Below are positions 1-64,000 of a DNA stretch of 64,000 nt, in pieces. Source of the DNA: Persicimonas caeni. GTDB lineage: Bacteria; Myxococcota_A; Bradymonadia; Bradymonadales; Bradymonadaceae. The translations under genes and the position numbers were made by a program. Below the pieces are notes generated by a model that worked only from the letters and a program-made list of their open reading frames with translations, was not told where the DNA came from and searched no databases. The DNA is taken from contig NZ_CP041186.1 in assembly GCF_006517175.1 (NCBI RefSeq), positions 4,367,074 to 4,431,073 on the forward strand, given 5' to 3'. Position 1 is the first letter of the stretch. Each line of letters opens with the position of its first letter.

Positions 1-664
1 CTTTGATGAGCGCTTCTTCGTTGCAGGCGGGCCCGGAGGCGCCGTCGCGGTCGACCTGGCAGCCGTAGCGTCGAACGAAGTAGGGCTCGACGGCGTCGAT
101 GGCGCTATCTTCGATGGCGCTCTTGAGCGGCACCGAGGCGGCGACGAGGCCGCCCAAAAAGATGGTCGTCCAGCCAAAGACCTGCCAGCCGACGCGCATC
201 GTCGACGGCTGCGAAGGCGCGGGCAGTGGCGTGTTTGCGAAATTGGGCTGCACCTCTTGCAGATCTGCAGGTGAGCGGGTCGGTCTGGTCGACGTCGGAA
301 CGCAGCGCGCGTCAAAACCTTCCAGTGCACCGGAAGCATATTCCTGAAGTTTTTTCCGGTTCGGGGCGGCGGCCGCGACGCGGTAGGCCTGTTTTGCCGC
401 CGCACAGTGGCCGAGTTTCTCGAGCGCGTAGCCCCGGTAGTAGGTGATTCGCGGGTCGTCGCTCGTGCGTCGGAGGTTGTCGAGCAGTTCGAGCCCGTAG
501 CCGTAATTGCCCTCTTGGAGGGCCTGGACGGCCGCGTCGATGCCCGGTTTCGCACTCTGAGCGTACGCAGAGGGGGCTGGGAGCGAGCTGGCGGCCAGCA
601 GCGCCAGACTCGTCAGTGTGACCAACAAAGCTCGACTTGCGCGAGCGGAGACTTGAATCGCCAT
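1..664 (-). CDS. Secreted or periplasmic TPR-like protein, C-terminus cut by window edge
   Basis: Reading leftward from an ATG at 664 the frame stays open to base 1, so only the first 221 codons are present. The N-terminus has a basic start, a hydrophobic stretch and a likely signal peptidase I site near AYAQ (about residue 40). Residues 45-110 look like one or two TPR-type helical repeats (lengths, Tyr/Gly/Ala positions such as NYGYGLELLDN and YYRGYALEKLGHCAAAKQAY). A hydrophobic segment around residues 165-185 (VFGWTTIFLGGLVAA) may be a membrane helix. AGAGG seven bases before the ATG is a good ribosome site. The function is unknown; a periplasmic scaffold is an inference from the TPR pattern. 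Confidence 0.75.
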   Translation of the reverse strand, partial: MAIQVSARASRALLVTLTSLALLAASSLPAPSAYAQSAKPGIDAAVQALQEGNYGYGLELLDNLRRTSDDPRITYYRGYALEKLGHCAAAKQAYRVAAAAPNRKKLQEYASGALEGFDARCVPTSTRPTRSPADLQEVQPNFANTPLPAPSQPSTMRVGWQVFGWTTIFLGGLVAASVPLKSAIEDSAIDAVEPYFVRRYGCQVDRDGASGPACNEEALIK

Positions 665-789
665 CGAGTGGCCTCTTCGCAGATGAGAGAGACAAGGCTG
701 CCCGGCGCGACGGGGTCGCGCCATCTGCGAAGATGTGATGCAAGGTGTGGGCCAGTGATGGATGCATTCGCTCCGATTTACAAAGTTAC

Positions 790-1488
790 CTACAGCTTCG
801 GACAAAACCCCTCGAACTCGCCGCGGTCGTAGTGGCCGAAGTCGTTTTTGAGCGTGTACGGATAGGAGTGCTCGCCGGTGCCGGTCTGCGGTCGGCCGCG
901 CACGTCGAAGGAGGTGACGTCGAAGCTGCACGCGGCCAAGTACCAGGCCGAGCGGGTGCGGTCGTGCTGGAAGTCGAGGGTGTAGCTCCAGCGGTGGCCG
1001 GAGGTGCCTCCGGATTGGGTGATCGCGAAGCGGCCGTGGGAGGCTTCGAGCTCGACGGTGGGGCCGAGCATGCCGAACTCGTGTTCGGTGCGCAGAAGCT
1101 CGGCGTTCATCGCGGCGAGGCGGGCGAAGGGCTCGCCCTGGACGACGATGAGGACGTAGCGGGTGCGCGGCAGCGGGTAGCTGTCGACGCGCTGGCCGCT
1201 CTGCTTGTGTTCGACGAGCGCGACCATGTCTTGGCGGCCGTCCTGGTCGAGGTCGGCGCGCGCCCTGCCGAAGACGACCCACCCGTCGGGGACGAAGTGG
1301 TCGAGCGACTGGTCCACGGGCTGGCTGGGGCGTGTCGGTTGCGAGCGAATCGCCTGGGCGGCGTTCTGCTCGGTCGCCGACGTCGCCGACGGCGCGGCCG
1401 ACGCGCCAGCGCAGCTCGCGGCGAGGGCCGCGGCGGCCAACACGACCCACGGAAGCGAAGAGATACGAGAAAGAGGCGTCAAAAACAT
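790..1488 (-). CDS. Putative lipoprotein with a calcium-loop-like motif
   Basis: This 232-residue protein starts with a lipoprotein signal peptide whose lipobox (LAASC) puts the lipidated cysteine at residue 26. A Ser/Ala/Gln-rich linker follows. In the folded part, the stretch DLDQDGRQDMVALVE resembles the Asp-rich loop of FG-GAP/VCBS repeats, which often bind calcium, but only one copy is visible. It lies 125 bp downstream of the start of the preceding minus-strand gene's upstream side, in the same direction, with no shared function evident. I do not recognise a family; secretion to the outer envelope is the only role the sequence supports. Confidence 0.75.
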   Translation of the reverse strand: MFLTPLSRISSLPWVVLAAAALAASCAGASAAPSATSATEQNAAQAIRSQPTRPSQPVDQSLDHFVPDGWVVFGRARADLDQDGRQDMVALVEHKQSGQRVDSYPLPRTRYVLIVVQGEPFARLAAMNAELLRTEHEFGMLGPTVELEASHGRFAITQSGGTSGHRWSYTLDFQHDRTRSAWYLAACSFDVTSFDVRGRPQTGTGEHSYPYTLKNDFGHYDRGEFEGFCPKL

Positions 1489-1624
1489 GGTCTCACCCGA
1501 TGGTTTGCTGGAAGCTCCAACGATTATCGAGTGTCAGCCTAAGTCGCCGTTGTTGTGTCGGTTTGGCGAGGGTGTGGCGATCTCGTGCAATGCGGGTGAG
1601 CGAATGTGGGCGCTCGCCGCCGAG

Positions 1625-2410
1625 CTACCACTCGATAGCTTGGCCGTCCCAGGCATAAAAGCCGCCGGTGTCGTCGGGGCCGAGGCCGTCGATGACCTCG
1701 AGGAGTTGGTCGACGGCGCGCTCGACCGAGAAGAGCTTTTCGGGTTTGACGTTACCCTGAAACGGCTCGCTCAGAGCGGTGTCGACGGTGCCCGGGTGCA
1801 GCGCGACGACGACGGTCTCGGGGGCCTTTCGGCCCATCTCGATGGACATCGTGCGGGTGAATTGGTTGAGCGCGGCCTTCGAGGCGCGGTAGCCGTACCA
1901 GCCGCCCAGGTAGTTGTCGCCGATGCTTCCGACGCGCGCCGACATATTCGCCCACACCGCGCGGCGACCGTGGCGAAAGAGGCTGTGGAAGTGCTTGGCC
2001 ATCAGGATGGGGCCGAAGGCGTTGACCCCGAAGAGCTGGTGGAGGTTGGCCGGGTCGAGGTCGCGCAGCGACTTCTCCGGTTTGAGGCCCGTCGACGTGT
2101 CATGCAAGATGCCGGCGACGTTGAACAAAAAGTGCAGCTCGCCGACCTCGTCGCGCACCCTCTGGGCGGCCTTTGCGATCGTCGACTCGTCGGTGACGTC
2201 GAGGGCGACGAGTTTTAGCCTGTCGGGGTGGGCGCGCTCGAGTTCGACGAGCGCGTCCGACCGTTGCGGGTCGCGCGCCGAGGCGTACACGCAGGCCACG
2301 TGGTCGGCGTCGAGCAGCCGGCGGACGAACCCGAGGCCGATGCCCCGGCTGGCGCCCTGGACAAAGCAGTGAGTGGGGGCTTCGAGGTTGGCTAGGATTT
2401 GGTTCGGCAT
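1625..2410 (-). CDS. Short-chain dehydrogenase/reductase, C-factor-like
   Basis: A 261-residue classical SDR with a Rossmann fold. The cofactor motif GASRGIG lies near residues 19-25, the structural motif NVAG (variant of NNAG) near residue 98, and the catalytic YxxxK appears as YGYRASK with an upstream Ser in NMSARVGS. The pattern, including the long loop after the NVAG strand and the sequence SIEMGRK before the substrate lid, resembles the C-factor (CsgA) subgroup of Myxococcota and Gammaproteobacteria. The substrate cannot be read from sequence. GGAGG six bases before the ATG fixes the start. It is divergent from the phytoene desaturase-like gene, with 165 bp between them. Confidence 0.85.
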   Translation of the reverse strand: MPNQILANLEAPTHCFVQGASRGIGLGFVRRLLDADHVACVYASARDPQRSDALVELERAHPDRLKLVALDVTDESTIAKAAQRVRDEVGELHFLFNVAGILHDTSTGLKPEKSLRDLDPANLHQLFGVNAFGPILMAKHFHSLFRHGRRAVWANMSARVGSIGDNYLGGWYGYRASKAALNQFTRTMSIEMGRKAPETVVVALHPGTVDTALSEPFQGNVKPEKLFSVERAVDQLLEVIDGLGPDDTGGFYAWDGQAIEW

Positions 2411-2575
2411 GGTCGTCCTCCGGCAAAGGGTGGGCAGCGTCGTAGTATTCGATGCTCCCGGGGCGCGAGGCGTTACGCGGCGAACCTCGCGCGCGTCGGC
2501 TGCATCTAACCGCTGGAGCTAGCTGAATCTAAAAAGACGTCGAGTTCCGGGCCTTGGAAACACGCAGAGAAAGCT

Positions 2576-4051
2576 ATGTCTGAAGTCATTGTTGTTGGTG
2601 CTGGTTTTGCTGGATTGGCCGCCGCCGCGCACCTGGCGGCCGGCGGGGCGAAGGTGCGCGTGGTCGAGCGCCACGAGCAGCCCGGCGGGCGCGCGCGGAC
2701 CTGGTCGAAGGACGGGTTCATGTTCGACCTGGGCCCGAGTTGGTACTGGATGCCCGACGTGTTCGAACGCTACTTCGAGCGCTTCGGCTACCGGGTCGAC
2801 GAGCTGTACGAGCTTCGCCGGCTCGACCCGAGCTACCGGGTGGTGTGGCCCGGCGGCGACGCCTGGGATATCCCGGCGGGCCTCGACGCGCTGCGCGAGC
2901 TGTTCGAGCACCACGAGCCGGGCGCCGGCGAGGCGTTCGACGAGTTCATCGACCAGACGAGCTATATCTACCGCGAGGCGTTCGACGACTATCTGTTCCG
3001 CCCGAGCCTGTCGTTCTTCGAGTTCGTCGACCCCCGGCTGGTCACCGAGTTGTTCCGGCTCAAGATGGTGCGCTCGATGTCCAACTACGCGCGCAGCTTC
3101 TTCGAGCACCCGCGCCTGGCGCGCCTGGTCGAGTGGCCGGTGCTCTTTTTGGGCGCCTCGGCCGAGAAGACCTCGGCGATGTACAGCCTGATGAGCTACG
3201 CCGACATGGCGCTGGGCACCTGGTACCCGATGGGCGGCATGCACCGCATCATCGAGGCGATGGTCAGGGTCGCCGAAGAGCAGGGCGTGCAGTTCGAGTT
3301 CGGCCGGCCGGTCAATCAAATCGTGGTCGAAGGGGGCCGCGCCCGCGGCGTGCGCACCCCCGAGGGGACGCTCCGCGCCGACGCGGTGCTCGCCTCGGCC
3401 GACTACCACCACGTCGAGCGCGACCTGCTCGCCGCCGAGCATCGCCAATTCGGCGACAAGTACTGGTCGAAGCGCACGATGAGCCCGTCGAGCCTGCTGT
3501 TCTACCTGGGCCTGGGCGGCGACCTGGGCGAGCTCGGCCACCACACGCTCTTCTTCGACGAAGACCTCGACCGCCACATGGACGCGGTCTACGAGCGGCC
3601 GCGCTGGCCGGACGCGCCGCTCTTCTATGCCTGCGCCCCGTCGGTCACCGACCCGAGCGTCGCCCCCGAGGGCGATTCGAACCTCTTCTTGCTCATCCCC
3701 CTCGCCGCCGGCCTGAGCGACTCCGAGACGATGCGCGAGCGCCTGTACCACCAGGTCATGCAACGCCTCGAAGACCACGTCGGCCAGCCGCTGCGCGAGC
3801 GCGTCGTGGTCAAACGAAGCTACGCGATGGAGGATTTCGAGCAGGATTACGGCGCCTTCAAGGGCAACGCCTACGGCATGGCGAACACGCTTCGCCAGAC
3901 TGGCCCGCTCAAGCCGCCGCTTCGCTCGAAGACCGTCGGCGGATTGTATTTTGCCGGCCAACTCACCGTGCCCGGCCCGGGTATGCCGCCGAGCCTCATA
4001 TCGGGTGAGCTCAGTGCGAAGGTCCTCCTCGACGAGCTCAGAGGCCGCTGA
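2576..4051 (+). CDS. Phytoene desaturase family FAD oxidoreductase (CrtI/CrtD-like)
   Basis: A 491-residue flavoprotein. The N-terminal dinucleotide-binding motif VVGAGFAGLAAAAHLA (residues 5-20) is followed by the acidic ribose-binding residue in VVERHEQPGGRA. The C-terminal FAD motif GLYFAGQLTVPGPGMPPSL is typical of carotenoid desaturases and the related saturases. Length fits CrtI, CrtN and CrtD enzymes (about 490-510). It would introduce or reduce double bonds in a C30 or C40 carotenoid at the cytoplasmic membrane, but no phytoene synthase or other carotenoid gene lies nearby, so the exact reaction is open. The ribosome site (AGAGAAAG) is weak. The gene ends before an array of 28-bp hairpin repeats. 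Confidence 0.85.
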   Translation: MSEVIVVGAGFAGLAAAAHLAAGGAKVRVVERHEQPGGRARTWSKDGFMFDLGPSWYWMPDVFERYFERFGYRVDELYELRRLDPSYRVVWPGGDAWDIPAGLDALRELFEHHEPGAGEAFDEFIDQTSYIYREAFDDYLFRPSLSFFEFVDPRLVTELFRLKMVRSMSNYARSFFEHPRLARLVEWPVLFLGASAEKTSAMYSLMSYADMALGTWYPMGGMHRIIEAMVRVAEEQGVQFEFGRPVNQIVVEGGRARGVRTPEGTLRADAVLASADYHHVERDLLAAEHRQFGDKYWSKRTMSPSSLLFYLGLGGDLGELGHHTLFFDEDLDRHMDAVYERPRWPDAPLFYACAPSVTDPSVAPEGDSNLFLLIPLAAGLSDSETMRERLYHQVMQRLEDHVGQPLRERVVVKRSYAMEDFEQDYGAFKGNAYGMANTLRQTGPLKPPLRSKTVGGLYFAGQLTVPGPGMPPSLISGELSAKVLLDELRGR

Positions 4052-4154
4052 AGCGCGGAAGCACGGAAACGCGGAAGCGCGGAAACGTTGAGCCATGGAA
4101 TCACGGTAGAGCTACTGAGAACCATGGAAGCACGGAAGAACACTGACCGCCGAA

Positions 4155-4181
4155 GCCGCCCGCGGGTGCGGGCGGCGGCCT
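4155..4181. terminator. GC-rich stem-loop after the desaturase gene
   Basis: GCCGCCCGC and GCGGGCGGC form a 9-bp perfect stem around a short loop, about 105 bp after the stop codon. There is no clear T-run, so it may act as an mRNA 3' end or be part of the repeat-rich spacer rather than an intrinsic terminator. Confidence 0.4.
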
Positions 4182-4198
4182 CGACTTAGTACGAAATC

Positions 4199-4446
4199 GG
4201 TGCGGGGGCATCTTGCCTTCGTCTTCGGTGCGGGGGCATCTTGCCCTCGTCTTCGGTGCGGGGGCATCTTGCCCTCGTCTTCGGTGCGGGGGCATCTTGC
4301 CCTCGTCTTCGGTGCGGGGGCATCTTGCCCTCGTCTTCGGTGCGGGGGCATCTTGCCCTCGTCTTCGGTGCGGGGGCATCTTGCCCTCGTCTTCGGTGCG
4401 GGGGCATCTTGCCCTCGTCTTCGGTGCGGGGGCATCTTGCCCTCGT
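4199..4446. repeat. Array of nine 28-bp hairpin repeats (convergent junction)
   Basis: Nine head-to-tail 28-bp units start at 4199, 4227, 4255 and every 28 bp to 4423; the last is cut short. Each unit contains GGGCATCTTGCCC, a 5-bp stem with a 3-base loop (GGGCA-TCT-TGCCC on this strand). One unit has a single C-to-T change; otherwise they are nearly identical, pointing to recent amplification. The array sits between the 3' ends of two convergent genes. Related arrays at 6609-6718 and 56545-56736 have the opposite orientation. Confidence 0.95.
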
Positions 4447-4476
4447 AGGCGAGAGCAGGGATGCGCCCGCTGCGAA

Positions 4477-5478
4477 TCACTCGCCCACCTTGACGACCAT
4501 CTTCCCCTGTTTGTTCCCGCTGAGCATGTCGAGGAAAGCCTGCGGGGCGTCTTCGATGCCCTCGCGGATGGTCTCGTCGGCCTGGATGGTGCCGTCGATG
4601 ACCAACGGCGAGACCTGTTGGGCGAAGGTCTGGAAGTCGTCTTGCCAGTGGTCGCTGACGATAAAGCCCTGCAGCTTGAGACGTTTGCTGACGATATTGC
4701 TCATGTTGCGCGGGCCGGGGGGCGGCTCGGTGGCGTTGTAGATGGAGATCATGCCGCAGATGGCCGCGCGGCCGAAGTTGTTCAGGTAGTGCATGGCCGC
4801 CTCGAGGGTGTCGCCGCCGACGTTGTCGAAGTAGACATCGAGGCCGTCGGGGGCCAGTCGGCCGAGGGCGTCTTTGGGGGGGTCGGTCTTGTAGTTGAAC
4901 GCCTCGTCGAAGCCGAGTTCGCGCAGGCGGGCGACCTTGGCGTCGCTGCCCGCCGAGCCGATGACGGTCGCTCCCTTGTGCTTGGCGAGTTGGCCGGCGA
5001 TCGAGCCGACTGCGCCGGCGGCCGCCGACACGTAGATGACGTCGTCGGCGCGAAGCTCGGCGATACGCTCGAGGCCCACCCACGCGGTGAACCCGGTCAG
5101 GCCGAGGGCGCCCAAAAAGTGGGTGTGCGAGACGGGGAGCTCGGGGAGCACGCGCACCGCGTCGCCCAAGGCGACCGCCGCGTCGCGCCAGCCGTGCTGG
5201 CTGAGCACCAGGCTCCCCTCGGGGACCTCGTCGTGCTTGCTGTCGACCACGCGGGAGACGGCGGCGCCGTCGAGGGTGTCGTGCAGCGGGAACGGGTCGA
5301 CGTAGGTGCGCCGGCCGCTCATGCGGCCGCGCATATACGGGTCGACCGAGAACGCCAGCGTCTCGAGGCGCACCTGGCCGTCGCCCACCTCGGGCAGCTC
5401 GACCTCGGCGAGCTCGAAGGTGTCGAGGGTCGGTTCGCCTTTCGGATATTCGGTCAGGTGGATTTCGCGTGCTTTCAT
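4477..5478 (-). CDS. NADP-dependent medium-chain oxidoreductase (zinc-independent enone reductase type)
   Basis: A 333-residue MDR-superfamily enzyme of the leukotriene B4 12-hydroxydehydrogenase / YncB (CurA) subgroup. Visible features are the N-terminal catalytic-domain segment DPYMRGRMS, the LGLTGFTAW segment before the Rossmann domain, the nucleotide motif AAAGAVGSIAGQLAK and the DVYFDNVGG signature. No zinc-ligand cysteines are present, as expected for this subgroup. It reduces activated C=C bonds of enones or quinones with NADPH in the cytoplasm. The start is set at MKAREIHL because related enzymes begin this way; the frame is open much further upstream through tandem repeats, which is not coding. 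Neighbouring genes give no pathway. Confidence 0.88.
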   Translation of the reverse strand: MKAREIHLTEYPKGEPTLDTFELAEVELPEVGDGQVRLETLAFSVDPYMRGRMSGRRTYVDPFPLHDTLDGAAVSRVVDSKHDEVPEGSLVLSQHGWRDAAVALGDAVRVLPELPVSHTHFLGALGLTGFTAWVGLERIAELRADDVIYVSAAAGAVGSIAGQLAKHKGATVIGSAGSDAKVARLRELGFDEAFNYKTDPPKDALGRLAPDGLDVYFDNVGGDTLEAAMHYLNNFGRAAICGMISIYNATEPPPGPRNMSNIVSKRLKLQGFIVSDHWQDDFQTFAQQVSPLVIDGTIQADETIREGIEDAPQAFLDMLSGNKQGKMVVKVGE

Positions 5479-5591
5479 GGGGTCTTCGCTCGTCAGGGGG
5501 ATGGGGATGTCGATCATCGGCCACAAGCTAGTGGTCATGCAGGGCGGGTCAAGTGCAGGCGAGGGTTTCGGGCTGCACTCGGCGATGTGCG

Positions 5592-6042
5592 GCGCGCATG
5601 AGGGAGTGCGAAATCTCCGACGGGCATGGACGGCGCGCATGAGGGAGTGCGAAATCTCCGACGGGCATGGACGGCGGACATGGCAGAGCGCGAAATCTCC
5701 GACGGGCATGTCCGGCGGACCTCGGCTCGCATGCAATGTACGAGGGGCATGTACGACGGACATGGCAGAGCGCGAAATCTCCGACGGCTTTGTACGGCGG
5801 ACATGGCAGAGCGCGAAATCTCCGACGGCTTTGTACGGCGGACATGGCAGAGCGCGAAATCTCCGACGGGCATGCACGGCGGACAAGGCAGAGTGCGGCG
5901 CGAAAATGTGTCGTGCGAGGCGGACATGGCAGAGTGCGGCGCGAAAATGCGTCGTGCGAGGCGGACAAGGCAGAGTGCGGCGCGAAAATGTGTCGTGCGC
6001 GACGGACAAGGCAGAGTGCGGCGCGAAAATGTGTCGTGGGCG
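5592..6042. repeat. Eleven-copy 41-bp tandem repeat with two unit types
   Basis: Units begin every 41 bp from 5592 to 6002. All share the head GCGGACATGGCAGAG or close variants. Units 1-7 continue with GCGAAATCTCCGACGG, while units 8-11 continue with GCGGCGCGAAAATGTGTCGTG. Unit 4 is degenerate. Because 41 is not a multiple of three, false open frames run through it in all frames. It fills most of the 648-bp spacer between two divergent genes; the strong ribosome site of the right-hand gene lies outside it. Confidence 0.95.
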
Positions 6043-6126
6043 ACGGACATGCCGGTTTGCAGTGTCAGTGACCATGTTGGAGCGAGCGCATAGCTTATTG
6101 AAGGAGATCGAAAAGGAGGAACGACC

Positions 6127-6600
6127 ATGACGATGACAGATATCGACAAAGCGCACCTTCGCCGGTGCATCGAATTGGCCGCCGAGGCGGTCGAGCGGGG
6201 CGACGACCCCTTCGGCTCGCTGCTCGTGGGCGCGGACGGCGAGGTGCTCGCCGAGCGCTCGAACGAGGTGTGCACCACGGGGGACGTGACCGCGCATCCC
6301 GAGCTCGCCCTGGCGAGTTGGGCGTCGCGTCACTTGAGCGCCGAGGTGCGGGCGCAGGCGACGATGTACACGAGCGGCGAGCACTGCGCGATGTGCGCGG
6401 CGGCGCATGTGTGGGCGGGGATTGGCCGGCTCGTGTTCGTGTTGTCGGGCGAGATGATCCGCCAATTCGGCAGCGCCGAGGCGGTGTCGATCGACCTGAG
6501 CGCGCGCGAAGTCGTCGCGCGGTCGAACGTCGACGTGCAGGTCGACGGGCCGTGTGAGGAGTTGGTCGAGGCGGCCGGGGGGTTGTTTGGCGAGGGGTGA
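6127..6600 (+). CDS. Nucleoside/base deaminase of the CDA superfamily
   Basis: A 157-residue zinc hydrolase of the guanine deaminase / TadA / cytosine deaminase type. The catalytic motif HPE (TAHPELALA, about residues 57-59) supplies one zinc ligand and the proton-shuttling Glu; EHCAMC (about residues 80-85) supplies the two cysteine ligands, in place of the more common PCxxC. Length fits bacterial GuaD-like enzymes. It should remove an amino group from a purine or pyrimidine base, but the base cannot be chosen from sequence. AAGGAGGA five to six bases before the ATG is a near-perfect ribosome site and implies strong translation. It ends in a convergent junction filled with hairpin repeats. 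Confidence 0.85.
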   Translation: MTMTDIDKAHLRRCIELAAEAVERGDDPFGSLLVGADGEVLAERSNEVCTTGDVTAHPELALASWASRHLSAEVRAQATMYTSGEHCAMCAAAHVWAGIGRLVFVLSGEMIRQFGSAEAVSIDLSAREVVARSNVDVQVDGPCEELVEAAGGLFGEG

Positions 6601-6608
6601 TATCGGTG

Positions 6609-6718
6609 CGAGGGCAAGATGCCCCCGGACCGAAGGCGAGGGCAAGATGCCCCCGGACCGAAGGCGAGGGCAAGATGCCCCCGGACCGAAGGCGAGGGCA
6701 AGATGCCCCCGGACCGAA
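6609..6718. repeat. Array of four 28-bp hairpin repeats (convergent junction)
   Basis: Four units of the same family as 4199-4446 but in opposite orientation, with the core GGGCAAGATGCCC followed by CCGGACCGAAGGCGA. The GGACC here replaces GCACC of the first array, and all four units share this change, so this array amplified on its own. It starts 9 bp after the stop codon of the deaminase gene. Confidence 0.93.
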
Positions 6719-6744
6719 CAAAGCGTTCGCCGAAATACGCGGGG

Positions 6745-8487
6745 TCAGGGGCCGTGTTCGACCGGCAGGCGCACGTGAAAATCGGTGCCCTCGCCGAGTT
6801 TCGAGTCGACCGAGATGTCGCCGCCGAGCTCGCGGCAGAAGTGCTCGGCGATCGTCAGCCCCAGGCCGGTGCCGCCGAAGCGGCGGGTGGTCGATTCGTC
6901 GGCCTGCGTGAACGCCTCGAAGACGCGGGCGAGTTGCTCGTCGCTCATGCCGATGCCGTTGTCGCTGACGGTGAACACGAGCATGTCGTCGCCGTCGGGG
7001 CGGGCGGTCAGCGAGATGGTGCCTCCGTCGGTGAACTTGCAGGCGTTGCTCAGCAGGTTGAGCAGGACCTGGCGGATTTTGGTCAGGTCCGAGCGCATCG
7101 CGTCGACCCGGGCGTCGATGTGCAGCTCGAGCTCGTTGGCGTTCTGGGTGGCCAGCGGCCTGACGGTGGCGACGAGGTCGTCGAGCAGCCGGGGCACGTC
7201 GATTTGCTGGTAGTGAAAGTCCATCTTGCCCGCCTCGATCTTGGAGAGGTCCAGGATGTCGTCGATGAGGGCGAGTTGGTGCTTGCCGGCGGTGCGGATG
7301 CGGTCGAGGTCGGGCAGAAAGTCGATGAGGCGAGGGGGCTCGGCGCCGTCGTCGTGAGCGAACTCGGCCTCCTCGATGAGCATCTCGGAGTAGCCGATGA
7401 CCGCGTTGAGCGGGGTGCGCAGCTCGTGGCTCATATTCGCCAAAAAGGCGCTCTTGGCCCGGCTCGCCTCGAGCGCTTCGTCGCGCGCGGTGCGAAGCTT
7501 TTGCTGGTAGGCCTCGCGCTCGGTGATGTCGCGCACCGCCAGGAGCACCCCGGAGTCGTCGGGCAGCCGCGAGCCGGCGATTTCAGCCAGAAAGGTCGTC
7601 CCGTCGGCGCGCCTGCCGGTGGTCTGCACGGTGGTCGGCCCCTCGTTGTCGCTACGCTCGTCGCGGCCGCGGCGTTCGCCGGAGACCTCTTCGGTCTGGC
7701 GTTTGAAGGCGCCTAGCTCGAGGTCGTCGAGCAGTTCGTGCACGTTGGCCTCGATGAGGGCTTCGTAGCCGTCGTGGCCGAAGATATCGCCCGAGGCGTC
7801 GTTGCTGCGAAAGATCTGGCCGTCCATGTCGAAGGCGACCAGCCCCACCGGCGCGGTCTGCACGAAGGTATTCGCCTCGGCGGCGATCTGGCGCACCGAG
7901 ATGACGAGCCAGTCGATGAACCGCTCGCGCAGGATGCCCAGCGCCACGAGCCCGACGCCGAGCCCACCCACGCCCACGAGATCGAGCTTGGCGACCTGGG
8001 CGGCGTCGAGGGCGCCGGCGTCGAGAGGAGGCGCGCCGGCGTAGAGCGCGCCGCACAGCACGGCGACGAGCGCGGCGAACGCGCCGCCGAGCTTGCGCCC
8101 GCCGAAGACGAGCCCGACGAAGACCACCGCTAGAATCCAGCCGGCGGCGAAGCTCCCCAGGCCCCCGCTCATCCAGGCGGTCGCCGTCCACAGGCCGGCC
8201 AACGCGACGCCGAAGCCGGCGCCCACCCACAAGAGTTTGTCGGTCAGGCGCAGGACGAGCGCGGCGACCACACACAGCGCCGCCCCCGCGGCGACGAGCC
8301 CGGCGAGCGGCCACGCCCCGACCCACCAGCCGACGGCGGCCGATGCGGCGAGGCTCCAGGCAAAGACGCACAATAGCGTGTTTACCGCGAGTTCTGCGCG
8401 ATATTGATCGATCTTGAACGGCGTCGCGAGTTTGGGGGCGAGGAGAAAGTCGACGAGCGACCGGTACGACGAGCGAAGCGAGACCAT
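6745..8487 (-). CDS. Membrane sensor histidine kinase with PAS domain
   Basis: 580 residues. Residues 35-195 hold about six hydrophobic helices, a membrane sensor region without a clear large periplasmic loop. A PAS domain follows (about 205-325, ending in the PAC-like VRDITEREAYQQKL). The dimerisation and phosphoacceptor box FLANMSHELRTPLNAVIGY has His354. The ATPase domain shows the N box NACKFT, DNGIGM and GTGLGLTI. It has no receiver domain, and no response regulator lies next to it, so it is an orphan kinase. The signal may be redox or membrane state, but nothing in the sequence fixes it. Stop codon lies 27 bp from the hairpin array. Confidence 0.92.
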   Translation of the reverse strand: MVSLRSSYRSLVDFLLAPKLATPFKIDQYRAELAVNTLLCVFAWSLAASAAVGWWVGAWPLAGLVAAGAALCVVAALVLRLTDKLLWVGAGFGVALAGLWTATAWMSGGLGSFAAGWILAVVFVGLVFGGRKLGGAFAALVAVLCGALYAGAPPLDAGALDAAQVAKLDLVGVGGLGVGLVALGILRERFIDWLVISVRQIAAEANTFVQTAPVGLVAFDMDGQIFRSNDASGDIFGHDGYEALIEANVHELLDDLELGAFKRQTEEVSGERRGRDERSDNEGPTTVQTTGRRADGTTFLAEIAGSRLPDDSGVLLAVRDITEREAYQQKLRTARDEALEASRAKSAFLANMSHELRTPLNAVIGYSEMLIEEAEFAHDDGAEPPRLIDFLPDLDRIRTAGKHQLALIDDILDLSKIEAGKMDFHYQQIDVPRLLDDLVATVRPLATQNANELELHIDARVDAMRSDLTKIRQVLLNLLSNACKFTDGGTISLTARPDGDDMLVFTVSDNGIGMSDEQLARVFEAFTQADESTTRRFGGTGLGLTIAEHFCRELGGDISVDSKLGEGTDFHVRLPVEHGP

Positions 8488-8783
8488 TCAGCTGCCTTGG
8501 GGGAGACCGAGCAGTTTGAAGCTTCGAAAAGCTAGCTTAACTGGTGGGGGAGTTCAATGAGTTGGTGTCGCAAAGGCGCGACGTCATTTGGAGGCAGTGC
8601 TTCCAGCGCTGGTTGCAGGAGCGTGCGTGCCTCCAAACCAGCGCAAGATGCGCGGCCTCCAAACCAGCGCAAGATGCGCGGCCTCCGAAAGACGGCAACG
8701 CGGCGGTTGGCAACTGCCCGGGCGGCACCTTATGCTGGTCAGTTCCAATGAGCTGTTGTTCTCCCATTTTGTCGAGGAGTCGT
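8488..8783. other. Divergent spacer with inverted repeat and 26-bp hairpin units
   Basis: This 296-bp spacer separates the divergent kinase and lipoprotein genes. TTTGGAGGCA near 8588 is inverted as TGCCTCCAAA near 8628-8637. It is followed by two 26-bp tandem units (8630-8655, 8656-8681), each with GCGCAAGATGCGC. That hairpin has the same loop (AGA) and shape as the GGGCAAGATGCCC repeats elsewhere, with a paired change in the stem. A sigma-70-like promoter lies at the right end. Confidence 0.7.
8707..8736 (+). promoter_or_regulatory. Putative sigma-70-type promoter for the 8784 gene
   Basis: TTGGCA (8707-8712) and TATGCT (8731-8736) are separated by 18 bp, placing the start of transcription about 40 bp before the ATG. 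Both boxes match four to five of six consensus bases. This is a prediction by eye. Confidence 0.4.
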
Positions 8784-9380
8784 ATGTCGAAGTTGTATCG
8801 CCTTGTTTGTGTCGTCGTGTTGAGCCTGGGTGTCTGTGTGGGGACGGTCGGTTGCTCGGATGATGATGACTCGTCCAACAACGGCGCCGATACCGGCACC
8901 GTCGCGGACACCGGAACTGAAGATGCGTCCGAAGAGGCCGACGCTATCGAGGATGCTTCGGGTGAAGATAGCGGCGGCGAAGATGCCTCGGGCGAGGACG
9001 CCGGGGGCGAAGATGCTTCGTCGGAGGACGCCTCCGACGAGGACACCGGCCCGGTGGCTAGCTGCGAAGAGATCGGGGCGTCGACCTGCTTTTCGAACTT
9101 CGACTGCGTGGACGCGCGGCGTTGCGAGAACGTGGGGACCGACACCGACCCGGTCGCCTGCTGTGTGATCGGTGAGCGCGGCACGAAGGCCGCCGGCGAG
9201 TCGTGTGATCCGGAGACCGGCGAGACCGAGTGTGCGAGCTCGCTGTGCATCGAGGGTGACACACAGGCGCTCTGCTCGACGCAGTGCGAGTCGGTCGACG
9301 ATTGCCCCGAGGGCATGAAGGACTGCAAGTCGATCGCATTTAGCGGGACGCCGGACAAGTTCTGCTTCCCGGAGAACTGA
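8784..9380 (+). CDS. Cys-rich lipoprotein with acidic linker
   Basis: 198 residues. Lipoprotein signal peptide with lipobox TVGC (Cys24). Residues 25-90 are an extremely acidic, low-complexity linker of Asp, Glu, Ser, Gly and Ala ([18 protein letters not shown]), which should be extended. The C-terminal 100 residues contain 14 or so cysteines in a disulfide-rich pattern ([27 protein letters not shown]). This architecture is common among surface lipoproteins of Myxococcota and their relatives. No function is known. GAGGAG eight bases before the ATG supports this start; the frame is open 240 bp upstream but that part overlaps the promoter and hairpin units. Confidence 0.82.
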
Positions 9381-9461
9381 GGCTCGGAAGCTCCGAGGCT
9401 CTGAGGCTCTGAAGCTCTGAGGCTCGGAGGCTCGGAGGCGCGGAGGCGCGGAACGCTGCGG

Positions 9462-9585
9462 CGCTGAAGATTCATCTGAACGACACGGAAGACGCTGTAG
9501 AAACATGGTCGCTGCGGCGTGTCGACGCGCGACGGGCGGCAGCCTTCTGCAGCGCCTCCAGCGAACTTCAGATGAATCTTTAGCG
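9462..9585. repeat. 124-bp MITE-like element, copy A
   Basis: Bounded by CGCTGAAGATTCATCTG on the left and CAGATGAATCTTTAGCG on the right, a 17-bp terminal inverted repeat with one mismatch. The interior can also pair (GCTGTAGAA with TTCTGCAGC). Two other copies of exactly 124 bp lie at 49074-49197 and 55359-55482. It is flanked by degenerate GGCTCGGAGG-type repeats on the left and AGCGCCTCCGAG-type repeats on the right that are complementary to each other, extending the hairpin over about 300 bp. It lies between two convergent genes. Confidence 0.9.
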
Positions 9586-9599
9586 GCCCAGAGTCCAGC

Positions 9600-9693
9600 G
9601 CCTCGAAACTTCCGCGTTTTAGCGCCTCCGAGTCCAGCGCCTCCGAGTTCAGCGCCTCCGAGTCCAGCGCCTCCGAGTTCAGCGCCTCCAACC
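9600..9693. repeat. Short direct repeats flanking element A
   Basis: Five imperfect copies of AGCGCCTCCGAGTTC-type sequence end just before the permease stop codon. The complementary GGAGGCTCGGAGGC series lies at 9381-9460 on the other side of the element, so the two sides could pair. Confidence 0.7.
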
Positions 9694-12793
<3,100 letters not shown>

Positions 12794-12801
<8 letters not shown>

Positions 12802-14140
12802 CGCCGGCTCCTTCCTGCTCGGCGTCTTCTTGCTCGGCTCCGTCTTGCTCGGCTCCGTCTTGCTCGGCGTTGTTGTGCTCGGCTCCGTCGAGGCGAAGCG
12901 GCGAGCCGTCGACGACCGTGGAGAGGTTGGTGGTCACGACCTGCTCGCCGTCGTCGAGCCCGTCGGTGATATAGGCGTATTGGGCGTCGCGCACGGCGAT
13001 GTCGACCGGGCGCACCTCGAGCTTGCCGTCCTTCATGACCCAGACGGTGTCGTTGGCGCGCACGTAATCGCGGTCGAGGCGCACCACGTTGTCGACGGGC
13101 TTGCCCTCGATGGTCACCTCGACGAACTCACCGATCATCAGCGGCTGCTTGGGTTGGCCGTCGTCCGTGCTCTGGCGGGCGAGCGGGTCGGGGATCGTGG
13201 CGAGCACGCGAGCCATGCGGGTTTGCGCGTCGAGGGCGCCGACGGTGCGGAAGAGGTGGCCTGTGCGGAAAGCGTCTTTGGGCCACGCCTGACGGTTGCG
13301 CACGCGGACCTTGGAGCCCTCGGGGCTGTCCTCGCCGTTGCGGGCGACTTCGACCCAGCGAAGCTTCGACAGCGGGAGCTCGACGCCGACCCAGTACTCG
13401 TCGACGCCGACGAGGCGCCCGATGCTTTCGTTGGGTGAGACCTGCGAGCCGACGTTGGCGTCGCGTCGGATGATGTGGGCGTCGAAGGGCGCCTCGACGC
13501 TCGTGCGGCGAAGGTCGAGCTCGGCCTGCTCGACGGCGGCGCGAGCGGCGCTGACGCGCTCTTTGGCCGCCTCGAGCTGCGGTTTGCGCAGCACGAGGGC
13601 CTCGTTTTCGGGCTCGAGCTCTTCGTCGATATAGTCGTACTCGACCTTGGCAGCTTCGGTGCGCCCCTTCTCGACGGCCAGCTCGCTGAGCGCCTGGCGA
13701 AGGTCGCTCTTGCGCTGGGCGAGGACATGGCGGAAGTCGGCCGGCTCGATGCGCACGAGCAGGTCGCCTTGGGCGACGTAGCCGCCGGGGGTGAACGCCG
13801 GGGCGAGCTCGGTGATGCGACCGCCGACTTGCGGGCGCAGCACGACGTCCTGGGCCGGCTCGACGGTCCCCTGGGCGACGATCTCGGGACGGTAATCGCC
13901 GCGCTCGACGCTGGTGACCTCGACGAGCATGGCCGTCTTTTTGGTCGCGCCGCTCTTCTGGGCGGTCGGCTCGGTCGAGAAGGTCAGCGCGACGATGCCG
14001 CCGGCGGCGGCCAAGATGACCACGCAGATGAGCAGCGTGAGCTTCCAGCTGCCGGACTTGTGCTCCTTTTCGGAGGGCGCCGTCGCGTCGGGAGCAGGCT
14101 CTTGGTCGGGCTGCATGTCTTGGGGCTGTATATCGGACAC
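12794..14140 (-). CDS. RND efflux membrane fusion protein (HlyD/AcrA family)
   Basis: 448 residues starting with GTG. A cytoplasmic acidic N-terminus precedes one membrane anchor (about residues 31-53, [19 protein letters not shown]). Then come the barrel-sandwich half [19 protein letters not shown], a coiled-coil hairpin (about 150-225, with Glu/Ala/Lys heptads), the second half [10 protein letters not shown] and a beta-barrel. The C-terminus is Glu/Asp/Ala-rich repeats ([19 protein letters not shown]). It links the inner-membrane permease to the outer-membrane channel. It follows the channel gene by 8 bp and overlaps the permease gene by 8 bp, so the three form an operon. Confidence 0.92.
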
Positions 14141-14148
14141 AATCGTTC

Positions 14149-15582
14149 TCAGTCGTCAGGTTGAATCGATGGCTCGACGTCTTCGACCCAGCTGCCGCCC
14201 AGGGCGCGGCAAAGGCTGATGCGGTTGCTCAACTGCTGTCGGCGCGCGGTGATCAAGGCTCGCTGGACCTGCTGGAGCTCTTGGAGGCCGGTGAGCACGC
14301 GCAGGTACTCGACCGCGCCGGTGCTGTAGCGCTTGCGCGCCAGGTCGACGACCGACTCGGCGATGTCGAGCTCGCGGCGCAGGCTCTCGATGCGCTCGCG
14401 TTGGTTGGCCTCCAGGACGAGGGCGTCGCGCACCTCGCGCATCGCCTCGAGCAGGGTGTCGGCGTACAGGTAGAGCTGCTCTTTGGCGACCGCCTCGCTG
14501 AACTCGACCTCGGCGCGCAGCCGGCCGCCCTCGAAGAGCGACTGCGAGATGCCCGCGCCGATGCTCCAGAAGAGCTGCTCGAAGAGTTTGGCGAGTTGCT
14601 CGGCCTGAAAGCCGATGGAGGCGGTCAGTTGCAGGCGCGGGAGCCGGTCGGCCACGGCGGCGGCGGTGCGCTCGTCGGCGGCTTCGAGCAGCAGGTACGA
14701 GGCGCGCACGTCGGGGCGGCGCTCCAGGAGGTTGGCCGGCACGCCGGCGTCGGCGATGGGCTCGACGGCGGGCAGAGTGGCCGCGTCGACGAAGTCTTCG
14801 CCCTCGGGGGGCTCGCCCACGAGCACGGCGAGCCGGTTTTGGCTCGTTTCGAGCAGCCCGCGAGCCTCGGAGACCTGTCCGCGCAGCGACTCGACGTTCG
14901 CTTCTTGCTGGGCGGCGTCGAGGGCGCCGGCGAGTCCGCGGCGAAGGCGCTGCTTGATGATGGCGAGGATGTCTTCGGAGACTTTCAGTTGCGCCTCGAG
15001 GAGTTCGAGGCGCTCGCGTTGGGCGATGACGTCGAACCAGGCCTCGGCGACCTCGGAGGTCAGGGTGATGGCCAGCGCGCGGGCCTGTGCCTCGGCGGCT
15101 TCGGCCTCCAGGTCGGCGGCCTTGGCGCGGTGGCGGTGGCGGCCCCAGATGTCGACCTCGTAGGCGGCCGCGGCCGAGATTTGCCAGAAGGGCTCGGGGC
15201 CGCCGCCGCTGGTCGAGATACCCGCGCCGCCGAATTGGCGGTCCTGGTATTCGGCCTCGGCGCGCGCAGCCAAGGTAGGCCACAGCGGCGCCTCGGCGAT
15301 CTCGGCGAGCGCCTCGGCCTGCTCGAGGCGCGCCCATGCGGCCTTGAGCTGCATATTGCCCGCCCAAGCGCGCTCGACGGTCGTGTCGAGGCCCGGCTGG
15401 CCGAAGTCGCTGCACCACCGGTCGGCGCCCAGGTCGTCGACGGGCGTCGAGCCGTCGGGCGCTTCGACGACCTCGTCGGCCTTGTCGGCATATTGGGTCG
15501 ACGAGCAGCCGAGATGCGCGCTCAGAAGGCAGATGGTGCCCAATAAGAAGAGCGATTTCCGAGCTCTCGGAGGTCTGGACAT
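14149..15582 (-). CDS. Outer membrane efflux lipoprotein (NodT/TolC family)
   Basis: 477 residues. Lipoprotein signal with lipobox SAHLGC (Cys26). The body has the two repeated helical halves of outer-membrane factors: WLEQAEALAEIAEAPLWPTLAARAE-like entry helices, a periplasmic coiled coil, and the conserved GGISQSLFEGGRLRAEVEFSEA-like segment (seen as AGISQSLFEGGRLRAEVE). LVGEPP in the middle is a family hallmark. It forms the trimeric channel for the adjacent fusion protein and permease. First gene of the efflux operon. The start is set by the signal peptide; an earlier in-frame ATG at about 15639 is possible but would put 19 extra residues before it. Confidence 0.92.
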   Translation of the reverse strand: MSRPPRARKSLFLLGTICLLSAHLGCSSTQYADKADEVVEAPDGSTPVDDLGADRWCSDFGQPGLDTTVERAWAGNMQLKAAWARLEQAEALAEIAEAPLWPTLAARAEAEYQDRQFGGAGISTSGGGPEPFWQISAAAAYEVDIWGRHRHRAKAADLEAEAAEAQARALAITLTSEVAEAWFDVIAQRERLELLEAQLKVSEDILAIIKQRLRRGLAGALDAAQQEANVESLRGQVSEARGLLETSQNRLAVLVGEPPEGEDFVDAATLPAVEPIADAGVPANLLERRPDVRASYLLLEAADERTAAAVADRLPRLQLTASIGFQAEQLAKLFEQLFWSIGAGISQSLFEGGRLRAEVEFSEAVAKEQLYLYADTLLEAMREVRDALVLEANQRERIESLRRELDIAESVVDLARKRYSTGAVEYLRVLTGLQELQQVQRALITARRQQLSNRISLCRALGGSWVEDVEPSIQPDD

Positions 15583-15986
15583 AAAGAACTTCGCGTTCGT
15601 CGATGCCAAAATACGTCGATTAAAGTGCACACGATTCATGCCGCGCAGGCGCAGTGAATGCAAGCGCCGCTGTCTGCTCGTGCTTGTCTTCGGGTCGTGT
15701 CTGTCGAGTACGCCGTGACTGAGATGCAACAAGAGGCGGTCGAGGTGCACGGCGCACACGCCAGCCGGTCGATCTTAAACACCCTGCGGCCTTGAGCCCA
15801 AAGCCTGCGCAGGGGAGACGTTCGGGGCGTGTGGGCCGTGAAATTTGCTCAGCTTCGTCGGTTGGACTACCGTGGGCACACATGACAGCATAATGCCGAT
15901 ATTTTGCAGACAATAATGTCGAGCTTCTCGAGGAGGGCGCTCCTGTTGGAGGAGCGACGAAGCTCGAGGAATGATGTGGAGTTAAG
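15583..15986. other. Divergent spacer with a 5' UTR stem-loop
   Basis: This 404-bp spacer holds control signals for the efflux operon and the lipoprotein gene. AT-rich sequence around 15888-15918 is a likely promoter area, but no convincing pair of boxes can be chosen. CGAGCTTC (15920-15927) pairs perfectly with GAAGCTCG (15959-15966), and an inner GCTCC/GGAG stem with a TGTT loop stacks on it. The hairpin ends about 12 bases before the ribosome site. Confidence 0.6.
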
Positions 15987-17150
15987 ATGCAAAAACGTAC
16001 GATGATGGGGCTGATCTTGCTGGCGTTTAGCGTCGGCGTTGTCGCGACCGGATGCGGGGATGACTCGAGCAGCGATAGTTCTGAGGCGTACTCCGAGGAT
16101 ATCTCGCACGACGAGTTCACCGAGGCATATACGCGGTTGGCGATCGAGCGCACGTTTTGCGAGTACGCGTGGCAGTGTGAGGTGCCGGTCTACGACAACT
16201 ACGGTCCTGCCCGAAAATTCGAGTCGGAAGCCGAGTGTGCTGAAAAACTTCCCACCGATGGGATGGCCCAGGAGTGGCTGAGCTACGAGTTCGAGAAGAA
16301 TGCTCAGCTCATCGAGGCGGGAGCGCTCGCCTTCGACAGCGCCAACGCAGCCGGATGCCTCAACCTGATCGCCGGGCTCGACTCGTCGGAGCTGTGTGAT
16401 GCGCGCTCCGTGATCAAAGGCGGTGAAAACCCGTGCCAGGAGATCTACAGCGGGCTTACCGCCGAGGGCGAGACGTGCATCGACTCGATTCAATGCGCAG
16501 GCGACGACGCGTGGTGCGAGACTGAAGGCGATAGCTGCGGCGGCACGTGTATCGTCGAAGCGGGCTGCGGCGACGGCCCGAGTTGCGGGGATGACGAGGT
16601 CTGCGAGTACGACGGTGAGACGGGCACCGAGAGTTGTCAGCCGCTCAAGGCCGAAGGCGAAGAGTGCGACTTTTGGGGCTGCCAAGACGGGCTGGAGTGT
16701 GTCGTGCCCGAAGGCGCCGACGTGGGAACCTGCCGCGCCCCCAACCTGGGCGAGGGCGAGGCGTGTGCCGACACCCCCGAGCTGTGCCGCGAGGGACTGT
16801 ACTGCATCGAGGGCACCTGCCAGTCGTTCGCGTTCGTGGCCCAAGGCGAGGCGTGTGACATCGCCAAATGGGGCGATAGCGATCCCTGTGAGCCGGGGCT
16901 CGTGTGTCACGTGACCGCGCCCGGAGAGACCACCGGGCAGTGCAACCCTCCTGCAGCCGTCGGCGAAGCGTGTGCCAATGGGCTTGTCTGTGAGTGGAAC
17001 TTGTTCTGCGACAAGACTTCGAACGACCAGTTGGGCACCTGCGCCGAACGCAAGGCCGACGGCAGCGCCTGCGAACGTTCGGTCGAGTGTCAGAGCTTCT
17101 ACTGCGGCTCTGAGGGGAACTGCGAGCAGCTGGCGGTTTGCGAACCTTGA
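15987..17150 (+). CDS. Large Cys-rich lipoprotein, Dickkopf-like repeats
   Basis: 387 residues with lipobox ATGC (Cys23) and a short Asp/Ser linker. Residues 30-140 form a helical region with four cysteines. From about residue 155 to the end, at least five cysteine modules of roughly 40 residues follow the form EGExCxxxxxxCxxGLxCxxxxxxGxC, like the Dickkopf N-terminal cysteine-rich domain often annotated in myxobacterial proteins. It should sit on the outer membrane with the disulfide-rich part exposed. Function unknown. GGAG six bases before the ATG supports the start. An upstream stem-loop may control translation or stability. Confidence 0.85.
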   Translation: MQKRTMMGLILLAFSVGVVATGCGDDSSSDSSEAYSEDISHDEFTEAYTRLAIERTFCEYAWQCEVPVYDNYGPARKFESEAECAEKLPTDGMAQEWLSYEFEKNAQLIEAGALAFDSANAAGCLNLIAGLDSSELCDARSVIKGGENPCQEIYSGLTAEGETCIDSIQCAGDDAWCETEGDSCGGTCIVEAGCGDGPSCGDDEVCEYDGETGTESCQPLKAEGEECDFWGCQDGLECVVPEGADVGTCRAPNLGEGEACADTPELCREGLYCIEGTCQSFAFVAQGEACDIAKWGDSDPCEPGLVCHVTAPGETTGQCNPPAAVGEACANGLVCEWNLFCDKTSNDQLGTCAERKADGSACERSVECQSFYCGSEGNCEQLAVCEP

Positions 17151-17202
17151 GGTGCAACGCCGTCACTATTTTCACTGTGAGAGAGTACTGTAGGAAGCTG
17201 TC

Positions 17203-19632
17203 ATGAAACGCCTGATTCGCGCTGTTATCATCGCTCTGGTCTTTGTGTGTGTCGGCGCCTCGAGCGCGTGGGCTCAGCAGCCCAGTATTTTGTTGGGGGG
17301 AAATTACCACCAGTACTGGAAGCATGTGCTCGACAACTTGGGCTACACCTACACCATCAGCGCCGACGAGTACCCCGACCCGGGCAATTACGACGTGCTG
17401 ATCATGGGGTTTCGCGGCAGAGGCGACTCCACCCGTTACGACTACAGCAACTGGCTCGCCTCGGGCGGGCGGATGATGGTCTTTTCGGGAAGCAACTACT
17501 CGCAATTCACCAACTGGCTCGGCGGCTATCTCGACCTGAGCACCGCCGGCACCTGGGAGCGCACGGACGACTGCAACCCGGATTGGACGCGCGGCAGCGC
17601 CCATCCGATTACGCAGTATATGCCGGCGACCTACGAGTTCTCCGATCAATTCGAGAGCTATCACGTCGTGCATATCGACGATAATCAGACCGGCAACGTT
17701 CAGTCGCTGGGCACGCTGTGCCACGGCGCCCCGAACGATTCGTCGTTGACCTTGCGCGAGTACGCCAACGACGGAGCGTTTCTGTACATGAGCTATCTTT
17801 TTGCCGATCGAGGGCCGACGCCCGACCAGGCTGCCGTGTTGCAGCCGGCGGTGCGCGGGTTCCTCGAGTGGAGGGCGAATAAGGCTCCTGTCGCAAACGA
17901 CGACGCGGTGAGCACCGACGAGGACCAGCCCGTGGCGATCGACGTGCTCGGCAACGACACCGACGCCGACGGCGACACGATTGGCTTGGACAGCGTGGGA
18001 ACGCCGTCGAACGGCACGACGAGCGTCAACGCAGGCATGGTCACCTACACGCCGGCGGCTGATTTCAACGGGACCGACTCGTTTAGCTACACGGTCAGTG
18101 ACGGCAACGGGGGAACGGCGACGGGCACGGTGACCGTGACCGTCAACCCGGTCAATGACGCACCGAGCTTTACCTCGACGCCGGTCACGGCGGTCGACGA
18201 AGACCAAGACTACAGCTACGCGATTACGGCGAGCGACATCGACGCGGGCGACTCGCTGAGCATCGGAGCGACCACGCTTCCGGGGTGGCTCTCGGTCCAG
18301 GACAACCAAGACGGCACCGCCACGTTGTCGGGCATGCCGCGAAACGAGCACGTGGGCACCCACGCGGTGGTGTTGACCGTCAGCGACGGCGCGGGCGGTT
18401 CGGACACCCAGAGCTTCGACATCGTGGTGAGCAACACCAACGATGCGCCGGTGTTCACCTCGACGCCGGTGGCCGCGGCCGACGAGGACCTGCCCTACAG
18501 CTACACGGCCACCGCGCAGGACGACGACGCGGGCGACACGCTGACCATCGCGGCGACGAGCCTTCCGGGGTGGCTCGGGTTCCAAGACAACGGCGACGGC
18601 ACCGCCACCTTGAGCGGCACGCCGCGCAACGAGCACGTGGGCACGCATAGCGTGACGCTTCGGGTCAACGACGTGGCCGGCGCCTCGGACACGCAGACCT
18701 TCGAGTTGGTCGTCGCCAACGCGAATGACGCGCCGGTCTTCGTGGCGCCGACCCCGGAGGACGGGGCGACGCTGCGCGTGGTCGAAGGGGGCACGCTGGG
18801 CGAGACGTTGGCCGCCGAGGATGAAGACGCCGGCGACACGCTCACCTTCGCAGTCGAGCCGATGCCGGCGGGGGCGACGCTCGACGCGAGCACCGGCGCG
18901 TTCGAGTGGACGCCGAGCTGGGAAGACGCGGGCGACTACGCGTTGACGCTGTCGGTCACCGACGGCATCGCGTCGGACACGCGCTCGATCACCGTCACGG
19001 TCACCTTTGCCGACGCCGACGCCGACGGTCTCCCCGACTCGTGGGAGGACGAAAACGGCCTCGACTCGAGCACGCCCGACAGCGACGGTGACACGATCTC
19101 GGATTCGGATGAGGTGGGCGACGATTTGGCCGACGCGATTGATACCGACGGCGACGGGACCATCGATGCGCTCGATGAGGACAGCGACGAAGACGCTATT
19201 TCCGACAGTGACGAGGCGGGCGATAGCGACCTGACAACGGAGCCGGTGGATACGGACGGCGACGGCACGCCGGACTATCGGGACGCCGACAGCGACGACG
19301 ATGGCGCCGAAGATGGCAGCGACAACTGCCGATTGGTCAACAACCCCGACCAGACCGACACCGACGCCGATGGCGAAGGCGATGCCTGCGAAGACGATGC
19401 GGACGGCGACACCGTCGTCGATGCCGACGATGAGTGTCCGTTGGTGGCCGGTGAAGGGGACGACGGATGTCCGGTCGAAGACACCACGTCTGAAGACACC
19501 ACGTCCGGCGCCGCCGAAGACGATGGGTGCGGCTGCTCGAGCAGCAACCCGGCTCGCCTGCCTGGCAACGCCTTGATGGTGTTCGTGCTCGCCGGTGGTT
19601 TGGTGGTGTTGCGCCGCCGCGGGCGCGGCTGA
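17203..19632 (+). CDS. Multidomain surface protein with cadherin-like repeats and MYXO-CTERM-like tail
   Basis: 809 residues. Signal peptide 1-25 (ASSAWAQQ). Residues 27-225 form a Rossmann-like alpha/beta domain beginning [12 protein letters not shown], with ThuA-like flavour. A tandem-95/cadherin-like repeat (230-325, [20 protein letters not shown]) follows, then two nearly identical putative Ig modules with [18 protein letters not shown], and a third diverged module. Residues 600-750 carry thrombospondin type 3-like Asp repeats ([18 protein letters not shown]), likely calcium-binding. The end has GCGCSSS, a hydrophobic helix and RRRGRG, the MYXO-CTERM layout for processing and cell-surface anchoring. 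The binding target is unknown. It follows the Cys-rich lipoprotein by 52 bp and may be co-expressed. Confidence 0.88.
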
Positions 19633-19680
19633 CGTACTCAGCGATTACGAATCGCGACCGAAAATCGACGACCACAATCG

Positions 19681-19709
19681 GGTCCCTGACACGGTGTCAG
19701 GGACCATGT
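19681..19709. repeat. REP palindrome variant at a convergent junction
   Basis: GGTCCCTGACAC and GTGTCAGGGACC form a 12-bp perfect stem around a single G. The right part (19689-19709) matches the 21-bp REP family except in two bases. It sits between convergent stop codons at 19632 and 19729 and could end transcription from both sides. Confidence 0.8.
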
Positions 19710-19728
19710 GGGGGAGGGCACGAGGTGC

Positions 19729-20013
19729 TCAGCTCGCCAAGCGCGGGTCGTTGTCGTCTTTGGCGCGTCGCGCGGCGAGTAGCGTCGCGGCGTGCAGCGG
19801 AGCCCAACCTTGGCCGGGCGCGCCCACATAAGCCGACTGGGGGTCGTTGAGGATTGCTCGCAGTGCGTCGTCGAGCGCGGCGTCTGCATCGAGCAACGTT
19901 TTCTGCAGCTCCGGGGTCAGGTGCTCACCGGCGTCGAACAGAAGTTCGAGGAGCTCTCTGATCGTGGGGTCGTCGGTATACTTATCGAGGTCTACAGCAA
20001 GATCTACAGCCAT
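19729..20013 (-). CDS. Small hypothetical protein
   Basis: 94 residues, acidic and helical (LAVDLDKYTDDPTIRELLELLFDAGEHLTPELQKTLLDAD). The C-terminal half contains GWAPLHAATLLAARRAKDDNDPRLA, which looks like one HEAT- or ankyrin-type helix pair. I recognise no family. The start is placed at the ATG at 20013, because AGGGAG lies five bases upstream; an in-frame ATG six codons earlier (20031) lacks this spacing. It could be an accessory or antitoxin-like protein, but no partner is present. Confidence 0.65.
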   Translation of the reverse strand: MAVDLAVDLDKYTDDPTIRELLELLFDAGEHLTPELQKTLLDADAALDDALRAILNDPQSAYVGAPGQGWAPLHAATLLAARRAKDDNDPRLAS

Positions 20014-20386
20014 TACATCTCCCTTTTCCATACATACAGCGCAGAGGCTTAGGGTATATCAATTCACCCATAAATACCATTGAAGCAGGTCTGCGCAAGG
20101 ACATTCCTCTAACAAGTTCGTGACGGGGTGGAAAACCCCTGTTCGACCGCATTTAATGCCGGGGCGCGCAGGGTGTCAGTGGAAGTGTGGGCGGCTGTGT
20201 AGGCGGTTTAAAAGGGGCTTCGTGCGAGCAAATATTGCCGCATCGTCCACCGGGCGCACTTTTTTCGCGCGAACGCATCGTTTTCGCGCGAGCGCGTCAG
20301 CGTGGGGCCTTCCTGCCGGTTGGCACAGACGATGCACCAGCTGGGGGGGCGAATCTGCTTCGACTGCATGACGCAAGGGCCTCCCG
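20014..20386. other. Divergent spacer before the M28 peptidase
   Basis: This 373-bp spacer is AT-rich on the left (20030-20100) and contains a small hairpin GGGGTGGAAAACCCC near 20125-20139 and GC-rich inverted stretches near 20270-20297 (two copies of TTTTCGCGCGA-like sequence, one TTTTTTCGCGCGAACG). A possible sigma-54 promoter lies near its right end. Confidence 0.5.
20321..20336 (+). promoter_or_regulatory. Putative sigma-54 (-24/-12) promoter
   Basis: TGGCACAGACGATGCA gives the invariant GG-10 bp-GC spacing, with a perfect TGGCAC in the -24 box. The -12 box (ATGCA) is one base off TTGCA. Transcription would start near 20347, about 40 bp before the ATG at 20387. No enhancer-binding regulator gene is adjacent. 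Confidence 0.4.
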
Positions 20387-22828
20387 ATGAAACGCACGTC
20401 CCAACCTTCCAACCATTCTCCTTCATCTCCTGCCGAGCCCGGCCCCAGCGGACCGGCGCGGCTCGTGCTGCTCTTGGCTTTCGGCGCGTTCGCCTGGTTG
20501 GGCTTGGCGCAGTTGCAAACCCCTGAGGTCGTCTCCGAGACAGCTCCTCCGACGGCCTTCTCCGCCGAGCGCGCAAACGCGCATCTCGAGGTTATCGCGA
20601 CCGAGTCGCGAGCTATCGGCACGCCGGGAAATCGGGCGGCGCGGCAGTACTTGGTCGAGCAGATCGAGGCGCTGGGGCTCGAGGCCGAGGTGCAAACCTC
20701 GCCGGTGCACGTGCGCTTTCCCGGCTCGCCCGGGTTTTCGGCCGGCGTGGTCCACAACGTGCTCACGCGCGTGCCGGGCACCGACAACACCGGCGCCATC
20801 GCGGTCAACGCACACTACGACTCGGGCACCACCGGCCCCGGAGCGAGCGATTGCGGCTCGTGCGTGGTGACCGCGCTCGAGGCGCTGCGAGCCGTGGTCG
20901 AGGGGCCGCCGCTTCGCAACGACGTCGTCTTCGTCTTTACCGACGGGGAGGAAAACGGCGACCTCGGCGCCGCTGCCTTCGTCAAAGAGCATCCGTGGGC
21001 CGACGACGTGCGCTTGGCGATCAATTACGAGGCGCAGGGAAGCAGCGGACCGGCCATCCTCTATGCGACCAGCGAACGAGACGGATGGCTCGTCTCGGAG
21101 TTTTTCGACGTGGCTCCGAACGTGGCGGCTTACTCGTGGATCGGCGCCATCTCCGAGGCATACCCGTCGGGCCAGCTCGAGTGCGATCTGGCCGAGTATA
21201 TGAAGGGCGGCATCCAGGGGCTGGGCTTCGTCTACACCGCCGACACAGTCGACTATCACACGGCGCGCGACAGCCTCGAGCACATCGATCTGGGGAGCGT
21301 TCAGCAAGAGGGGGACTACACCCTCGCCTTCCTCGGCCACTTCGGCCGGCTCGACCTGACCGACATCCCCAGCGAGCAAAACCAGGTCTTCTTCAACGTG
21401 CTCCCGGGCGTTGTCGCTCATTACCCGTATGGGTGGGTTGTGCCGATGGCCGCCGTGCTCACCGTGATCGGTTTGCTGCTCATCGGCGTCGGATTTCGGC
21501 GTGAGGTGCTCCATCTCAAAGAGCTCGCCATCGCGTCGGCGTCCATCGCGGTCGGTACGATCGTGGTCGTCGCCTTGTGCGTACTCGGGTGGATGGCGAT
21601 CAAGTCGCTAAACCCGGTCTACGACGTGATCCTCATCGGCCACTATCAGACCGAGCTCTACACCGTCGCGTTCATCGCGCTGGCAGTGGCGCTCGTCGGC
21701 GTGCTCCACGCCTTGGTCCGGCGCTTGGGCGCCGCGCATCTTTCGGCCGCGGCCGTGCTTGTCTGGCTGCCCCTGTTGTGGGCGTTGAGTCTGACGCTGC
21801 CGGCGATGAGCTATATCGCCACTTGGCCGCTCTTCTTTGCGTTGTTGCCGCTCGCGTGGCTGGTGGTGGGCGCGCGCCCTGCGGGCTGGGGCTATGTCGC
21901 TGCGTTGGTGGTGGCCGCCGTTCCGGCCATCGTGCTCCTTCCAGGCACGCTGTATCAGGCAGTGGGGCTTATCAACCGCTTCGAGGGCGCCACCGGCGCG
22001 CCCCTTCTCGGAGGGCTGACGCTCTTTGTGGCACCGGTGCTCGTGCTCTTGATGCCCCACTTCGAACTGCTCGCGGGCAGGGGCGGGCACCAGCGGTGGC
22101 TCGTCCCCGGCGCCGCCGGCTTGCTGGCGCTGGGGCTCGTCGGTTGGGCAAACCTGACCGCTGGGTTCGACGAGGCCCGGCCGCGGCCCAACCATATCGC
22201 CTATACGCTCGACGCAAACTCGGGGGAGGCCGAGTGGGTGAGCTTCGACCGTCATCTCGACGACTGGACGGGGACTTTCTTCCCCGCCAACATCGAGCGC
22301 GGCAGCTACGAGACGGCGAATTGGGGCATGTTCGACGCGTTCATCGCGCCGGCTGCTCCGGTCGATATTCCGGGGCCGGAAGTCGAGCTCGTGAGCCAGA
22401 CGGCCGACGCCTCCGCCCACACGCTCGCCTGGCGGCTGCGCTCGCCGCGCGGCGCCCCGGAGATGCGCGTGTTCGTGCGGACGTCGGGCGAGATCACGGC
22501 CGCCACACTCGACGATCGCGTGCTCGACTTGAGCGAATATGCGCCGGCTGACGACGGCATCTTGCGGCTCAACTACGTGAACGTGCCGCCCGAAGGCGCC
22601 TTTCTGACGATCACCGTGGCCTCGGCCGACGAGGCGCGCGTGACGGTCGAGGATGTATCGCTCGGACTTCCGTCCGAGCCGGAGCTTCGGGTCGAGCCGC
22701 GCCCCGCCCACACCATGCCCGCGCCCTCGTTTCGCTTCGACGCCACCGAGGTGCGAAAGACACGTACGTTCGAGTTGACCGCTGCGGATGACGAGGTCGA
22801 GGTCGAGACGCTCCCCGAAGGGAAGTAG
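20387..22828 (+). CDS. M28-family metallopeptidase with multi-span membrane domain
   Basis: 813 residues. A first membrane helix (about 25-42) leads into an M28 aminopeptidase domain (about 60-320). Metal-binding and catalytic motifs are in order: NAHYDS (first His), GASDCGS (bridging Asp), TDGEENGDLGA (catalytic and binding Glu), INYEAQG and DTVDYHTARDSLEHI (last His). Residues 345-600 contain about eight membrane helices, followed by a beta-rich C-terminal domain of some 180 residues. The layout matches the Fxna/ER metallopeptidase 1 group, where the peptidase faces the non-cytoplasmic side. The substrate is unknown. A candidate sigma-54 promoter precedes it, suggesting conditional expression. 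Confidence 0.88.
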   Translation: MKRTSQPSNHSPSSPAEPGPSGPARLVLLLAFGAFAWLGLAQLQTPEVVSETAPPTAFSAERANAHLEVIATESRAIGTPGNRAARQYLVEQIEALGLEAEVQTSPVHVRFPGSPGFSAGVVHNVLTRVPGTDNTGAIAVNAHYDSGTTGPGASDCGSCVVTALEALRAVVEGPPLRNDVVFVFTDGEENGDLGAAAFVKEHPWADDVRLAINYEAQGSSGPAILYATSERDGWLVSEFFDVAPNVAAYSWIGAISEAYPSGQLECDLAEYMKGGIQGLGFVYTADTVDYHTARDSLEHIDLGSVQQEGDYTLAFLGHFGRLDLTDIPSEQNQVFFNVLPGVVAHYPYGWVVPMAAVLTVIGLLLIGVGFRREVLHLKELAIASASIAVGTIVVVALCVLGWMAIKSLNPVYDVILIGHYQTELYTVAFIALAVALVGVLHALVRRLGAAHLSAAAVLVWLPLLWALSLTLPAMSYIATWPLFFALLPLAWLVVGARPAGWGYVAALVVAAVPAIVLLPGTLYQAVGLINRFEGATGAPLLGGLTLFVAPVLVLLMPHFELLAGRGGHQRWLVPGAAGLLALGLVGWANLTAGFDEARPRPNHIAYTLDANSGEAEWVSFDRHLDDWTGTFFPANIERGSYETANWGMFDAFIAPAAPVDIPGPEVELVSQTADASAHTLAWRLRSPRGAPEMRVFVRTSGEITAATLDDRVLDLSEYAPADDGILRLNYVNVPPEGAFLTITVASADEARVTVEDVSLGLPSEPELRVEPRPAHTMPAPSFRFDATEVRKTRTFELTAADDEVEVETLPEGK

Positions 22829-23045
22829 CGCGTCACACACGTGCTCCAGAAAAAACTTTCGCCTCAGCGTGTTTCGTTCGGGCCTTCGACGCATCTCATA
22901 ATTGCGATTGTCGCTCGAGGAGACGTGGGGGGAGCGCGCGATAGATCTCTTGTTCACCTGCCAAAAATTTGCCGACGGTGGGCATGTGTCTACTCGTAAT
23001 GGTCCATCATTGTGAGGAATCGTGAGCCGACTTTGTTGCACATGG

Positions 23046-23074
23046 TTGGCATATTTATCCCCGGACGCTATCGT
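23046..23074 (+). promoter_or_regulatory. Putative sigma-70-type promoter for the 23126 gene
   Basis: TTGGCA (23046-23051) and TATCGT (23069-23074) have the ideal 17-bp spacing. The start of transcription would be near 23081, 45 bp before the GTG start. The remaining part of this 297-bp spacer (22829-23125) shows no other feature. Confidence 0.35.
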
Positions 23075-23125
23075 TAACTACCGTTAGGTTTTAGATGCGG
23101 GCGCAGTACACCGCAGAGGGTAGAA

Positions 23126-24190
23126 GTGGAAGACGATATCTCGAAGCACGGCCTCGGGTTGGAGCTGACTGGATTCTCCGAGGCGACGATGAGCGAGTTG
23201 CCCGAGCCGACTGGTGAAGGCGGGTTCGATTCTCCGGAGGAACTGTTCGGAATCCTCGACGAACTTCTGCAGAAGGCCGCTGATGTCGAGAATGACGTCA
23301 ACCGGTGTCTCGCCTCTCCCGAGGACGTCGCGGCCGATGACCTCAAAGATCGGACGGTCTCCCTGCTCGACGAAAGCCTCACCTTGGTCGAGCGACTCGC
23401 CAACCACACCACTCATCCCTTGGGTGAAGAGCTCGATTTCGTCGACGCGCGGTTTGCGGTGTCGATGGTCTTCGATGAACTCGACCGTCAGCGCGGCGTC
23501 GTCGCGCAGACGAGTGTTGACGAGCTGGAGTTGCAGCGGGCGCTGACGATCATCGCTCAGGCCAAAGGGGTGATGACCAAAGCCTTGATCAACCTGGAGC
23601 GCGCGCTGTGCGAAGGCAGCGCGTACCAGCCTCGCCTCGGCGATTACCTGAGCTTGGAGGACTCGCTGGAGACACGGCGTGTCTACGGCAAGATGCGCCG
23701 CGCGTTGCTCGAGTTCGAGCGTCCCCAGGAGACGCCCCCCCACGACGAGGTCGTCGCGCGGCTGCGGCGTGCGGGCACGTCATTCATCCAGCTTCGCGGC
23801 CACAGCAGCTACCCGGCGCTGCGCGTCGAGGACCGCTTCCAATTCGACCGCCTCTGGGATCGTGTCTACGGCTGGCTCCAGTCGGAGAGCCAAGACGAGG
23901 AGACCTACTCGGGCTGGCTGATCTGGGAAGACGTGATCAACTTCGTCGAGCTGCTCAGCTCGATCAATTTTCGCCAAGAGTTGCGCGAGCACGATGTCCT
24001 CCTCGCCAATGACGCGCTCGCCCGCATGGAGTCGCTCGATAGCGACGCGCTGGTGGGCGAGGCCCTCGCCGACGACCTCGCCGCGTTGACCGGCTACAAC
24101 ACCGTCATCGACGAGCTGATCGCCCAGGGCGCCAAAGCCACCGTTAAAGACTGGCGACGCCCGCTGCTGCATATCCAACGCGGCAGCTAA
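23126..24190 (+). CDS. Hypothetical helical protein
   Basis: 354 residues starting at GTG with AGAGGG upstream. No signal peptide or membrane helix, so cytoplasmic. The first 60 residues are acidic; residues 40-190 look like long amphipathic helices (LLDESLTLVERLANHTTHPLGEELDFVDARFAVSMVFDELD). The C-terminal half includes SYPALRVEDRFQFDRLWDRVYGWLQ and a Trp-rich segment WLIWEDVINFVELLSSINFRQEL. I recognise no family. The last codons and the downstream spacer have been duplicated in tandem (see the repeat at 24129). No neighbour suggests a role. Confidence 0.72.
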   Translation: MEDDISKHGLGLELTGFSEATMSELPEPTGEGGFDSPEELFGILDELLQKAADVENDVNRCLASPEDVAADDLKDRTVSLLDESLTLVERLANHTTHPLGEELDFVDARFAVSMVFDELDRQRGVVAQTSVDELELQRALTIIAQAKGVMTKALINLERALCEGSAYQPRLGDYLSLEDSLETRRVYGKMRRALLEFERPQETPPHDEVVARLRRAGTSFIQLRGHSSYPALRVEDRFQFDRLWDRVYGWLQSESQDEETYSGWLIWEDVINFVELLSSINFRQELREHDVLLANDALARMESLDSDALVGEALADDLAALTGYNTVIDELIAQGAKATVKDWRRPLLHIQRGS

Positions 24191-24374
24191 GTTCCTCTCC
24201 GACATCTCGGCCCGGGCACCGCGTCAGACCCCATGTGGGGGTTGTCGAGGGCGCCAAAGCCACCGTCAGAGACTGGCGACGCCCGCTGCTCCATATCCAA
24301 CGCGGCAGCTAGTGCGCTGACCCCGACAACTCGGCTCGAGCACGGTGTCAGACTCCCTGTGGGGGTTGTCGAGG
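24129..24374. repeat. Tandem duplication of a gene 3' end plus REP repeat
   Basis: A segment of about 122-124 bp occurs twice in direct order (24129-24250 and 24251-24374). It includes the last 20 codons of the upstream gene with its stop (TAA in the first, TAG in the second) and the following spacer with a diverged REP palindrome (24216-24236 and 24340-24360). The copies differ at about a dozen positions. The second copy leaves a coding-like remnant with no start. Confidence 0.9.
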
Positions 24375-24464
24375 CGCCGGATCACCGTACCTTTGGCTGG
24401 TAGTGTGCAGTTTTGCTGTCATGCCCTGCCTGAGGCGGGGCGTCTTTTGTCGGGGATCCGGGTC

Positions 24465-25091
24465 ATGAGTGAGTCCGAATATCCATCCCGATGGGGCAGT
24501 TACTCGTCGACGCAGGCCTCCTCGGCACAGTCCGCCGCTGAGGAGGAGGTCCGCGACGAGCCCAACTCCCCTCCTGAATGGGACTACAATCCGTCGGCGT
24601 GGTCGCAGCGCATACCGATTGTGGTGCTGGCGGTCATCGGCTTTGGCATCGCGGGCTATATGGCCCTGTTCCAGCTCGGCGTCTTGGCGACCGTGTGGGA
24701 CCCCTTCTTCGGCGACGGCACCCGCCGGGTGCTCACCTCGAAGGTCTCCGAGGCGTTTCCCGTCTCGGACGCGCTGTTGGGCGCGTTTGGCTACCTGCTC
24801 GACGCGGTCACCGGCGCCATCGGCGGGACCAAACGCTGGAAGACGATGCCCTGGATCGTGGTCGTCTTCGGTCTGGCCGTCGGCCCCTTGGGCGCGGTGA
24901 GCATCGCGCTGGTGATGATGCAGCCGTTGACGGTGGGTTATTGGTGCACGTTGTGCTTGACCACCGCCGCGATCTCGATCCTGATGATCGGCCCGGCGAT
25001 GGATGAATTCTTGGCGAGCCTACAGTACGTGCGTCGTGAGCGCCTCAAAGGCCGCTCGACGTGGCGCGTGTTCTGGGGACTGGAGGACTGA
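24465..25091 (+). CDS. Vitamin K epoxide reductase (VKOR) family membrane protein
   Basis: 208 residues. A 45-residue hydrophilic N-terminus is followed by helices at about 52-72 (IPIVVLAVIGFGIAGYMALF), 100-120, 128-150 and 160-180. The active-site CxxC appears as YWCTLC before the last helix. The second, loop cysteine pair used by classical VKORs for electron relay is not visible, so the redox partner or activity may differ. The loop WDPFFGDGTRRVLTS is characteristic of a bacterial subgroup. The downstream SPW gene starts 2 bp after the stop, with its ribosome site inside this gene, so they are coupled. The start at 24465 is chosen since the upstream open frame crosses the tandem duplication. 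Confidence 0.75.
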   Translation: MSESEYPSRWGSYSSTQASSAQSAAEEEVRDEPNSPPEWDYNPSAWSQRIPIVVLAVIGFGIAGYMALFQLGVLATVWDPFFGDGTRRVLTSKVSEAFPVSDALLGAFGYLLDAVTGAIGGTKRWKTMPWIVVVFGLAVGPLGAVSIALVMMQPLTVGYWCTLCLTTAAISILMIGPAMDEFLASLQYVRRERLKGRSTWRVFWGLED

Positions 25092-25093
25092 CC

Positions 25094-25465
25094 ATGTGGC
25101 CACGCTTCATCAACGCTGCACTCGGTATCTGGTTGATGGCAGCCCCCTCCGTGCTCGGATACGTCGGCACGGGCGCCGAGATCAACGAGCGTATCTGCGG
25201 CCCGATCTTGATCACCTTTTCGATCGTGGCCATCTGGGAGACGACGCGCCCGCTTCGGTGGGTCTGCGCGGCGACCGGCGCCTGGCTGCTGGTCTCGCCG
25301 TGGCTCTTCGGCTTCGACACCACCGCTATCATCAACGAGATGCTCGTCGGCGCGGTTGCGCTGACCATGGGGCTGATCAAAGGCGAGATCAGCCAGAAAT
25401 TCGGCGGCGGCTGGAGCGACTTGTGGCCGCCGCACCGCCAACGCGCCGAGGAGCGAGCTGCCTGA
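25094..25465 (+). CDS. SPW-repeat membrane protein
   Basis: 123 residues with four predicted membrane helices arranged as two similar halves. The SPW hallmark is seen once in full as LLVSPWLFGF and once in the diverged form LMAAPSVLGY. GGAGG eight bases before the ATG, inside the preceding gene, sets the start. SPW proteins often accompany VKOR-like or redox genes; the direct role is unknown. It ends 9 bp from the stop of the convergent YaeQ-like gene. Confidence 0.8.
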   Translation: MWPRFINAALGIWLMAAPSVLGYVGTGAEINERICGPILITFSIVAIWETTRPLRWVCAATGAWLLVSPWLFGFDTTAIINEMLVGAVALTMGLIKGEISQKFGGGWSDLWPPHRQRAEERAA

Positions 25466-25474
25466 CCGGGCTGC

Positions 25475-26041
25475 TTAATCCGCTGATTCAGCGCCTCGCC
25501 AGATCGTCACGGACGTGCGTACCGGACGTCCGTCCACACTCAAATACAGATGCTCGCACGACGGCGGGACCACCGCCGTGATCGTGTGGCGGCGCTCGAT
25601 CATCGCGCCGAGCCGGTCGAGAAAGCCGGGCTCGAAGGTGATGTAGCGCACCCGTTCGGGGTGGCTGAGGCGCTCGTCGGCCTGCTGTTTGTAGAGGCGA
25701 AGCTCGCGCTCGGTGGGCTTGACGATGTCGATGAGGGTCTCGGTGTTGTCGCGCGAGATCTGCTCGAGCTTCTTGAGGGAGGTCGTGCCGCAGTCGATCC
25801 ACTGCACCGGCTCGCCGTAGTCGTTCAGTCGCACCAGGTCGGGCTTGTAGCGCTGGCCGACCGACTCTTCGATGAGCAGGTCCGGGTGGTAGAAGATGAG
25901 GTAGGAGACCAGCTTCATCAGCACGTGGGTCAGCGACTCGCCGGCATTCTTGCGCATGAAGATGCGCTCTTCGACCCCGTAAAACTCACGCGCCTCGTTG
26001 GTGATGACGAGGTCGAGGTTGAGGTTGCGTCGCAGACCCAT
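25475..26041 (-). CDS. YaeQ-family protein (PD-(D/E)XK fold)
   Basis: 188 residues. The pattern matches YaeQ: a helical entry GESLTHVLMKLVSYLIFY, the nuclease-like core KPDLVRLNDYGEPVQWIDCG with Asp and a downstream Lys, and a C-terminal strand pair LYLSVDGRPVRTSVTIW. YaeQ proteins carry a diverged PD-(D/E)XK nuclease fold, but no nuclease activity is established. AGAGGA nine bases before the ATG supports the start. Family assignment rests on layout more than on strong identity. Confidence 0.65.
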   Translation of the reverse strand: MGLRRNLNLDLVITNEAREFYGVEERIFMRKNAGESLTHVLMKLVSYLIFYHPDLLIEESVGQRYKPDLVRLNDYGEPVQWIDCGTTSLKKLEQISRDNTETLIDIVKPTERELRLYKQQADERLSHPERVRYITFEPGFLDRLGAMIERRHTITAVVPPSCEHLYLSVDGRPVRTSVTIWRGAESAD

Positions 26042-26060
26042 CGGGCGGATTCCTCTAACT

Positions 26061-27038
26061 TTACGGGCTCGCTTGTGGCGAAGAAATCGCCTGCACGAGC
26101 CCCTCGTAGGTGCGCGCGAACAGCGAGTCGGGCTCGAGGCCCTGCGTGGCGCGCTGCGCGGCTTCGTCGAAGCCGACGAGGTCGGTGTGGCCGATACGCT
26201 CCCAGTACGAGTGGTCCTCGGCGACCAGGTCGGTCTTGAGCCCTTCGACCAGCTCGCGGGCCAGGTACATGTCGCAGCCGGTCACGAATCGAAGCCAGTA
26301 GCTCGACAGCCGCGGCGACAACAGCGGCACCGGATACCCGGCCATGTCGTGGCCGAGCAGGCGCGCGGTGCGGTGCAGGATCTGCTCGACGGTGAGCGTC
26401 TCCGGGCCCGGGATATCAAACCAAGCGGAACCCTGCATGTCGAGGGCGAGCGCGCCGACGATGGCCTCGACCACGTCGTCGATATAGATGGGCTGGGAGC
26501 GCGAGCGCGTCCACTTGGGCAGGAGCATCACAGGCAGGCGCGCGGCCAGATCGCGCACGATTTGCCAGCTCGCGCTGCCCTCGCCGATGACCATCGAGGC
26601 GCGCAACTCCACGGTCGACACCCGCCCGCCGCGCAAGATGATGCCCGTCTCGAGGCGGCTGCCCAGGTGCCGGGAGGGCACCGCGTCGGGCTCGACGCCG
26701 CCCAGGTAGACGATACGCTCGACGCCGGCCCGCTCGGCCGCCTTGCGAAACGCGCGCGCGGCGGCCCGCTCACGGTTGCGATAGCCTTCGCCGCCCATCA
26801 TCTGGTGGACGAGGTAGACCGCCGACCGGCAGCCCTCCATAGCCGGCTCGAGCGTCTCGGGTCGCTCGACGTCGAGCTCGACCCACTCGCGGTCGGGCTG
26901 CTCGCTGCGCGACTCCTCGGGGCGGCGCGTGCCGTTTCTCACCCGAACCCCCAACTCGGCGAGCCTCGGATACAGGTGCTTGCCGATGAACCCCGTGGCA
27001 CCCGTCAACAAAATCGGGTCTTTGATATCGTCTTGCAT
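26061..27038 (-). CDS. Atypical SDR / NAD(P)-binding epimerase-like protein
   Basis: 325 residues. The nucleotide-binding motif TGATGFIGK is at residues 12-20, followed by NGTRRPE at the end of strand 2, which suggests NADPH. No YxxxK active site is visible where expected, so it belongs to the atypical SDRs (NmrA / DUF2867-like or complex I NDUFA9-like). The substrate-side motif SQPIYIDDVVEAIVGAL is typical of that group. It may bind NADPH as a sensor or act on a lipid or quinone. The start at 27038 has AGGGACGG upstream. It precedes the YaeQ-like gene by 19 bp in the same direction. Confidence 0.8.
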   Translation of the reverse strand: MQDDIKDPILLTGATGFIGKHLYPRLAELGVRVRNGTRRPEESRSEQPDREWVELDVERPETLEPAMEGCRSAVYLVHQMMGGEGYRNRERAAARAFRKAAERAGVERIVYLGGVEPDAVPSRHLGSRLETGIILRGGRVSTVELRASMVIGEGSASWQIVRDLAARLPVMLLPKWTRSRSQPIYIDDVVEAIVGALALDMQGSAWFDIPGPETLTVEQILHRTARLLGHDMAGYPVPLLSPRLSSYWLRFVTGCDMYLARELVEGLKTDLVAEDHSYWERIGHTDLVGFDEAAQRATQGLEPDSLFARTYEGLVQAISSPQASP

Positions 27039-27129
27039 GGTCCGTCCCTGGCAATCAGCAGCGTGGTAGCGCACAACGCGAATTTAGACGCGCACTTATG
27101 GGATGCGAAGCTGGGCGGGACGGGTGCAC

Positions 27130-29466
27130 TCAGAACAGCCACACCTGCCGGTCGGCGAGTCGCTCGAAGTCGACGCCGACTTCGGCGAGGATCGCTTCGG
27201 CGGCGGGTTGGAGCTGCTTGTCGACGTAGTGCTCGTAGTCGATGGGCGAGTCGACCATGTCGTGGGGTTGGGGGCCGGCGTGGGTGATCACGTAGGAGAT
27301 GCGGCGTGGGTTGCCGCCTAAGATCTTGGCGGCGGCCACGTGCGGCGGGGTGTTGGTGTACTCGTCGGGGTGGCGGCGAAGCTTTTTGGTGTAGACGAGC
27401 TCGTCGTCGCGGCGGCCCTCGCGCACGCTGAGCACGACCTCTTTGACCCACGCGCGGATGCCGTCGAGCTCGTCGGCGAAGACGCGGCGAAACAGCTCGA
27501 GCTGGAAGTCGCGGGCGAGCCGGGTCCAGTCGGTGCGCGCGGCCTCCATGCCTTTGACGACCACTTCGGCCTCGCCGCCGGCTCGGAGCACCCACCCGGC
27601 GTAGCGTTTCTTGCTGCCTTCGGTGGAGTTTCGCTTCGTCGGCAAGAAGAAGCGCACGTAGTGGGTCTCGAACTCCATCTCGAGGTGACTCTCCACGCCG
27701 TGCTCGCGGCTGCACCAGTCGCGCCAGTGCCGGTTGACCCGTGCGGCGAGTTGGTGGCCGATGGCGCGGGCTTCGTCGGGGGCGTGCTCGTCGCCGACGC
27801 GCACGAAGACCGAGTCGGTGTCGCCGTAGACGACCTCGTAGCCCAGCTCTTCGATGAGGTCGCGGGTCTCCTGGATGATCTGGTGGCCGCGCATGGTGAT
27901 GGAGCTTGCCAGGCGCGGGTCGAAGAAGCGACAGCCGGTGGTGCCGAGCACGCCGTAAAACGAGTTCATCAAGATCTTGATGGCCGTCGAGCGGGCGGTG
28001 TCGCCGCGTTTCTTGGCCTCGTCGCGCGCGGCCCAGAGCTCCTCGATGAGCCCGGGGAGGATGTGGTCGTCGGGGTGAAAATACGCCTCTCGAAATCCCG
28101 CGATCATGGTGTCAGACACCATGTTGACGCCGTCCTGCACGGTGTCAGACACCATGTTGGAGTCGATCTGGCGCAGGCCCTCGATCAGCCCGTAGGGGTC
28201 GACTTTGAAGGTGCGGATGATGCTCGGGTACAGGCTCTTGAAGTCGAGCACCAGCACGTTGCGAAAGAGGCCGGGCGTCGAGTCCATGACGTAGCCGCCG
28301 GGGCTGTCGGCGCCGTCGGCGTCGTTGTCGATGGTGGGGGCGACGTAGCCTCGCCGGTGCAGCCGGGGAAGGTACAGGTGGTCGAAGGCGGCGACCGAGC
28401 CGCCCAGCCGGTCCATCTCGAGGCCGGTGAGTTGCTGGCGCTCGAGGACGAAGCCCAACAGGTCTTGCTTGGCGAAGATGCGCTGCACCAACACACAGTC
28501 TTTGAGGTTGTAGATGGCGAGTTGGTCGGGCTCGTCGTGGTACAGCCGCAAGATCTCGGCGGCCTTGTCTTCGACCTTCCGGAGCGTCTTGCCCTCGCCG
28601 AGCAGGTGCTGAGAGGTGTACTCGAGCGAGTAGCGCTCGGCGTAGTAGCCCGACGCCTGCAGGGTGGGGCGGCCGTCGAGGACCACGCGCCCCTCGACGT
28701 CGGCGATCATGCCGCCGCGCCGGTTCGTCTTGCGCACGCTCGTTCGGCCTCGGCCGCGCCCGAGCCGAAGGCGCATGCGGTTCTTCTTGGCGCGCTCCAG
28801 CAGTACGCGCAGGTCGAAGCCGATGACGTTCCACCCGGTGAGCACGTCCGGGTCGACCTCCTGCAGCCACGACTGGAACGCGCGAATCACCGCCGCCTCG
28901 CCGTCGCACGAGATAAAGTGCGGGCTGTCGACGTCGGGCCGGTCGACGAAGACGCGCGACTCGTCGCCGCAGACCCCGGCGATGGACAGGACACGGCCGT
29001 GCAGGCCCTCGGTCTCGATGTCGAAGCTGAGCAGGCGAAGCTCGTGGGGGGCGTCGGCGGGCGTGAGCTTCGGGTTGCGCCATTCGAGCACCCCGTTGCG
29101 CCGTCGGGGCTCGCCGTCGATATGCATCGTGCCGGTGATGAACCGCTCCATCAGAAACCGGTCGGACGGCCACACGTCGGCTTCCATCGCCAGGTAGTGC
29201 TGCTCGCGAAGCAGCCGGTCGCGCTCGTCCATCAGCGCGCGCTGGCTTGTGAAGTAGACCGCGTCGACGGGCTTGTGGTCCATCGACTCGAGGTCGACCG
29301 CGCGGCGGGTGCCGGCCTGGGTGGGTACGTCGCGCGCGACGAAGAAGACCGCCGGCTCGCGGTCGACCACGATGCGCCCGGCGCCCTCGTCGAGGCGCAC
29401 CCAGTACTCGAGGTAGAGCCGCCCGCGACTCTCGTACCAGCGTTTTGTGAGCAACGTTCCTTTCAC
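27130..29466 (-). CDS. polB: DNA polymerase II (family B, PolB)
   Basis: 778 residues, close to E. coli Pol II (783). Exonuclease motifs: SFDIETEG (Asp149, Glu151), GWNVIGFDLRVL and AIYNLKDC. Polymerase motifs: DFKSLYPSI (408-416), KILMNSFYG (497-505) and YGDTDS (547-552). RGHQI and KKRYAG match the Pol II subgroup well. It performs error-tolerant synthesis and restart of forks after DNA damage. The start is a GTG at 29466, because Pol II sequences begin with a similar LTKRW segment; no clear ribosome site precedes it. Between motif A and motif B, residues about 436-454 read SNMVSDTVQDGVNMVSDTM, encoded by two in-frame REP palindromes. The frame is open upstream over tandem repeats and another gene's antisense strand, which is not coding. 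Confidence 0.93.
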   Translation of the reverse strand: MKGTLLTKRWYESRGRLYLEYWVRLDEGAGRIVVDREPAVFFVARDVPTQAGTRRAVDLESMDHKPVDAVYFTSQRALMDERDRLLREQHYLAMEADVWPSDRFLMERFITGTMHIDGEPRRRNGVLEWRNPKLTPADAPHELRLLSFDIETEGLHGRVLSIAGVCGDESRVFVDRPDVDSPHFISCDGEAAVIRAFQSWLQEVDPDVLTGWNVIGFDLRVLLERAKKNRMRLRLGRGRGRTSVRKTNRRGGMIADVEGRVVLDGRPTLQASGYYAERYSLEYTSQHLLGEGKTLRKVEDKAAEILRLYHDEPDQLAIYNLKDCVLVQRIFAKQDLLGFVLERQQLTGLEMDRLGGSVAAFDHLYLPRLHRRGYVAPTIDNDADGADSPGGYVMDSTPGLFRNVLVLDFKSLYPSIIRTFKVDPYGLIEGLRQIDSNMVSDTVQDGVNMVSDTMIAGFREAYFHPDDHILPGLIEELWAARDEAKKRGDTARSTAIKILMNSFYGVLGTTGCRFFDPRLASSITMRGHQIIQETRDLIEELGYEVVYGDTDSVFVRVGDEHAPDEARAIGHQLAARVNRHWRDWCSREHGVESHLEMEFETHYVRFFLPTKRNSTEGSKKRYAGWVLRAGGEAEVVVKGMEAARTDWTRLARDFQLELFRRVFADELDGIRAWVKEVVLSVREGRRDDELVYTKKLRRHPDEYTNTPPHVAAAKILGGNPRRISYVITHAGPQPHDMVDSPIDYEHYVDKQLQPAAEAILAEVGVDFERLADRQVWLF
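28104..28157. repeat. Two REP palindromes inside polB
   Basis: Copies at 28104-28124 and 28137-28157, in direct order, each with core GGTGTCAGACACC. They match the 21-bp family in 19 and 20 positions. Read on the coding strand they give two copies of the peptide NMVSDT. Confidence 0.93.
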
Positions 29467-29536
29467 GCGGCGATAGTAACGGAAAGGGTAGGTGGAGGTG
29501 AAGAAGGTCGAGAAATTGACCGCCAAGACCGCTGTG

Positions 29537-29880
29537 TTGGCGTATTTTCTTGCGAGAACGCCAACCCATACCGTTGGGTTGGCGATTTTTCTTGCGAGAA
29601 CAGCAACCAAGGCGTCTGGGTGGGTGTTTTTTCTTGCGAGAACGCCAACCAAGGTTGCTCGGGTTGGGGTTCTAGCCAGCCAGAACGGTAACCCACGGGC
29701 CTTGGCTGGGGTTCTAGCCAGCCAGAACGGCAACCCACGTGCCTTGGCTGGGGTTCTAGCCAGCCAGAACGGCAACCCACGTGCCTTGGCTGGGGTTCTA
29801 GCCAGCCAGAACGGCAACCAAGGCAACTGGGTTGGCGCGCTCGGGGGTCGAGTCCTGCAACCAAGGTATCTGGGTTGGCG
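29537..29880. repeat. Eight-unit 42-bp tandem repeat between divergent genes
   Basis: Units recur every 42 bp from 29537. The first three contain TTCTTGCGAGAA with flanking GTTGGCG and CGCCAAC; the next four (29666, 29708, 29750, 29792) contain TTCTAGCCAGCCAGAA and GGCAACCCACGTGCC; the last is decayed. Each unit can fold, with GTTGGCG pairing to CGCCAAC around the TTCT/AGAA stem in the first type. It fills the 483-bp spacer between polB and a lipoprotein gene. Confidence 0.92.
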
Positions 29881-29949
29881 TTTGGGCGACCTCGGTCTAT
29901 GGTCACCGGACTCAACTGTAATGATGGATATGTGATGATGAGGACCAAC

Positions 29950-31296
29950 ATGGAAAAGCAAGTCGTTCGTCTGGTGGTCGCGGCCCTCTTGTCGGGGGCG
30001 CTCGTGGCGGGATGTGAGTCGGAGCACGAGCAGCCGATGGAGCCGGTCGAGGAGGCCGACGCCGGCGCGGATACAGGGGCGCAAGACACCGGCGCGCAGG
30101 ACGTGGGCGAGGAGGGCGACGCCCAGGCCGACACCGGCGCGGACACTGTCCCGGACGCCTCCGAGGAGCCGGCGCTGCTCGACATCTCGGCGTTGAAGTT
30201 CGTCGGGGCGTTTCGGGTGCCGGCCGGCGAGTTCAGCGATTCGAGCATGAACTACTCGGAGGGGCCGATCGCCTACGATGCACGTGATCACTCGGTGTAC
30301 CTGGTCGGCCACAGCCACCATCAAGCGATCGCCCAATTTGCGGTGCCCGACCTCGTCGACAGCACCACGGTCACCGACCTGCAAATGGCCGCCGACCCCA
30401 CCCAGCCCTTCGCCAAGGTGCTCGACCGCATCGACAACCCGCAGGGGATCAACCGCGTGGGCGGCATGGCCTTGCTGGAGGGGGCCAACGGGGTCGAGCT
30501 TCTGGTCAACGCCTACGAGTACTACGACGCGCCGGGCGACAACACGCACACGACCCTGGTGGTGCGCGACGCGTCGGACCTGGCCGGCTCGGCGGTCGAC
30601 GGCTACTTCGAGATGGAGGGCCGGGCGCACACGAGCGGCTGGATAAGCCCGATCCCGGCGCAGTGGCAAGACGCGCTGGGCGGCACGCATATCACCGGCA
30701 GCTCGAGCGGCCAGCCGATCATCTCGCGGCTGAGCGTGGGGCCGACGGCGTTCGTCTTCGACCCGTTCGATATCGTGGGCGCGGACGTCTCCGACGGCGC
30801 GGTCGACACGCAGGCCGTGCTCGACTTTAGCCTGGGGAACCCCTTGAGCGACGACCTGAGCAACGACTCGGGCGAGAACGACCTGTGGACGCACCTGACC
30901 CGGGCGACCTACGGGTTCATCGCGCCGGGCTCGCGCACCTACATCACGCTGGGCCACTCGGGCGGACACAACAGCGGGGTGTGCTACAAGTGCGTCCAGG
31001 AGGGCAAGGAGCAGGCCTGCGGCGGGTATTGCGCGCGCCAGCCCGACGACAACTACACCTACTACTGGCTTTGGGACGTCGAGGACCTGGTGGCGGTCAA
31101 AGAGGGGAGCATGCAGCCCCACGAGGTGCGCCCGTACGACTACGGCGAGTTCGAGATTCCGTTTGCGACGAATAGCCTGGGCGGCGGGTCGTACGACCCC
31201 GCGTCGAACCGGCTGTACCTGACGGCGAAGGCGGCCGACCGGGATCAGGGGCAGTACTCGAATCCCCCGGTGATCATGGTCTATGAGGTGGAGTGA
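29950..31296 (+). CDS. Lipoprotein of unknown function with acidic linker
   Basis: 448 residues. Lipobox LVAGC (Cys22) and an acidic linker of about 45 residues (ADAGADTGAQDTGAQDVG). The globular part (70-448) looks like a beta-propeller or similar strand-rich domain: strands such as AYDARDHSVYLVGHSHHQAIAQFAV, LLVNAYEYYD, TFVFDPFDIVG and ASNRLYLTAKAADRDQGQ recur. Four cysteines in CYKCVQEGKEQACGGYC mark a disulfide-bound loop. A role in binding or degrading a polymer outside the cell is possible but unproven. GAGGA with good spacing selects the ATG at 29950 over ATGs at 29935 and 29938. Confidence 0.82.
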   Translation: MEKQVVRLVVAALLSGALVAGCESEHEQPMEPVEEADAGADTGAQDTGAQDVGEEGDAQADTGADTVPDASEEPALLDISALKFVGAFRVPAGEFSDSSMNYSEGPIAYDARDHSVYLVGHSHHQAIAQFAVPDLVDSTTVTDLQMAADPTQPFAKVLDRIDNPQGINRVGGMALLEGANGVELLVNAYEYYDAPGDNTHTTLVVRDASDLAGSAVDGYFEMEGRAHTSGWISPIPAQWQDALGGTHITGSSSGQPIISRLSVGPTAFVFDPFDIVGADVSDGAVDTQAVLDFSLGNPLSDDLSNDSGENDLWTHLTRATYGFIAPGSRTYITLGHSGGHNSGVCYKCVQEGKEQACGGYCARQPDDNYTYYWLWDVEDLVAVKEGSMQPHEVRPYDYGEFEIPFATNSLGGGSYDPASNRLYLTAKAADRDQGQYSNPPVIMVYEVE

Positions 31297-31310
31297 AACG
31301 GGGGCGGCCA

Positions 31311-31373
31311 ACACGGTGTCAGACACCATGTCGGCCGCATGAAATCTGGCGCACATGGTGTCTGACACCGTGT
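31311..31373. repeat. REPIN-like inverted pair at a convergent junction
   Basis: A 21-bp REP (31311-31331) and its exact reverse complement (31353-31373) are separated by 21 bp. Both have core GGTGTC-GACACC. A further half-site (CAGACACCATC) follows at 31378. This is the layout of a REPIN, two REPs in opposite order. It sits between the convergent lipoprotein and kinase genes. Confidence 0.93.
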
Positions 31374-31431
31374 GCGCCAGACACCATCTGCGCCACCGTT
31401 TGCTTCGGCGGGAGGGGGCAGACGCGTGTGC

Positions 31432-32973
31432 TCAGTTCCGGTCGGTCAACGGAAGCCAGATGGAGAACCGCGCGCCTTGACCGCGTCCCTCACTCTCCAC
31501 GCCGACCTGGCCGCCGTGAAGCTCGGTCAGGCCTTTGACCAGCGCGAGCCCCAGGCCGAGTCCTCCCGAGGAGCGGTCGAGTGAGGTGTCGGCCTGGATG
31601 AAGGGCTCGAAGAGGTTGGCCAGCGTCGTTTCGTCCATGCCGACGCCGGAGTCTCTCACGCAAATCTCGGCGCGTCCGGTCTCGGCGCATACCGACAGCT
31701 CCACCACGACGTGCCCGCCCGGGTCGGTGAACTTGGCGGCGTTCTGCAACAGGTTGCCCACCACCTGACACAGCCGGTGGCGGTCGCCCCACACCGGCGC
31801 GGGCTCGTCGCACAGCTCGAGGTCGAGGGCGACGTCGCGCTCCAGGAATAGCTGGCGATGATCCTCGACGGTGTCTTTCAAGAGTTCGTCGAGCGCCAGC
31901 ACTTCGCGGTGCAGGCGAATTTTGTCGCTGGTCACCCGGGTCACGTCGAGCAATTCGTCGACCAGGCCGGTGAGCTGGCCGATCTGACGCTCGATGACCT
32001 CGAGCGCGCGCGACGCCCTGGGGCTGCCGGCAGGCACGTGGTCGAGCAGGTCCAGGCTGAGCTGGATGGGGGCGAGGGGATTGCGCAACTCGTGGGAGAG
32101 CAGGGCGATAAAGCGGTCTTTGCGCGTGTCGGCCCGGCGCAGCGCCTGCTCCGACTCTTTGCGCTCGTGCACGTCGATGACCGAGCCGATATAGCCCAGC
32201 CAATTGCCGTCGGCGTCGAAGCGCGGCCGGCCACTGTCGATGGCCCAGCGATACTTCCCGTCGGTGCCGCGCAGCCGGTAGTCGAATTTGAAGGGCTCGC
32301 GCTGCTCGGCGGCCTTCAGATACAGCTCGCGGGCCCGCTGCCGGTCGTCGGGGTGGACGGCGTGGACCCACCCGAAGCCGAGGCCTTCTTGCTCGGTCTG
32401 GCCGGTATAATCGTACCAACCACGGCTCAGAAAGGTGCACTGGTTGTTCGTGCCCGTGACCCAGAGCATGGCCGGCGCGGTGTCGGCCATCGACCGGAAG
32501 TACCGCTCTCGCTCGCGCAACGCATCGTTAATTTGCTTGCGCTCGGTGATGTCGCGAAAGAAGACGGCCACCTGGCGGCTCCTCGGCTCGCCGACCCGCA
32601 TCACACGCACGCCAAACCAACAGCCCCTGTCTGGAGCCGGATGCTCGAAGTGCTCAGGCTCGCCGCTCAGCGCGACCTTGCCGAAGACATCGAACCAGAA
32701 GGTGTCCATATCCGGCGCGAGTTCCCGAGCGGTGCGGCCCTCGGTGTCGCTCAACCCGGTCAGTTGCTCGAAGGTGGGGTTCATCTCCAGCACGCAACAG
32801 TCGACGGGATGCTGCTGCTCGTCGAAGAGCACCTCCAGAATGCAGATGCCCTCATCGACGGAGTCAAAGAGGGTCTGGTAGCGCGCCTCCGAACGACGAC
32901 GCGCCTCGGCGGCGTTCGCCAGAGGAAGGCTGTCAGCTCGGCTCGAGTGTTCTCTTTGATTGGTGTCGGTCAA
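31432..32973 (-). CDS. Soluble PAS-PAS histidine kinase
   Basis: 513 residues without membrane helices. Two PAS domains (about 25-150 and 155-280, each ending in a PAC-like segment FFRDITERKQIN and VIDVHERKESEQ) precede the HisKA box FIALLSHELRNPLAPIQLSL, where the usual Thr/Pro context is Asn-Pro, as seen in one HisKA subgroup. The ATPase shows NLLQNAAKFT, DSGVGM and GGLGLGLALVKG. No receiver domain or neighbouring regulator is present. The start is placed at a TTG (32973) with GAGGG six bases upstream; the next in-frame start (also TTG) at 33096 has no ribosome site. The first PAS could sense a small molecule or oxygen state, but no cofactor residue can be assigned. Confidence 0.85.
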   Translation of the reverse strand: MTDTNQREHSSRADSLPLANAAEARRRSEARYQTLFDSVDEGICILEVLFDEQQHPVDCCVLEMNPTFEQLTGLSDTEGRTARELAPDMDTFWFDVFGKVALSGEPEHFEHPAPDRGCWFGVRVMRVGEPRSRQVAVFFRDITERKQINDALRERERYFRSMADTAPAMLWVTGTNNQCTFLSRGWYDYTGQTEQEGLGFGWVHAVHPDDRQRARELYLKAAEQREPFKFDYRLRGTDGKYRWAIDSGRPRFDADGNWLGYIGSVIDVHERKESEQALRRADTRKDRFIALLSHELRNPLAPIQLSLDLLDHVPAGSPRASRALEVIERQIGQLTGLVDELLDVTRVTSDKIRLHREVLALDELLKDTVEDHRQLFLERDVALDLELCDEPAPVWGDRHRLCQVVGNLLQNAAKFTDPGGHVVVELSVCAETGRAEICVRDSGVGMDETTLANLFEPFIQADTSLDRSSGGLGLGLALVKGLTELHGGQVGVESEGRGQGARFSIWLPLTDRN

Positions 32974-33205
32974 GTCGTCCCTCTGTCGTGGGCTCTGACG
33001 GCACGAAGGCGAAAACGTCTGTGGGGCTGCTTGGGGGCATTTCGAACAACCTGCGATCGTTGGCGAGTTGTTCAAGTGCGCCCCGGGACGGATCAAACGG
33101 AGGAGTCCCTTTCAAAATTCGGGTTCGTTGCAACGGCTTGGAAAAGTCGCGCATCTACTATACGCCTAAGTTGCAACAATCCGATCAAAGCAAAGGGAGT
33201 CTAGG

Positions 33206-34156
33206 ATGACCAACTACAAGAAGCTGGAACTTCGCGACGGAATCGAGATGCCTGCCCTGGGTTTGGGCACGTGGCTGGCCGATCCGGGCAAGGTCCATCA
33301 GGCGGCGCGCCATGCGCTCGAGGCGGGATACCTGCACATCGATTGTGCGGCGATCTACGGCAACGAAGAAGAGGTCGGCCAGGGTATCGCCGAGGCCATC
33401 GAGGCCGGTGATATCACCCGCGACGAGCTGTTTGTGACCTCGAAGCTTTGGAACGACTCACACAAGCCCGAGCACGTGCGCCCGGCCATCGAGAAGACCC
33501 TCGACGACCTGGGGCTCGAGCAGCTCGACCTGTACTTGATCCACTGGCCGATCGCGTTTCGCCACGGCGTGGAGTTTCCTCAGAGCCGCGAGGACTACCT
33601 GACCCTCGAGGAGGCCCCGCTCGAGGAGACCTGGAAGGCGATGATGGAGCTCAAAGAGGCGGGGCTGACCAAGCATATCGGCGTCTCCAACATGGGCCCC
33701 GAGCGCCTGCAGGCGCTGGCCGAGGTCGGCGAGATGCCGGCGGTCGTGCAGGTCGAGTGTCACCCGCACCTGCAGCAGCGCGAGCTGCTCGACTTCTGCA
33801 ACGAGCACGACATCCTGCTCACGGCCTACTCGCCCTTGGGCTCGCCGGGTCGCCAGCACAAGGCCGGCGACGAGCCGCCCCTGCTCGACCACCCGACGAT
33901 CACCTCCATTGCCGACGAGCTCGACGCCACCTCGGCGCAGGTGCTCATCGCCTGGGCGATGGCGCGTGACACGGTCGTCATCCCCAAGTCGACCAACCCC
34001 GGTCGCATCGAGGAGAACTTCGGCGCGCTCGACGTCGAGTTGACCGACGAGCACATGGCCGAGATCGCCAAGCTCGACAAGGGCTACCGCTACCTCGACG
34101 GAGAGTTCTTCGCCGACGAGAAGTCGCCGTACGAGGCTTCGAAGATTTGGGTGTGA
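33206..34156 (+). CDS. Aldo/keto reductase
   Basis: 316-residue TIM-barrel NADPH reductase. The catalytic tetrad is complete: Asp46 and Tyr51 (HIDCAAIYGNE), Lys80 (VTSKLW) and His113 (LIHWP). The NADPH site is seen in VIPKSTNPGRIEENF. It resembles the plant/bacterial aldehyde and aldose reductases (AKR4/AKR5-like) and would reduce aldehydes or ketones in the cytoplasm. AAGGGAG upstream gives a strong ribosome site. It is divergent from the PAS kinase, but a link is not shown. Confidence 0.93.
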   Translation: MTNYKKLELRDGIEMPALGLGTWLADPGKVHQAARHALEAGYLHIDCAAIYGNEEEVGQGIAEAIEAGDITRDELFVTSKLWNDSHKPEHVRPAIEKTLDDLGLEQLDLYLIHWPIAFRHGVEFPQSREDYLTLEEAPLEETWKAMMELKEAGLTKHIGVSNMGPERLQALAEVGEMPAVVQVECHPHLQQRELLDFCNEHDILLTAYSPLGSPGRQHKAGDEPPLLDHPTITSIADELDATSAQVLIAWAMARDTVVIPKSTNPGRIEENFGALDVELTDEHMAEIAKLDKGYRYLDGEFFADEKSPYEASKIWV

Positions 34157-34178
34157 TGTCTCGGTAGGAGTTGAGTTG

Positions 34179-34246
34179 AACCGCAAAGGGCGCGGAGGGC
34201 ACAGAGGACTTTAGCGTCCTTTGCGTCCTTCGCGCCCTTTTCGGTT
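34179..34246. terminator. Long imperfect hairpin between convergent genes
   Basis: Two 31-base arms (34179-34209 and 34216-34246) beginning AACCGCAAAGGGCGCG pair at 26 of 31 positions, most of the rest being G-U in RNA. The loop is TTTAGC. Repeats of this CGCAAAGGGCGC type are widespread in bacterial 3' spacers. Confidence 0.75.
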
Positions 34247-34270
34247 AGTTCCCGTCTGCAAGGCGGTCGA

Positions 34271-36760
34271 TCAGGGACCGGCGAGCAGAGTTTCGAGGTC
34301 GAATTGGCCGGCGCCGATGAGCGGCGAGGAGCCGATGGCGTAGATGTCGACGTCGTCGGGCAGCGCCTCTTCGTCGTCGTCGAAGTCGAATTTGGTCAGC
34401 AGCTCGACCTGGCTCGGCTCGGCCATCCACAGCATGGCGTAGCCGACGACGAAGCCGGTGGGCTCGTCGAGGTCGTTGAAGATTCCGTCTTCGGCCAGGT
34501 CGGAGAGCTCGGGGACGAGGCGCTCGAGGACCTTGGCCTTGTGCTCGGCCAGGCTGGCCAGGCGCATGTCTTGCTGGGAGTCGACCGGGATGAGGACCAT
34601 CTGGGACTCGTCGCCGACGGCCTCGCCGTCGATTTGCATGGTGGCCAGGGCCTCGTAGTCGGCGAACTGGACGGTGGCGTCGGCGTACAGCGCGGCCATC
34701 TCGGCGATGCGCTCGCGGCGGTCGTCGACGTAGTCGTCGAGGTCGTCGGTCTTGTCGGCCAACGTGCGGTCGCGTTCGGCGGCCATCAGGCGCAGGACCT
34801 GCTCGACGGCGAGTTCGAAGTCTTGGTGGCGGCCGGGGACCATCAGGTGGTGCACGGCGTCGTCGCTAAAGCGCACCTGGGTGAGCATGCGGCCCTCGGG
34901 GTTGCCCATGAAGTCGCCGCGGGCGGAGATCCCGAGCTTGAACGCCAGGAGCTTGCGGGTGATGTCGGCGGAGTTGCCCTCGACGAAGCCCGAGCGCAGC
35001 GCGCCGGCGAGCACCTGCTCGTTGGCGGCGGCGACGGCGTCTTTTTGCGAGATATACTCCGGGGAGGTCGGCAGCGCGTCGATGCACTCGCGGTAGGCGC
35101 GTCGCTCGGCGTAATCGGCTTGGTGGCCCGGGCGCGGGCACTGGTTGTCGACCCAGTCGAGCAGGGCGTCGTGCTCGGCGCTGATGCCGGCGTAGAAGGG
35201 CTCGAAGCCGACGAAGTAGCCGGCCAGGGCGTCGACGTGGTCGAGCATTTGGTCACGGTCGAAGAACTTGTCGTCCTCGCGAAGGGTGATGCGGGCGTTG
35301 ACGCTGGCGTCGGTCAGCCTGCCGTCGCGGCTCTGGAGCGAGACGAGGGTGCGCCAGCTGGTGTTGCGGTTGGTGAAGAAGAGGCCCGACTTGTCCTCGA
35401 TCTCGGTGAAGAGGAGCGTCTGGTTTTGGCCGTCGGCCGAGATTTGGACCGTGCCGGTGTCGAAGCCGTTGGCGCGGTAGAACTCCATGCCCAGAAAGCG
35501 GAAGCCGATATAGTCGGACTCGGAGCGGTGCTCCTTGGTCAGGTCGAGCTCCTGGACGACGCCCTCGCCGCCGCGGTTGGCGAGCGCCTGGGCGAGGCGG
35601 ATGTCGCCGCGAAGCGACTGGGCGAGGGCCTGCTCGACCTCGTCGCTCGTGCGGGCGAGGTCGAAGCGAAAGCGCGCCACGGTCAGTCGGGAGGTCTGCG
35701 AGGAGCTGGTCGCCGAGACCGACGGGGTCAGACGCTCGTTGAGCTGCTTGCGCAGCGCCTTTTCGGCGATGTCGTCGAGGCTCATGTTCAGGGGGCCGAG
35801 ATCGACGTTGACCTCGGGGAGTCCCTCGACGCCGAAGCCGGTCTCGAGGGCGACCGAGAAGTGGCGAAGGTGTTGGTTGGCCACGCCGACGTCGACCCAG
35901 ACGTCGTCGTTGGTGCCGCGCACCAGTTGGACGTCGAGCTTGCCGCCGAGGGCCACGCGGGCGCCGAAGCTCGCGCGGGCGTGCAGCGAGACGAAGTCGG
36001 TCAGGGTGCCCAGCAGGAAGGGGACGCCCACGCCCAGGTTCAAGCCGAGGGTGCCGTCGGCGCGCATGGCCAGGCTCTCGCCGGGGGCCATGGCGCGCAC
36101 GTCGTCGGCGTGGCGGGGCAGGACAAATTCGCGGGCCGAGCCGATGGCCGACAGCGGGTTGTCGACGATGGCGTCGACGCGGTCTTCGTAGGGGGCGATG
36201 ACCACCGATTCGATGGAGGCGTCGGCGTTGAAGCCGACGTTGCCGACGGCGTCGCCGTGGGACAGGCCCCAGTTGGTGCCCAGCGAGGGGCCGACCTCGA
36301 AGTGGCTCTCGGCGAAGACCATGTCGGGGTTGGCCGCGAGGGCTTCTTGGCGGATGCCGACGATTTTGGTGGCGAAGGCGTCTTCACCGAGGCGCTCGGT
36401 GAGGCCGGCGCGAAGTTGGCCGATGTCGTGGACGACCGTCTCGCCGAAGACGTCTTCTTGGGCGCCGAACAGCGAGGTCGGCGAGAGCTCGATCTGGCTG
36501 TAGGGCACGTCGGCGAGTTGGCCGTTGAGTTCGTCGGTGGCCAGGCCCGCGCCGAGGACGGTCAAGTCGTCGAGCTCGACCGACTTCATGTCGCTGTAGA
36601 GGTCGGCGAAGCGGTCGGAGAACGAGTCGCACTTGGCGCCGGTGCAGGTGGGCTGGGAGGTCTGGGGCGCCGGCTCTTTGTGCTCGTCGGCCACGCATCC
36701 GGTGAGGGCAAAGAGGGAGACGGCCGAAGCAAAGAGCAGCTTCTTGGATCGAATCAGCAT
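34271..36760 (-). CDS. Large lipoprotein of unknown function
   Basis: 829 residues. Lipobox ALTGC (Cys22) with two further cysteines in the linker (CTGAKCDSFSD). Residues 50-330 include beta-rich segments (TLGLNLGVGVPFLLGTLTDFVSLHARASFGARVALGGKLDVQLV), and residues 480-760 are helical with many charged residues (RRERIAEMAALYADATVQFADYEALATM). There are no membrane helices after the signal. Likely exposed on the outer membrane or in the periplasm. I do not recognise a domain, and the neighbours do not help. It is close in length and layout to large secreted proteins found in this bacterial group, but I cannot prove homology. Confidence 0.8.
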   Translation of the reverse strand: MLIRSKKLLFASAVSLFALTGCVADEHKEPAPQTSQPTCTGAKCDSFSDRFADLYSDMKSVELDDLTVLGAGLATDELNGQLADVPYSQIELSPTSLFGAQEDVFGETVVHDIGQLRAGLTERLGEDAFATKIVGIRQEALAANPDMVFAESHFEVGPSLGTNWGLSHGDAVGNVGFNADASIESVVIAPYEDRVDAIVDNPLSAIGSAREFVLPRHADDVRAMAPGESLAMRADGTLGLNLGVGVPFLLGTLTDFVSLHARASFGARVALGGKLDVQLVRGTNDDVWVDVGVANQHLRHFSVALETGFGVEGLPEVNVDLGPLNMSLDDIAEKALRKQLNERLTPSVSATSSSQTSRLTVARFRFDLARTSDEVEQALAQSLRGDIRLAQALANRGGEGVVQELDLTKEHRSESDYIGFRFLGMEFYRANGFDTGTVQISADGQNQTLLFTEIEDKSGLFFTNRNTSWRTLVSLQSRDGRLTDASVNARITLREDDKFFDRDQMLDHVDALAGYFVGFEPFYAGISAEHDALLDWVDNQCPRPGHQADYAERRAYRECIDALPTSPEYISQKDAVAAANEQVLAGALRSGFVEGNSADITRKLLAFKLGISARGDFMGNPEGRMLTQVRFSDDAVHHLMVPGRHQDFELAVEQVLRLMAAERDRTLADKTDDLDDYVDDRRERIAEMAALYADATVQFADYEALATMQIDGEAVGDESQMVLIPVDSQQDMRLASLAEHKAKVLERLVPELSDLAEDGIFNDLDEPTGFVVGYAMLWMAEPSQVELLTKFDFDDDEEALPDDVDIYAIGSSPLIGAGQFDLETLLAGP

Positions 36761-37113
36761 GCAAACACTCTCTCGCGCCCGCGGGGCGGGCGATCATGTT
36801 CATCAGCAAAGTGCGAAAGTCTGTAACGCTCCACCCCTACCACGGCCTTGACGGAGGCGTCAAAGTTGGGCGGTGCGCGGGGGGCCTCGTGCAGATTTCG
36901 AAACAGAAATCACCCCCCGATCTCGCCCCACCCCCAACACGGTGTCAGACACCATGTTGTCCAGCATTCATGGGCATCTGAGCGCGATCCTCGGTGCTCG
37001 CGTCGCACATCGTTCCGCGAAAAAGTTGGCTCGAACACGCAACGATTCGGCCCCTTTTGCCGAAAACCGTATTGAGGGCTGTCGATGAACCTTCACCTTA
37101 CGGAGACTGGCAG
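36761..37113. other. Spacer left of the RAYT gene
   Basis: 353 bp between the large lipoprotein start and the transposase start. It contains the left REP copy (36937-36957) and no other clear signal. Part of it, 36994-37113, is in frame with the transposase but has no typical family sequence. Confidence 0.5.
36937..36957. repeat. REP palindrome, left of RAYT
   Basis: Exact 21-bp family copy with core GGTGTCAGACACC, 157 bp before the transposase ATG. Its exact reverse complement lies at 38336-38356. Confidence 0.93.
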
Positions 37114-38085
37114 ATGGGACAACCGCTCAGGCAGCAAGAAAAGGACGCGATTTACGAAATCGTCAACCGCACGCTCCACCAGTTCCACGGGCTCAAGCCA
37201 GGCGAGGAGGTCAACAAGATCATCTTGGGACTCTTGGCCAAGTACGCATGGATCTACGGCGTGGAGATCTTTGCATTTTGCTTTATGTCGAACCACTTCC
37301 ACATCGTGGCGCGCTGCCGTTCGCTGCAGCTCCACCTGTTCATGCGTGACTTCCAGAGCCAGCTGGCGCGCAAGCTGAACAAGCTTCACAACCGCACGGG
37401 CACTTTCTGGGAGCGCCGCTACACGGCCACCAAGATCTTGGACGACGACGCGCTGATCGACCGGCTTCGCTACACGGTATGCAACCCGTGCGAGTCGGAC
37501 CTGGTGAGTCATCCGAAGCGGTGGCCCGGGCTTTGCTCCTGGGACATCCACCACAGCGGCGAGCCCATGTGGGGAGAGGTGGTCGACAGGGAGACGTACT
37601 GGCGCGAGAAGCGAAAGAAGAAGAATGAAGACAAGACCGAGGCCGAGCTCATCGAGATGGCCACGGTGCGCTACCCTCTCGAGATGGCCAAGCTCCCGCA
37701 GTGGAAGGACCTCGACGACGAGGCCTACCACGCAAAGATTGTCGAGGAGTGCCACAAGCACGCCGGGCAGCTGGCCGAAAATCGCTGCAAGCCGTGCCTG
37801 GGCCCAAAGAAGGTGCTCGCCCAGAAGTGGTCGAGCCGTCCTGCAAATCCGAAAAAGGCGCCGCGTCCGCTGTGTCACGGAGGCGACCCCGAGCAGCGCG
37901 AGGAGTATCGCAAGCATCGCTGGGACGTGGCCGACAGCTACAAAGAGGCGGTCGGAAAGTGGCGCGAGGGAAAGACGCCGGTCAACCGGATCGAGTTTCC
38001 CGAGGGGACGATCCCGCCAGGCCACCAGTTCTGCTACGGGTGCAAGGGTCAGTTCAACATGACCGTGCCGCCACGGCCCGCTTGA
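37114..38085 (+). CDS. REP-associated tyrosine transposase (RAYT, Y1_Tnp)
   Basis: 323 residues. The single-strand transposase core covers residues 10-140: entry strand DAIYEIVNRT, the HUH metal motif as FMSNHFHIVARC (His-Phe-His), an amphipathic helix LFMRDFQSQLARKLNKLHNRTG, then FWERRYTATKIL and RLRYTVCNPCESDLV, which includes the conserved tyrosine region. The C-terminal 180 residues are basic and Cys-containing (CYGCKG near the end, CKPC in the middle), so a zinc-binding or DNA-binding tail is possible. RAYTs cut and join single-stranded REP hairpins. The exact inverted REPs on both sides support that role. Start chosen at 37114 with GGAG nine bases upstream; an earlier start is possible. 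Confidence 0.85.
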   Translation: MGQPLRQQEKDAIYEIVNRTLHQFHGLKPGEEVNKIILGLLAKYAWIYGVEIFAFCFMSNHFHIVARCRSLQLHLFMRDFQSQLARKLNKLHNRTGTFWERRYTATKILDDDALIDRLRYTVCNPCESDLVSHPKRWPGLCSWDIHHSGEPMWGEVVDRETYWREKRKKKNEDKTEAELIEMATVRYPLEMAKLPQWKDLDDEAYHAKIVEECHKHAGQLAENRCKPCLGPKKVLAQKWSSRPANPKKAPRPLCHGGDPEQREEYRKHRWDVADSYKEAVGKWREGKTPVNRIEFPEGTIPPGHQFCYGCKGQFNMTVPPRPA

Positions 38086-38430
38086 GGCGACCTCCCGTCG
38101 TCGATTCGAGAAGCTCCAGCCATTGTCCCCCGCCCGCTCTCGCGACCTGTGCCGTGAGCCTGCCGAAGTACGTCTATCCGATGACGTTCCCCGCCGTTTT
38201 TCGACCGACGAGCCCGCCAAATCGCAGCCGACTTCGACTCGATGTGTGCTGCTGCCGGTGTGACCTTCGTCATCACGCCGAATTAACTCGTCGAGCTTGG
38301 TCGAAACGTGCTGTGAGCCGCATTACTGCTGCATGACATGGTGTCTGACACCGTGTGGGGGGGCAGCCACGCCGTCGTGCACCGACGGGGGGCGCTTCTT
38401 CATTCCGTTGAGTCGATTGGTCGCAGTCAA
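38086..38430. other. Spacer between RAYT and hmgA with right REP
   Basis: Contains the right REP copy and no recognised gene. The region 38100-38330 shows short, unconvincing frames only. Confidence 0.5.
38336..38356. repeat. REP palindrome, right of RAYT (inverted)
   Basis: Exact reverse complement of the 36937-36957 copy, followed by a G-run. Together the two give the RAYT gene perfect 21-bp inverted flanks about 1.4 kb apart. Confidence 0.93.
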
Positions 38431-38459
38431 TTGATTCTCGTGGGCGGGCGGGTTATGTC
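38431..38459 (+). promoter_or_regulatory. Putative hmgA promoter
   Basis: TTGATT (38431-38436) and TATGTC (38454-38459) are 17 bp apart, placing transcription start near 38466, about 34 bp before the ATG. The -10 box overlaps the palindrome at 38451. Confidence 0.45.
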
Positions 38460-38465
38460 ATAACC
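38451..38465. promoter_or_regulatory. Palindromic operator candidate for hmgA
   Basis: GGTTATG-T-CATAACC is a perfect 7-bp inverted repeat around one base. It covers the predicted -10 box, a usual place for a repressor such as an IclR- or MarR-type regulator of aromatic catabolism. No regulator gene is adjacent. Confidence 0.5.
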
Positions 38466-38499
38466 GGGCAGATATCAACCAGAACAGACGGAGACGTAG

Positions 38500-39813
38500 A
38501 TGACGCTCGAGTACATGACCGGCTTTGGAAACGACTTTGAAACTGAGTCCCTTCCGGGCGCGCTGCCCAAGGGGCGCAACTCCCCCCAAAAGTGCGCCTA
38601 CGGGCTGTACGCCGAGCAGCTGTCGGGCTCGCCGTTCACCGCGCCGCGCAGCTCGAACGAGCGCTCGTGGCTGTACCGCATCCGTCCGTCGGTGCGCCAC
38701 ATGGGCAGCTACGAGCCGTATAGCCAGAAGCTGTGGCGCAGCGCGCCGACCGCCCACGAGGGTGAGCTTCCCATCGGCCAGCGCCGCTGGGACCCCGTCG
38801 ACATCCCCGACGAGCCGACGCATTTCGTCGACGGGGTGCGCACCGTGACCACCGCCGGCGACACCGTCGGCCAGGCGGGCATGGCCTCGCACCTGTATCT
38901 GGTCAACGAGTCGATGCAGGACATGTATACCCTCAACGCCGACGGCGAGATGATGTTCATCCCGCAAGAAGGCGAGATTCGGCTGGTGACCGAGTTGGGC
39001 ATCATGGAGGTCGAGCCGGGCGAAATCGCGGTGGTCCCGCGCGGCATGGCCTTCCGCTTCGAATTGGTCGACGGGCCGGCGCGCGGCTACCTGTGCGAGA
39101 ATTACGGCGCCAAGTTCACCCTGCCCGAGCGCGGGCCCATCGGGGCGAATTGCCTGGCGAACGCGCGCGACTTCAAGACGCCGGTCGCCTATTACGAAGA
39201 CGAGGAGACCGAGTCGGTCATCCACGTCAAGTGGTGCGGCCGCCACTACACGACCACCATCGGCCACTCGCCGCTCGACGTGGTCGCCTGGCACGGCAAC
39301 TACGTGCCCTACAAGTACGACCTTCGCGACTACTCGCCGGTGGGCGCCATTCTGTTCGACCATCCGGACCCGTCGATCTTCACGGTGCTCACCTCGCCCA
39401 CCGGCGAGGCGGGCACGGCCAATATCGACTTCGTCATCTTCTCGGATCGCTGGCTCGTCGGCGAGAACACCTTCCGCCCGCCCTGGTACCACCGCAACAT
39501 CATGTCGGAGTTCATGGGGCTGGTGTACGGCCAGTACGACGCGAAAGAAGAGGGCTTTTTGCCCGGCGGCATGAGTCTCCACAACATGATGCTGCCGCAC
39601 GGGCCCGACGTCGACGCCTTCGAGAAGGCCTCCAACATGGACCTCGCGCCCCAGAAGCTCGAGGGGACGATGGCGTTTATGTGGGAGACCCGCCTGCCCC
39701 AGCATCTCACCGAGTACAGTGCCAGCCTCGACACCATGCAGGAGAACTACCTCGACTGCTGGGCGGGATTGAAAAAGCACTTCGACGGGACCCCCGAGGG
39801 CAACTGGGACTGA
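38500..39813 (+). CDS. hmgA: Homogentisate 1,2-dioxygenase
   Basis: 437 residues, full length for the family. Opens with [12 protein letters not shown] and [16 protein letters not shown], the family's N-terminal signature. Iron ligands align with the known enzyme: His331 (PPWYHRN), Glu337 (SEFMG) and His367 (LPHGPD). It splits the ring of homogentisate to maleylacetoacetate in tyrosine and phenylalanine breakdown, with Fe(II) and O2 in the cytoplasm. The usual partners (maleylacetoacetate isomerase, fumarylacetoacetase, 4-hydroxyphenylpyruvate dioxygenase) are not in the window, so here it is a single-gene unit, with its own palindromic operator candidate. ACGGAG upstream is the ribosome site. 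Confidence 0.97.
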
Positions 39814-39886
39814 GCCGCCGCGCCTCGTTTGACCTCCCTCACCCGGGAGCTAGCTTGCGATTGGGTGACTGTGGCGGGGCGAGGTC

Positions 39887-40837
39887 ATGGAGGAGGCGCG
39901 CGAGCACAACGGCAACGTAACACAACACTCCTGCGCCACGTCGTCTCGATGGCGAGAGACGGCGTGGCTCGCAGGCTCCGCGGTCGTCTGCCTGCTCGTC
40001 GCCATGACGAGCGGATGCGACGCCGACGAGCCGCGGCTTCTCATCAAATCCCAACCCACCTTCCAATTCGAATCATCACCGGTGGTGAGTATCGAGGAGG
40101 CGCCTGTGGTGCCTCCGCAGGTGCCCAGCGCCGAGGGGAATACGATCGTGGTGAGCGTGTCCCCCCACTTAGCGCCGTACACCATGGTCAACGCTACCGG
40201 TGAGCTGGGCGGCTACGACGTCGAGGTGGTCTCGACCATCTTGAGGCGCATGGGCGTGCCCTATTCGTTCACCGTGGCGAGCTGGCCGCGCACCCTGACC
40301 GACGTCAAGGTGGGGCGCGCGCAACTCGCCCCGAGCATGACCATCTCCGAGCAGCGCCGGCGTGTCTATCAGTTCACCGAGTCGTACAACTCCTACGAGT
40401 TCGTCATCTTCGTGCACCGTGACTCGGCCGGCATCGGTGGGCAAACACCCGAGGAGGTGCTCCAAAGCCTCCAAGGTCGCAAAGTTGGCTTACTGCGTGA
40501 CAGCATCGAGGGGTGGCTCTTGCGGGCAACCCGCCAGATCCAGTTGGTAGAGATGTCGAGTGTCCTCGAGTGTCTCGAGCGACTGGTCGCCGAGGAGGTG
40601 GAGGCCTGCTCGGCGACCCTGCAGACGGGCTTGTACTATGTGCGCGATCGGGAGCTTCCGGTGGTTCCGGCCGGGGTCCCCATCGCCGTGCGGCCCTACG
40701 CTACCGGGGTCGCACCTCACTTCGACGGCAATTTCGTCGCCCATTACAACGCGGTGCTCGAACAGATGCGCGCCGACGGCACCTTGGCGGCGCTGACCCT
40801 CAAATGGTTTGGATCGGGAGGCATGCAGTTCGAGTAG
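39887..40837 (+). CDS. Solute-binding lipoprotein (SBP_bac_3-like)
   Basis: 316 residues. Lipobox MTSGC puts the lipidated Cys at residue 44, after a long N-terminus. The mature part has the family-3 solute-binding signature: VVSVSPHLAPYTMVNATGELGGYDVEVVSTILRRMGV, SMTISEQRRRVYQFTESYNSYEFVIFVH and the hinge region GRKVGLLRDS. The ligand is likely an amino acid or a similar small polar molecule, but the binding residues were not assigned. There is no permease gene next to it. Instead a hybrid histidine kinase begins 43 bp downstream, so it may feed a signal rather than a transporter. The ribosome site (GCGAGG) is moderate. Confidence 0.8.
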   Translation: MEEAREHNGNVTQHSCATSSRWRETAWLAGSAVVCLLVAMTSGCDADEPRLLIKSQPTFQFESSPVVSIEEAPVVPPQVPSAEGNTIVVSVSPHLAPYTMVNATGELGGYDVEVVSTILRRMGVPYSFTVASWPRTLTDVKVGRAQLAPSMTISEQRRRVYQFTESYNSYEFVIFVHRDSAGIGGQTPEEVLQSLQGRKVGLLRDSIEGWLLRATRQIQLVEMSSVLECLERLVAEEVEACSATLQTGLYYVRDRELPVVPAGVPIAVRPYATGVAPHFDGNFVAHYNAVLEQMRADGTLAALTLKWFGSGGMQFE

Positions 40838-40880
40838 GCGACGGGCGTAGACTCAGCATTGACTCGAGCCGAGTGGGCTC

Positions 40881-43634
<2,754 letters not shown>

Positions 43635-43717
43635 GTCGATTGTGGTGCTGGAATATCTGAGCATGGTCCTCGGTACTTCGAGGGTCTCCAAAACGATACG
43701 CGCACCCCAACGGAAGA

Positions 43718-44962
43718 ATGGAGTTCAGTCGATCTCAAATCGTAGCGATTTATGCTGTGGCTGCAGGCCTGTGGATCGTGGTGTCGGACCAAATGGTGTC
43801 GGCACAGTCAGTCGCCGGCCAGACGGTCAAGGGGCTGGTCTTTGTCGGGATCACTTCGGCGTTGCTGTTCTTTTTGATCGGTTCGCAGCGCGCCAAGCGA
43901 AAGCGCCTCATCGGCGAGCTTCAGGAGACGCAGCGGCGTTACGAGGCCGCCGAGCGCATTGGACGCATTGGTCACTGGGAGTATGACGTCACGGACGGCA
44001 CGCTGAGTTGGTCGCCGCATGTGCCGCGTTTGTTCCAGCTGGATCCCACACGAACTACGGGGTTGATGGATCGCTTCTACGACCGGCTGCATCCCGACGA
44101 TGTGGACTTTGTTCAGGAGAGGCTCGAGAGCTCGTTGGAGACCGGCGAGGAGTTCGATACCGACTATCGCATCATGTTCGAAGATGGCGAGATACGCTGG
44201 TTTCACGCCAACGCCAAGGTTGAAAACGGCGACGATGGGGAGCCGCGATGGCTGCGCGGCACAGTCCAGGACGTCACCGAGCGGGTCCAGCTCGATCGTC
44301 AGCATCAGCAGGCCACGCAGCGTATCCAGCGGTTGATGCGCGCGGTGACGGTGGCTCAAGAGGAAGAGCGCGAGCGTATCGCCCGCGAGATTCACGACGA
44401 GCTCGGTCAGACGCTGACCGGGCTGACCTTCGGGCTGCGCGCGCTGAAGGAGCATGCCGATGGCTCCGCCACCGAGCTCATCGACCAGATGGCCGCCGAG
44501 GTCAAAGAGGCCACGGTCACCATCGGCAAGCTCGCCTCGTCGCTGCGCCCTCCGCTGCTCGACCAGTTCGGTCTGATCGCCGCCCTCGAGCAGCTTTGTC
44601 GGGAAGCCTCCGAACGGTATAACATCGAGTGCGACTTCGAAGAGCAGGGGACCGAAAATTGGCGAGTGAACCCGAACGTGGCGATTCAAGTCTTTCGGGT
44701 CGCCCAAGAGGCGCTCACCAACGTGGCCCGGCATGCCGAGGCGCACCATGCTACAGTGTGCTTCGAGACCGGCGCAGGCTCCGGGCAGATGCTGGTACGC
44801 GACGACGGCAAGGGCTTCGATCCCGAGCGCACCGTGCAGCGCTCTTCGTTCGGCATCCAGGGGATGCGTGAGCGAGCCGCGCTCATCGGAGGAAAACTGC
44901 AGATCGATTCTTCGAGTCAGGGCACCACGGTAAGACTCGAGCTTCCACTAGAGGAGAACTGA
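43718..44962 (+). CDS. Membrane PAS histidine kinase, NarX/DegS type (HisKA_3)
   Basis: 414 residues. Two N-terminal membrane helices (about 8-26 and 38-56) with almost no external loop. A PAS domain (70-195) starts with ERIGRIGHWEYDVTDGTLSWS and ends in VQDVTERV. The HisKA_3 box EERERIAREIHDELGQTLTG has His226. The ATPase domain has RVAQEALTNVARHA, DDGKGF and GIQGMRERAALIGG. The gene for its response regulator starts 5 bp after the stop, so the two form a pair. The signal is likely in the membrane or cytoplasm given the small external part. The hybrid kinase gene ends 83 bp upstream. Confidence 0.95.
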   Translation: MEFSRSQIVAIYAVAAGLWIVVSDQMVSAQSVAGQTVKGLVFVGITSALLFFLIGSQRAKRKRLIGELQETQRRYEAAERIGRIGHWEYDVTDGTLSWSPHVPRLFQLDPTRTTGLMDRFYDRLHPDDVDFVQERLESSLETGEEFDTDYRIMFEDGEIRWFHANAKVENGDDGEPRWLRGTVQDVTERVQLDRQHQQATQRIQRLMRAVTVAQEEERERIAREIHDELGQTLTGLTFGLRALKEHADGSATELIDQMAAEVKEATVTIGKLASSLRPPLLDQFGLIAALEQLCREASERYNIECDFEEQGTENWRVNPNVAIQVFRVAQEALTNVARHAEAHHATVCFETGAGSGQMLVRDDGKGFDPERTVQRSSFGIQGMRERAALIGGKLQIDSSSQGTTVRLELPLEEN

Positions 44963-44967
44963 GATCC

Positions 44968-45594
44968 ATGAAGATTCTGATCGCCGACGACCATCCGATC
45001 GTTCGAAAGGGCATTCAGATGACCTTGGACGCGCTCGACTATGTCACGCATACCGAGTCGGTGGAGACACACGCCGAGGTGCTGCGCGCGGTCAGAAACG
45101 ACACCTGGGATCTGGTGGTCATGGACCTCGACATGCCCGACGGCGACGCGCTCAACACTCTGTCGCAGCTCCAGGCGGCCGAGCCCGATTTACCCGTGCT
45201 GATCGTGAGCGTGCATCCGGAAGACTCGTTCGCGCTGCGGGTGCTTCGCTCGGGGGCGGCCGGTTACCTGCACAAAGCCTCGGCGGTCGACGAGCTGGAG
45301 GCGGCGGTGGCGCGTATCCGCTCCGGGCGGCGCTACGTGAGCCCGGAGATGGCCGAGCAACTGCTGAGCAGCGTCGAAGGCGAAGCGAAGGATCCCCACG
45401 AGGCCTTGTCGGACCGCGAGATGCAGGTGATGCTTCGCCTCGCCGACGGCGCGACGGTCAGCGAGATCGGAGAGCAGCTCAACCTGAGCCCCAAGACGGT
45501 CAGCACCTACCGCAGCCGCCTGTTCGAGAAGCTCGGCTTCGACACGGTCGCCGACGTGGTGCGCTACGCCCTCGAGCACGAGCTCATCGATTGA
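44968..45594 (+). CDS. NarL/FixJ-family response regulator
   Basis: 208 residues. Receiver domain with acidic pocket Asp7-Asp8, phosphoacceptor Asp53 (LVVMDLDMPDGDAL), Ser80 region and Lys in YLHKASA. The C-terminal LuxR-type helix-turn-helix has LSDREMQVMLRLADGATVSEIGEQLNLSPKTVSTYRSRL. It is the DNA-binding partner of the kinase just upstream. It ends at 45594; a REP-like palindrome follows at 45648 as a possible 3' end. Targets are not known. Confidence 0.96.
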   Translation: MKILIADDHPIVRKGIQMTLDALDYVTHTESVETHAEVLRAVRNDTWDLVVMDLDMPDGDALNTLSQLQAAEPDLPVLIVSVHPEDSFALRVLRSGAAGYLHKASAVDELEAAVARIRSGRRYVSPEMAEQLLSSVEGEAKDPHEALSDREMQVMLRLADGATVSEIGEQLNLSPKTVSTYRSRLFEKLGFDTVADVVRYALEHELID

Positions 45595-45647
45595 GGCGCC
45601 CAGCTTCCTGTGGATCCACCCTCCTCGCCACCTTACACGCGGCACCT

Positions 45648-45670
45648 TACACGGTGTCCGACACCGTGTA
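45648..45670. repeat. REP palindrome after the response regulator gene
   Basis: TACACGGTGTC and GACACCGTGTA form a perfect 11-bp stem around one C. It is the most symmetrical member of the REP family here, 54 bp after the stop codon, and may end the operon transcript. Confidence 0.88.
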
Positions 45671-45764
45671 GGACTCGTCTGACAAACAGAACTCGGTTCT
45701 TCCTACACAACGATATGACGGGGGCTGACTGACACGAACTGTCGGTCGAGCGTACGGTCGAACC

Positions 45765-46136
45765 ATGGATTCCGTGCGCCTCCAACATGTGGTCGTCGTG
45801 CACCCTTCAGTTACGCTGATGCAACGTTTTGCGCTCTGGCTGGAGCGTCGGTTCGCGCTCGACGCGACCCTGGTATCCACCCTCGACGCGCTCCCCGACG
45901 CCCTTCCTGACGGGCCCGGGGGGCTCGTGCTCATCGACCACACCTTGCTCGACGACCAGTCGGCGCTTGCCGAGCGAGTGCTCACTGCCTGCGCCGAGGT
46001 ACCCGTGCTCGTGTTCGACGATCACTGTGACCCGATGCACGACAAGTTCTGGCGGCGACGCAACACAAACGGTTGCGTCTCCGCCGAGACGATGGAGGCG
46101 CGCCTGTTGGAGTTCATGGAAGACGACACAGTGTAG
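45765..46136 (+). CDS. Small degenerate receiver-like protein
   Basis: 123 residues, cytoplasmic. Strands VVVVHP, LVLIDHTLL and VPVLVFDDH alternate with helices in the order of a response-regulator receiver. The first strand is followed by HPSV rather than the DD pair, and the expected phosphoacceptor Asp lies in LIDHT, so partial function cannot be excluded. The usual Lys near the end is absent. It could act as a phosphate sink, an adaptor or a decoy for the kinases around it. Family assignment is an inference from secondary structure. Confidence 0.6.
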   Translation: MDSVRLQHVVVVHPSVTLMQRFALWLERRFALDATLVSTLDALPDALPDGPGGLVLIDHTLLDDQSALAERVLTACAEVPVLVFDDHCDPMHDKFWRRRNTNGCVSAETMEARLLEFMEDDTV

Positions 46137-46284
46137 GCACTCTCTTACTTCGGGAACCGCCCGCCGCCCACATGACCTCGTGACCGTGGCTGACAGACAA
46201 CGTTCGCCGTGGTTGCGATGATGGTCAGTGTTAATACGAGAGCCTTCTCTCGAGGGGTTCCATAGAGATAGAGGAAGAGGCAGT

Positions 46285-47385
46285 ATGTCCGAACGAGTCA
46301 GTATGACACATCAAGACGAACGAGAATCGAACTTGGGCTTGGGCGCGATCGCCGAGGTGATCGTCGACCCCTCTGGGCGCATTCAGCGGTACAACGCGGC
46401 GTTCGCCGAGGCCATTGCCGTCGCGGAAGCTCTCGACGGGAAGGACCTCGACGCCGTCGTCTCCTGTTTGGGACTCGCCGACGATGTGGCCGGCGTGATG
46501 GCCAAGCTGGTGGACGAAGGCGCCGACGAGGTGCTCGTCGACGCGGTGGACGCGAATACGGGCTTTTGTGACCTGACCATCCGGGCCACGAAGCGTGAAG
46601 AAGGCTTGGCCTTCCGTTTTCTGCCGCGTCTGCAGAGCCTTCGCCATCGCCAGCGTCGCCAGCACGCCGAGGAGCTCGCCGCGTCGGTCGCTCAACTCGC
46701 CGGCGGGGTGGCGCATGATTTCAACAACCTGCTCACCGGCATCATCGGCCTGGCGTCCTTTCTCAACGCCGAGTTGCCGAGCGAGTCGGAGTACCAGGAA
46801 GATCTGCGCGATATCCTCCAGGCGGCCAAAAAGGCGACGCGCCTGGCCCGCAAGCTGACCTCGCTGGGGCGAGAGAGCTCGGACGGCGAGGCGATCGTCG
46901 ACCCGAGCCGAGTCATCCAAGAGGTCGTCCACCTCGTCGAGCCGTCGCTGCCGGCCGGCTGCGAACTGTTCACCGAGCTGGAGTGGGACGGGCTCCTCCA
47001 GGCCGATCCGCTCGCCCTCGAGCGCATCGTGCTCAACCTGCTGCTCAACGCGCGCGACGCCTGCGGAGCGGACGGCGGCAATATCACCGTGTCGACGCGC
47101 CGCGTGCTGCTCGAAGGGGACGACAAGACCTCGTGTCTGCCGGCCGGTGAGTATTTCGAGTTGGCCGTCGGCGACGACGGTCCCGGAATCCCCCCCGAGC
47201 AGATGCTGCATATCTTCCGGCCCTACTACACCACCAAGCACGACAGCGGCGGTGAGGGGCTGGGGCTGACGGCTTCGCGCGCGAGCGCCGAGCAGCTCCG
47301 AGGCGAGCTGGTGGTCGATTCGATCCCCGGAAACGGCGCCTGCTTTACGCTGCGCGTTCCGCTGGACGGCAGCAACGTCGACTGA
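46285..47385 (+). CDS. Soluble NtrB-type histidine kinase
   Basis: 366 residues. An N-terminal PAS-like part (20-110, AIAEVIVDPSGRIQRYNAAFAEA) leads to the phosphoacceptor box VAQLAGGVAHDFNNLLTGIIG with His144, the form seen in NtrB-like kinases. The ATPase has LLLNARDAC, DDGPGI and GEGLGLTASRA. There is no membrane helix or receiver. GAGGAAGAGG upstream of the ATG at 46285 decides the start. It sits beside a degenerate receiver gene and could phosphorylate an unlinked regulator. Confidence 0.92.
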   Translation: MSERVSMTHQDERESNLGLGAIAEVIVDPSGRIQRYNAAFAEAIAVAEALDGKDLDAVVSCLGLADDVAGVMAKLVDEGADEVLVDAVDANTGFCDLTIRATKREEGLAFRFLPRLQSLRHRQRRQHAEELAASVAQLAGGVAHDFNNLLTGIIGLASFLNAELPSESEYQEDLRDILQAAKKATRLARKLTSLGRESSDGEAIVDPSRVIQEVVHLVEPSLPAGCELFTELEWDGLLQADPLALERIVLNLLLNARDACGADGGNITVSTRRVLLEGDDKTSCLPAGEYFELAVGDDGPGIPPEQMLHIFRPYYTTKHDSGGEGLGLTASRASAEQLRGELVVDSIPGNGACFTLRVPLDGSNVD

Positions 47386-47471
47386 GCCGGTACTGCCGGC
47401 GGCTACGCCCTCCCGCCCACTCTCCAAACGTGGTACAACACTCCCTCACGAGCGCATGCTGTGAGGGAGTG

Positions 47472-47969
47472 ATGGAACCGCGCCTCATCCAAAAAATCCT
47501 CAGTGAATTCTTCCCCGCCGGGTCCACCGAGCGGGGGGCGACCTTCGAGTTGGTGCCCGACTCGGTCACCGTCGAAGCCGGCGGAGGCCACAGCGGCAAG
47601 GTCGACTATGTCGCCGCGAACGCCGACGGGTCGCGCGTGGCCGTCAAGACCTTTGGCGCGCTGCTCTTGCTCGACGCGGCCACCGGCGCGGAGCTCGGCG
47701 CGGTCGACCACGACGAGTTGGTCTACGCGCTGGCGTTCTCGCCCGACGGCGACCGCCTGGCGATCGCGGTGCCCCACGAGGCCGACATATGCTCGGACGT
47801 GATGGTCTACCGGCTCGTCGAGCGCACCCCTCACCACGTCATCTCGAGCCCGTCCACCCTCGTCACGACCGGACACGCCGGCAACGTGACCGCCGTGGCC
47901 TTCTCGGCCGACGGGCGCGTGCTGGTCACCGGCGGCGCCGACGGAACCATCGAACTCCACGAACTCTAA
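47472..47969 (+). CDS. Short WD40-like protein
   Basis: 165 residues. After a 45-residue N-terminus come three beta-blade units resembling WD40 repeats: VDYVAANADGSRVAVKTFGALLLLDAATG, LVYALAFSPDGDRLAIAVP and GHAGNVTAVAFSADGRVLVTGGADGTIELHEL. The last is a good WD40 match. Three blades cannot close a propeller alone, so it would need to pair with itself or another protein. GAGG five bases before the ATG supports the start. The preceding kinase gene ends 86 bp upstream. Confidence 0.72.
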   Translation: MEPRLIQKILSEFFPAGSTERGATFELVPDSVTVEAGGGHSGKVDYVAANADGSRVAVKTFGALLLLDAATGAELGAVDHDELVYALAFSPDGDRLAIAVPHEADICSDVMVYRLVERTPHHVISSPSTLVTTGHAGNVTAVAFSADGRVLVTGGADGTIELHEL

Positions 47970-47985
47970 TTCGCAGTGAACTGTC

Positions 47986-49002
47986 ATGAATCGTCAATGG
48001 TTTGGGTTGGTATGTGTTGTAGTCGCCCTCGCGGGCTGTCAGACGTCGGGGACGGCCGAGAAGGCGTCGGAAGAGTCGGCCCAGAAGTCAAAGCAGGCAG
48101 GGCAAGCAGGGCAAACAAAGCAAGTACAGTGCCCCTCGGAGCGAAGCTACGGCGACCCCAACGCGCCCAACGTGCTCGTCTTCGAGAACGCCCGGGGCAA
48201 GCGCACGCTCTACTTCGACGCGGTGACCACCGCCCTCGACTACACCCGACGTGACGACGGCGCGCCGTCCTTGTGGGTGCAGTTTCCCCGCTTTGGGGAC
48301 AATCAGCTCTTTACGTTTCTGGAGTCGCCGGTCGGCGAGGGCAAAACGCGCGAGGTCTACACGCAATATTTCCCGCGCGAGGTCCAGATCGACTGCATGA
48401 CCTTTGCCGGGACGAGCATCGACTACACGGGCACGATGACCGCCGACACGTACAAAAGCGCGGGCCGCGGCAAACTCGCCGCGCGCTTCGAGCTCGGCGC
48501 AGCCGGCTCGGCTGAGGGTGACGAGGCCGAGGAGGTGCGCGTGTCGGGGCGCCTGCAGAGCGACCGGCTCCGCGAGATTCGCTACACGAAGGTCGTCAAC
48601 CGCGACGCCGTGGCGCGCACGCCCACCGCGCCGGAGCACATGGCCATCAAGCCGCCCAAGGCGCGGGCGATCTACGACGAGGGCACCAACCGGCTGTACG
48701 TGCGCATCCTCAACAAGGCCCTGAAGCCGCAAAACTTCATCATCGCCGAGGGCTTCGCCGGCGAGCCGGGCGTCTACTACGAGCCCGAGGGCCGCGACTT
48801 CGGCCAACCCCGCAGCGTCCTCGTCGTCGAGCGATTCGGCCCCGACCGCCTCCGGCTGGTCCAGTGGGCCGTCGCCCCCGACAAGCTCCCCGCCCAGCCC
48901 CCCACCGTCGACCAACTCGCCGAGCTGGGCGAGGTGCTCTCACGCATCGAAGTCCGCCGCGTGGCGGTCTTGCCGGCGCTTCCCGAGCTCGCGTTGGATT
49001 AG
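47986..49002 (+). CDS. Lipoprotein of unknown function
   Basis: 338 residues with lipobox LAGC (Cys18). A Lys/Gln/Ala-rich linker (QKSKQAGQAGQTKQ) leads to a beta-rich domain containing two cysteines (VQCPSERSYG and IDCMTF), which could form a disulfide. Strands such as LWVQFPRFGDNQLFTFLE and RLYVRILNKALKPQNFIIAEGFAG are visible. It begins 16 bp after the WD40-like gene and may share its transcript. No family recognised. Confidence 0.78.
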   Translation: MNRQWFGLVCVVVALAGCQTSGTAEKASEESAQKSKQAGQAGQTKQVQCPSERSYGDPNAPNVLVFENARGKRTLYFDAVTTALDYTRRDDGAPSLWVQFPRFGDNQLFTFLESPVGEGKTREVYTQYFPREVQIDCMTFAGTSIDYTGTMTADTYKSAGRGKLAARFELGAAGSAEGDEAEEVRVSGRLQSDRLREIRYTKVVNRDAVARTPTAPEHMAIKPPKARAIYDEGTNRLYVRILNKALKPQNFIIAEGFAGEPGVYYEPEGRDFGQPRSVLVVERFGPDRLRLVQWAVAPDKLPAQPPTVDQLAELGEVLSRIEVRRVAVLPALPELALD

Positions 49003-49073
49003 CGGATACGCTGAAGCGCGAAGGGCGCTAAAGCGCTGGGGCGCGGAGTTTTTGAGGCACAGAACGCTGAAGC

Positions 49074-49197
49074 GCTAAAGATTCATCTGAACGACGCGGC
49101 AGGCGCTGTAGAGCAGTGATCGCTGCGGCGCGTCGACACGCGACGGAGGGCTGCCTTCTGCAGCGTGTTCAGCGAACTGCAGATGAATCTTTAGCGG
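49074..49197. repeat. 124-bp MITE-like element, copy B
   Basis: Perfect 17-bp terminal inverted repeat (CGCTAAAGATTCATCTG and its complement). The interior is close to copy A, sharing GTCGAC, GCTGTAGA and CCTTCTGCAGCG. It lies in a convergent junction. Confidence 0.92.
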
Positions 49198-49288
49198 CCC
49201 AGAGTTCAGCGCCCTCCGCGCTCCAGCGCCCTCCGCGCTTCGGCGTCTCAGGGCCTCCGTCCCTCCACGACGACCGAAGCATTTTTCG

Positions 49289-49624
49289 GGCGGAGCGCTC
49301 CGCCCGTCGCGGTGGCTGGAGCATTTTTTTGGCGGACGCGTCCGGCTCTGGCGAGCTCTGGAGCATCGAAAAGGCGGAGCGATCCGGCCTTCGCGGCAAT
49401 TTGTGCACTTTTTTGGCGGAGCGTTCCGGCTTTCGCGGCCGTTGACGACGAAAAATGGCGGACGCGTCCGCCGTCGCGATGCACGAGTGCCCAATTTTGG
49501 CGGAAGCGTCCGTCTCGAGCATCAAAAAAAGCATCGCCAGGCCGGAGATGTCCGGCCTGGCGATGCTTTGGTGACCGTCGGAGGCGGAAGCGTCCGGCGT
49601 CAAAATGCTTCGGTGAACTCGGAG
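49289..49624. repeat. Eight-copy 42-bp palindrome array
   Basis: Units start every 42 bp from 49289 to 49583. Each begins with a palindrome of the form GGCGGACGCGTCCGGC or GGCGGAGCGCTCCGCC, while the other 26 bases vary widely, many ending in A- or T-runs. Conservation is in the palindrome and the spacing only. It fills the convergent spacer between the lipoprotein and the SulP gene, together with element B. Confidence 0.92.
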
Positions 49625-49693
49625 CCCGCAGGCTCCGCGCGTTGCAGCTCATCAGCGAGTTCGGAGCCCGCAACGAGCCGCCACCGTCGAGAA

Positions 49694-51145
49694 TCAGTGT
49701 CCCGACGGCGAGGCCAGTCCGATGCGGTCGATGAGTTGCTCGCTCTCGGTGTTCAGCCCCACCAGCGAGACTTGCTTTTCGAGCTCGCCGTACTTCTCGA
49801 TGATGCGCGCGATGGCGGTGACCGCCGAGTGGTCCCACACGTGCGAGCGCGAGAAGTCGATGACGACGTGCTCGGGGTCGTCGTTGATGTCGAAGACGTC
49901 GGCGAAGTGGGTGGCGGTGCCGAAGAACATCGGGCCGTGGACGGTGTAGTGCTTCGAGCCGTCCTCCTGGAGCTGCTGATCGGCGTGCAGTTGGGCGACC
50001 TTCCAGCCGAAGAAGAGCGCGCTGAGCGCCACGCCCACGACCACGCCCATGGCCAGGTCGTGGGTGTAGACGACCACGCCCACGGTGGTGACCATGACGA
50101 GCGCGTCGCTGGCGGGCACCTTGTGCAGCTCGCGGATCGACTGCCAGTCGAAGGTGCCGATCGAGACCATGATCATCACGCCCACCAGCGCGGCCATGGG
50201 GATCTGGGCGACGATGTCGCCGAGCACCAGGATCAAAAAGAGCAGGAAGACGCCGGCCACGAGCGCCGACAAGCGCCCGCTACCGCCACTTTTGACGTTG
50301 ATGACCGACTGGCCGATCATCGCGCAGCCGGCCATGCCGCCGAAGCAGCCGGCCACGATATTGGCCAGGCCCTGGCCGCGGATCTCTTTGTTCTTGTCGC
50401 TCTTGGTGTCGGTCATGTCGTCGACGATCTTGGCGGTCAGCAACGACTCGAGCATGCCGACCATCGACAGGGCGAACGAGTAGGGGAAGATGATCTTGAG
50501 CGTATGCCACGACAATTCGATGTTGGGCAGGTGGAAGAAGGGCAGCGCGGCGGTCATCTCGCCCATGTCGCCCACCGTGTTCAGGCCCAGCCCGCCGAAG
50601 ATGGCGATGGCGGTCATCACCACGATGGCCACCAGCGCCGAGGGGACTGCCTTGGTGATGCGCGGCAGCCCGTAGATGATCGCCAATGTGCCGGCGACCA
50701 TGGCGTACATCATCCAGCCGGCGCCCTCGAATTGGGGCAGCTGGGCCATGAAGATCAGGATCGCCAACGCGTTGACGAATCCGAGGATGACCGGGTGCGG
50801 GATAAACGTGATGAACCGGCCCACCTTGAGCAGGCCGAAGATGATCTGGAGCACGCCGGTCAAGATGGTCGCGGCGAGCAGGTACTCGAGGCCGTGATTG
50901 GCCACGAGGGTGACCATCAAGAGCGCCATGGCGCCGGTGGCCGCCGAGATCATACCCGGGCGCCCACCCACGAACGCGGTGGTCACGGCGATACAGAACG
51001 AGGCGTACAGCCCGACCATCGGGTCGACGCCGGCGATGATGGAGAAGGCGACCGCTTCGGGGATGAGCGCCAATGCGACGGTCATGCCCGCGAGGACGTC
51101 CATGCGAGGATTCGAAAACCAAGACTTCTTAATTGCTTCGAGCAA
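49694..51145 (-). CDS. SulP-family anion transporter with STAS domain
   Basis: 483 residues. Membrane core of about 11-14 helices, starting with the SulP entry MDVLAGMTVALALIPEAVAFSIIAGVDPMVGLYAS and including GGTRPG-like GGRPGMISAATGAMA. The C-terminal STAS domain has VVIDFSRSHVWDHSAVTAI, with the Ser expected in the phosphorylatable position. It could take up sulfate, bicarbonate or another oxyanion. The size and the short linker are like BicA-type and small SulP proteins. The start is a TTG at 51145 with AGGA seven bases upstream, since no ATG or GTG fits ahead of the first helix. Confidence 0.9.
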   Translation of the reverse strand: MLEAIKKSWFSNPRMDVLAGMTVALALIPEAVAFSIIAGVDPMVGLYASFCIAVTTAFVGGRPGMISAATGAMALLMVTLVANHGLEYLLAATILTGVLQIIFGLLKVGRFITFIPHPVILGFVNALAILIFMAQLPQFEGAGWMMYAMVAGTLAIIYGLPRITKAVPSALVAIVVMTAIAIFGGLGLNTVGDMGEMTAALPFFHLPNIELSWHTLKIIFPYSFALSMVGMLESLLTAKIVDDMTDTKSDKNKEIRGQGLANIVAGCFGGMAGCAMIGQSVINVKSGGSGRLSALVAGVFLLFLILVLGDIVAQIPMAALVGVMIMVSIGTFDWQSIRELHKVPASDALVMVTTVGVVVYTHDLAMGVVVGVALSALFFGWKVAQLHADQQLQEDGSKHYTVHGPMFFGTATHFADVFDINDDPEHVVIDFSRSHVWDHSAVTAIARIIEKYGELEKQVSLVGLNTESEQLIDRIGLASPSGH

Positions 51146-51441
51146 CTTTGCTTCCTGTCTGCTTACGTCTCTACTTACTTCTTTGCGTCACAAATCTGTC
51201 TCAAACGACGCACACGGGTGCCGTGGGCGCAGCCGGGGCGTATCGAGTGATACACGCCAGCAGCGCTGTTCGCGGCCCTTTCTTCGACTTCTTTACGAGT
51301 GGTGAATCCGGGGAGTTGTGCGTCCAGCTCTCGGCGAACCAAGAGTAGGTGGCGCTGCTTAATCGAGCCGGGGTTGAAAGACAAGGGTTAATATCTCGCG
51401 GTTCGAAATACGAAGGAGCAGCAGGGTTCATTCCATTGAAT
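51146..51441. other. Spacer upstream of the SulP gene
   Basis: Likely promoter region for the leftward SulP gene. Nothing further recognised; short frames are not credible. Confidence 0.4.
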
Positions 51442-51659
51442 GCATTGCCGGCTCGGGGCGATGCCCCCGGGCGGCCTTCGCCGCCCGCCCCCCCGCGCGG
51501 AGCGGCGGGGGGCTTGATGGTTGCTCTGGCATAGGTGGTTCAGAGGCGAACCTTCGAGAATCGACCACTTCTAACAGGCCGACCATAAAGGCCCCGTTGC
51601 ATCGCACGGGGGCCGGGGCGCGGAGGCGCCCCGGGGGCATCGTTGCGTGCCGGCAATGC
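51442..51659. repeat. 218-bp inverted-repeat element upstream of the DEAD helicase
   Basis: GCATTGCCGGC...CGATGCCCCCGGG at the left is inverted as CCCGGGGGCATCG...GCCGGCAATGC at the right, a terminal inverted repeat of about 30 bp. The interior contains several GC hairpins and the marker TTCAGAGGCGAACCTTC. A second, inverted copy missing one end is at 53051-53225. Confidence 0.9.
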
Positions 51660-51743
51660 CTACATACGGAATAACCACCGCCCTTACCTCCTTGGACATC
51701 CACACGTCGACGTGCTAGCACGCGGCATCTTCCGAGCGCCTGA

Positions 51744-53030
<1,287 letters not shown>

Positions 53031-53050
53031 GCTGAACTCCCAGCTAGGTT

Positions 53051-53225
53051 GAGCCCCCCGGGGCGAAGCAACGGGGGCCTATATGGTCGGCCTATCAGAA
53101 GTGGTCGATTCTTGAAGGTTCGCCTCTGAACCACTTCCGCTAGAGCAGCCATAAAGCCCCCCGCGGCTCCGCGCGGGGGGCGGCCGGCGAAGGCCGGCCG
53201 GGGGCATCGCCGCGCGCCTGCAATG
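53051..53225. repeat. Inverted copy of the 218-bp element, truncated
   Basis: Read in reverse, it matches 51442-51615 over about 170 bp, including GCGCGGAGC, GTGGTTCAGAGGCGAACCTTC, AGAATCGACCACTTCT and AGGCCGACCATA. The terminal repeat is kept on the outer side (right); the inner end is lost. Confidence 0.88.
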
Positions 53226-53347
53226 CCTACTCTTCCCTTTCGAACAGCTGGGGCAACGCATCCGCGACCTCGCCAATACGTCGCTCGATCGCATGCTTGT
53301 AAGGAGGGGCAACGCTCCCTCTTTACGTTTTCGAGACGGGGTGACGT

Positions 53348-54013
53348 ATGGAGCTTCCCTTTTCAGTCGCCGAATTCTTCGACGTCTTCTTCGACTACAA
53401 TCAGGCCATCTGGCCCGCCCAGATCGTCGCCTACGCGCTGGGCGTGTTCGCCGTGGGGCTTACCGCGGTGCGCTCGCGCTGGGCAGGCGCGCTCATCGGC
53501 GCGGTGCTCGCGCTCTTTTGGTTTTGGGACGGGCTGGTCTATCACGTCGGCTTCTTCGCCGAGATCAACGCGATGGCCTTCGTCTTCGGCGGCCTGTTCG
53601 TGCTCGAGGGCCTGCTCTTCGTGTGGGCGACCGTGCGCGACCGGCTTCGCTTCTCGTTCGAGCTCAGCGCTTATCACATCATCGGGGGCATCTTCTTGCT
53701 CTACGCGCTCGTGCTCTACCCGGTCTTCGGCATGGCGCTGGGCCACGTGTACCCGGCCGCGCCGGTCTTTGGCGTCGCCCCGTGCCCGATGACGATCTTC
53801 ACCTTCGGCATCCTCCTCTTCACCACCCGCAAGGTCCCCCTCTACCTGCTCGCCGTGCCCGTGTTGTGGGCCTTTACGGCCACGATCGCAGCCGCGCAGA
53901 TGGGCGTGCTGCAGGACTACGGGGTGAGTATCGCGGCGGTGGTGGCCACGGGGTTGCTCTTGTACCGCGACCACGCGACGTGGGAGCCGGAGCCGGCGCG
54001 GTTGCCAGAGTGA
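53348..54013 (+). CDS. DUF6064-like membrane protein
   Basis: 221 residues with about seven membrane helices. The start LPFSVAEFFDVFFDYNQAIWPAQIV and YHIIGGIFLLYALVLYPVFG look like the DUF6064 group. The role is unknown. The gene starts 122 bp after the truncated element; the 316-bp spacer before it is mostly that element. Confidence 0.65.
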   Translation: MELPFSVAEFFDVFFDYNQAIWPAQIVAYALGVFAVGLTAVRSRWAGALIGAVLALFWFWDGLVYHVGFFAEINAMAFVFGGLFVLEGLLFVWATVRDRLRFSFELSAYHIIGGIFLLYALVLYPVFGMALGHVYPAAPVFGVAPCPMTIFTFGILLFTTRKVPLYLLAVPVLWAFTATIAAAQMGVLQDYGVSIAAVVATGLLLYRDHATWEPEPARLPE

Positions 54014-54097
54014 TGCCTACAACATCGCCCTTTTCAGCAACCCTCTCGCGTCCATCTTTCCTGTGCGATCACAGTTGTTTACATCGCGAGGTGCCCC

Positions 54098-55285
54098 ATG
54101 GACGTTCCAGCTCCCATCCACCGAACCGCTGCGCTCATCGACGAGCAGCTCGACCGGGCGAATCGGCTCTTTCGCAAGAAGGTCGGCTACTACAAACCGC
54201 TGCGCGTGGTCGGCTACCGGGGCTACGGCACCGACGACAAGATCCACGTCAAAGGCCGCGTGCTCGCCGACCCGGTCGTCGAGTCGAAGCTCGAGGACAC
54301 CGGGTTGCGCAACCTGTTCAACATGTTGCGCCGCTATCGCACCGACGAGGTGCCCGGGGCGCGGGTGCTCGTGGAGTTTGGGGACGAGCAGCGCGAGGTC
54401 CGAACCGACAGTGAGGGCTACTTCGACGCGGTGCTCGAGCCCGACGAGGTGCCCCGCGACGACGGCTTGTGGCACCCGGTCGACCTGCAACTGCTCGAGC
54501 CGCGCCCGCACTCGCGGGTGGGCCAGACGTCGTTCCAGTTCGACAACCGCGCTCAGGTGCCCCAGGACGCGCGCTTCGGCGTCATCAGCGACGTCGACGA
54601 CACCATCGTGCACACCGGCGCGACCAACCTGTTGCGCCACGCGCGGGTCGTGCTGCTCAACAGCCCGCACACCCGCGTGCCCTTCGAGGGCGTCGGCGCA
54701 TTCTACCGCGCGCTGCAATACGACGCCGGCCGGCGCACCAACCCCATCTGGTACGTCTCCTCGTCGCCCTGGAATATCTACGAGCTCCTCGTCGAGTTCA
54801 TGCAGGTCCAGGACATCCCCGTGGGCCCGCTCTTCTTGAAGGACTTCGGCATCGACCGCGACAAGTTCATCCGCGCCGGGCACACCGACTACAAGATCAA
54901 CCGCATCGAGCGCGTGCTGCAGACCTACCCCGACCTGCCGTTCATCCTGGTGGGCGACTCCGGCCAAAAAGATCCGGAGGTCTATCACTCCGTGGTCGAG
55001 AAATACCCCGACCAGATCGCCGCCGTGTATATCCGCGACGTCTCGCCGGCGCGCGCCCTCCAGGTGGAGGCGATGGCGCGCGATATTCGCTGCTACGACA
55101 CCGACCTTCGGCTGGTCAAAGACACCGTGGCGGCGGCGCGACATGCCGCCCAGCAGGGCTGGATCGACCGCGCCGAGCTCGCGGCGGTGCGGCGCGACCG
55201 GCGTCAGGAAGAGGAGAAGTCGCCCAGTCGTGTGTGGGCGGCGCTGCGTAAGGCTGCGCGGAGTGTGGAGTCGTTGATTCACTGA
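54098..55285 (+). CDS. APP1-type phosphatase (DUF2183 domain)
   Basis: 395 residues. An N-terminal beta-rich domain (30-150; YYKPLRVVGYRGYGTDDKIHVKGRVL) is followed by the HAD-like catalytic domain with ISDVDDTIVHTGATNLLRH, giving the DxDxT active site, and VSSSPWNIYELL plus ILVGDSGQKDPEVY. These fit the APP1 phosphatidate phosphatase conserved domain. In yeast APP1 acts on phosphatidic acid, whereas bacterial substrates are largely untested. No signal peptide, so likely cytoplasmic. It follows the DUF6064 gene by 84 bp. Confidence 0.9.
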   Translation: MDVPAPIHRTAALIDEQLDRANRLFRKKVGYYKPLRVVGYRGYGTDDKIHVKGRVLADPVVESKLEDTGLRNLFNMLRRYRTDEVPGARVLVEFGDEQREVRTDSEGYFDAVLEPDEVPRDDGLWHPVDLQLLEPRPHSRVGQTSFQFDNRAQVPQDARFGVISDVDDTIVHTGATNLLRHARVVLLNSPHTRVPFEGVGAFYRALQYDAGRRTNPIWYVSSSPWNIYELLVEFMQVQDIPVGPLFLKDFGIDRDKFIRAGHTDYKINRIERVLQTYPDLPFILVGDSGQKDPEVYHSVVEKYPDQIAAVYIRDVSPARALQVEAMARDIRCYDTDLRLVKDTVAAARHAAQQGWIDRAELAAVRRDRRQEEEKSPSRVWAALRKAARSVESLIH

Positions 55286-55358
55286 TTCACTGATTCACTG
55301 GAGCTCGGAGAATCAGAGGCTCAGAGGCTCGGAGCCGCTAAGACGCCGAACGCTGAAA

Positions 55359-55482
55359 CGCTAAAGATTCATCTGAAGTGCGCGGAAGACGCTGTAGAAG
55401 GTCGCCGTCCGGGGCGTGTCGGTCCATCAGGAGCGGTGCGGAGCTACAGCGCCTTCAGCGAAAATCAGATGAATCTTCAGCG
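55359..55482. repeat. 124-bp MITE-like element, copy C
   Basis: Same length and ends as copies A and B, with one change in the right end (CAGATGAATCTTCAGCG). The interior has drifted but keeps a pairing GACGCTGTAG with CTACAGCGCC, where copies A and B use other bases. It lies between two genes of the same direction. Confidence 0.9.
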
Positions 55483-55575
55483 GCACCGCGCTCAGAGTTT
55501 CCGCGTATCTTCCTTCCGTGTTATCCCATCTCATATATTCAGCGAATCAGCGAATCAGCGCATCGGAGATCCACC

Positions 55576-56505
55576 ATGTCAGTGATTGGATTATTCAAAG
55601 GAAAGGGCCCGAGCGGCTACGGCTGGTCGACCACGGCGTACGAAGTCGTCGACGACCTCGACCTATCCGGCCGCCACGTCTTGATCACCGGCTGCAACTC
55701 GGGCATCGGCTTCGACACGATGAAGGCCGTCGCCGAGCGCGGCGCGACGGTCTTTGCGGCGGCGCGCACGCGCCAGAAGGCCCAGGACGCCGGCGCGAAG
55801 GTCGACGGCGAGACAATCCCGGTCGTCTGCGAGCTCGCCGAGCCCGAGTCGGTGCAGGCGTGCGTCGACGAGGTCAGAGAGCACGGCGTCGAGCTCGACG
55901 CGATCATCTGCAACGCCGGCATCATGGCGCTGCCCCAGCTCGAGTTGGCCCACGGCTACGAGAAGCAGTTTTTCACCAACCACGTCGGCCACTTCATCCT
56001 GGTCACCGGCCTGCTCGACACGCTGTCTGACACCGGTCGCGTGGTCATGGTGAGCAGCGACGCGCACCGCTCTTCGCCCAAAGAGGGCATCCAATTCGAC
56101 AACCTGGACGGCTCGAAGGGCTACAGCGCCTGGCGCGCCTACGGCCAATCGAAGCTCGCCAATTTGCTCTTCGCCAAGGAGCTCGGGCGTCGGTTCGCCG
56201 ACGACGACACCCGCCGGGTGGCCAACGCGGTGCATCCGGGGGTCATCGCCACGAACCTGACGCGCCACATGAACCCGATCTTGCGCACGGTGTGGAATAT
56301 GGCCGAGCCGCTCTTTTTGAAGTCGAGCCCGCAGGGGGCGGCGACCCAGACGTGGGCGGCCGTGCACCCCGACGCGGCTACAATCAACGGCGAGTATATG
56401 GAGGATTGCAACGTCGCCGACCCGGCCGGCCGGGCTAAGAAGCCCGAGCTGGCCAGGCGGCTGTGGGAGGAGACGGAGCGTATCGTCGACGAGGTGACGG
56501 CGTAG
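55576..56505 (+). CDS. Short-chain dehydrogenase, retinol dehydrogenase-like
   Basis: 309 residues. TGCNSGIG (about residues 38-45) binds the cofactor, CNAGIM is the NNAG variant, and YGQSKLANLLFAKEL gives the catalytic Tyr and Lys, with Ser in VMVSSDAH. The LANLLF segment and size resemble the retinol dehydrogenase / WWOX-like group that uses NADP(H). The substrate is not known. GGAGA six bases before the ATG and the protein's own start fix this position; the long open frame upstream covers element C. Confidence 0.9.
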   Translation: MSVIGLFKGKGPSGYGWSTTAYEVVDDLDLSGRHVLITGCNSGIGFDTMKAVAERGATVFAAARTRQKAQDAGAKVDGETIPVVCELAEPESVQACVDEVREHGVELDAIICNAGIMALPQLELAHGYEKQFFTNHVGHFILVTGLLDTLSDTGRVVMVSSDAHRSSPKEGIQFDNLDGSKGYSAWRAYGQSKLANLLFAKELGRRFADDDTRRVANAVHPGVIATNLTRHMNPILRTVWNMAEPLFLKSSPQGAATQTWAAVHPDAATINGEYMEDCNVADPAGRAKKPELARRLWEETERIVDEVTA

Positions 56506-56544
56506 GGGACCCTCAATCGGAGCGAGTGCTTCTAGCTCTCGCAG

Positions 56545-56736
56545 ACGAGGGCAAGATGCCCCCGCACCGAAGACGAGGGCAAGATGCCCACGCACCGAAG
56601 GCGAGGGCAAGATGCCCCGCACCGAAGGCGAGGGCAAGATGCCCCGCACCGAAGACGAGGGCAAGATGCCCACGCGCCGAAGACGAGGGCAAGATGCCCA
56701 CGCACCGAAGGCGAGGGCAAGATGCCCCGCACCGAA
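56545..56736. repeat. Array of seven 26-28 bp hairpin repeats (convergent junction)
   Basis: Seven units with GAGGGCAAGATGCCC. Spacing varies (CCCCCGCACC, CCCACGCACC and CCCCGCACC), giving 26-28 bp units. The variation lies outside the stem, and every unit keeps the GGGCA-AGA-TGCCC hairpin. It ends 3 bp from the stop of the next gene. Confidence 0.94.
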
Positions 56737-56739
56737 ATG

Positions 56740-59595
56740 TCAGATCGCCACCGCCGGCGCATCGATCGTCGCTACCGAATCGGCCCACGAGGAGCTCTCG
56801 CCGAGCGACTGGGGCGCTAGCGAGTCGCGCACGGCCGGGCGGTAGGTCATCAGAGCGACCTGTGTTTCGCGGTATTGGCGCGTCGCCTCGGCGTCGAGGC
56901 CGGTGGCGTCGTGACCTCCCTCCAAGTCGAGGTCGACCTCGGCGGACAGGAACCACAGCACCTCGTTGAGCGCGAGCAGTTCGTCGCGCGCGTCGAGCCA
57001 GTCGGCGTGTTCGGCGCGCACGGCGTCGCGCACGATCTGGAACGTGACGGCCTGCTCGGCGACCAGAGAGCGAAGCTCGGCGCTGACTCCTGTTTTCTTG
57101 CTGCGTACCTGCAGCGCGCGAAGCCGCGGCTCGCACGTCTCGACGAGCTCGACGCACAGCTCGCGCGCCTTCGCCACGTCGTCCTCGAGTTCCTCGAGCT
57201 GGGCGATGAACGCCTCCGACTTCTCGAAAACACGCTCGATCTTGGCGATCTGCTCGGCGGCCATCAGGTAGCGGCCGGCTTCGTGGTGTTCCCGGGCAAG
57301 GTCGATGCGGTTGGGCAGCGCGGTCAGCCGCGCGTGGTGCCTGTTGAGCCGCTGCGACTCCTCCTCGAAGACGCGGTCGTCGTTATTCGAGGCGAGCATG
57401 CGAAGAGTGTAGCGCAGCACCAGGAGTCGATCTTTGATCTCGCGGCGGCGCTCGGCGATCTCGTCGAGCCGCTCGGGCACGTCGTCGCGCGTCTGGGCGA
57501 CGACCTCGAGCCCTTCTGCGATGCGCTCGAGCGATTCTTCGAGGTCGGCCAGGGCCTGCGCGGCCTCGGCCTCGCGCGCTGCGTCGACTAGGCCGATGCA
57601 CTTGACCGCGCGGCGCTTGGCGGCCTCGAGTTCGTCGCGGGGGTCGAAGCTGAGCTTGCTCAGGTTGATGCGTGCAAAGCGCAGGCGCAGGGTGTGCTGC
57701 TCCATCTCGTCGCCCAGCTCGGCGACGGGGCCTTGGATGCGCTGGACGACCTCGTTGCCGAGCTCGGCGCGCTCGGCGAGCTCCTCGAGCCCCACGGCGA
57801 CCTCTTCGAAGAGCGCGGAGGCTTGTTTGGGGTCTGCGTCCGACACGCGCTTGGCCTGACGCCAGGAGACCAGCGCCGAGGTCAGCGGCTGGGTCAGGTG
57901 CTCGGCGTCGAGGCCGAGCTCGCCGCGCAGCTCGACGGCGTGCGTGGCCCGCGCCGCGGCGGCGTCGGCCCGATCGGTCGCCTCGGCCAGGCGCGCGTTC
58001 ATCTCGACGACCTCGTCGAGCTCGCTGCGCACCTGCAAGTAGGTGTCGTCGAGGGCGCCGAGCAGCTCGTTGGCGCTCGTGGCGATCGGCTGCGACAGGG
58101 GCATCTCGAGCTGCTGGTGCGGGTGAACGCGCCCGGCCTCGAACTCCACGCTCGTCTCGCGAAGCACGGCCAGGGCGCGCTCGAGGCGCTCGGCGTCGAG
58201 CGCGTGCGATTCGTCGCGCAGGGCCTCGGCCTCGGCGACGAGCTCGCGCCCTTTGGCCAGCAGCAGCGCGATATGGTTGGTCGCGTCGCTCACTCGCGCG
58301 TCGAGGGCCGCGCTCTCGCCACGCCACAACGTGCGGCCGGGGGCGAAGTACCAGGGGCACAGGTCGTGGATCGAGTCGAGCCGCGTCAACGCCCGGTCGA
58401 GGCGTCGGTTCCACTCGGCGAGGTCGGCGTCGAGCACGCGCATCGCCCGCCTTCTGCGCAGACGACGCACGGCGACGAAGCTGATCAGCAGCAGCACAAT
58501 GAGCCCGACGACGGCGGTTGGCAGCACACCGCGAAGGTAGAAGTAGTGTACGTCACCGCGGGCGAGGTGCTCCTCGGCTTTGCGCTGACAATCGCGCACC
58601 TGCGGGGGCCGCCCCTCGTAGGCGTTTCGGATATCAGCCGCCTTCTCCTTGCACTCGTCGAGCTGGGCGAGGGCGGCTTGCGGGTGCTCCCAGTCGACGT
58701 CGGGGCGGGCCTCGATCGTCTCTTCGAGCTTCGCCAGGTCCTTTTCGAGTCCGTCGAGCACCGCGATGTCGGTGTCGAAGCGCGACAGGTCCTTGCGCAC
58801 CGGCTGGATCACGGCTTCGACCGCGTCGGCCAAGTTGACCGCCTGGGCGGGCTCGGTCTCGACGAGCTTGCTGGCTTCGTCGAGCTGCGCGCGCGCCTTA
58901 GCGAGCTTCTCGCGCAACTCCTCGCCGAACGCGCGGTCCTCCTTGAAGCGCCCGTCGACCTGCTGGGTCAACACGCCGAGCTTGCGGTCGAGCGCCGGCA
59001 GCCTCTCTTTGAGCTTCGAGATGCGTCCGTCCATCTCGCGCTGCAGCGAGGAGAGGCGCAGGTCGATGTCGTGGACGACCGAGCAGAGGGCGTCGACGTA
59101 TTTGCCGCGGCGCTGGTACTTTTTGACGTGCGCGGCGTTCAGCGTCTCCTCGATGACCTCGCCGTCGAAGCCGATCTTCTTCCACTTTTCGCCCGGCACG
59201 ACGGCCAACGAGCGATTGCGAAGCCCCAGCACCACCAACACGCCGTCCTGGGCGTCGAGCTTGCGCTGCTCCTTCCACGCGTCGAAGAGCGCGGCGGCGT
59301 AGGGGCCGGCGTCGTTCTTCTTGCGCGAGCGGCTGCCCGATGCGTCGGTCACGTCGACCATCGCAGCGAAATACTCGGCGCCGACGCGCGAGTCGTAACG
59401 CCGGTAACACTCCCGCACCTGGTCGTAGAGCGGACCGTCGAAGCGCTTTTTGATAGCGGCGTGCTGGCGCCCCTCGAGTTCGGGAAATCTGTCCCAGTCC
59501 GCGCCGAAGGCGGGTCCAGAGACCAACAAGCAAGAGACCGACAGGATGGTGAGGGCGATGAGATGACGAGCCAGAAGGGCGGTGCGGCGAAACAT
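56740..59595 (-). CDS. TPM-domain protein with long cytoplasmic coiled coil
   Basis: 951 residues. Signal peptide or anchor at 1-31, TPM (TLP18.3/Psb32-like) domain at about 45-175, periplasmic coiled coil at 180-345, membrane helix at 357-376 followed by RRLRRRR, then about 570 residues of mostly helical, heptad-rich cytoplasmic sequence (repeats such as ERLDEIAERRREIKDRLLVLRYTLRML). TPM proteins in other bacteria act in envelope or photosystem repair; the very long cytoplasmic part is not usual for them. It could work as a tension or distance sensor between envelope and cytoplasm. No neighbours fit a complex. Confidence 0.82.
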   Translation of the reverse strand: MFRRTALLARHLIALTILSVSCLLVSGPAFGADWDRFPELEGRQHAAIKKRFDGPLYDQVRECYRRYDSRVGAEYFAAMVDVTDASGSRSRKKNDAGPYAAALFDAWKEQRKLDAQDGVLVVLGLRNRSLAVVPGEKWKKIGFDGEVIEETLNAAHVKKYQRRGKYVDALCSVVHDIDLRLSSLQREMDGRISKLKERLPALDRKLGVLTQQVDGRFKEDRAFGEELREKLAKARAQLDEASKLVETEPAQAVNLADAVEAVIQPVRKDLSRFDTDIAVLDGLEKDLAKLEETIEARPDVDWEHPQAALAQLDECKEKAADIRNAYEGRPPQVRDCQRKAEEHLARGDVHYFYLRGVLPTAVVGLIVLLLISFVAVRRLRRRRAMRVLDADLAEWNRRLDRALTRLDSIHDLCPWYFAPGRTLWRGESAALDARVSDATNHIALLLAKGRELVAEAEALRDESHALDAERLERALAVLRETSVEFEAGRVHPHQQLEMPLSQPIATSANELLGALDDTYLQVRSELDEVVEMNARLAEATDRADAAAARATHAVELRGELGLDAEHLTQPLTSALVSWRQAKRVSDADPKQASALFEEVAVGLEELAERAELGNEVVQRIQGPVAELGDEMEQHTLRLRFARINLSKLSFDPRDELEAAKRRAVKCIGLVDAAREAEAAQALADLEESLERIAEGLEVVAQTRDDVPERLDEIAERRREIKDRLLVLRYTLRMLASNNDDRVFEEESQRLNRHHARLTALPNRIDLAREHHEAGRYLMAAEQIAKIERVFEKSEAFIAQLEELEDDVAKARELCVELVETCEPRLRALQVRSKKTGVSAELRSLVAEQAVTFQIVRDAVRAEHADWLDARDELLALNEVLWFLSAEVDLDLEGGHDATGLDAEATRQYRETQVALMTYRPAVRDSLAPQSLGESSSWADSVATIDAPAVAI

Positions 59596-59825
59596 GGACT
59601 CTCCGTTCTACTACAGTGCGACCGACACACCATCATAGGGGAAGTAGATGCGCTTGATCCATGCTTTATCCGGCTGAAAACAAAGAGGTTTTGTTTGATC
59701 TTGCCGCGCTATCGGCGAGGATGGAGGTGCACGGTTTTGTAGCGTACGACGTTCGAGACTGCTTGAAGGACGAGTCGTAAAGAAATAGTTTTAATCCAAC
59801 AACCTCGAACAACGACGGAGAACCG

Positions 59826-60581
59826 ATGACCCCCGAACGCATCCTCATCACCGGCGCGGCCCGCGGCATCGGCTACGCCATCGCCAAACACTTCGCCGAG
59901 CAGGGCGCCGAGCTCTTCCTCGTCGATGTACGTGACGACCTCGAAGAGGCCGCAGGTGAGCTCGCCGCGCATCGCATGCAGGCCGACCTTTCGGACGAAG
60001 ATGCCCGCGTGGCGGTCGTCGAGGCGGTCGCCGAGCAGTTGGGCGGCATCGATCTGTTGGTCAACAACGCGGCGAGCTTTCGGGCCGGAAGTGTCGCGGA
60101 GATGGCGTTGGAGGATTGGCGCCAGGTCCTGGAGGTCAACCTGACCGCGCCGATGCACCTGATCCAACTGGCCGCCGAGCAGATGCCCGACGGGGCGTCG
60201 GTGGTCAACGTCGCCAGCGTGCAGGGGATCCAGGCCGAGCAGCATAACGCCGCCTACGCCTCGTCGAAGGCCGGGCTCATCAACCTGACCCGCGCAGCCG
60301 CGCTCGACCTGGCACCGCGAAAGATCCGCGTCAACGCCGTCGCCCCGGGCGCCATCGCCACCGAGACGTTGCTCGACGCCCTCGAAGAGGCCGACGACCC
60401 CGAGCAGACTCGTCGCGACTGGGAAGACCTGCACGCGCTTCGCCGCATGGGCGAGCCCGAAGAAGTCGCCACGGTCGTCGCCTTCCTGGCGAGCAAGGCC
60501 GCGAGCTTCGTCACCGGCGTCACCCTGCCCGTCGACGGCGGACTACTCGCCTCGTACATGATGGCCGGCCGGCCGGTGTGA
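59826..60581 (+). CDS. Short-chain dehydrogenase (FabG-like)
   Basis: 251 residues. Motifs: ITGAARGIG (cofactor), LVNNAASF (NNAG type), VNVASVQG (Ser) and YASSKAGL (Tyr, Lys). The tail LPVDGGLLASY is typical of FabG-like SDRs. Enzymes of this type reduce a ketone or oxidise an alcohol with NAD(P)(H); no specificity can be set. It ends 18 bp from the convergent STAND regulator gene. Confidence 0.92.
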   Translation: MTPERILITGAARGIGYAIAKHFAEQGAELFLVDVRDDLEEAAGELAAHRMQADLSDEDARVAVVEAVAEQLGGIDLLVNNAASFRAGSVAEMALEDWRQVLEVNLTAPMHLIQLAAEQMPDGASVVNVASVQGIQAEQHNAAYASSKAGLINLTRAAALDLAPRKIRVNAVAPGAIATETLLDALEEADDPEQTRRDWEDLHALRRMGEPEEVATVVAFLASKAASFVTGVTLPVDGGLLASYMMAGRPV

Positions 60582-60599
60582 AAACGCGCCGCAGGCGCC

Positions 60600-63386
60600 T
60601 CACTCCAACCACGCAAAGTCCAACTCCGGATCCAACACATACCCCTCCCGTCCGGTCAGCAAGATCCCGTCGAGCCCCATGGTTCGCAGCGTGCGAATCG
60701 CGGTGTAGACCCGCGAGGAGCCGGCCGACTTGGTCAGCTTCTCGTCGGGCCAGCCGACCTGACTGAGGGCGTCGACCGAGATGCCGTCGTCCTCGCCGGC
60801 GGCGCGGCGTCGGGCGAGCTCGGCCAAGATGAGCGACAAAGCCTGGCGGCTCGATAGGTCGACGTGCTCGCCGTCGGGCAGGCGGAACGCGCTGCCGTCG
60901 CGGGCGACCATCAGGCCCTCTTGGGGAGCGATCGAATTCGCCGCGCTCTCGAAGAGCTCGGCGAGCTCTAACAGGTGGTCGTAGCAGACCCAGCGCCAGA
61001 TGCGCGCCTGGGGCTGGAAGCGACGCTCTTTGGCGCGGGTGCTCAGGTCTTCGACGATGTCGTCGAGCTCAAGGGCGGACGCGTGGCCCTCTTGGCCGAG
61101 GCAGTCGCCGGCGCGCAAAAAGTAGGCGACGTCGTCGAGCAGGGCGCGCGCGCCCAACTCCTCGAAGCCCGCGCGGGCCTCATCGAGCAGTCGCTCGGCG
61201 CGCTCGCGTCCGCCCAAGGCGGCTTCGGCGACCGCCGCCCAGCAGCGCACGTGGGCGCGAAGGCGGCCCGACTCGAGGGCGTCGACCTCGCCTGTGGCCA
61301 GGCGCATCAGGCGTACGGCTTCGCGAAACTCGCCGCGGCGCAGGTGGATGATCGCCAAGCGGGTGCGCGCCTGGACGCGGTCGGGGATATCTTCGGTGTC
61401 CCACACCGTCTGCAACACCGTACGTAGGTATGCTTCGGGCGAGGTTTCGTCGTCGGTGGCGTCGAGCGCGCTGAGCCCGAAGCGAAGCGGGTTGAGCCGG
61501 CGCCCGGCGCTCGTCTTCGACCAGTCTTCCTTGGACGCGTAGTCGAGCGCGCGGCGAAACGACTCGTAGGCGCGCTTGTTGTGGCCGCGATACCACTCGA
61601 GCTCGCCGTGGGCCTCGAGCCAACGCATCTGAAAGCGCGGGGCGGCCGCGGTGTCGATGCTGCGTGCGCCGTCGAGACTGTGGGCGGCCGATTCGAGGTC
61701 GCCGGTGGGGACCTGGCATCGGCAAAGATCGACCAGAACCCGCGCCTCGAGTGCTTCGATGGCGTGGCGCCTGGCCAGCTCGAGCGCATGGGCGAGCTCG
61801 GCGGCGGCGCTGTCGAAGTCGCCCAGCTCGTAATCGACGATGGCGCGAATCTGGCGCATCTTGACGATGGCCGGCGCGTCGCGGAGGGAGTCGGCGAGCT
61901 CGAGGGCCTCGCGGAGGGGCTGGCGGGCCGCCGATGGCTTGCCTGCGGCGCGCAGCACCGTGCCTTTGCGGTAGAGCAGGTGCGCGCGGCGGGCGGTCGC
62001 GTCGACCTGCGCGGCGGCGTCGAGGCCGGCGTCGACGTCGGCCAGCGCTTCGGTGTAGCGGCCCTCGGCGTAGTAGCAGCGCGCTCGCGCGCCGAGCAGC
62101 TTGGCGCGAAGCTTGGGGTCGTCGAACGCGCCGCCGAGGGCGGCGTCGACGACCTCGAGCTGCCGGCTCGAGTGGCCGTCGCGCGCTCTTCTGAGCCGGT
62201 AGGCGCCCAGCGCCAGGCGCGCAGCGGTGGCGTCGTCAGTGCCCAGCGACGCCCAGAATGCCTTCTCGACGTTGGCGAGGTCTTCGGCGCGGCGCAGCTT
62301 CTTGGAGTTGGCCAGCCGCTCGGCGAAGTAGCGCGCGTGTCGTCGCTCGAGCTCGTCGCGGCGCTCTCCTTCGAGCATCGTGTCGGCAAATTCGCGCGTC
62401 GTCGCGAAGAGCTGGAAGCGAAGGGCCCCGCGCTTGGAGCCCGGAGCGCGTCTGGTGACCACGAGCGACTTGTCGACCAGCGACTCGAGCACGTCGCCGA
62501 CCCACACCGGCGCGTCGGTCTCGAGCACAGCCTCGGCCGCGGGCAGATCGAAGCTCCCGCGAAAGACCGACGCTCCTGCCAGGACCTCGCGCTCCTCGGG
62601 CTCGAGCAACTCCCACGACCAATAAAGGGTGGCGTGCATGCTCTGGTGGCGCACTGTGGCGTGGCGCGTCTTGCGGATGAGCGTGTGCAGCCCGCCGCCC
62701 TCGCCGGTCAACCGCTCGAGGATGTCGGCCGGCGCCACCACGTTGACCCGCGCGGCGGCGAGCTCGACGGCCAGCGGGACCGCGTCGAGGTAGCGCACAA
62801 TCTCGGCGACCGCGGCGCGGTTGGTCTCGTCGAGGTCGAACTCGGGGCGCACCTGCCGAGCGCGGTGGGCGAAGAGCTCGACGGCCTCGTCTTCCGGCAG
62901 CGGCGAGAGCCGAATCAGGCGCTCACCGCGCAGCCGAAGCGCCTCGCGCGAGGTCGCCAAAAAGCTCACCTCGGGGGCGATTTCGAGCCACTGGCGCATG
63001 GCGTGGGCCGCCGGGTCGACCACCTGCTCGAGGTTGTCGACGAGGATCAGGCTGTCGCCCAGCGACGCCAGCGCGTGGCCCAGGCGCTCGATGCGCCCCG
63101 AGCCGGCGCCGGGCATCGCCTCCAACACCGGCTCGAGCGCCTCGGTCACACCGGTCAGAAACTCGTCGAGCGTGCGCGCTTTGGCCACGTCGACCATCAC
63201 GACCTGCTCGAAGCGCTCGGTGCTCGCCGCGTAGTTCATCGCCAGGCGCGTCTTTCCCATCCCCCCGGTCCCGGCAATCGTGACGAGCGGCGCCTCCTGC
63301 ATGCATTGGTCGAGCAGAGACATCTCTCGGGCTCGTCCGATGAATCGCTTTCGTCGGCGAGGCAGATTGTACTTCTGGCTAGACAT
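60600..63386 (-). CDS. STAND-type ATPase regulator with TPRs and C-terminal winged helix
   Basis: 928 residues. NB-ARC-like ATPase at the N-terminus: Walker A GTGGMGKT (about residues 39-46), Walker B LILVDNLE, and the sensor-like TSREALRLRGERLIRLSPL. Then a helical arm, TPR-like repeats (400-800, GRYTEALADVDAGLDAAA, GDFDSAAAELAHALELARR) and a C-terminal winged helix of the OmpR type (LSSRQALSLILAELARR, SRVYTAIRTLRTMG). This is the layout of AfsR/MalT-like signal-sensing transcription regulators. Upstream lies an AT-rich divergent spacer with a 12-bp inverted repeat that may be its own operator. The start is placed at an ATG (63386); a GTG at 63398 is possible. Confidence 0.85.
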   Translation of the reverse strand: MSSQKYNLPRRRKRFIGRAREMSLLDQCMQEAPLVTIAGTGGMGKTRLAMNYAASTERFEQVVMVDVAKARTLDEFLTGVTEALEPVLEAMPGAGSGRIERLGHALASLGDSLILVDNLEQVVDPAAHAMRQWLEIAPEVSFLATSREALRLRGERLIRLSPLPEDEAVELFAHRARQVRPEFDLDETNRAAVAEIVRYLDAVPLAVELAAARVNVVAPADILERLTGEGGGLHTLIRKTRHATVRHQSMHATLYWSWELLEPEEREVLAGASVFRGSFDLPAAEAVLETDAPVWVGDVLESLVDKSLVVTRRAPGSKRGALRFQLFATTREFADTMLEGERRDELERRHARYFAERLANSKKLRRAEDLANVEKAFWASLGTDDATAARLALGAYRLRRARDGHSSRQLEVVDAALGGAFDDPKLRAKLLGARARCYYAEGRYTEALADVDAGLDAAAQVDATARRAHLLYRKGTVLRAAGKPSAARQPLREALELADSLRDAPAIVKMRQIRAIVDYELGDFDSAAAELAHALELARRHAIEALEARVLVDLCRCQVPTGDLESAAHSLDGARSIDTAAAPRFQMRWLEAHGELEWYRGHNKRAYESFRRALDYASKEDWSKTSAGRRLNPLRFGLSALDATDDETSPEAYLRTVLQTVWDTEDIPDRVQARTRLAIIHLRRGEFREAVRLMRLATGEVDALESGRLRAHVRCWAAVAEAALGGRERAERLLDEARAGFEELGARALLDDVAYFLRAGDCLGQEGHASALELDDIVEDLSTRAKERRFQPQARIWRWVCYDHLLELAELFESAANSIAPQEGLMVARDGSAFRLPDGEHVDLSSRQALSLILAELARRRAAGEDDGISVDALSQVGWPDEKLTKSAGSSRVYTAIRTLRTMGLDGILLTGREGYVLDPELDFAWLE

Positions 63387-63432
63387 GGATGGCGGCACTT
63401 AGGATGGGATTGAGGCAGACTTTTAGATGGGG

Positions 63433-63466
63433 TTTTAGATCTTTCAGGTCGCTTAAAGATCTAAAA
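63433..63466. promoter_or_regulatory. Perfect inverted repeat in divergent promoter spacer
   Basis: TTTTAGATCTTT and AAAGATCTAAAA form a perfect 12-bp inverted repeat with a 10-bp gap. Each half also contains AGATCT. A third TTTTAGAT lies at 63421. The sequence here (63413-63520) is clearly richer in A and T than the rest of the window, as expected for promoters. Candidate operator for the regulator or its divergent neighbour. Confidence 0.55.
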
Positions 63467-63576
63467 ATTACAAATTTAGTCGTCTGAAAGGTACAAGCGT
63501 TTGTAGTGTAATTCGTAGGGACAAAGCATTGCTTCGCCCTCAAAAACCATAACACGCGGACTGTTTAGAGGCGACC

Positions 63577-64000
63577 ATGACTCGTTCGTACCAGCTCACT
63601 TCTCGCTCCTCTTTCAAGCTCACGATGAGCCTCGCCGGCTTGCTCCTCGCCGCGGTGAGTTCCACCGGATGTGGCGACGGAATGCTCGGTTGGGATTGGG
63701 GCGGTGACGAGACGGCGCGAGTCCAGCAGGCGCAAGCGATCAACGGGCGCTACCGCCCGCCGGCCGACGTGGCCGAGGCGGGTCGCGAGCAGGCCGGTAA
63801 TATCACCTACGACGACGCCGACCAGTGCATCGGCACCGGCAACCCGATTCTTCCCGGCGCCGATCGCCTGGCGAGCTTTCTTCGGGACAATTTCGACGGC
63901 GCCAGCCGCTACGACCACACGGTCTACTGCCGGTCGGTGCGCGGCGGATCGAGCCTGTCGATGCACGCGACGGGTCGCGCCATCGACCTGTATATCCCCA
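63577..64000 (+). CDS. M15/extensin-like lipoprotein, cut by window edge
   Basis: Open to the last base, so only 141 codons are seen. Lipobox STGC puts the lipidated Cys at residue 32. The sequence SSLSMHATGRAIDLYIP carries the H-x-x-G-x-A-x-D pattern of M15 D-Ala-D-Ala peptidases and the extensin-like domain; the His and Asp would bind zinc in the peptidase. A role in cell-wall trimming is likely but depends on the missing C-terminus. Divergent from the STAND regulator, with the operator candidate between. Confidence 0.8.
   Translation, partial: MTRSYQLTSRSSFKLTMSLAGLLLAAVSSTGCGDGMLGWDWGGDETARVQQAQAINGRYRPPADVAEAGREQAGNITYDDADQCIGTGNPILPGADRLASFLRDNFDGASRYDHTVYCRSVRGGSSLSMHATGRAIDLYIP

Follow-up and report, generated by a model that had tools for sequence, protein, structure and literature searches.

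REPtrons carry REPs with a GT[AG]G foot, and TIRtrons are bounded by terminal inverted repeats (TIRs), some of which are self-complementary and dispersed (Di Nocera 2013 PMC3733652; Quentin 2018 PMC6006769). The TIRYT/TIRtron enzymes fall mostly into subclass 2.1, which has a C-terminal HTH domain (Quentin 2018 PMC6006769), and a GGGGWSAS motif is found in the TIRs of the majority of TIRtron examples, not all (Di Nocera 2013 PMC3733652). We analyzed a 64,000-nucleotide stretch of the chromosome of Persicimonas caeni, phylum Myxococcota, referred to here as the window, in which a sequence-only reading had assigned a transposase gene and its flanking palindromes to the REP/RAYT class. That assignment gives way to another: because a GT[AG]G foot is missing from the palindrome, which lies subterminal to a conserved left end, the TIRYT/TIRtron kind best fits the sequence of the locus, better than a GTAG-type REPtron. 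Our main reading, to which we give a probability of roughly 0.75, treats the locus as an autonomous, multicopy transposon of the single-strand (Y1/HUH) type, a member of the TIRYT/RAYT branch whose palindrome also seeded a REP-like family.

Two exact inverted 21-bp palindromes enclose the Y1/HUH transposase gene, both where they had been reported and far above chance. The left subterminal palindrome, ACACGGTGTCAGACACCATGT (36937–36957, + strand), is predicted by single-strand folding to form a hairpin, with the complementary strand folding better, and the sequence search returned its exact reverse complement as the right subterminal palindrome (38336–38356, – strand). Outside the left palindrome lies an outer segment (36901–36936, + strand) that opens with AAACAGAAA, continues C-rich, is kept in 17/17 copies of the element and has in its first bases a sharp left boundary. 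Inside each palindrome, alignment of the copies revealed an extra inverted-repeat stretch (..TTCATGCGC.TCTGAG..): the inner portion of the left inverted repeat (36958–36993, + strand, containing CAGCATTCATGGGCATCTGAG) has its inverted echo beside the right palindrome, in the inner portion of the right inverted repeat (38291–38335, – strand). The transposase gene (37114–38085, + strand) is followed by a conserved 3' segment (38086–38170, + strand) that includes a hairpin-like stretch, CTCTCGCG...CGTGAG, and then by a variable spacer (38171–38290, + strand), almost constant in length and unrelated in most copies. The G-rich right edge (38357–38364, + strand), whose exact end is uncertain, was placed by alignment to the copy at 2.956 Mb, where homology to the window copy ends at 38362. 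Immediately left of the element is an 829-aa open reading frame (34271–36760, – strand) whose start resembles a signal peptide and which matches no Pfam family.

The gene product matches Pfam Y1_Tnp (E=1e-8, above the cut-off). Its start was set at the MG(H/Q/Y)PLR sequence common to 17/17 paralogues, giving a protein of 323 aa; the open reading frame start at 36994 was dropped because it is not conserved among the paralogues. The HUH motif is NHFH (N60-H61-F-H63) and the putative catalytic tyrosine is Y120 in YTVCNP; N60, H61, H63 and Y120 are invariant in an alignment of 25 sequences, and the 17 paralogues have a Y---NP motif (YTVCNP, YIVCNP and similar) rather than the Y---Q motif of class 1. 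The predicted structure (pLDDT 92, pTM 0.90) found its best fold match in 4er8 (Z 15.5, 158 residues, 3.0 A), the REP-bound E. coli REP-associated transposase (RAYT), followed by IS608 (Z 9.4). The Pfam and fold matches bear out the earlier identification of a single-strand HUH transposase. Against the NCBIfam model REP_Tyr_transpos, the enzyme scored 56, below the cut-off of 80. A C-terminal extension of ~180 aa, with the motif LG..KVL..RP..P...PRPLCH....YR....FP.GTIPPG, runs throughout the family, relatives included; it is helical in the predicted structure, and the Pfam search of the enzyme matched no HTH family. This extension, and two CxxC motifs in the tail of the window copy, had been pointed out before and are present. 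Zinc binding by the tail is nevertheless unlikely, and was discarded as a family trait, because the extension is family-wide yet the CxxC pairs are missing from most paralogues in the alignment.

The genome contains 26 Y1 domains, 17 of which form one dispersed family with intact frames. All 17 copies have the left palindrome and 15/17 the right one, at a spacing of 1382–1457 bp. The left-end segment common to the 17 has an abrupt start at AAACAGAAA, slightly varied in a few copies, 36–48 nt outside the palindrome across copies and 36 nt outside it in the window copy, and the sequence left of that start is unrelated between copies. Over 1469 bp, the window copy matches the one at 2.956 Mb with 96.3% identity, and the flanks of the two are unrelated; coding-sequence identity within the family is about 74–99%, unlike the near-identical copies of class 1. 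Alignment of the copies disclosed no fixed target tetranucleotide left of AAACAGAAA. Single-strand transposition frequently yields a replication-linked orientation bias; by GC skew, the elements showed none with respect to replication (9:8). This anatomy, with its subterminal hairpins, reads as that of a mobile element rather than of a lone domesticated gene, and we infer that the element is mobile. The proposal of a RAYT with its REPs thus holds for the RAYT-like enzyme and for a genome-wide palindrome family, and fails in that the gene is no lone RAYT, being one of 17 IS-like copies. Two more long Y1 genes, from a related subfamily (G000:C1:3893382 and 6775860), have no detectable member of this palindrome family at their ends.

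A 19-bp search of the window allowing ≤3 mismatches returned 17 strand matches, compared with 0.02 expected from shuffled sequence. The further copies that had been reported, some perfect and some drifted, were confirmed: drifted solo palindromes at ~19.69 kb (19691–19709, + strand) and 24.34 kb (24342–24360, + strand); two solo palindromes 33 bp apart at 28.11 and 28.14 kb (28104–28157, – strand), in frame in a DNA polymerase II gene; an inverted pair at 31.31 and 31.36 kb (31311–31373) with core starts 42 bp apart and an element-end motif between them, a putative mini-element or REPIN-like relic; and a solo palindrome with a C/G centre at 45.65 kb (45649–45669), seen in both the window and genome searches. 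Across the genome (8,047,206 bp, one contig), the 13-bp core GGTGTCAGACACC has 96 exact sites (47+49), and the reversed core, used as a control, has 0; the 21-mer with ≤3 mismatches has 190 sites (control 0). The same core occurs ≤3 times per genome in 142 related genomes, those with homologous enzymes included. The palindrome family is essentially confined to the enzyme-bearing genome, and the repeat is neither restricted to the window nor as frequent where the enzyme is missing. Its consensus is ACAY-GGTGTCAGACACC-RTGT, the RTGT side being stronger, and the feet are ACAY/RTGT in place of the GT[AG]G of RAYT-associated REPs. The enzyme had no match in the plasmid or the phage collection, and the 21-mer was missing from viral contigs, so that spread via plasmids or phages is unsupported; the viral contigs yielded one distant relative of the enzyme. 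A scan of named genomes with a single-sequence query, an insensitive search, returned only one distant Parcubacteria relative, and a literature search with the palindrome sequence gave no match.

The distribution of solo palindromes was assessed for about 70 exact cores in fetched genome regions, with genes called by a home-made codon model. Intergenic positions hold 43/70 (~16% expected; p about 2e-17), and neighboring copies are often spaced 33–34 bp apart. The remaining 27 lie within predicted genes, and 23/27 are read in one frame, as (T/M)VSDT, where codon usage predicts 0.13; one of the 23 sits upstream of polB proper, in a spurious extension of that gene, leaving about 22. A DTVS-rich low-complexity peptide was ruled out as the source of these copies, because they encode Ser by TCA/TCT, which make up 6% of Ser codons, and versions with TCG/TCC are almost absent. 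The doublet in the DNA polymerase II gene (27133–29466, – strand) falls in frame in a loop, and the protein has an insert of 15 aa when compared with E. coli 1q8i and, by eye, of 18 aa when compared with its orthologue in the relative G004. At E<=1e-100, DNA polymerase II was found in only 1/38 near relatives, namely G004. PbpC has a palindrome-bearing insert that is missing in orthologues, as is a 16-aa insert in a proton-antiporter subunit. PfkB (genome 2504975) and MobA (genome 1466139) each contain the full 21-mer with length unchanged, relative to orthologues and to a distant homologue, respectively, as if the palindrome had overwritten existing sequence. An Eco57I-type methylase gene (genome 3992562) contains four 63-bp in-frame tandem repeats, each opening with an intact or drifted palindrome. 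Intragenic palindromes are already known from the Rickettsia palindromic elements (RPEs) and from intragenic REPs; the RPEs likewise lie in frame within protein genes, whereas the palindromes here are tied to a resident transposon family.

Set against described systems, the locus shares with TIRYT/TIRtrons a class-2 Y1/HUH enzyme related to TnpA-REP with a C-terminal extension, and flanking terminal inverted repeats, self-complementary in some cases, that make up dispersed families in which dimers occur. What is new relative to known TIRtrons is the high copy number (17 intact copies per genome), the conserved IS-like left end, the distinct C-terminal domain (no HTH match) and the many in-frame intragenic palindromes, in a single frame. 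GGGGWSAS is inconsistent, with some right ends fitting (3400331: GGGGTCAG) and the window copy not. Subclass 2.3 TnpA-Y1 resembles the family in its long protein (median 325 aa) and several moderately similar copies per genome, but has a 55-aa core insertion and NHYH/YVDLNP motifs, where the present enzyme has no insertion and NHFH/YTVCNP, and flanking palindromes, present here, were not found for it (Quentin 2018 PMC6006769). The IS200/IS605 elements (IS608, ISDra2) are likewise multicopy, with the HUH/Y1 fold and with hairpins placed subterminally, at a different distance from each end; here, in contrast, the Y motif is of class 2, the copies are divergent (not about 99% identical), the ends are inverted repeats and free palindromes have spread separately.

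If the locus is such a TIRYT-type transposon, the transposase would recognize the hairpin that the palindrome forms in single-stranded DNA and would cut beside it via Tyr120. The whole element could then move with both palindromes serving as ends, and the palindrome alone could also move, which would seed the REP-like family; palindromes landing in genes would persist if the frame is kept and the tolerated peptide (T/M)VSDT is encoded. An alternative that we regard as unlikely is that the IS family is ageing and has left its solo palindromes behind as leftover ends, deletion relics that were never independently mobile. A few solos do retain inner end sequence (3399207, 5581536 and the window pair at 31.31–31.37 kb), as relics should, but most consist of the 21-bp palindrome only, with none of the conserved left-end segment, and relics would be neither in-frame gene inserts nor length-neutral in MobA and PfkB. 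It is highly improbable that the palindrome serves as a terminator or binding site with no link to the transposase and is merely carried by the elements: the strong extragenic enrichment would suit such a site, whereas its presence at both ends at a fixed distance in 15/17 elements, its near absence from relatives without this element and the different repeats that occupy the same place in sister elements would not.

The classical GTAG-type REP/RAYT arrangement, in which a domesticated low-copy transposase maintains REPs, draws on likenesses to the described RAYT/REPtrons: inverted palindromes bracket the gene, the repeats are mainly extragenic and dispersed, the nearest fold is the E. coli RAYT (4er8) and the Y---NP motif is shared (Nunvar 2010 PMC2817692; Quentin 2018 PMC6006769). 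The dN/dS of 0.05–0.15 in the closest paralogue pairs is also as for a gene under selection. This arrangement is nonetheless very unlikely to apply, given 17 copies instead of a low copy number, the missing GTAG/GTGG foot, the sub-threshold REP_Tyr_transpos score, the IS-like left end that is conserved 36 nt beyond the palindrome and the extension of roughly 180 aa.

The right spacers add a further feature to the preferred transposon reading. They are unrelated in pairs whose genes share 93–99% identity, and the window and 2.956-Mb copies have related ones (about 84%). Recent capture of host DNA was considered as their source and is unsupported; the one spacer searched, from one of the two closest copies, had no second copy in the genome. 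Since right spacers are unrelated even between copies with 99% identical genes, the simplest reading, we infer, is that gene conversion acts between old copies and would homogenize the left end and the gene and not the spacers. A bolder version, distinctly unlikely in our judgement, is that the palindromes spread partly by overwriting, that selection and gene conversion preserve the function of the 17 transposases, and that an enzyme nick at the palindrome starts copying from another copy; if true, the transposase would be a genome-wide gene-conversion and repeat-writing enzyme, not a cut-and-paste one.

These observations bear on the origin and spread of REP palindromes and on whether enzymes of the RAYT type move or have been domesticated, in that one genome contains both states, an IS-like element in many intact copies and, with the same sequence, a family of free palindromes. 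In-frame copies in conserved proteins would represent single acquisition events, datable via orthologues. Sister enzymes in other genomes (G008, G006, G003 and G133) occupy similar spans bracketed by other inverted repeats, which indicates, judging from these sequences, that enzyme and repeat change together across sister genera. Since this enzyme family is paired with different repeats in the sister genera, a direct test could be made of how enzyme and repeat co-evolve and of how an IS end turns into a REP. The G006 repeat, GGTCGGCTCCCCTGAGGC, brackets several of the eight enzyme copies in that genome, and the G008 repeat, GGTGCCACCCAC, has 25 exact copies in its genome. Distant from the G008 enzyme, 11 copies of GGTGCCACCCAC lie together at G008:C1:4471624-4471991, mostly as a tandem array with a 34-bp period.
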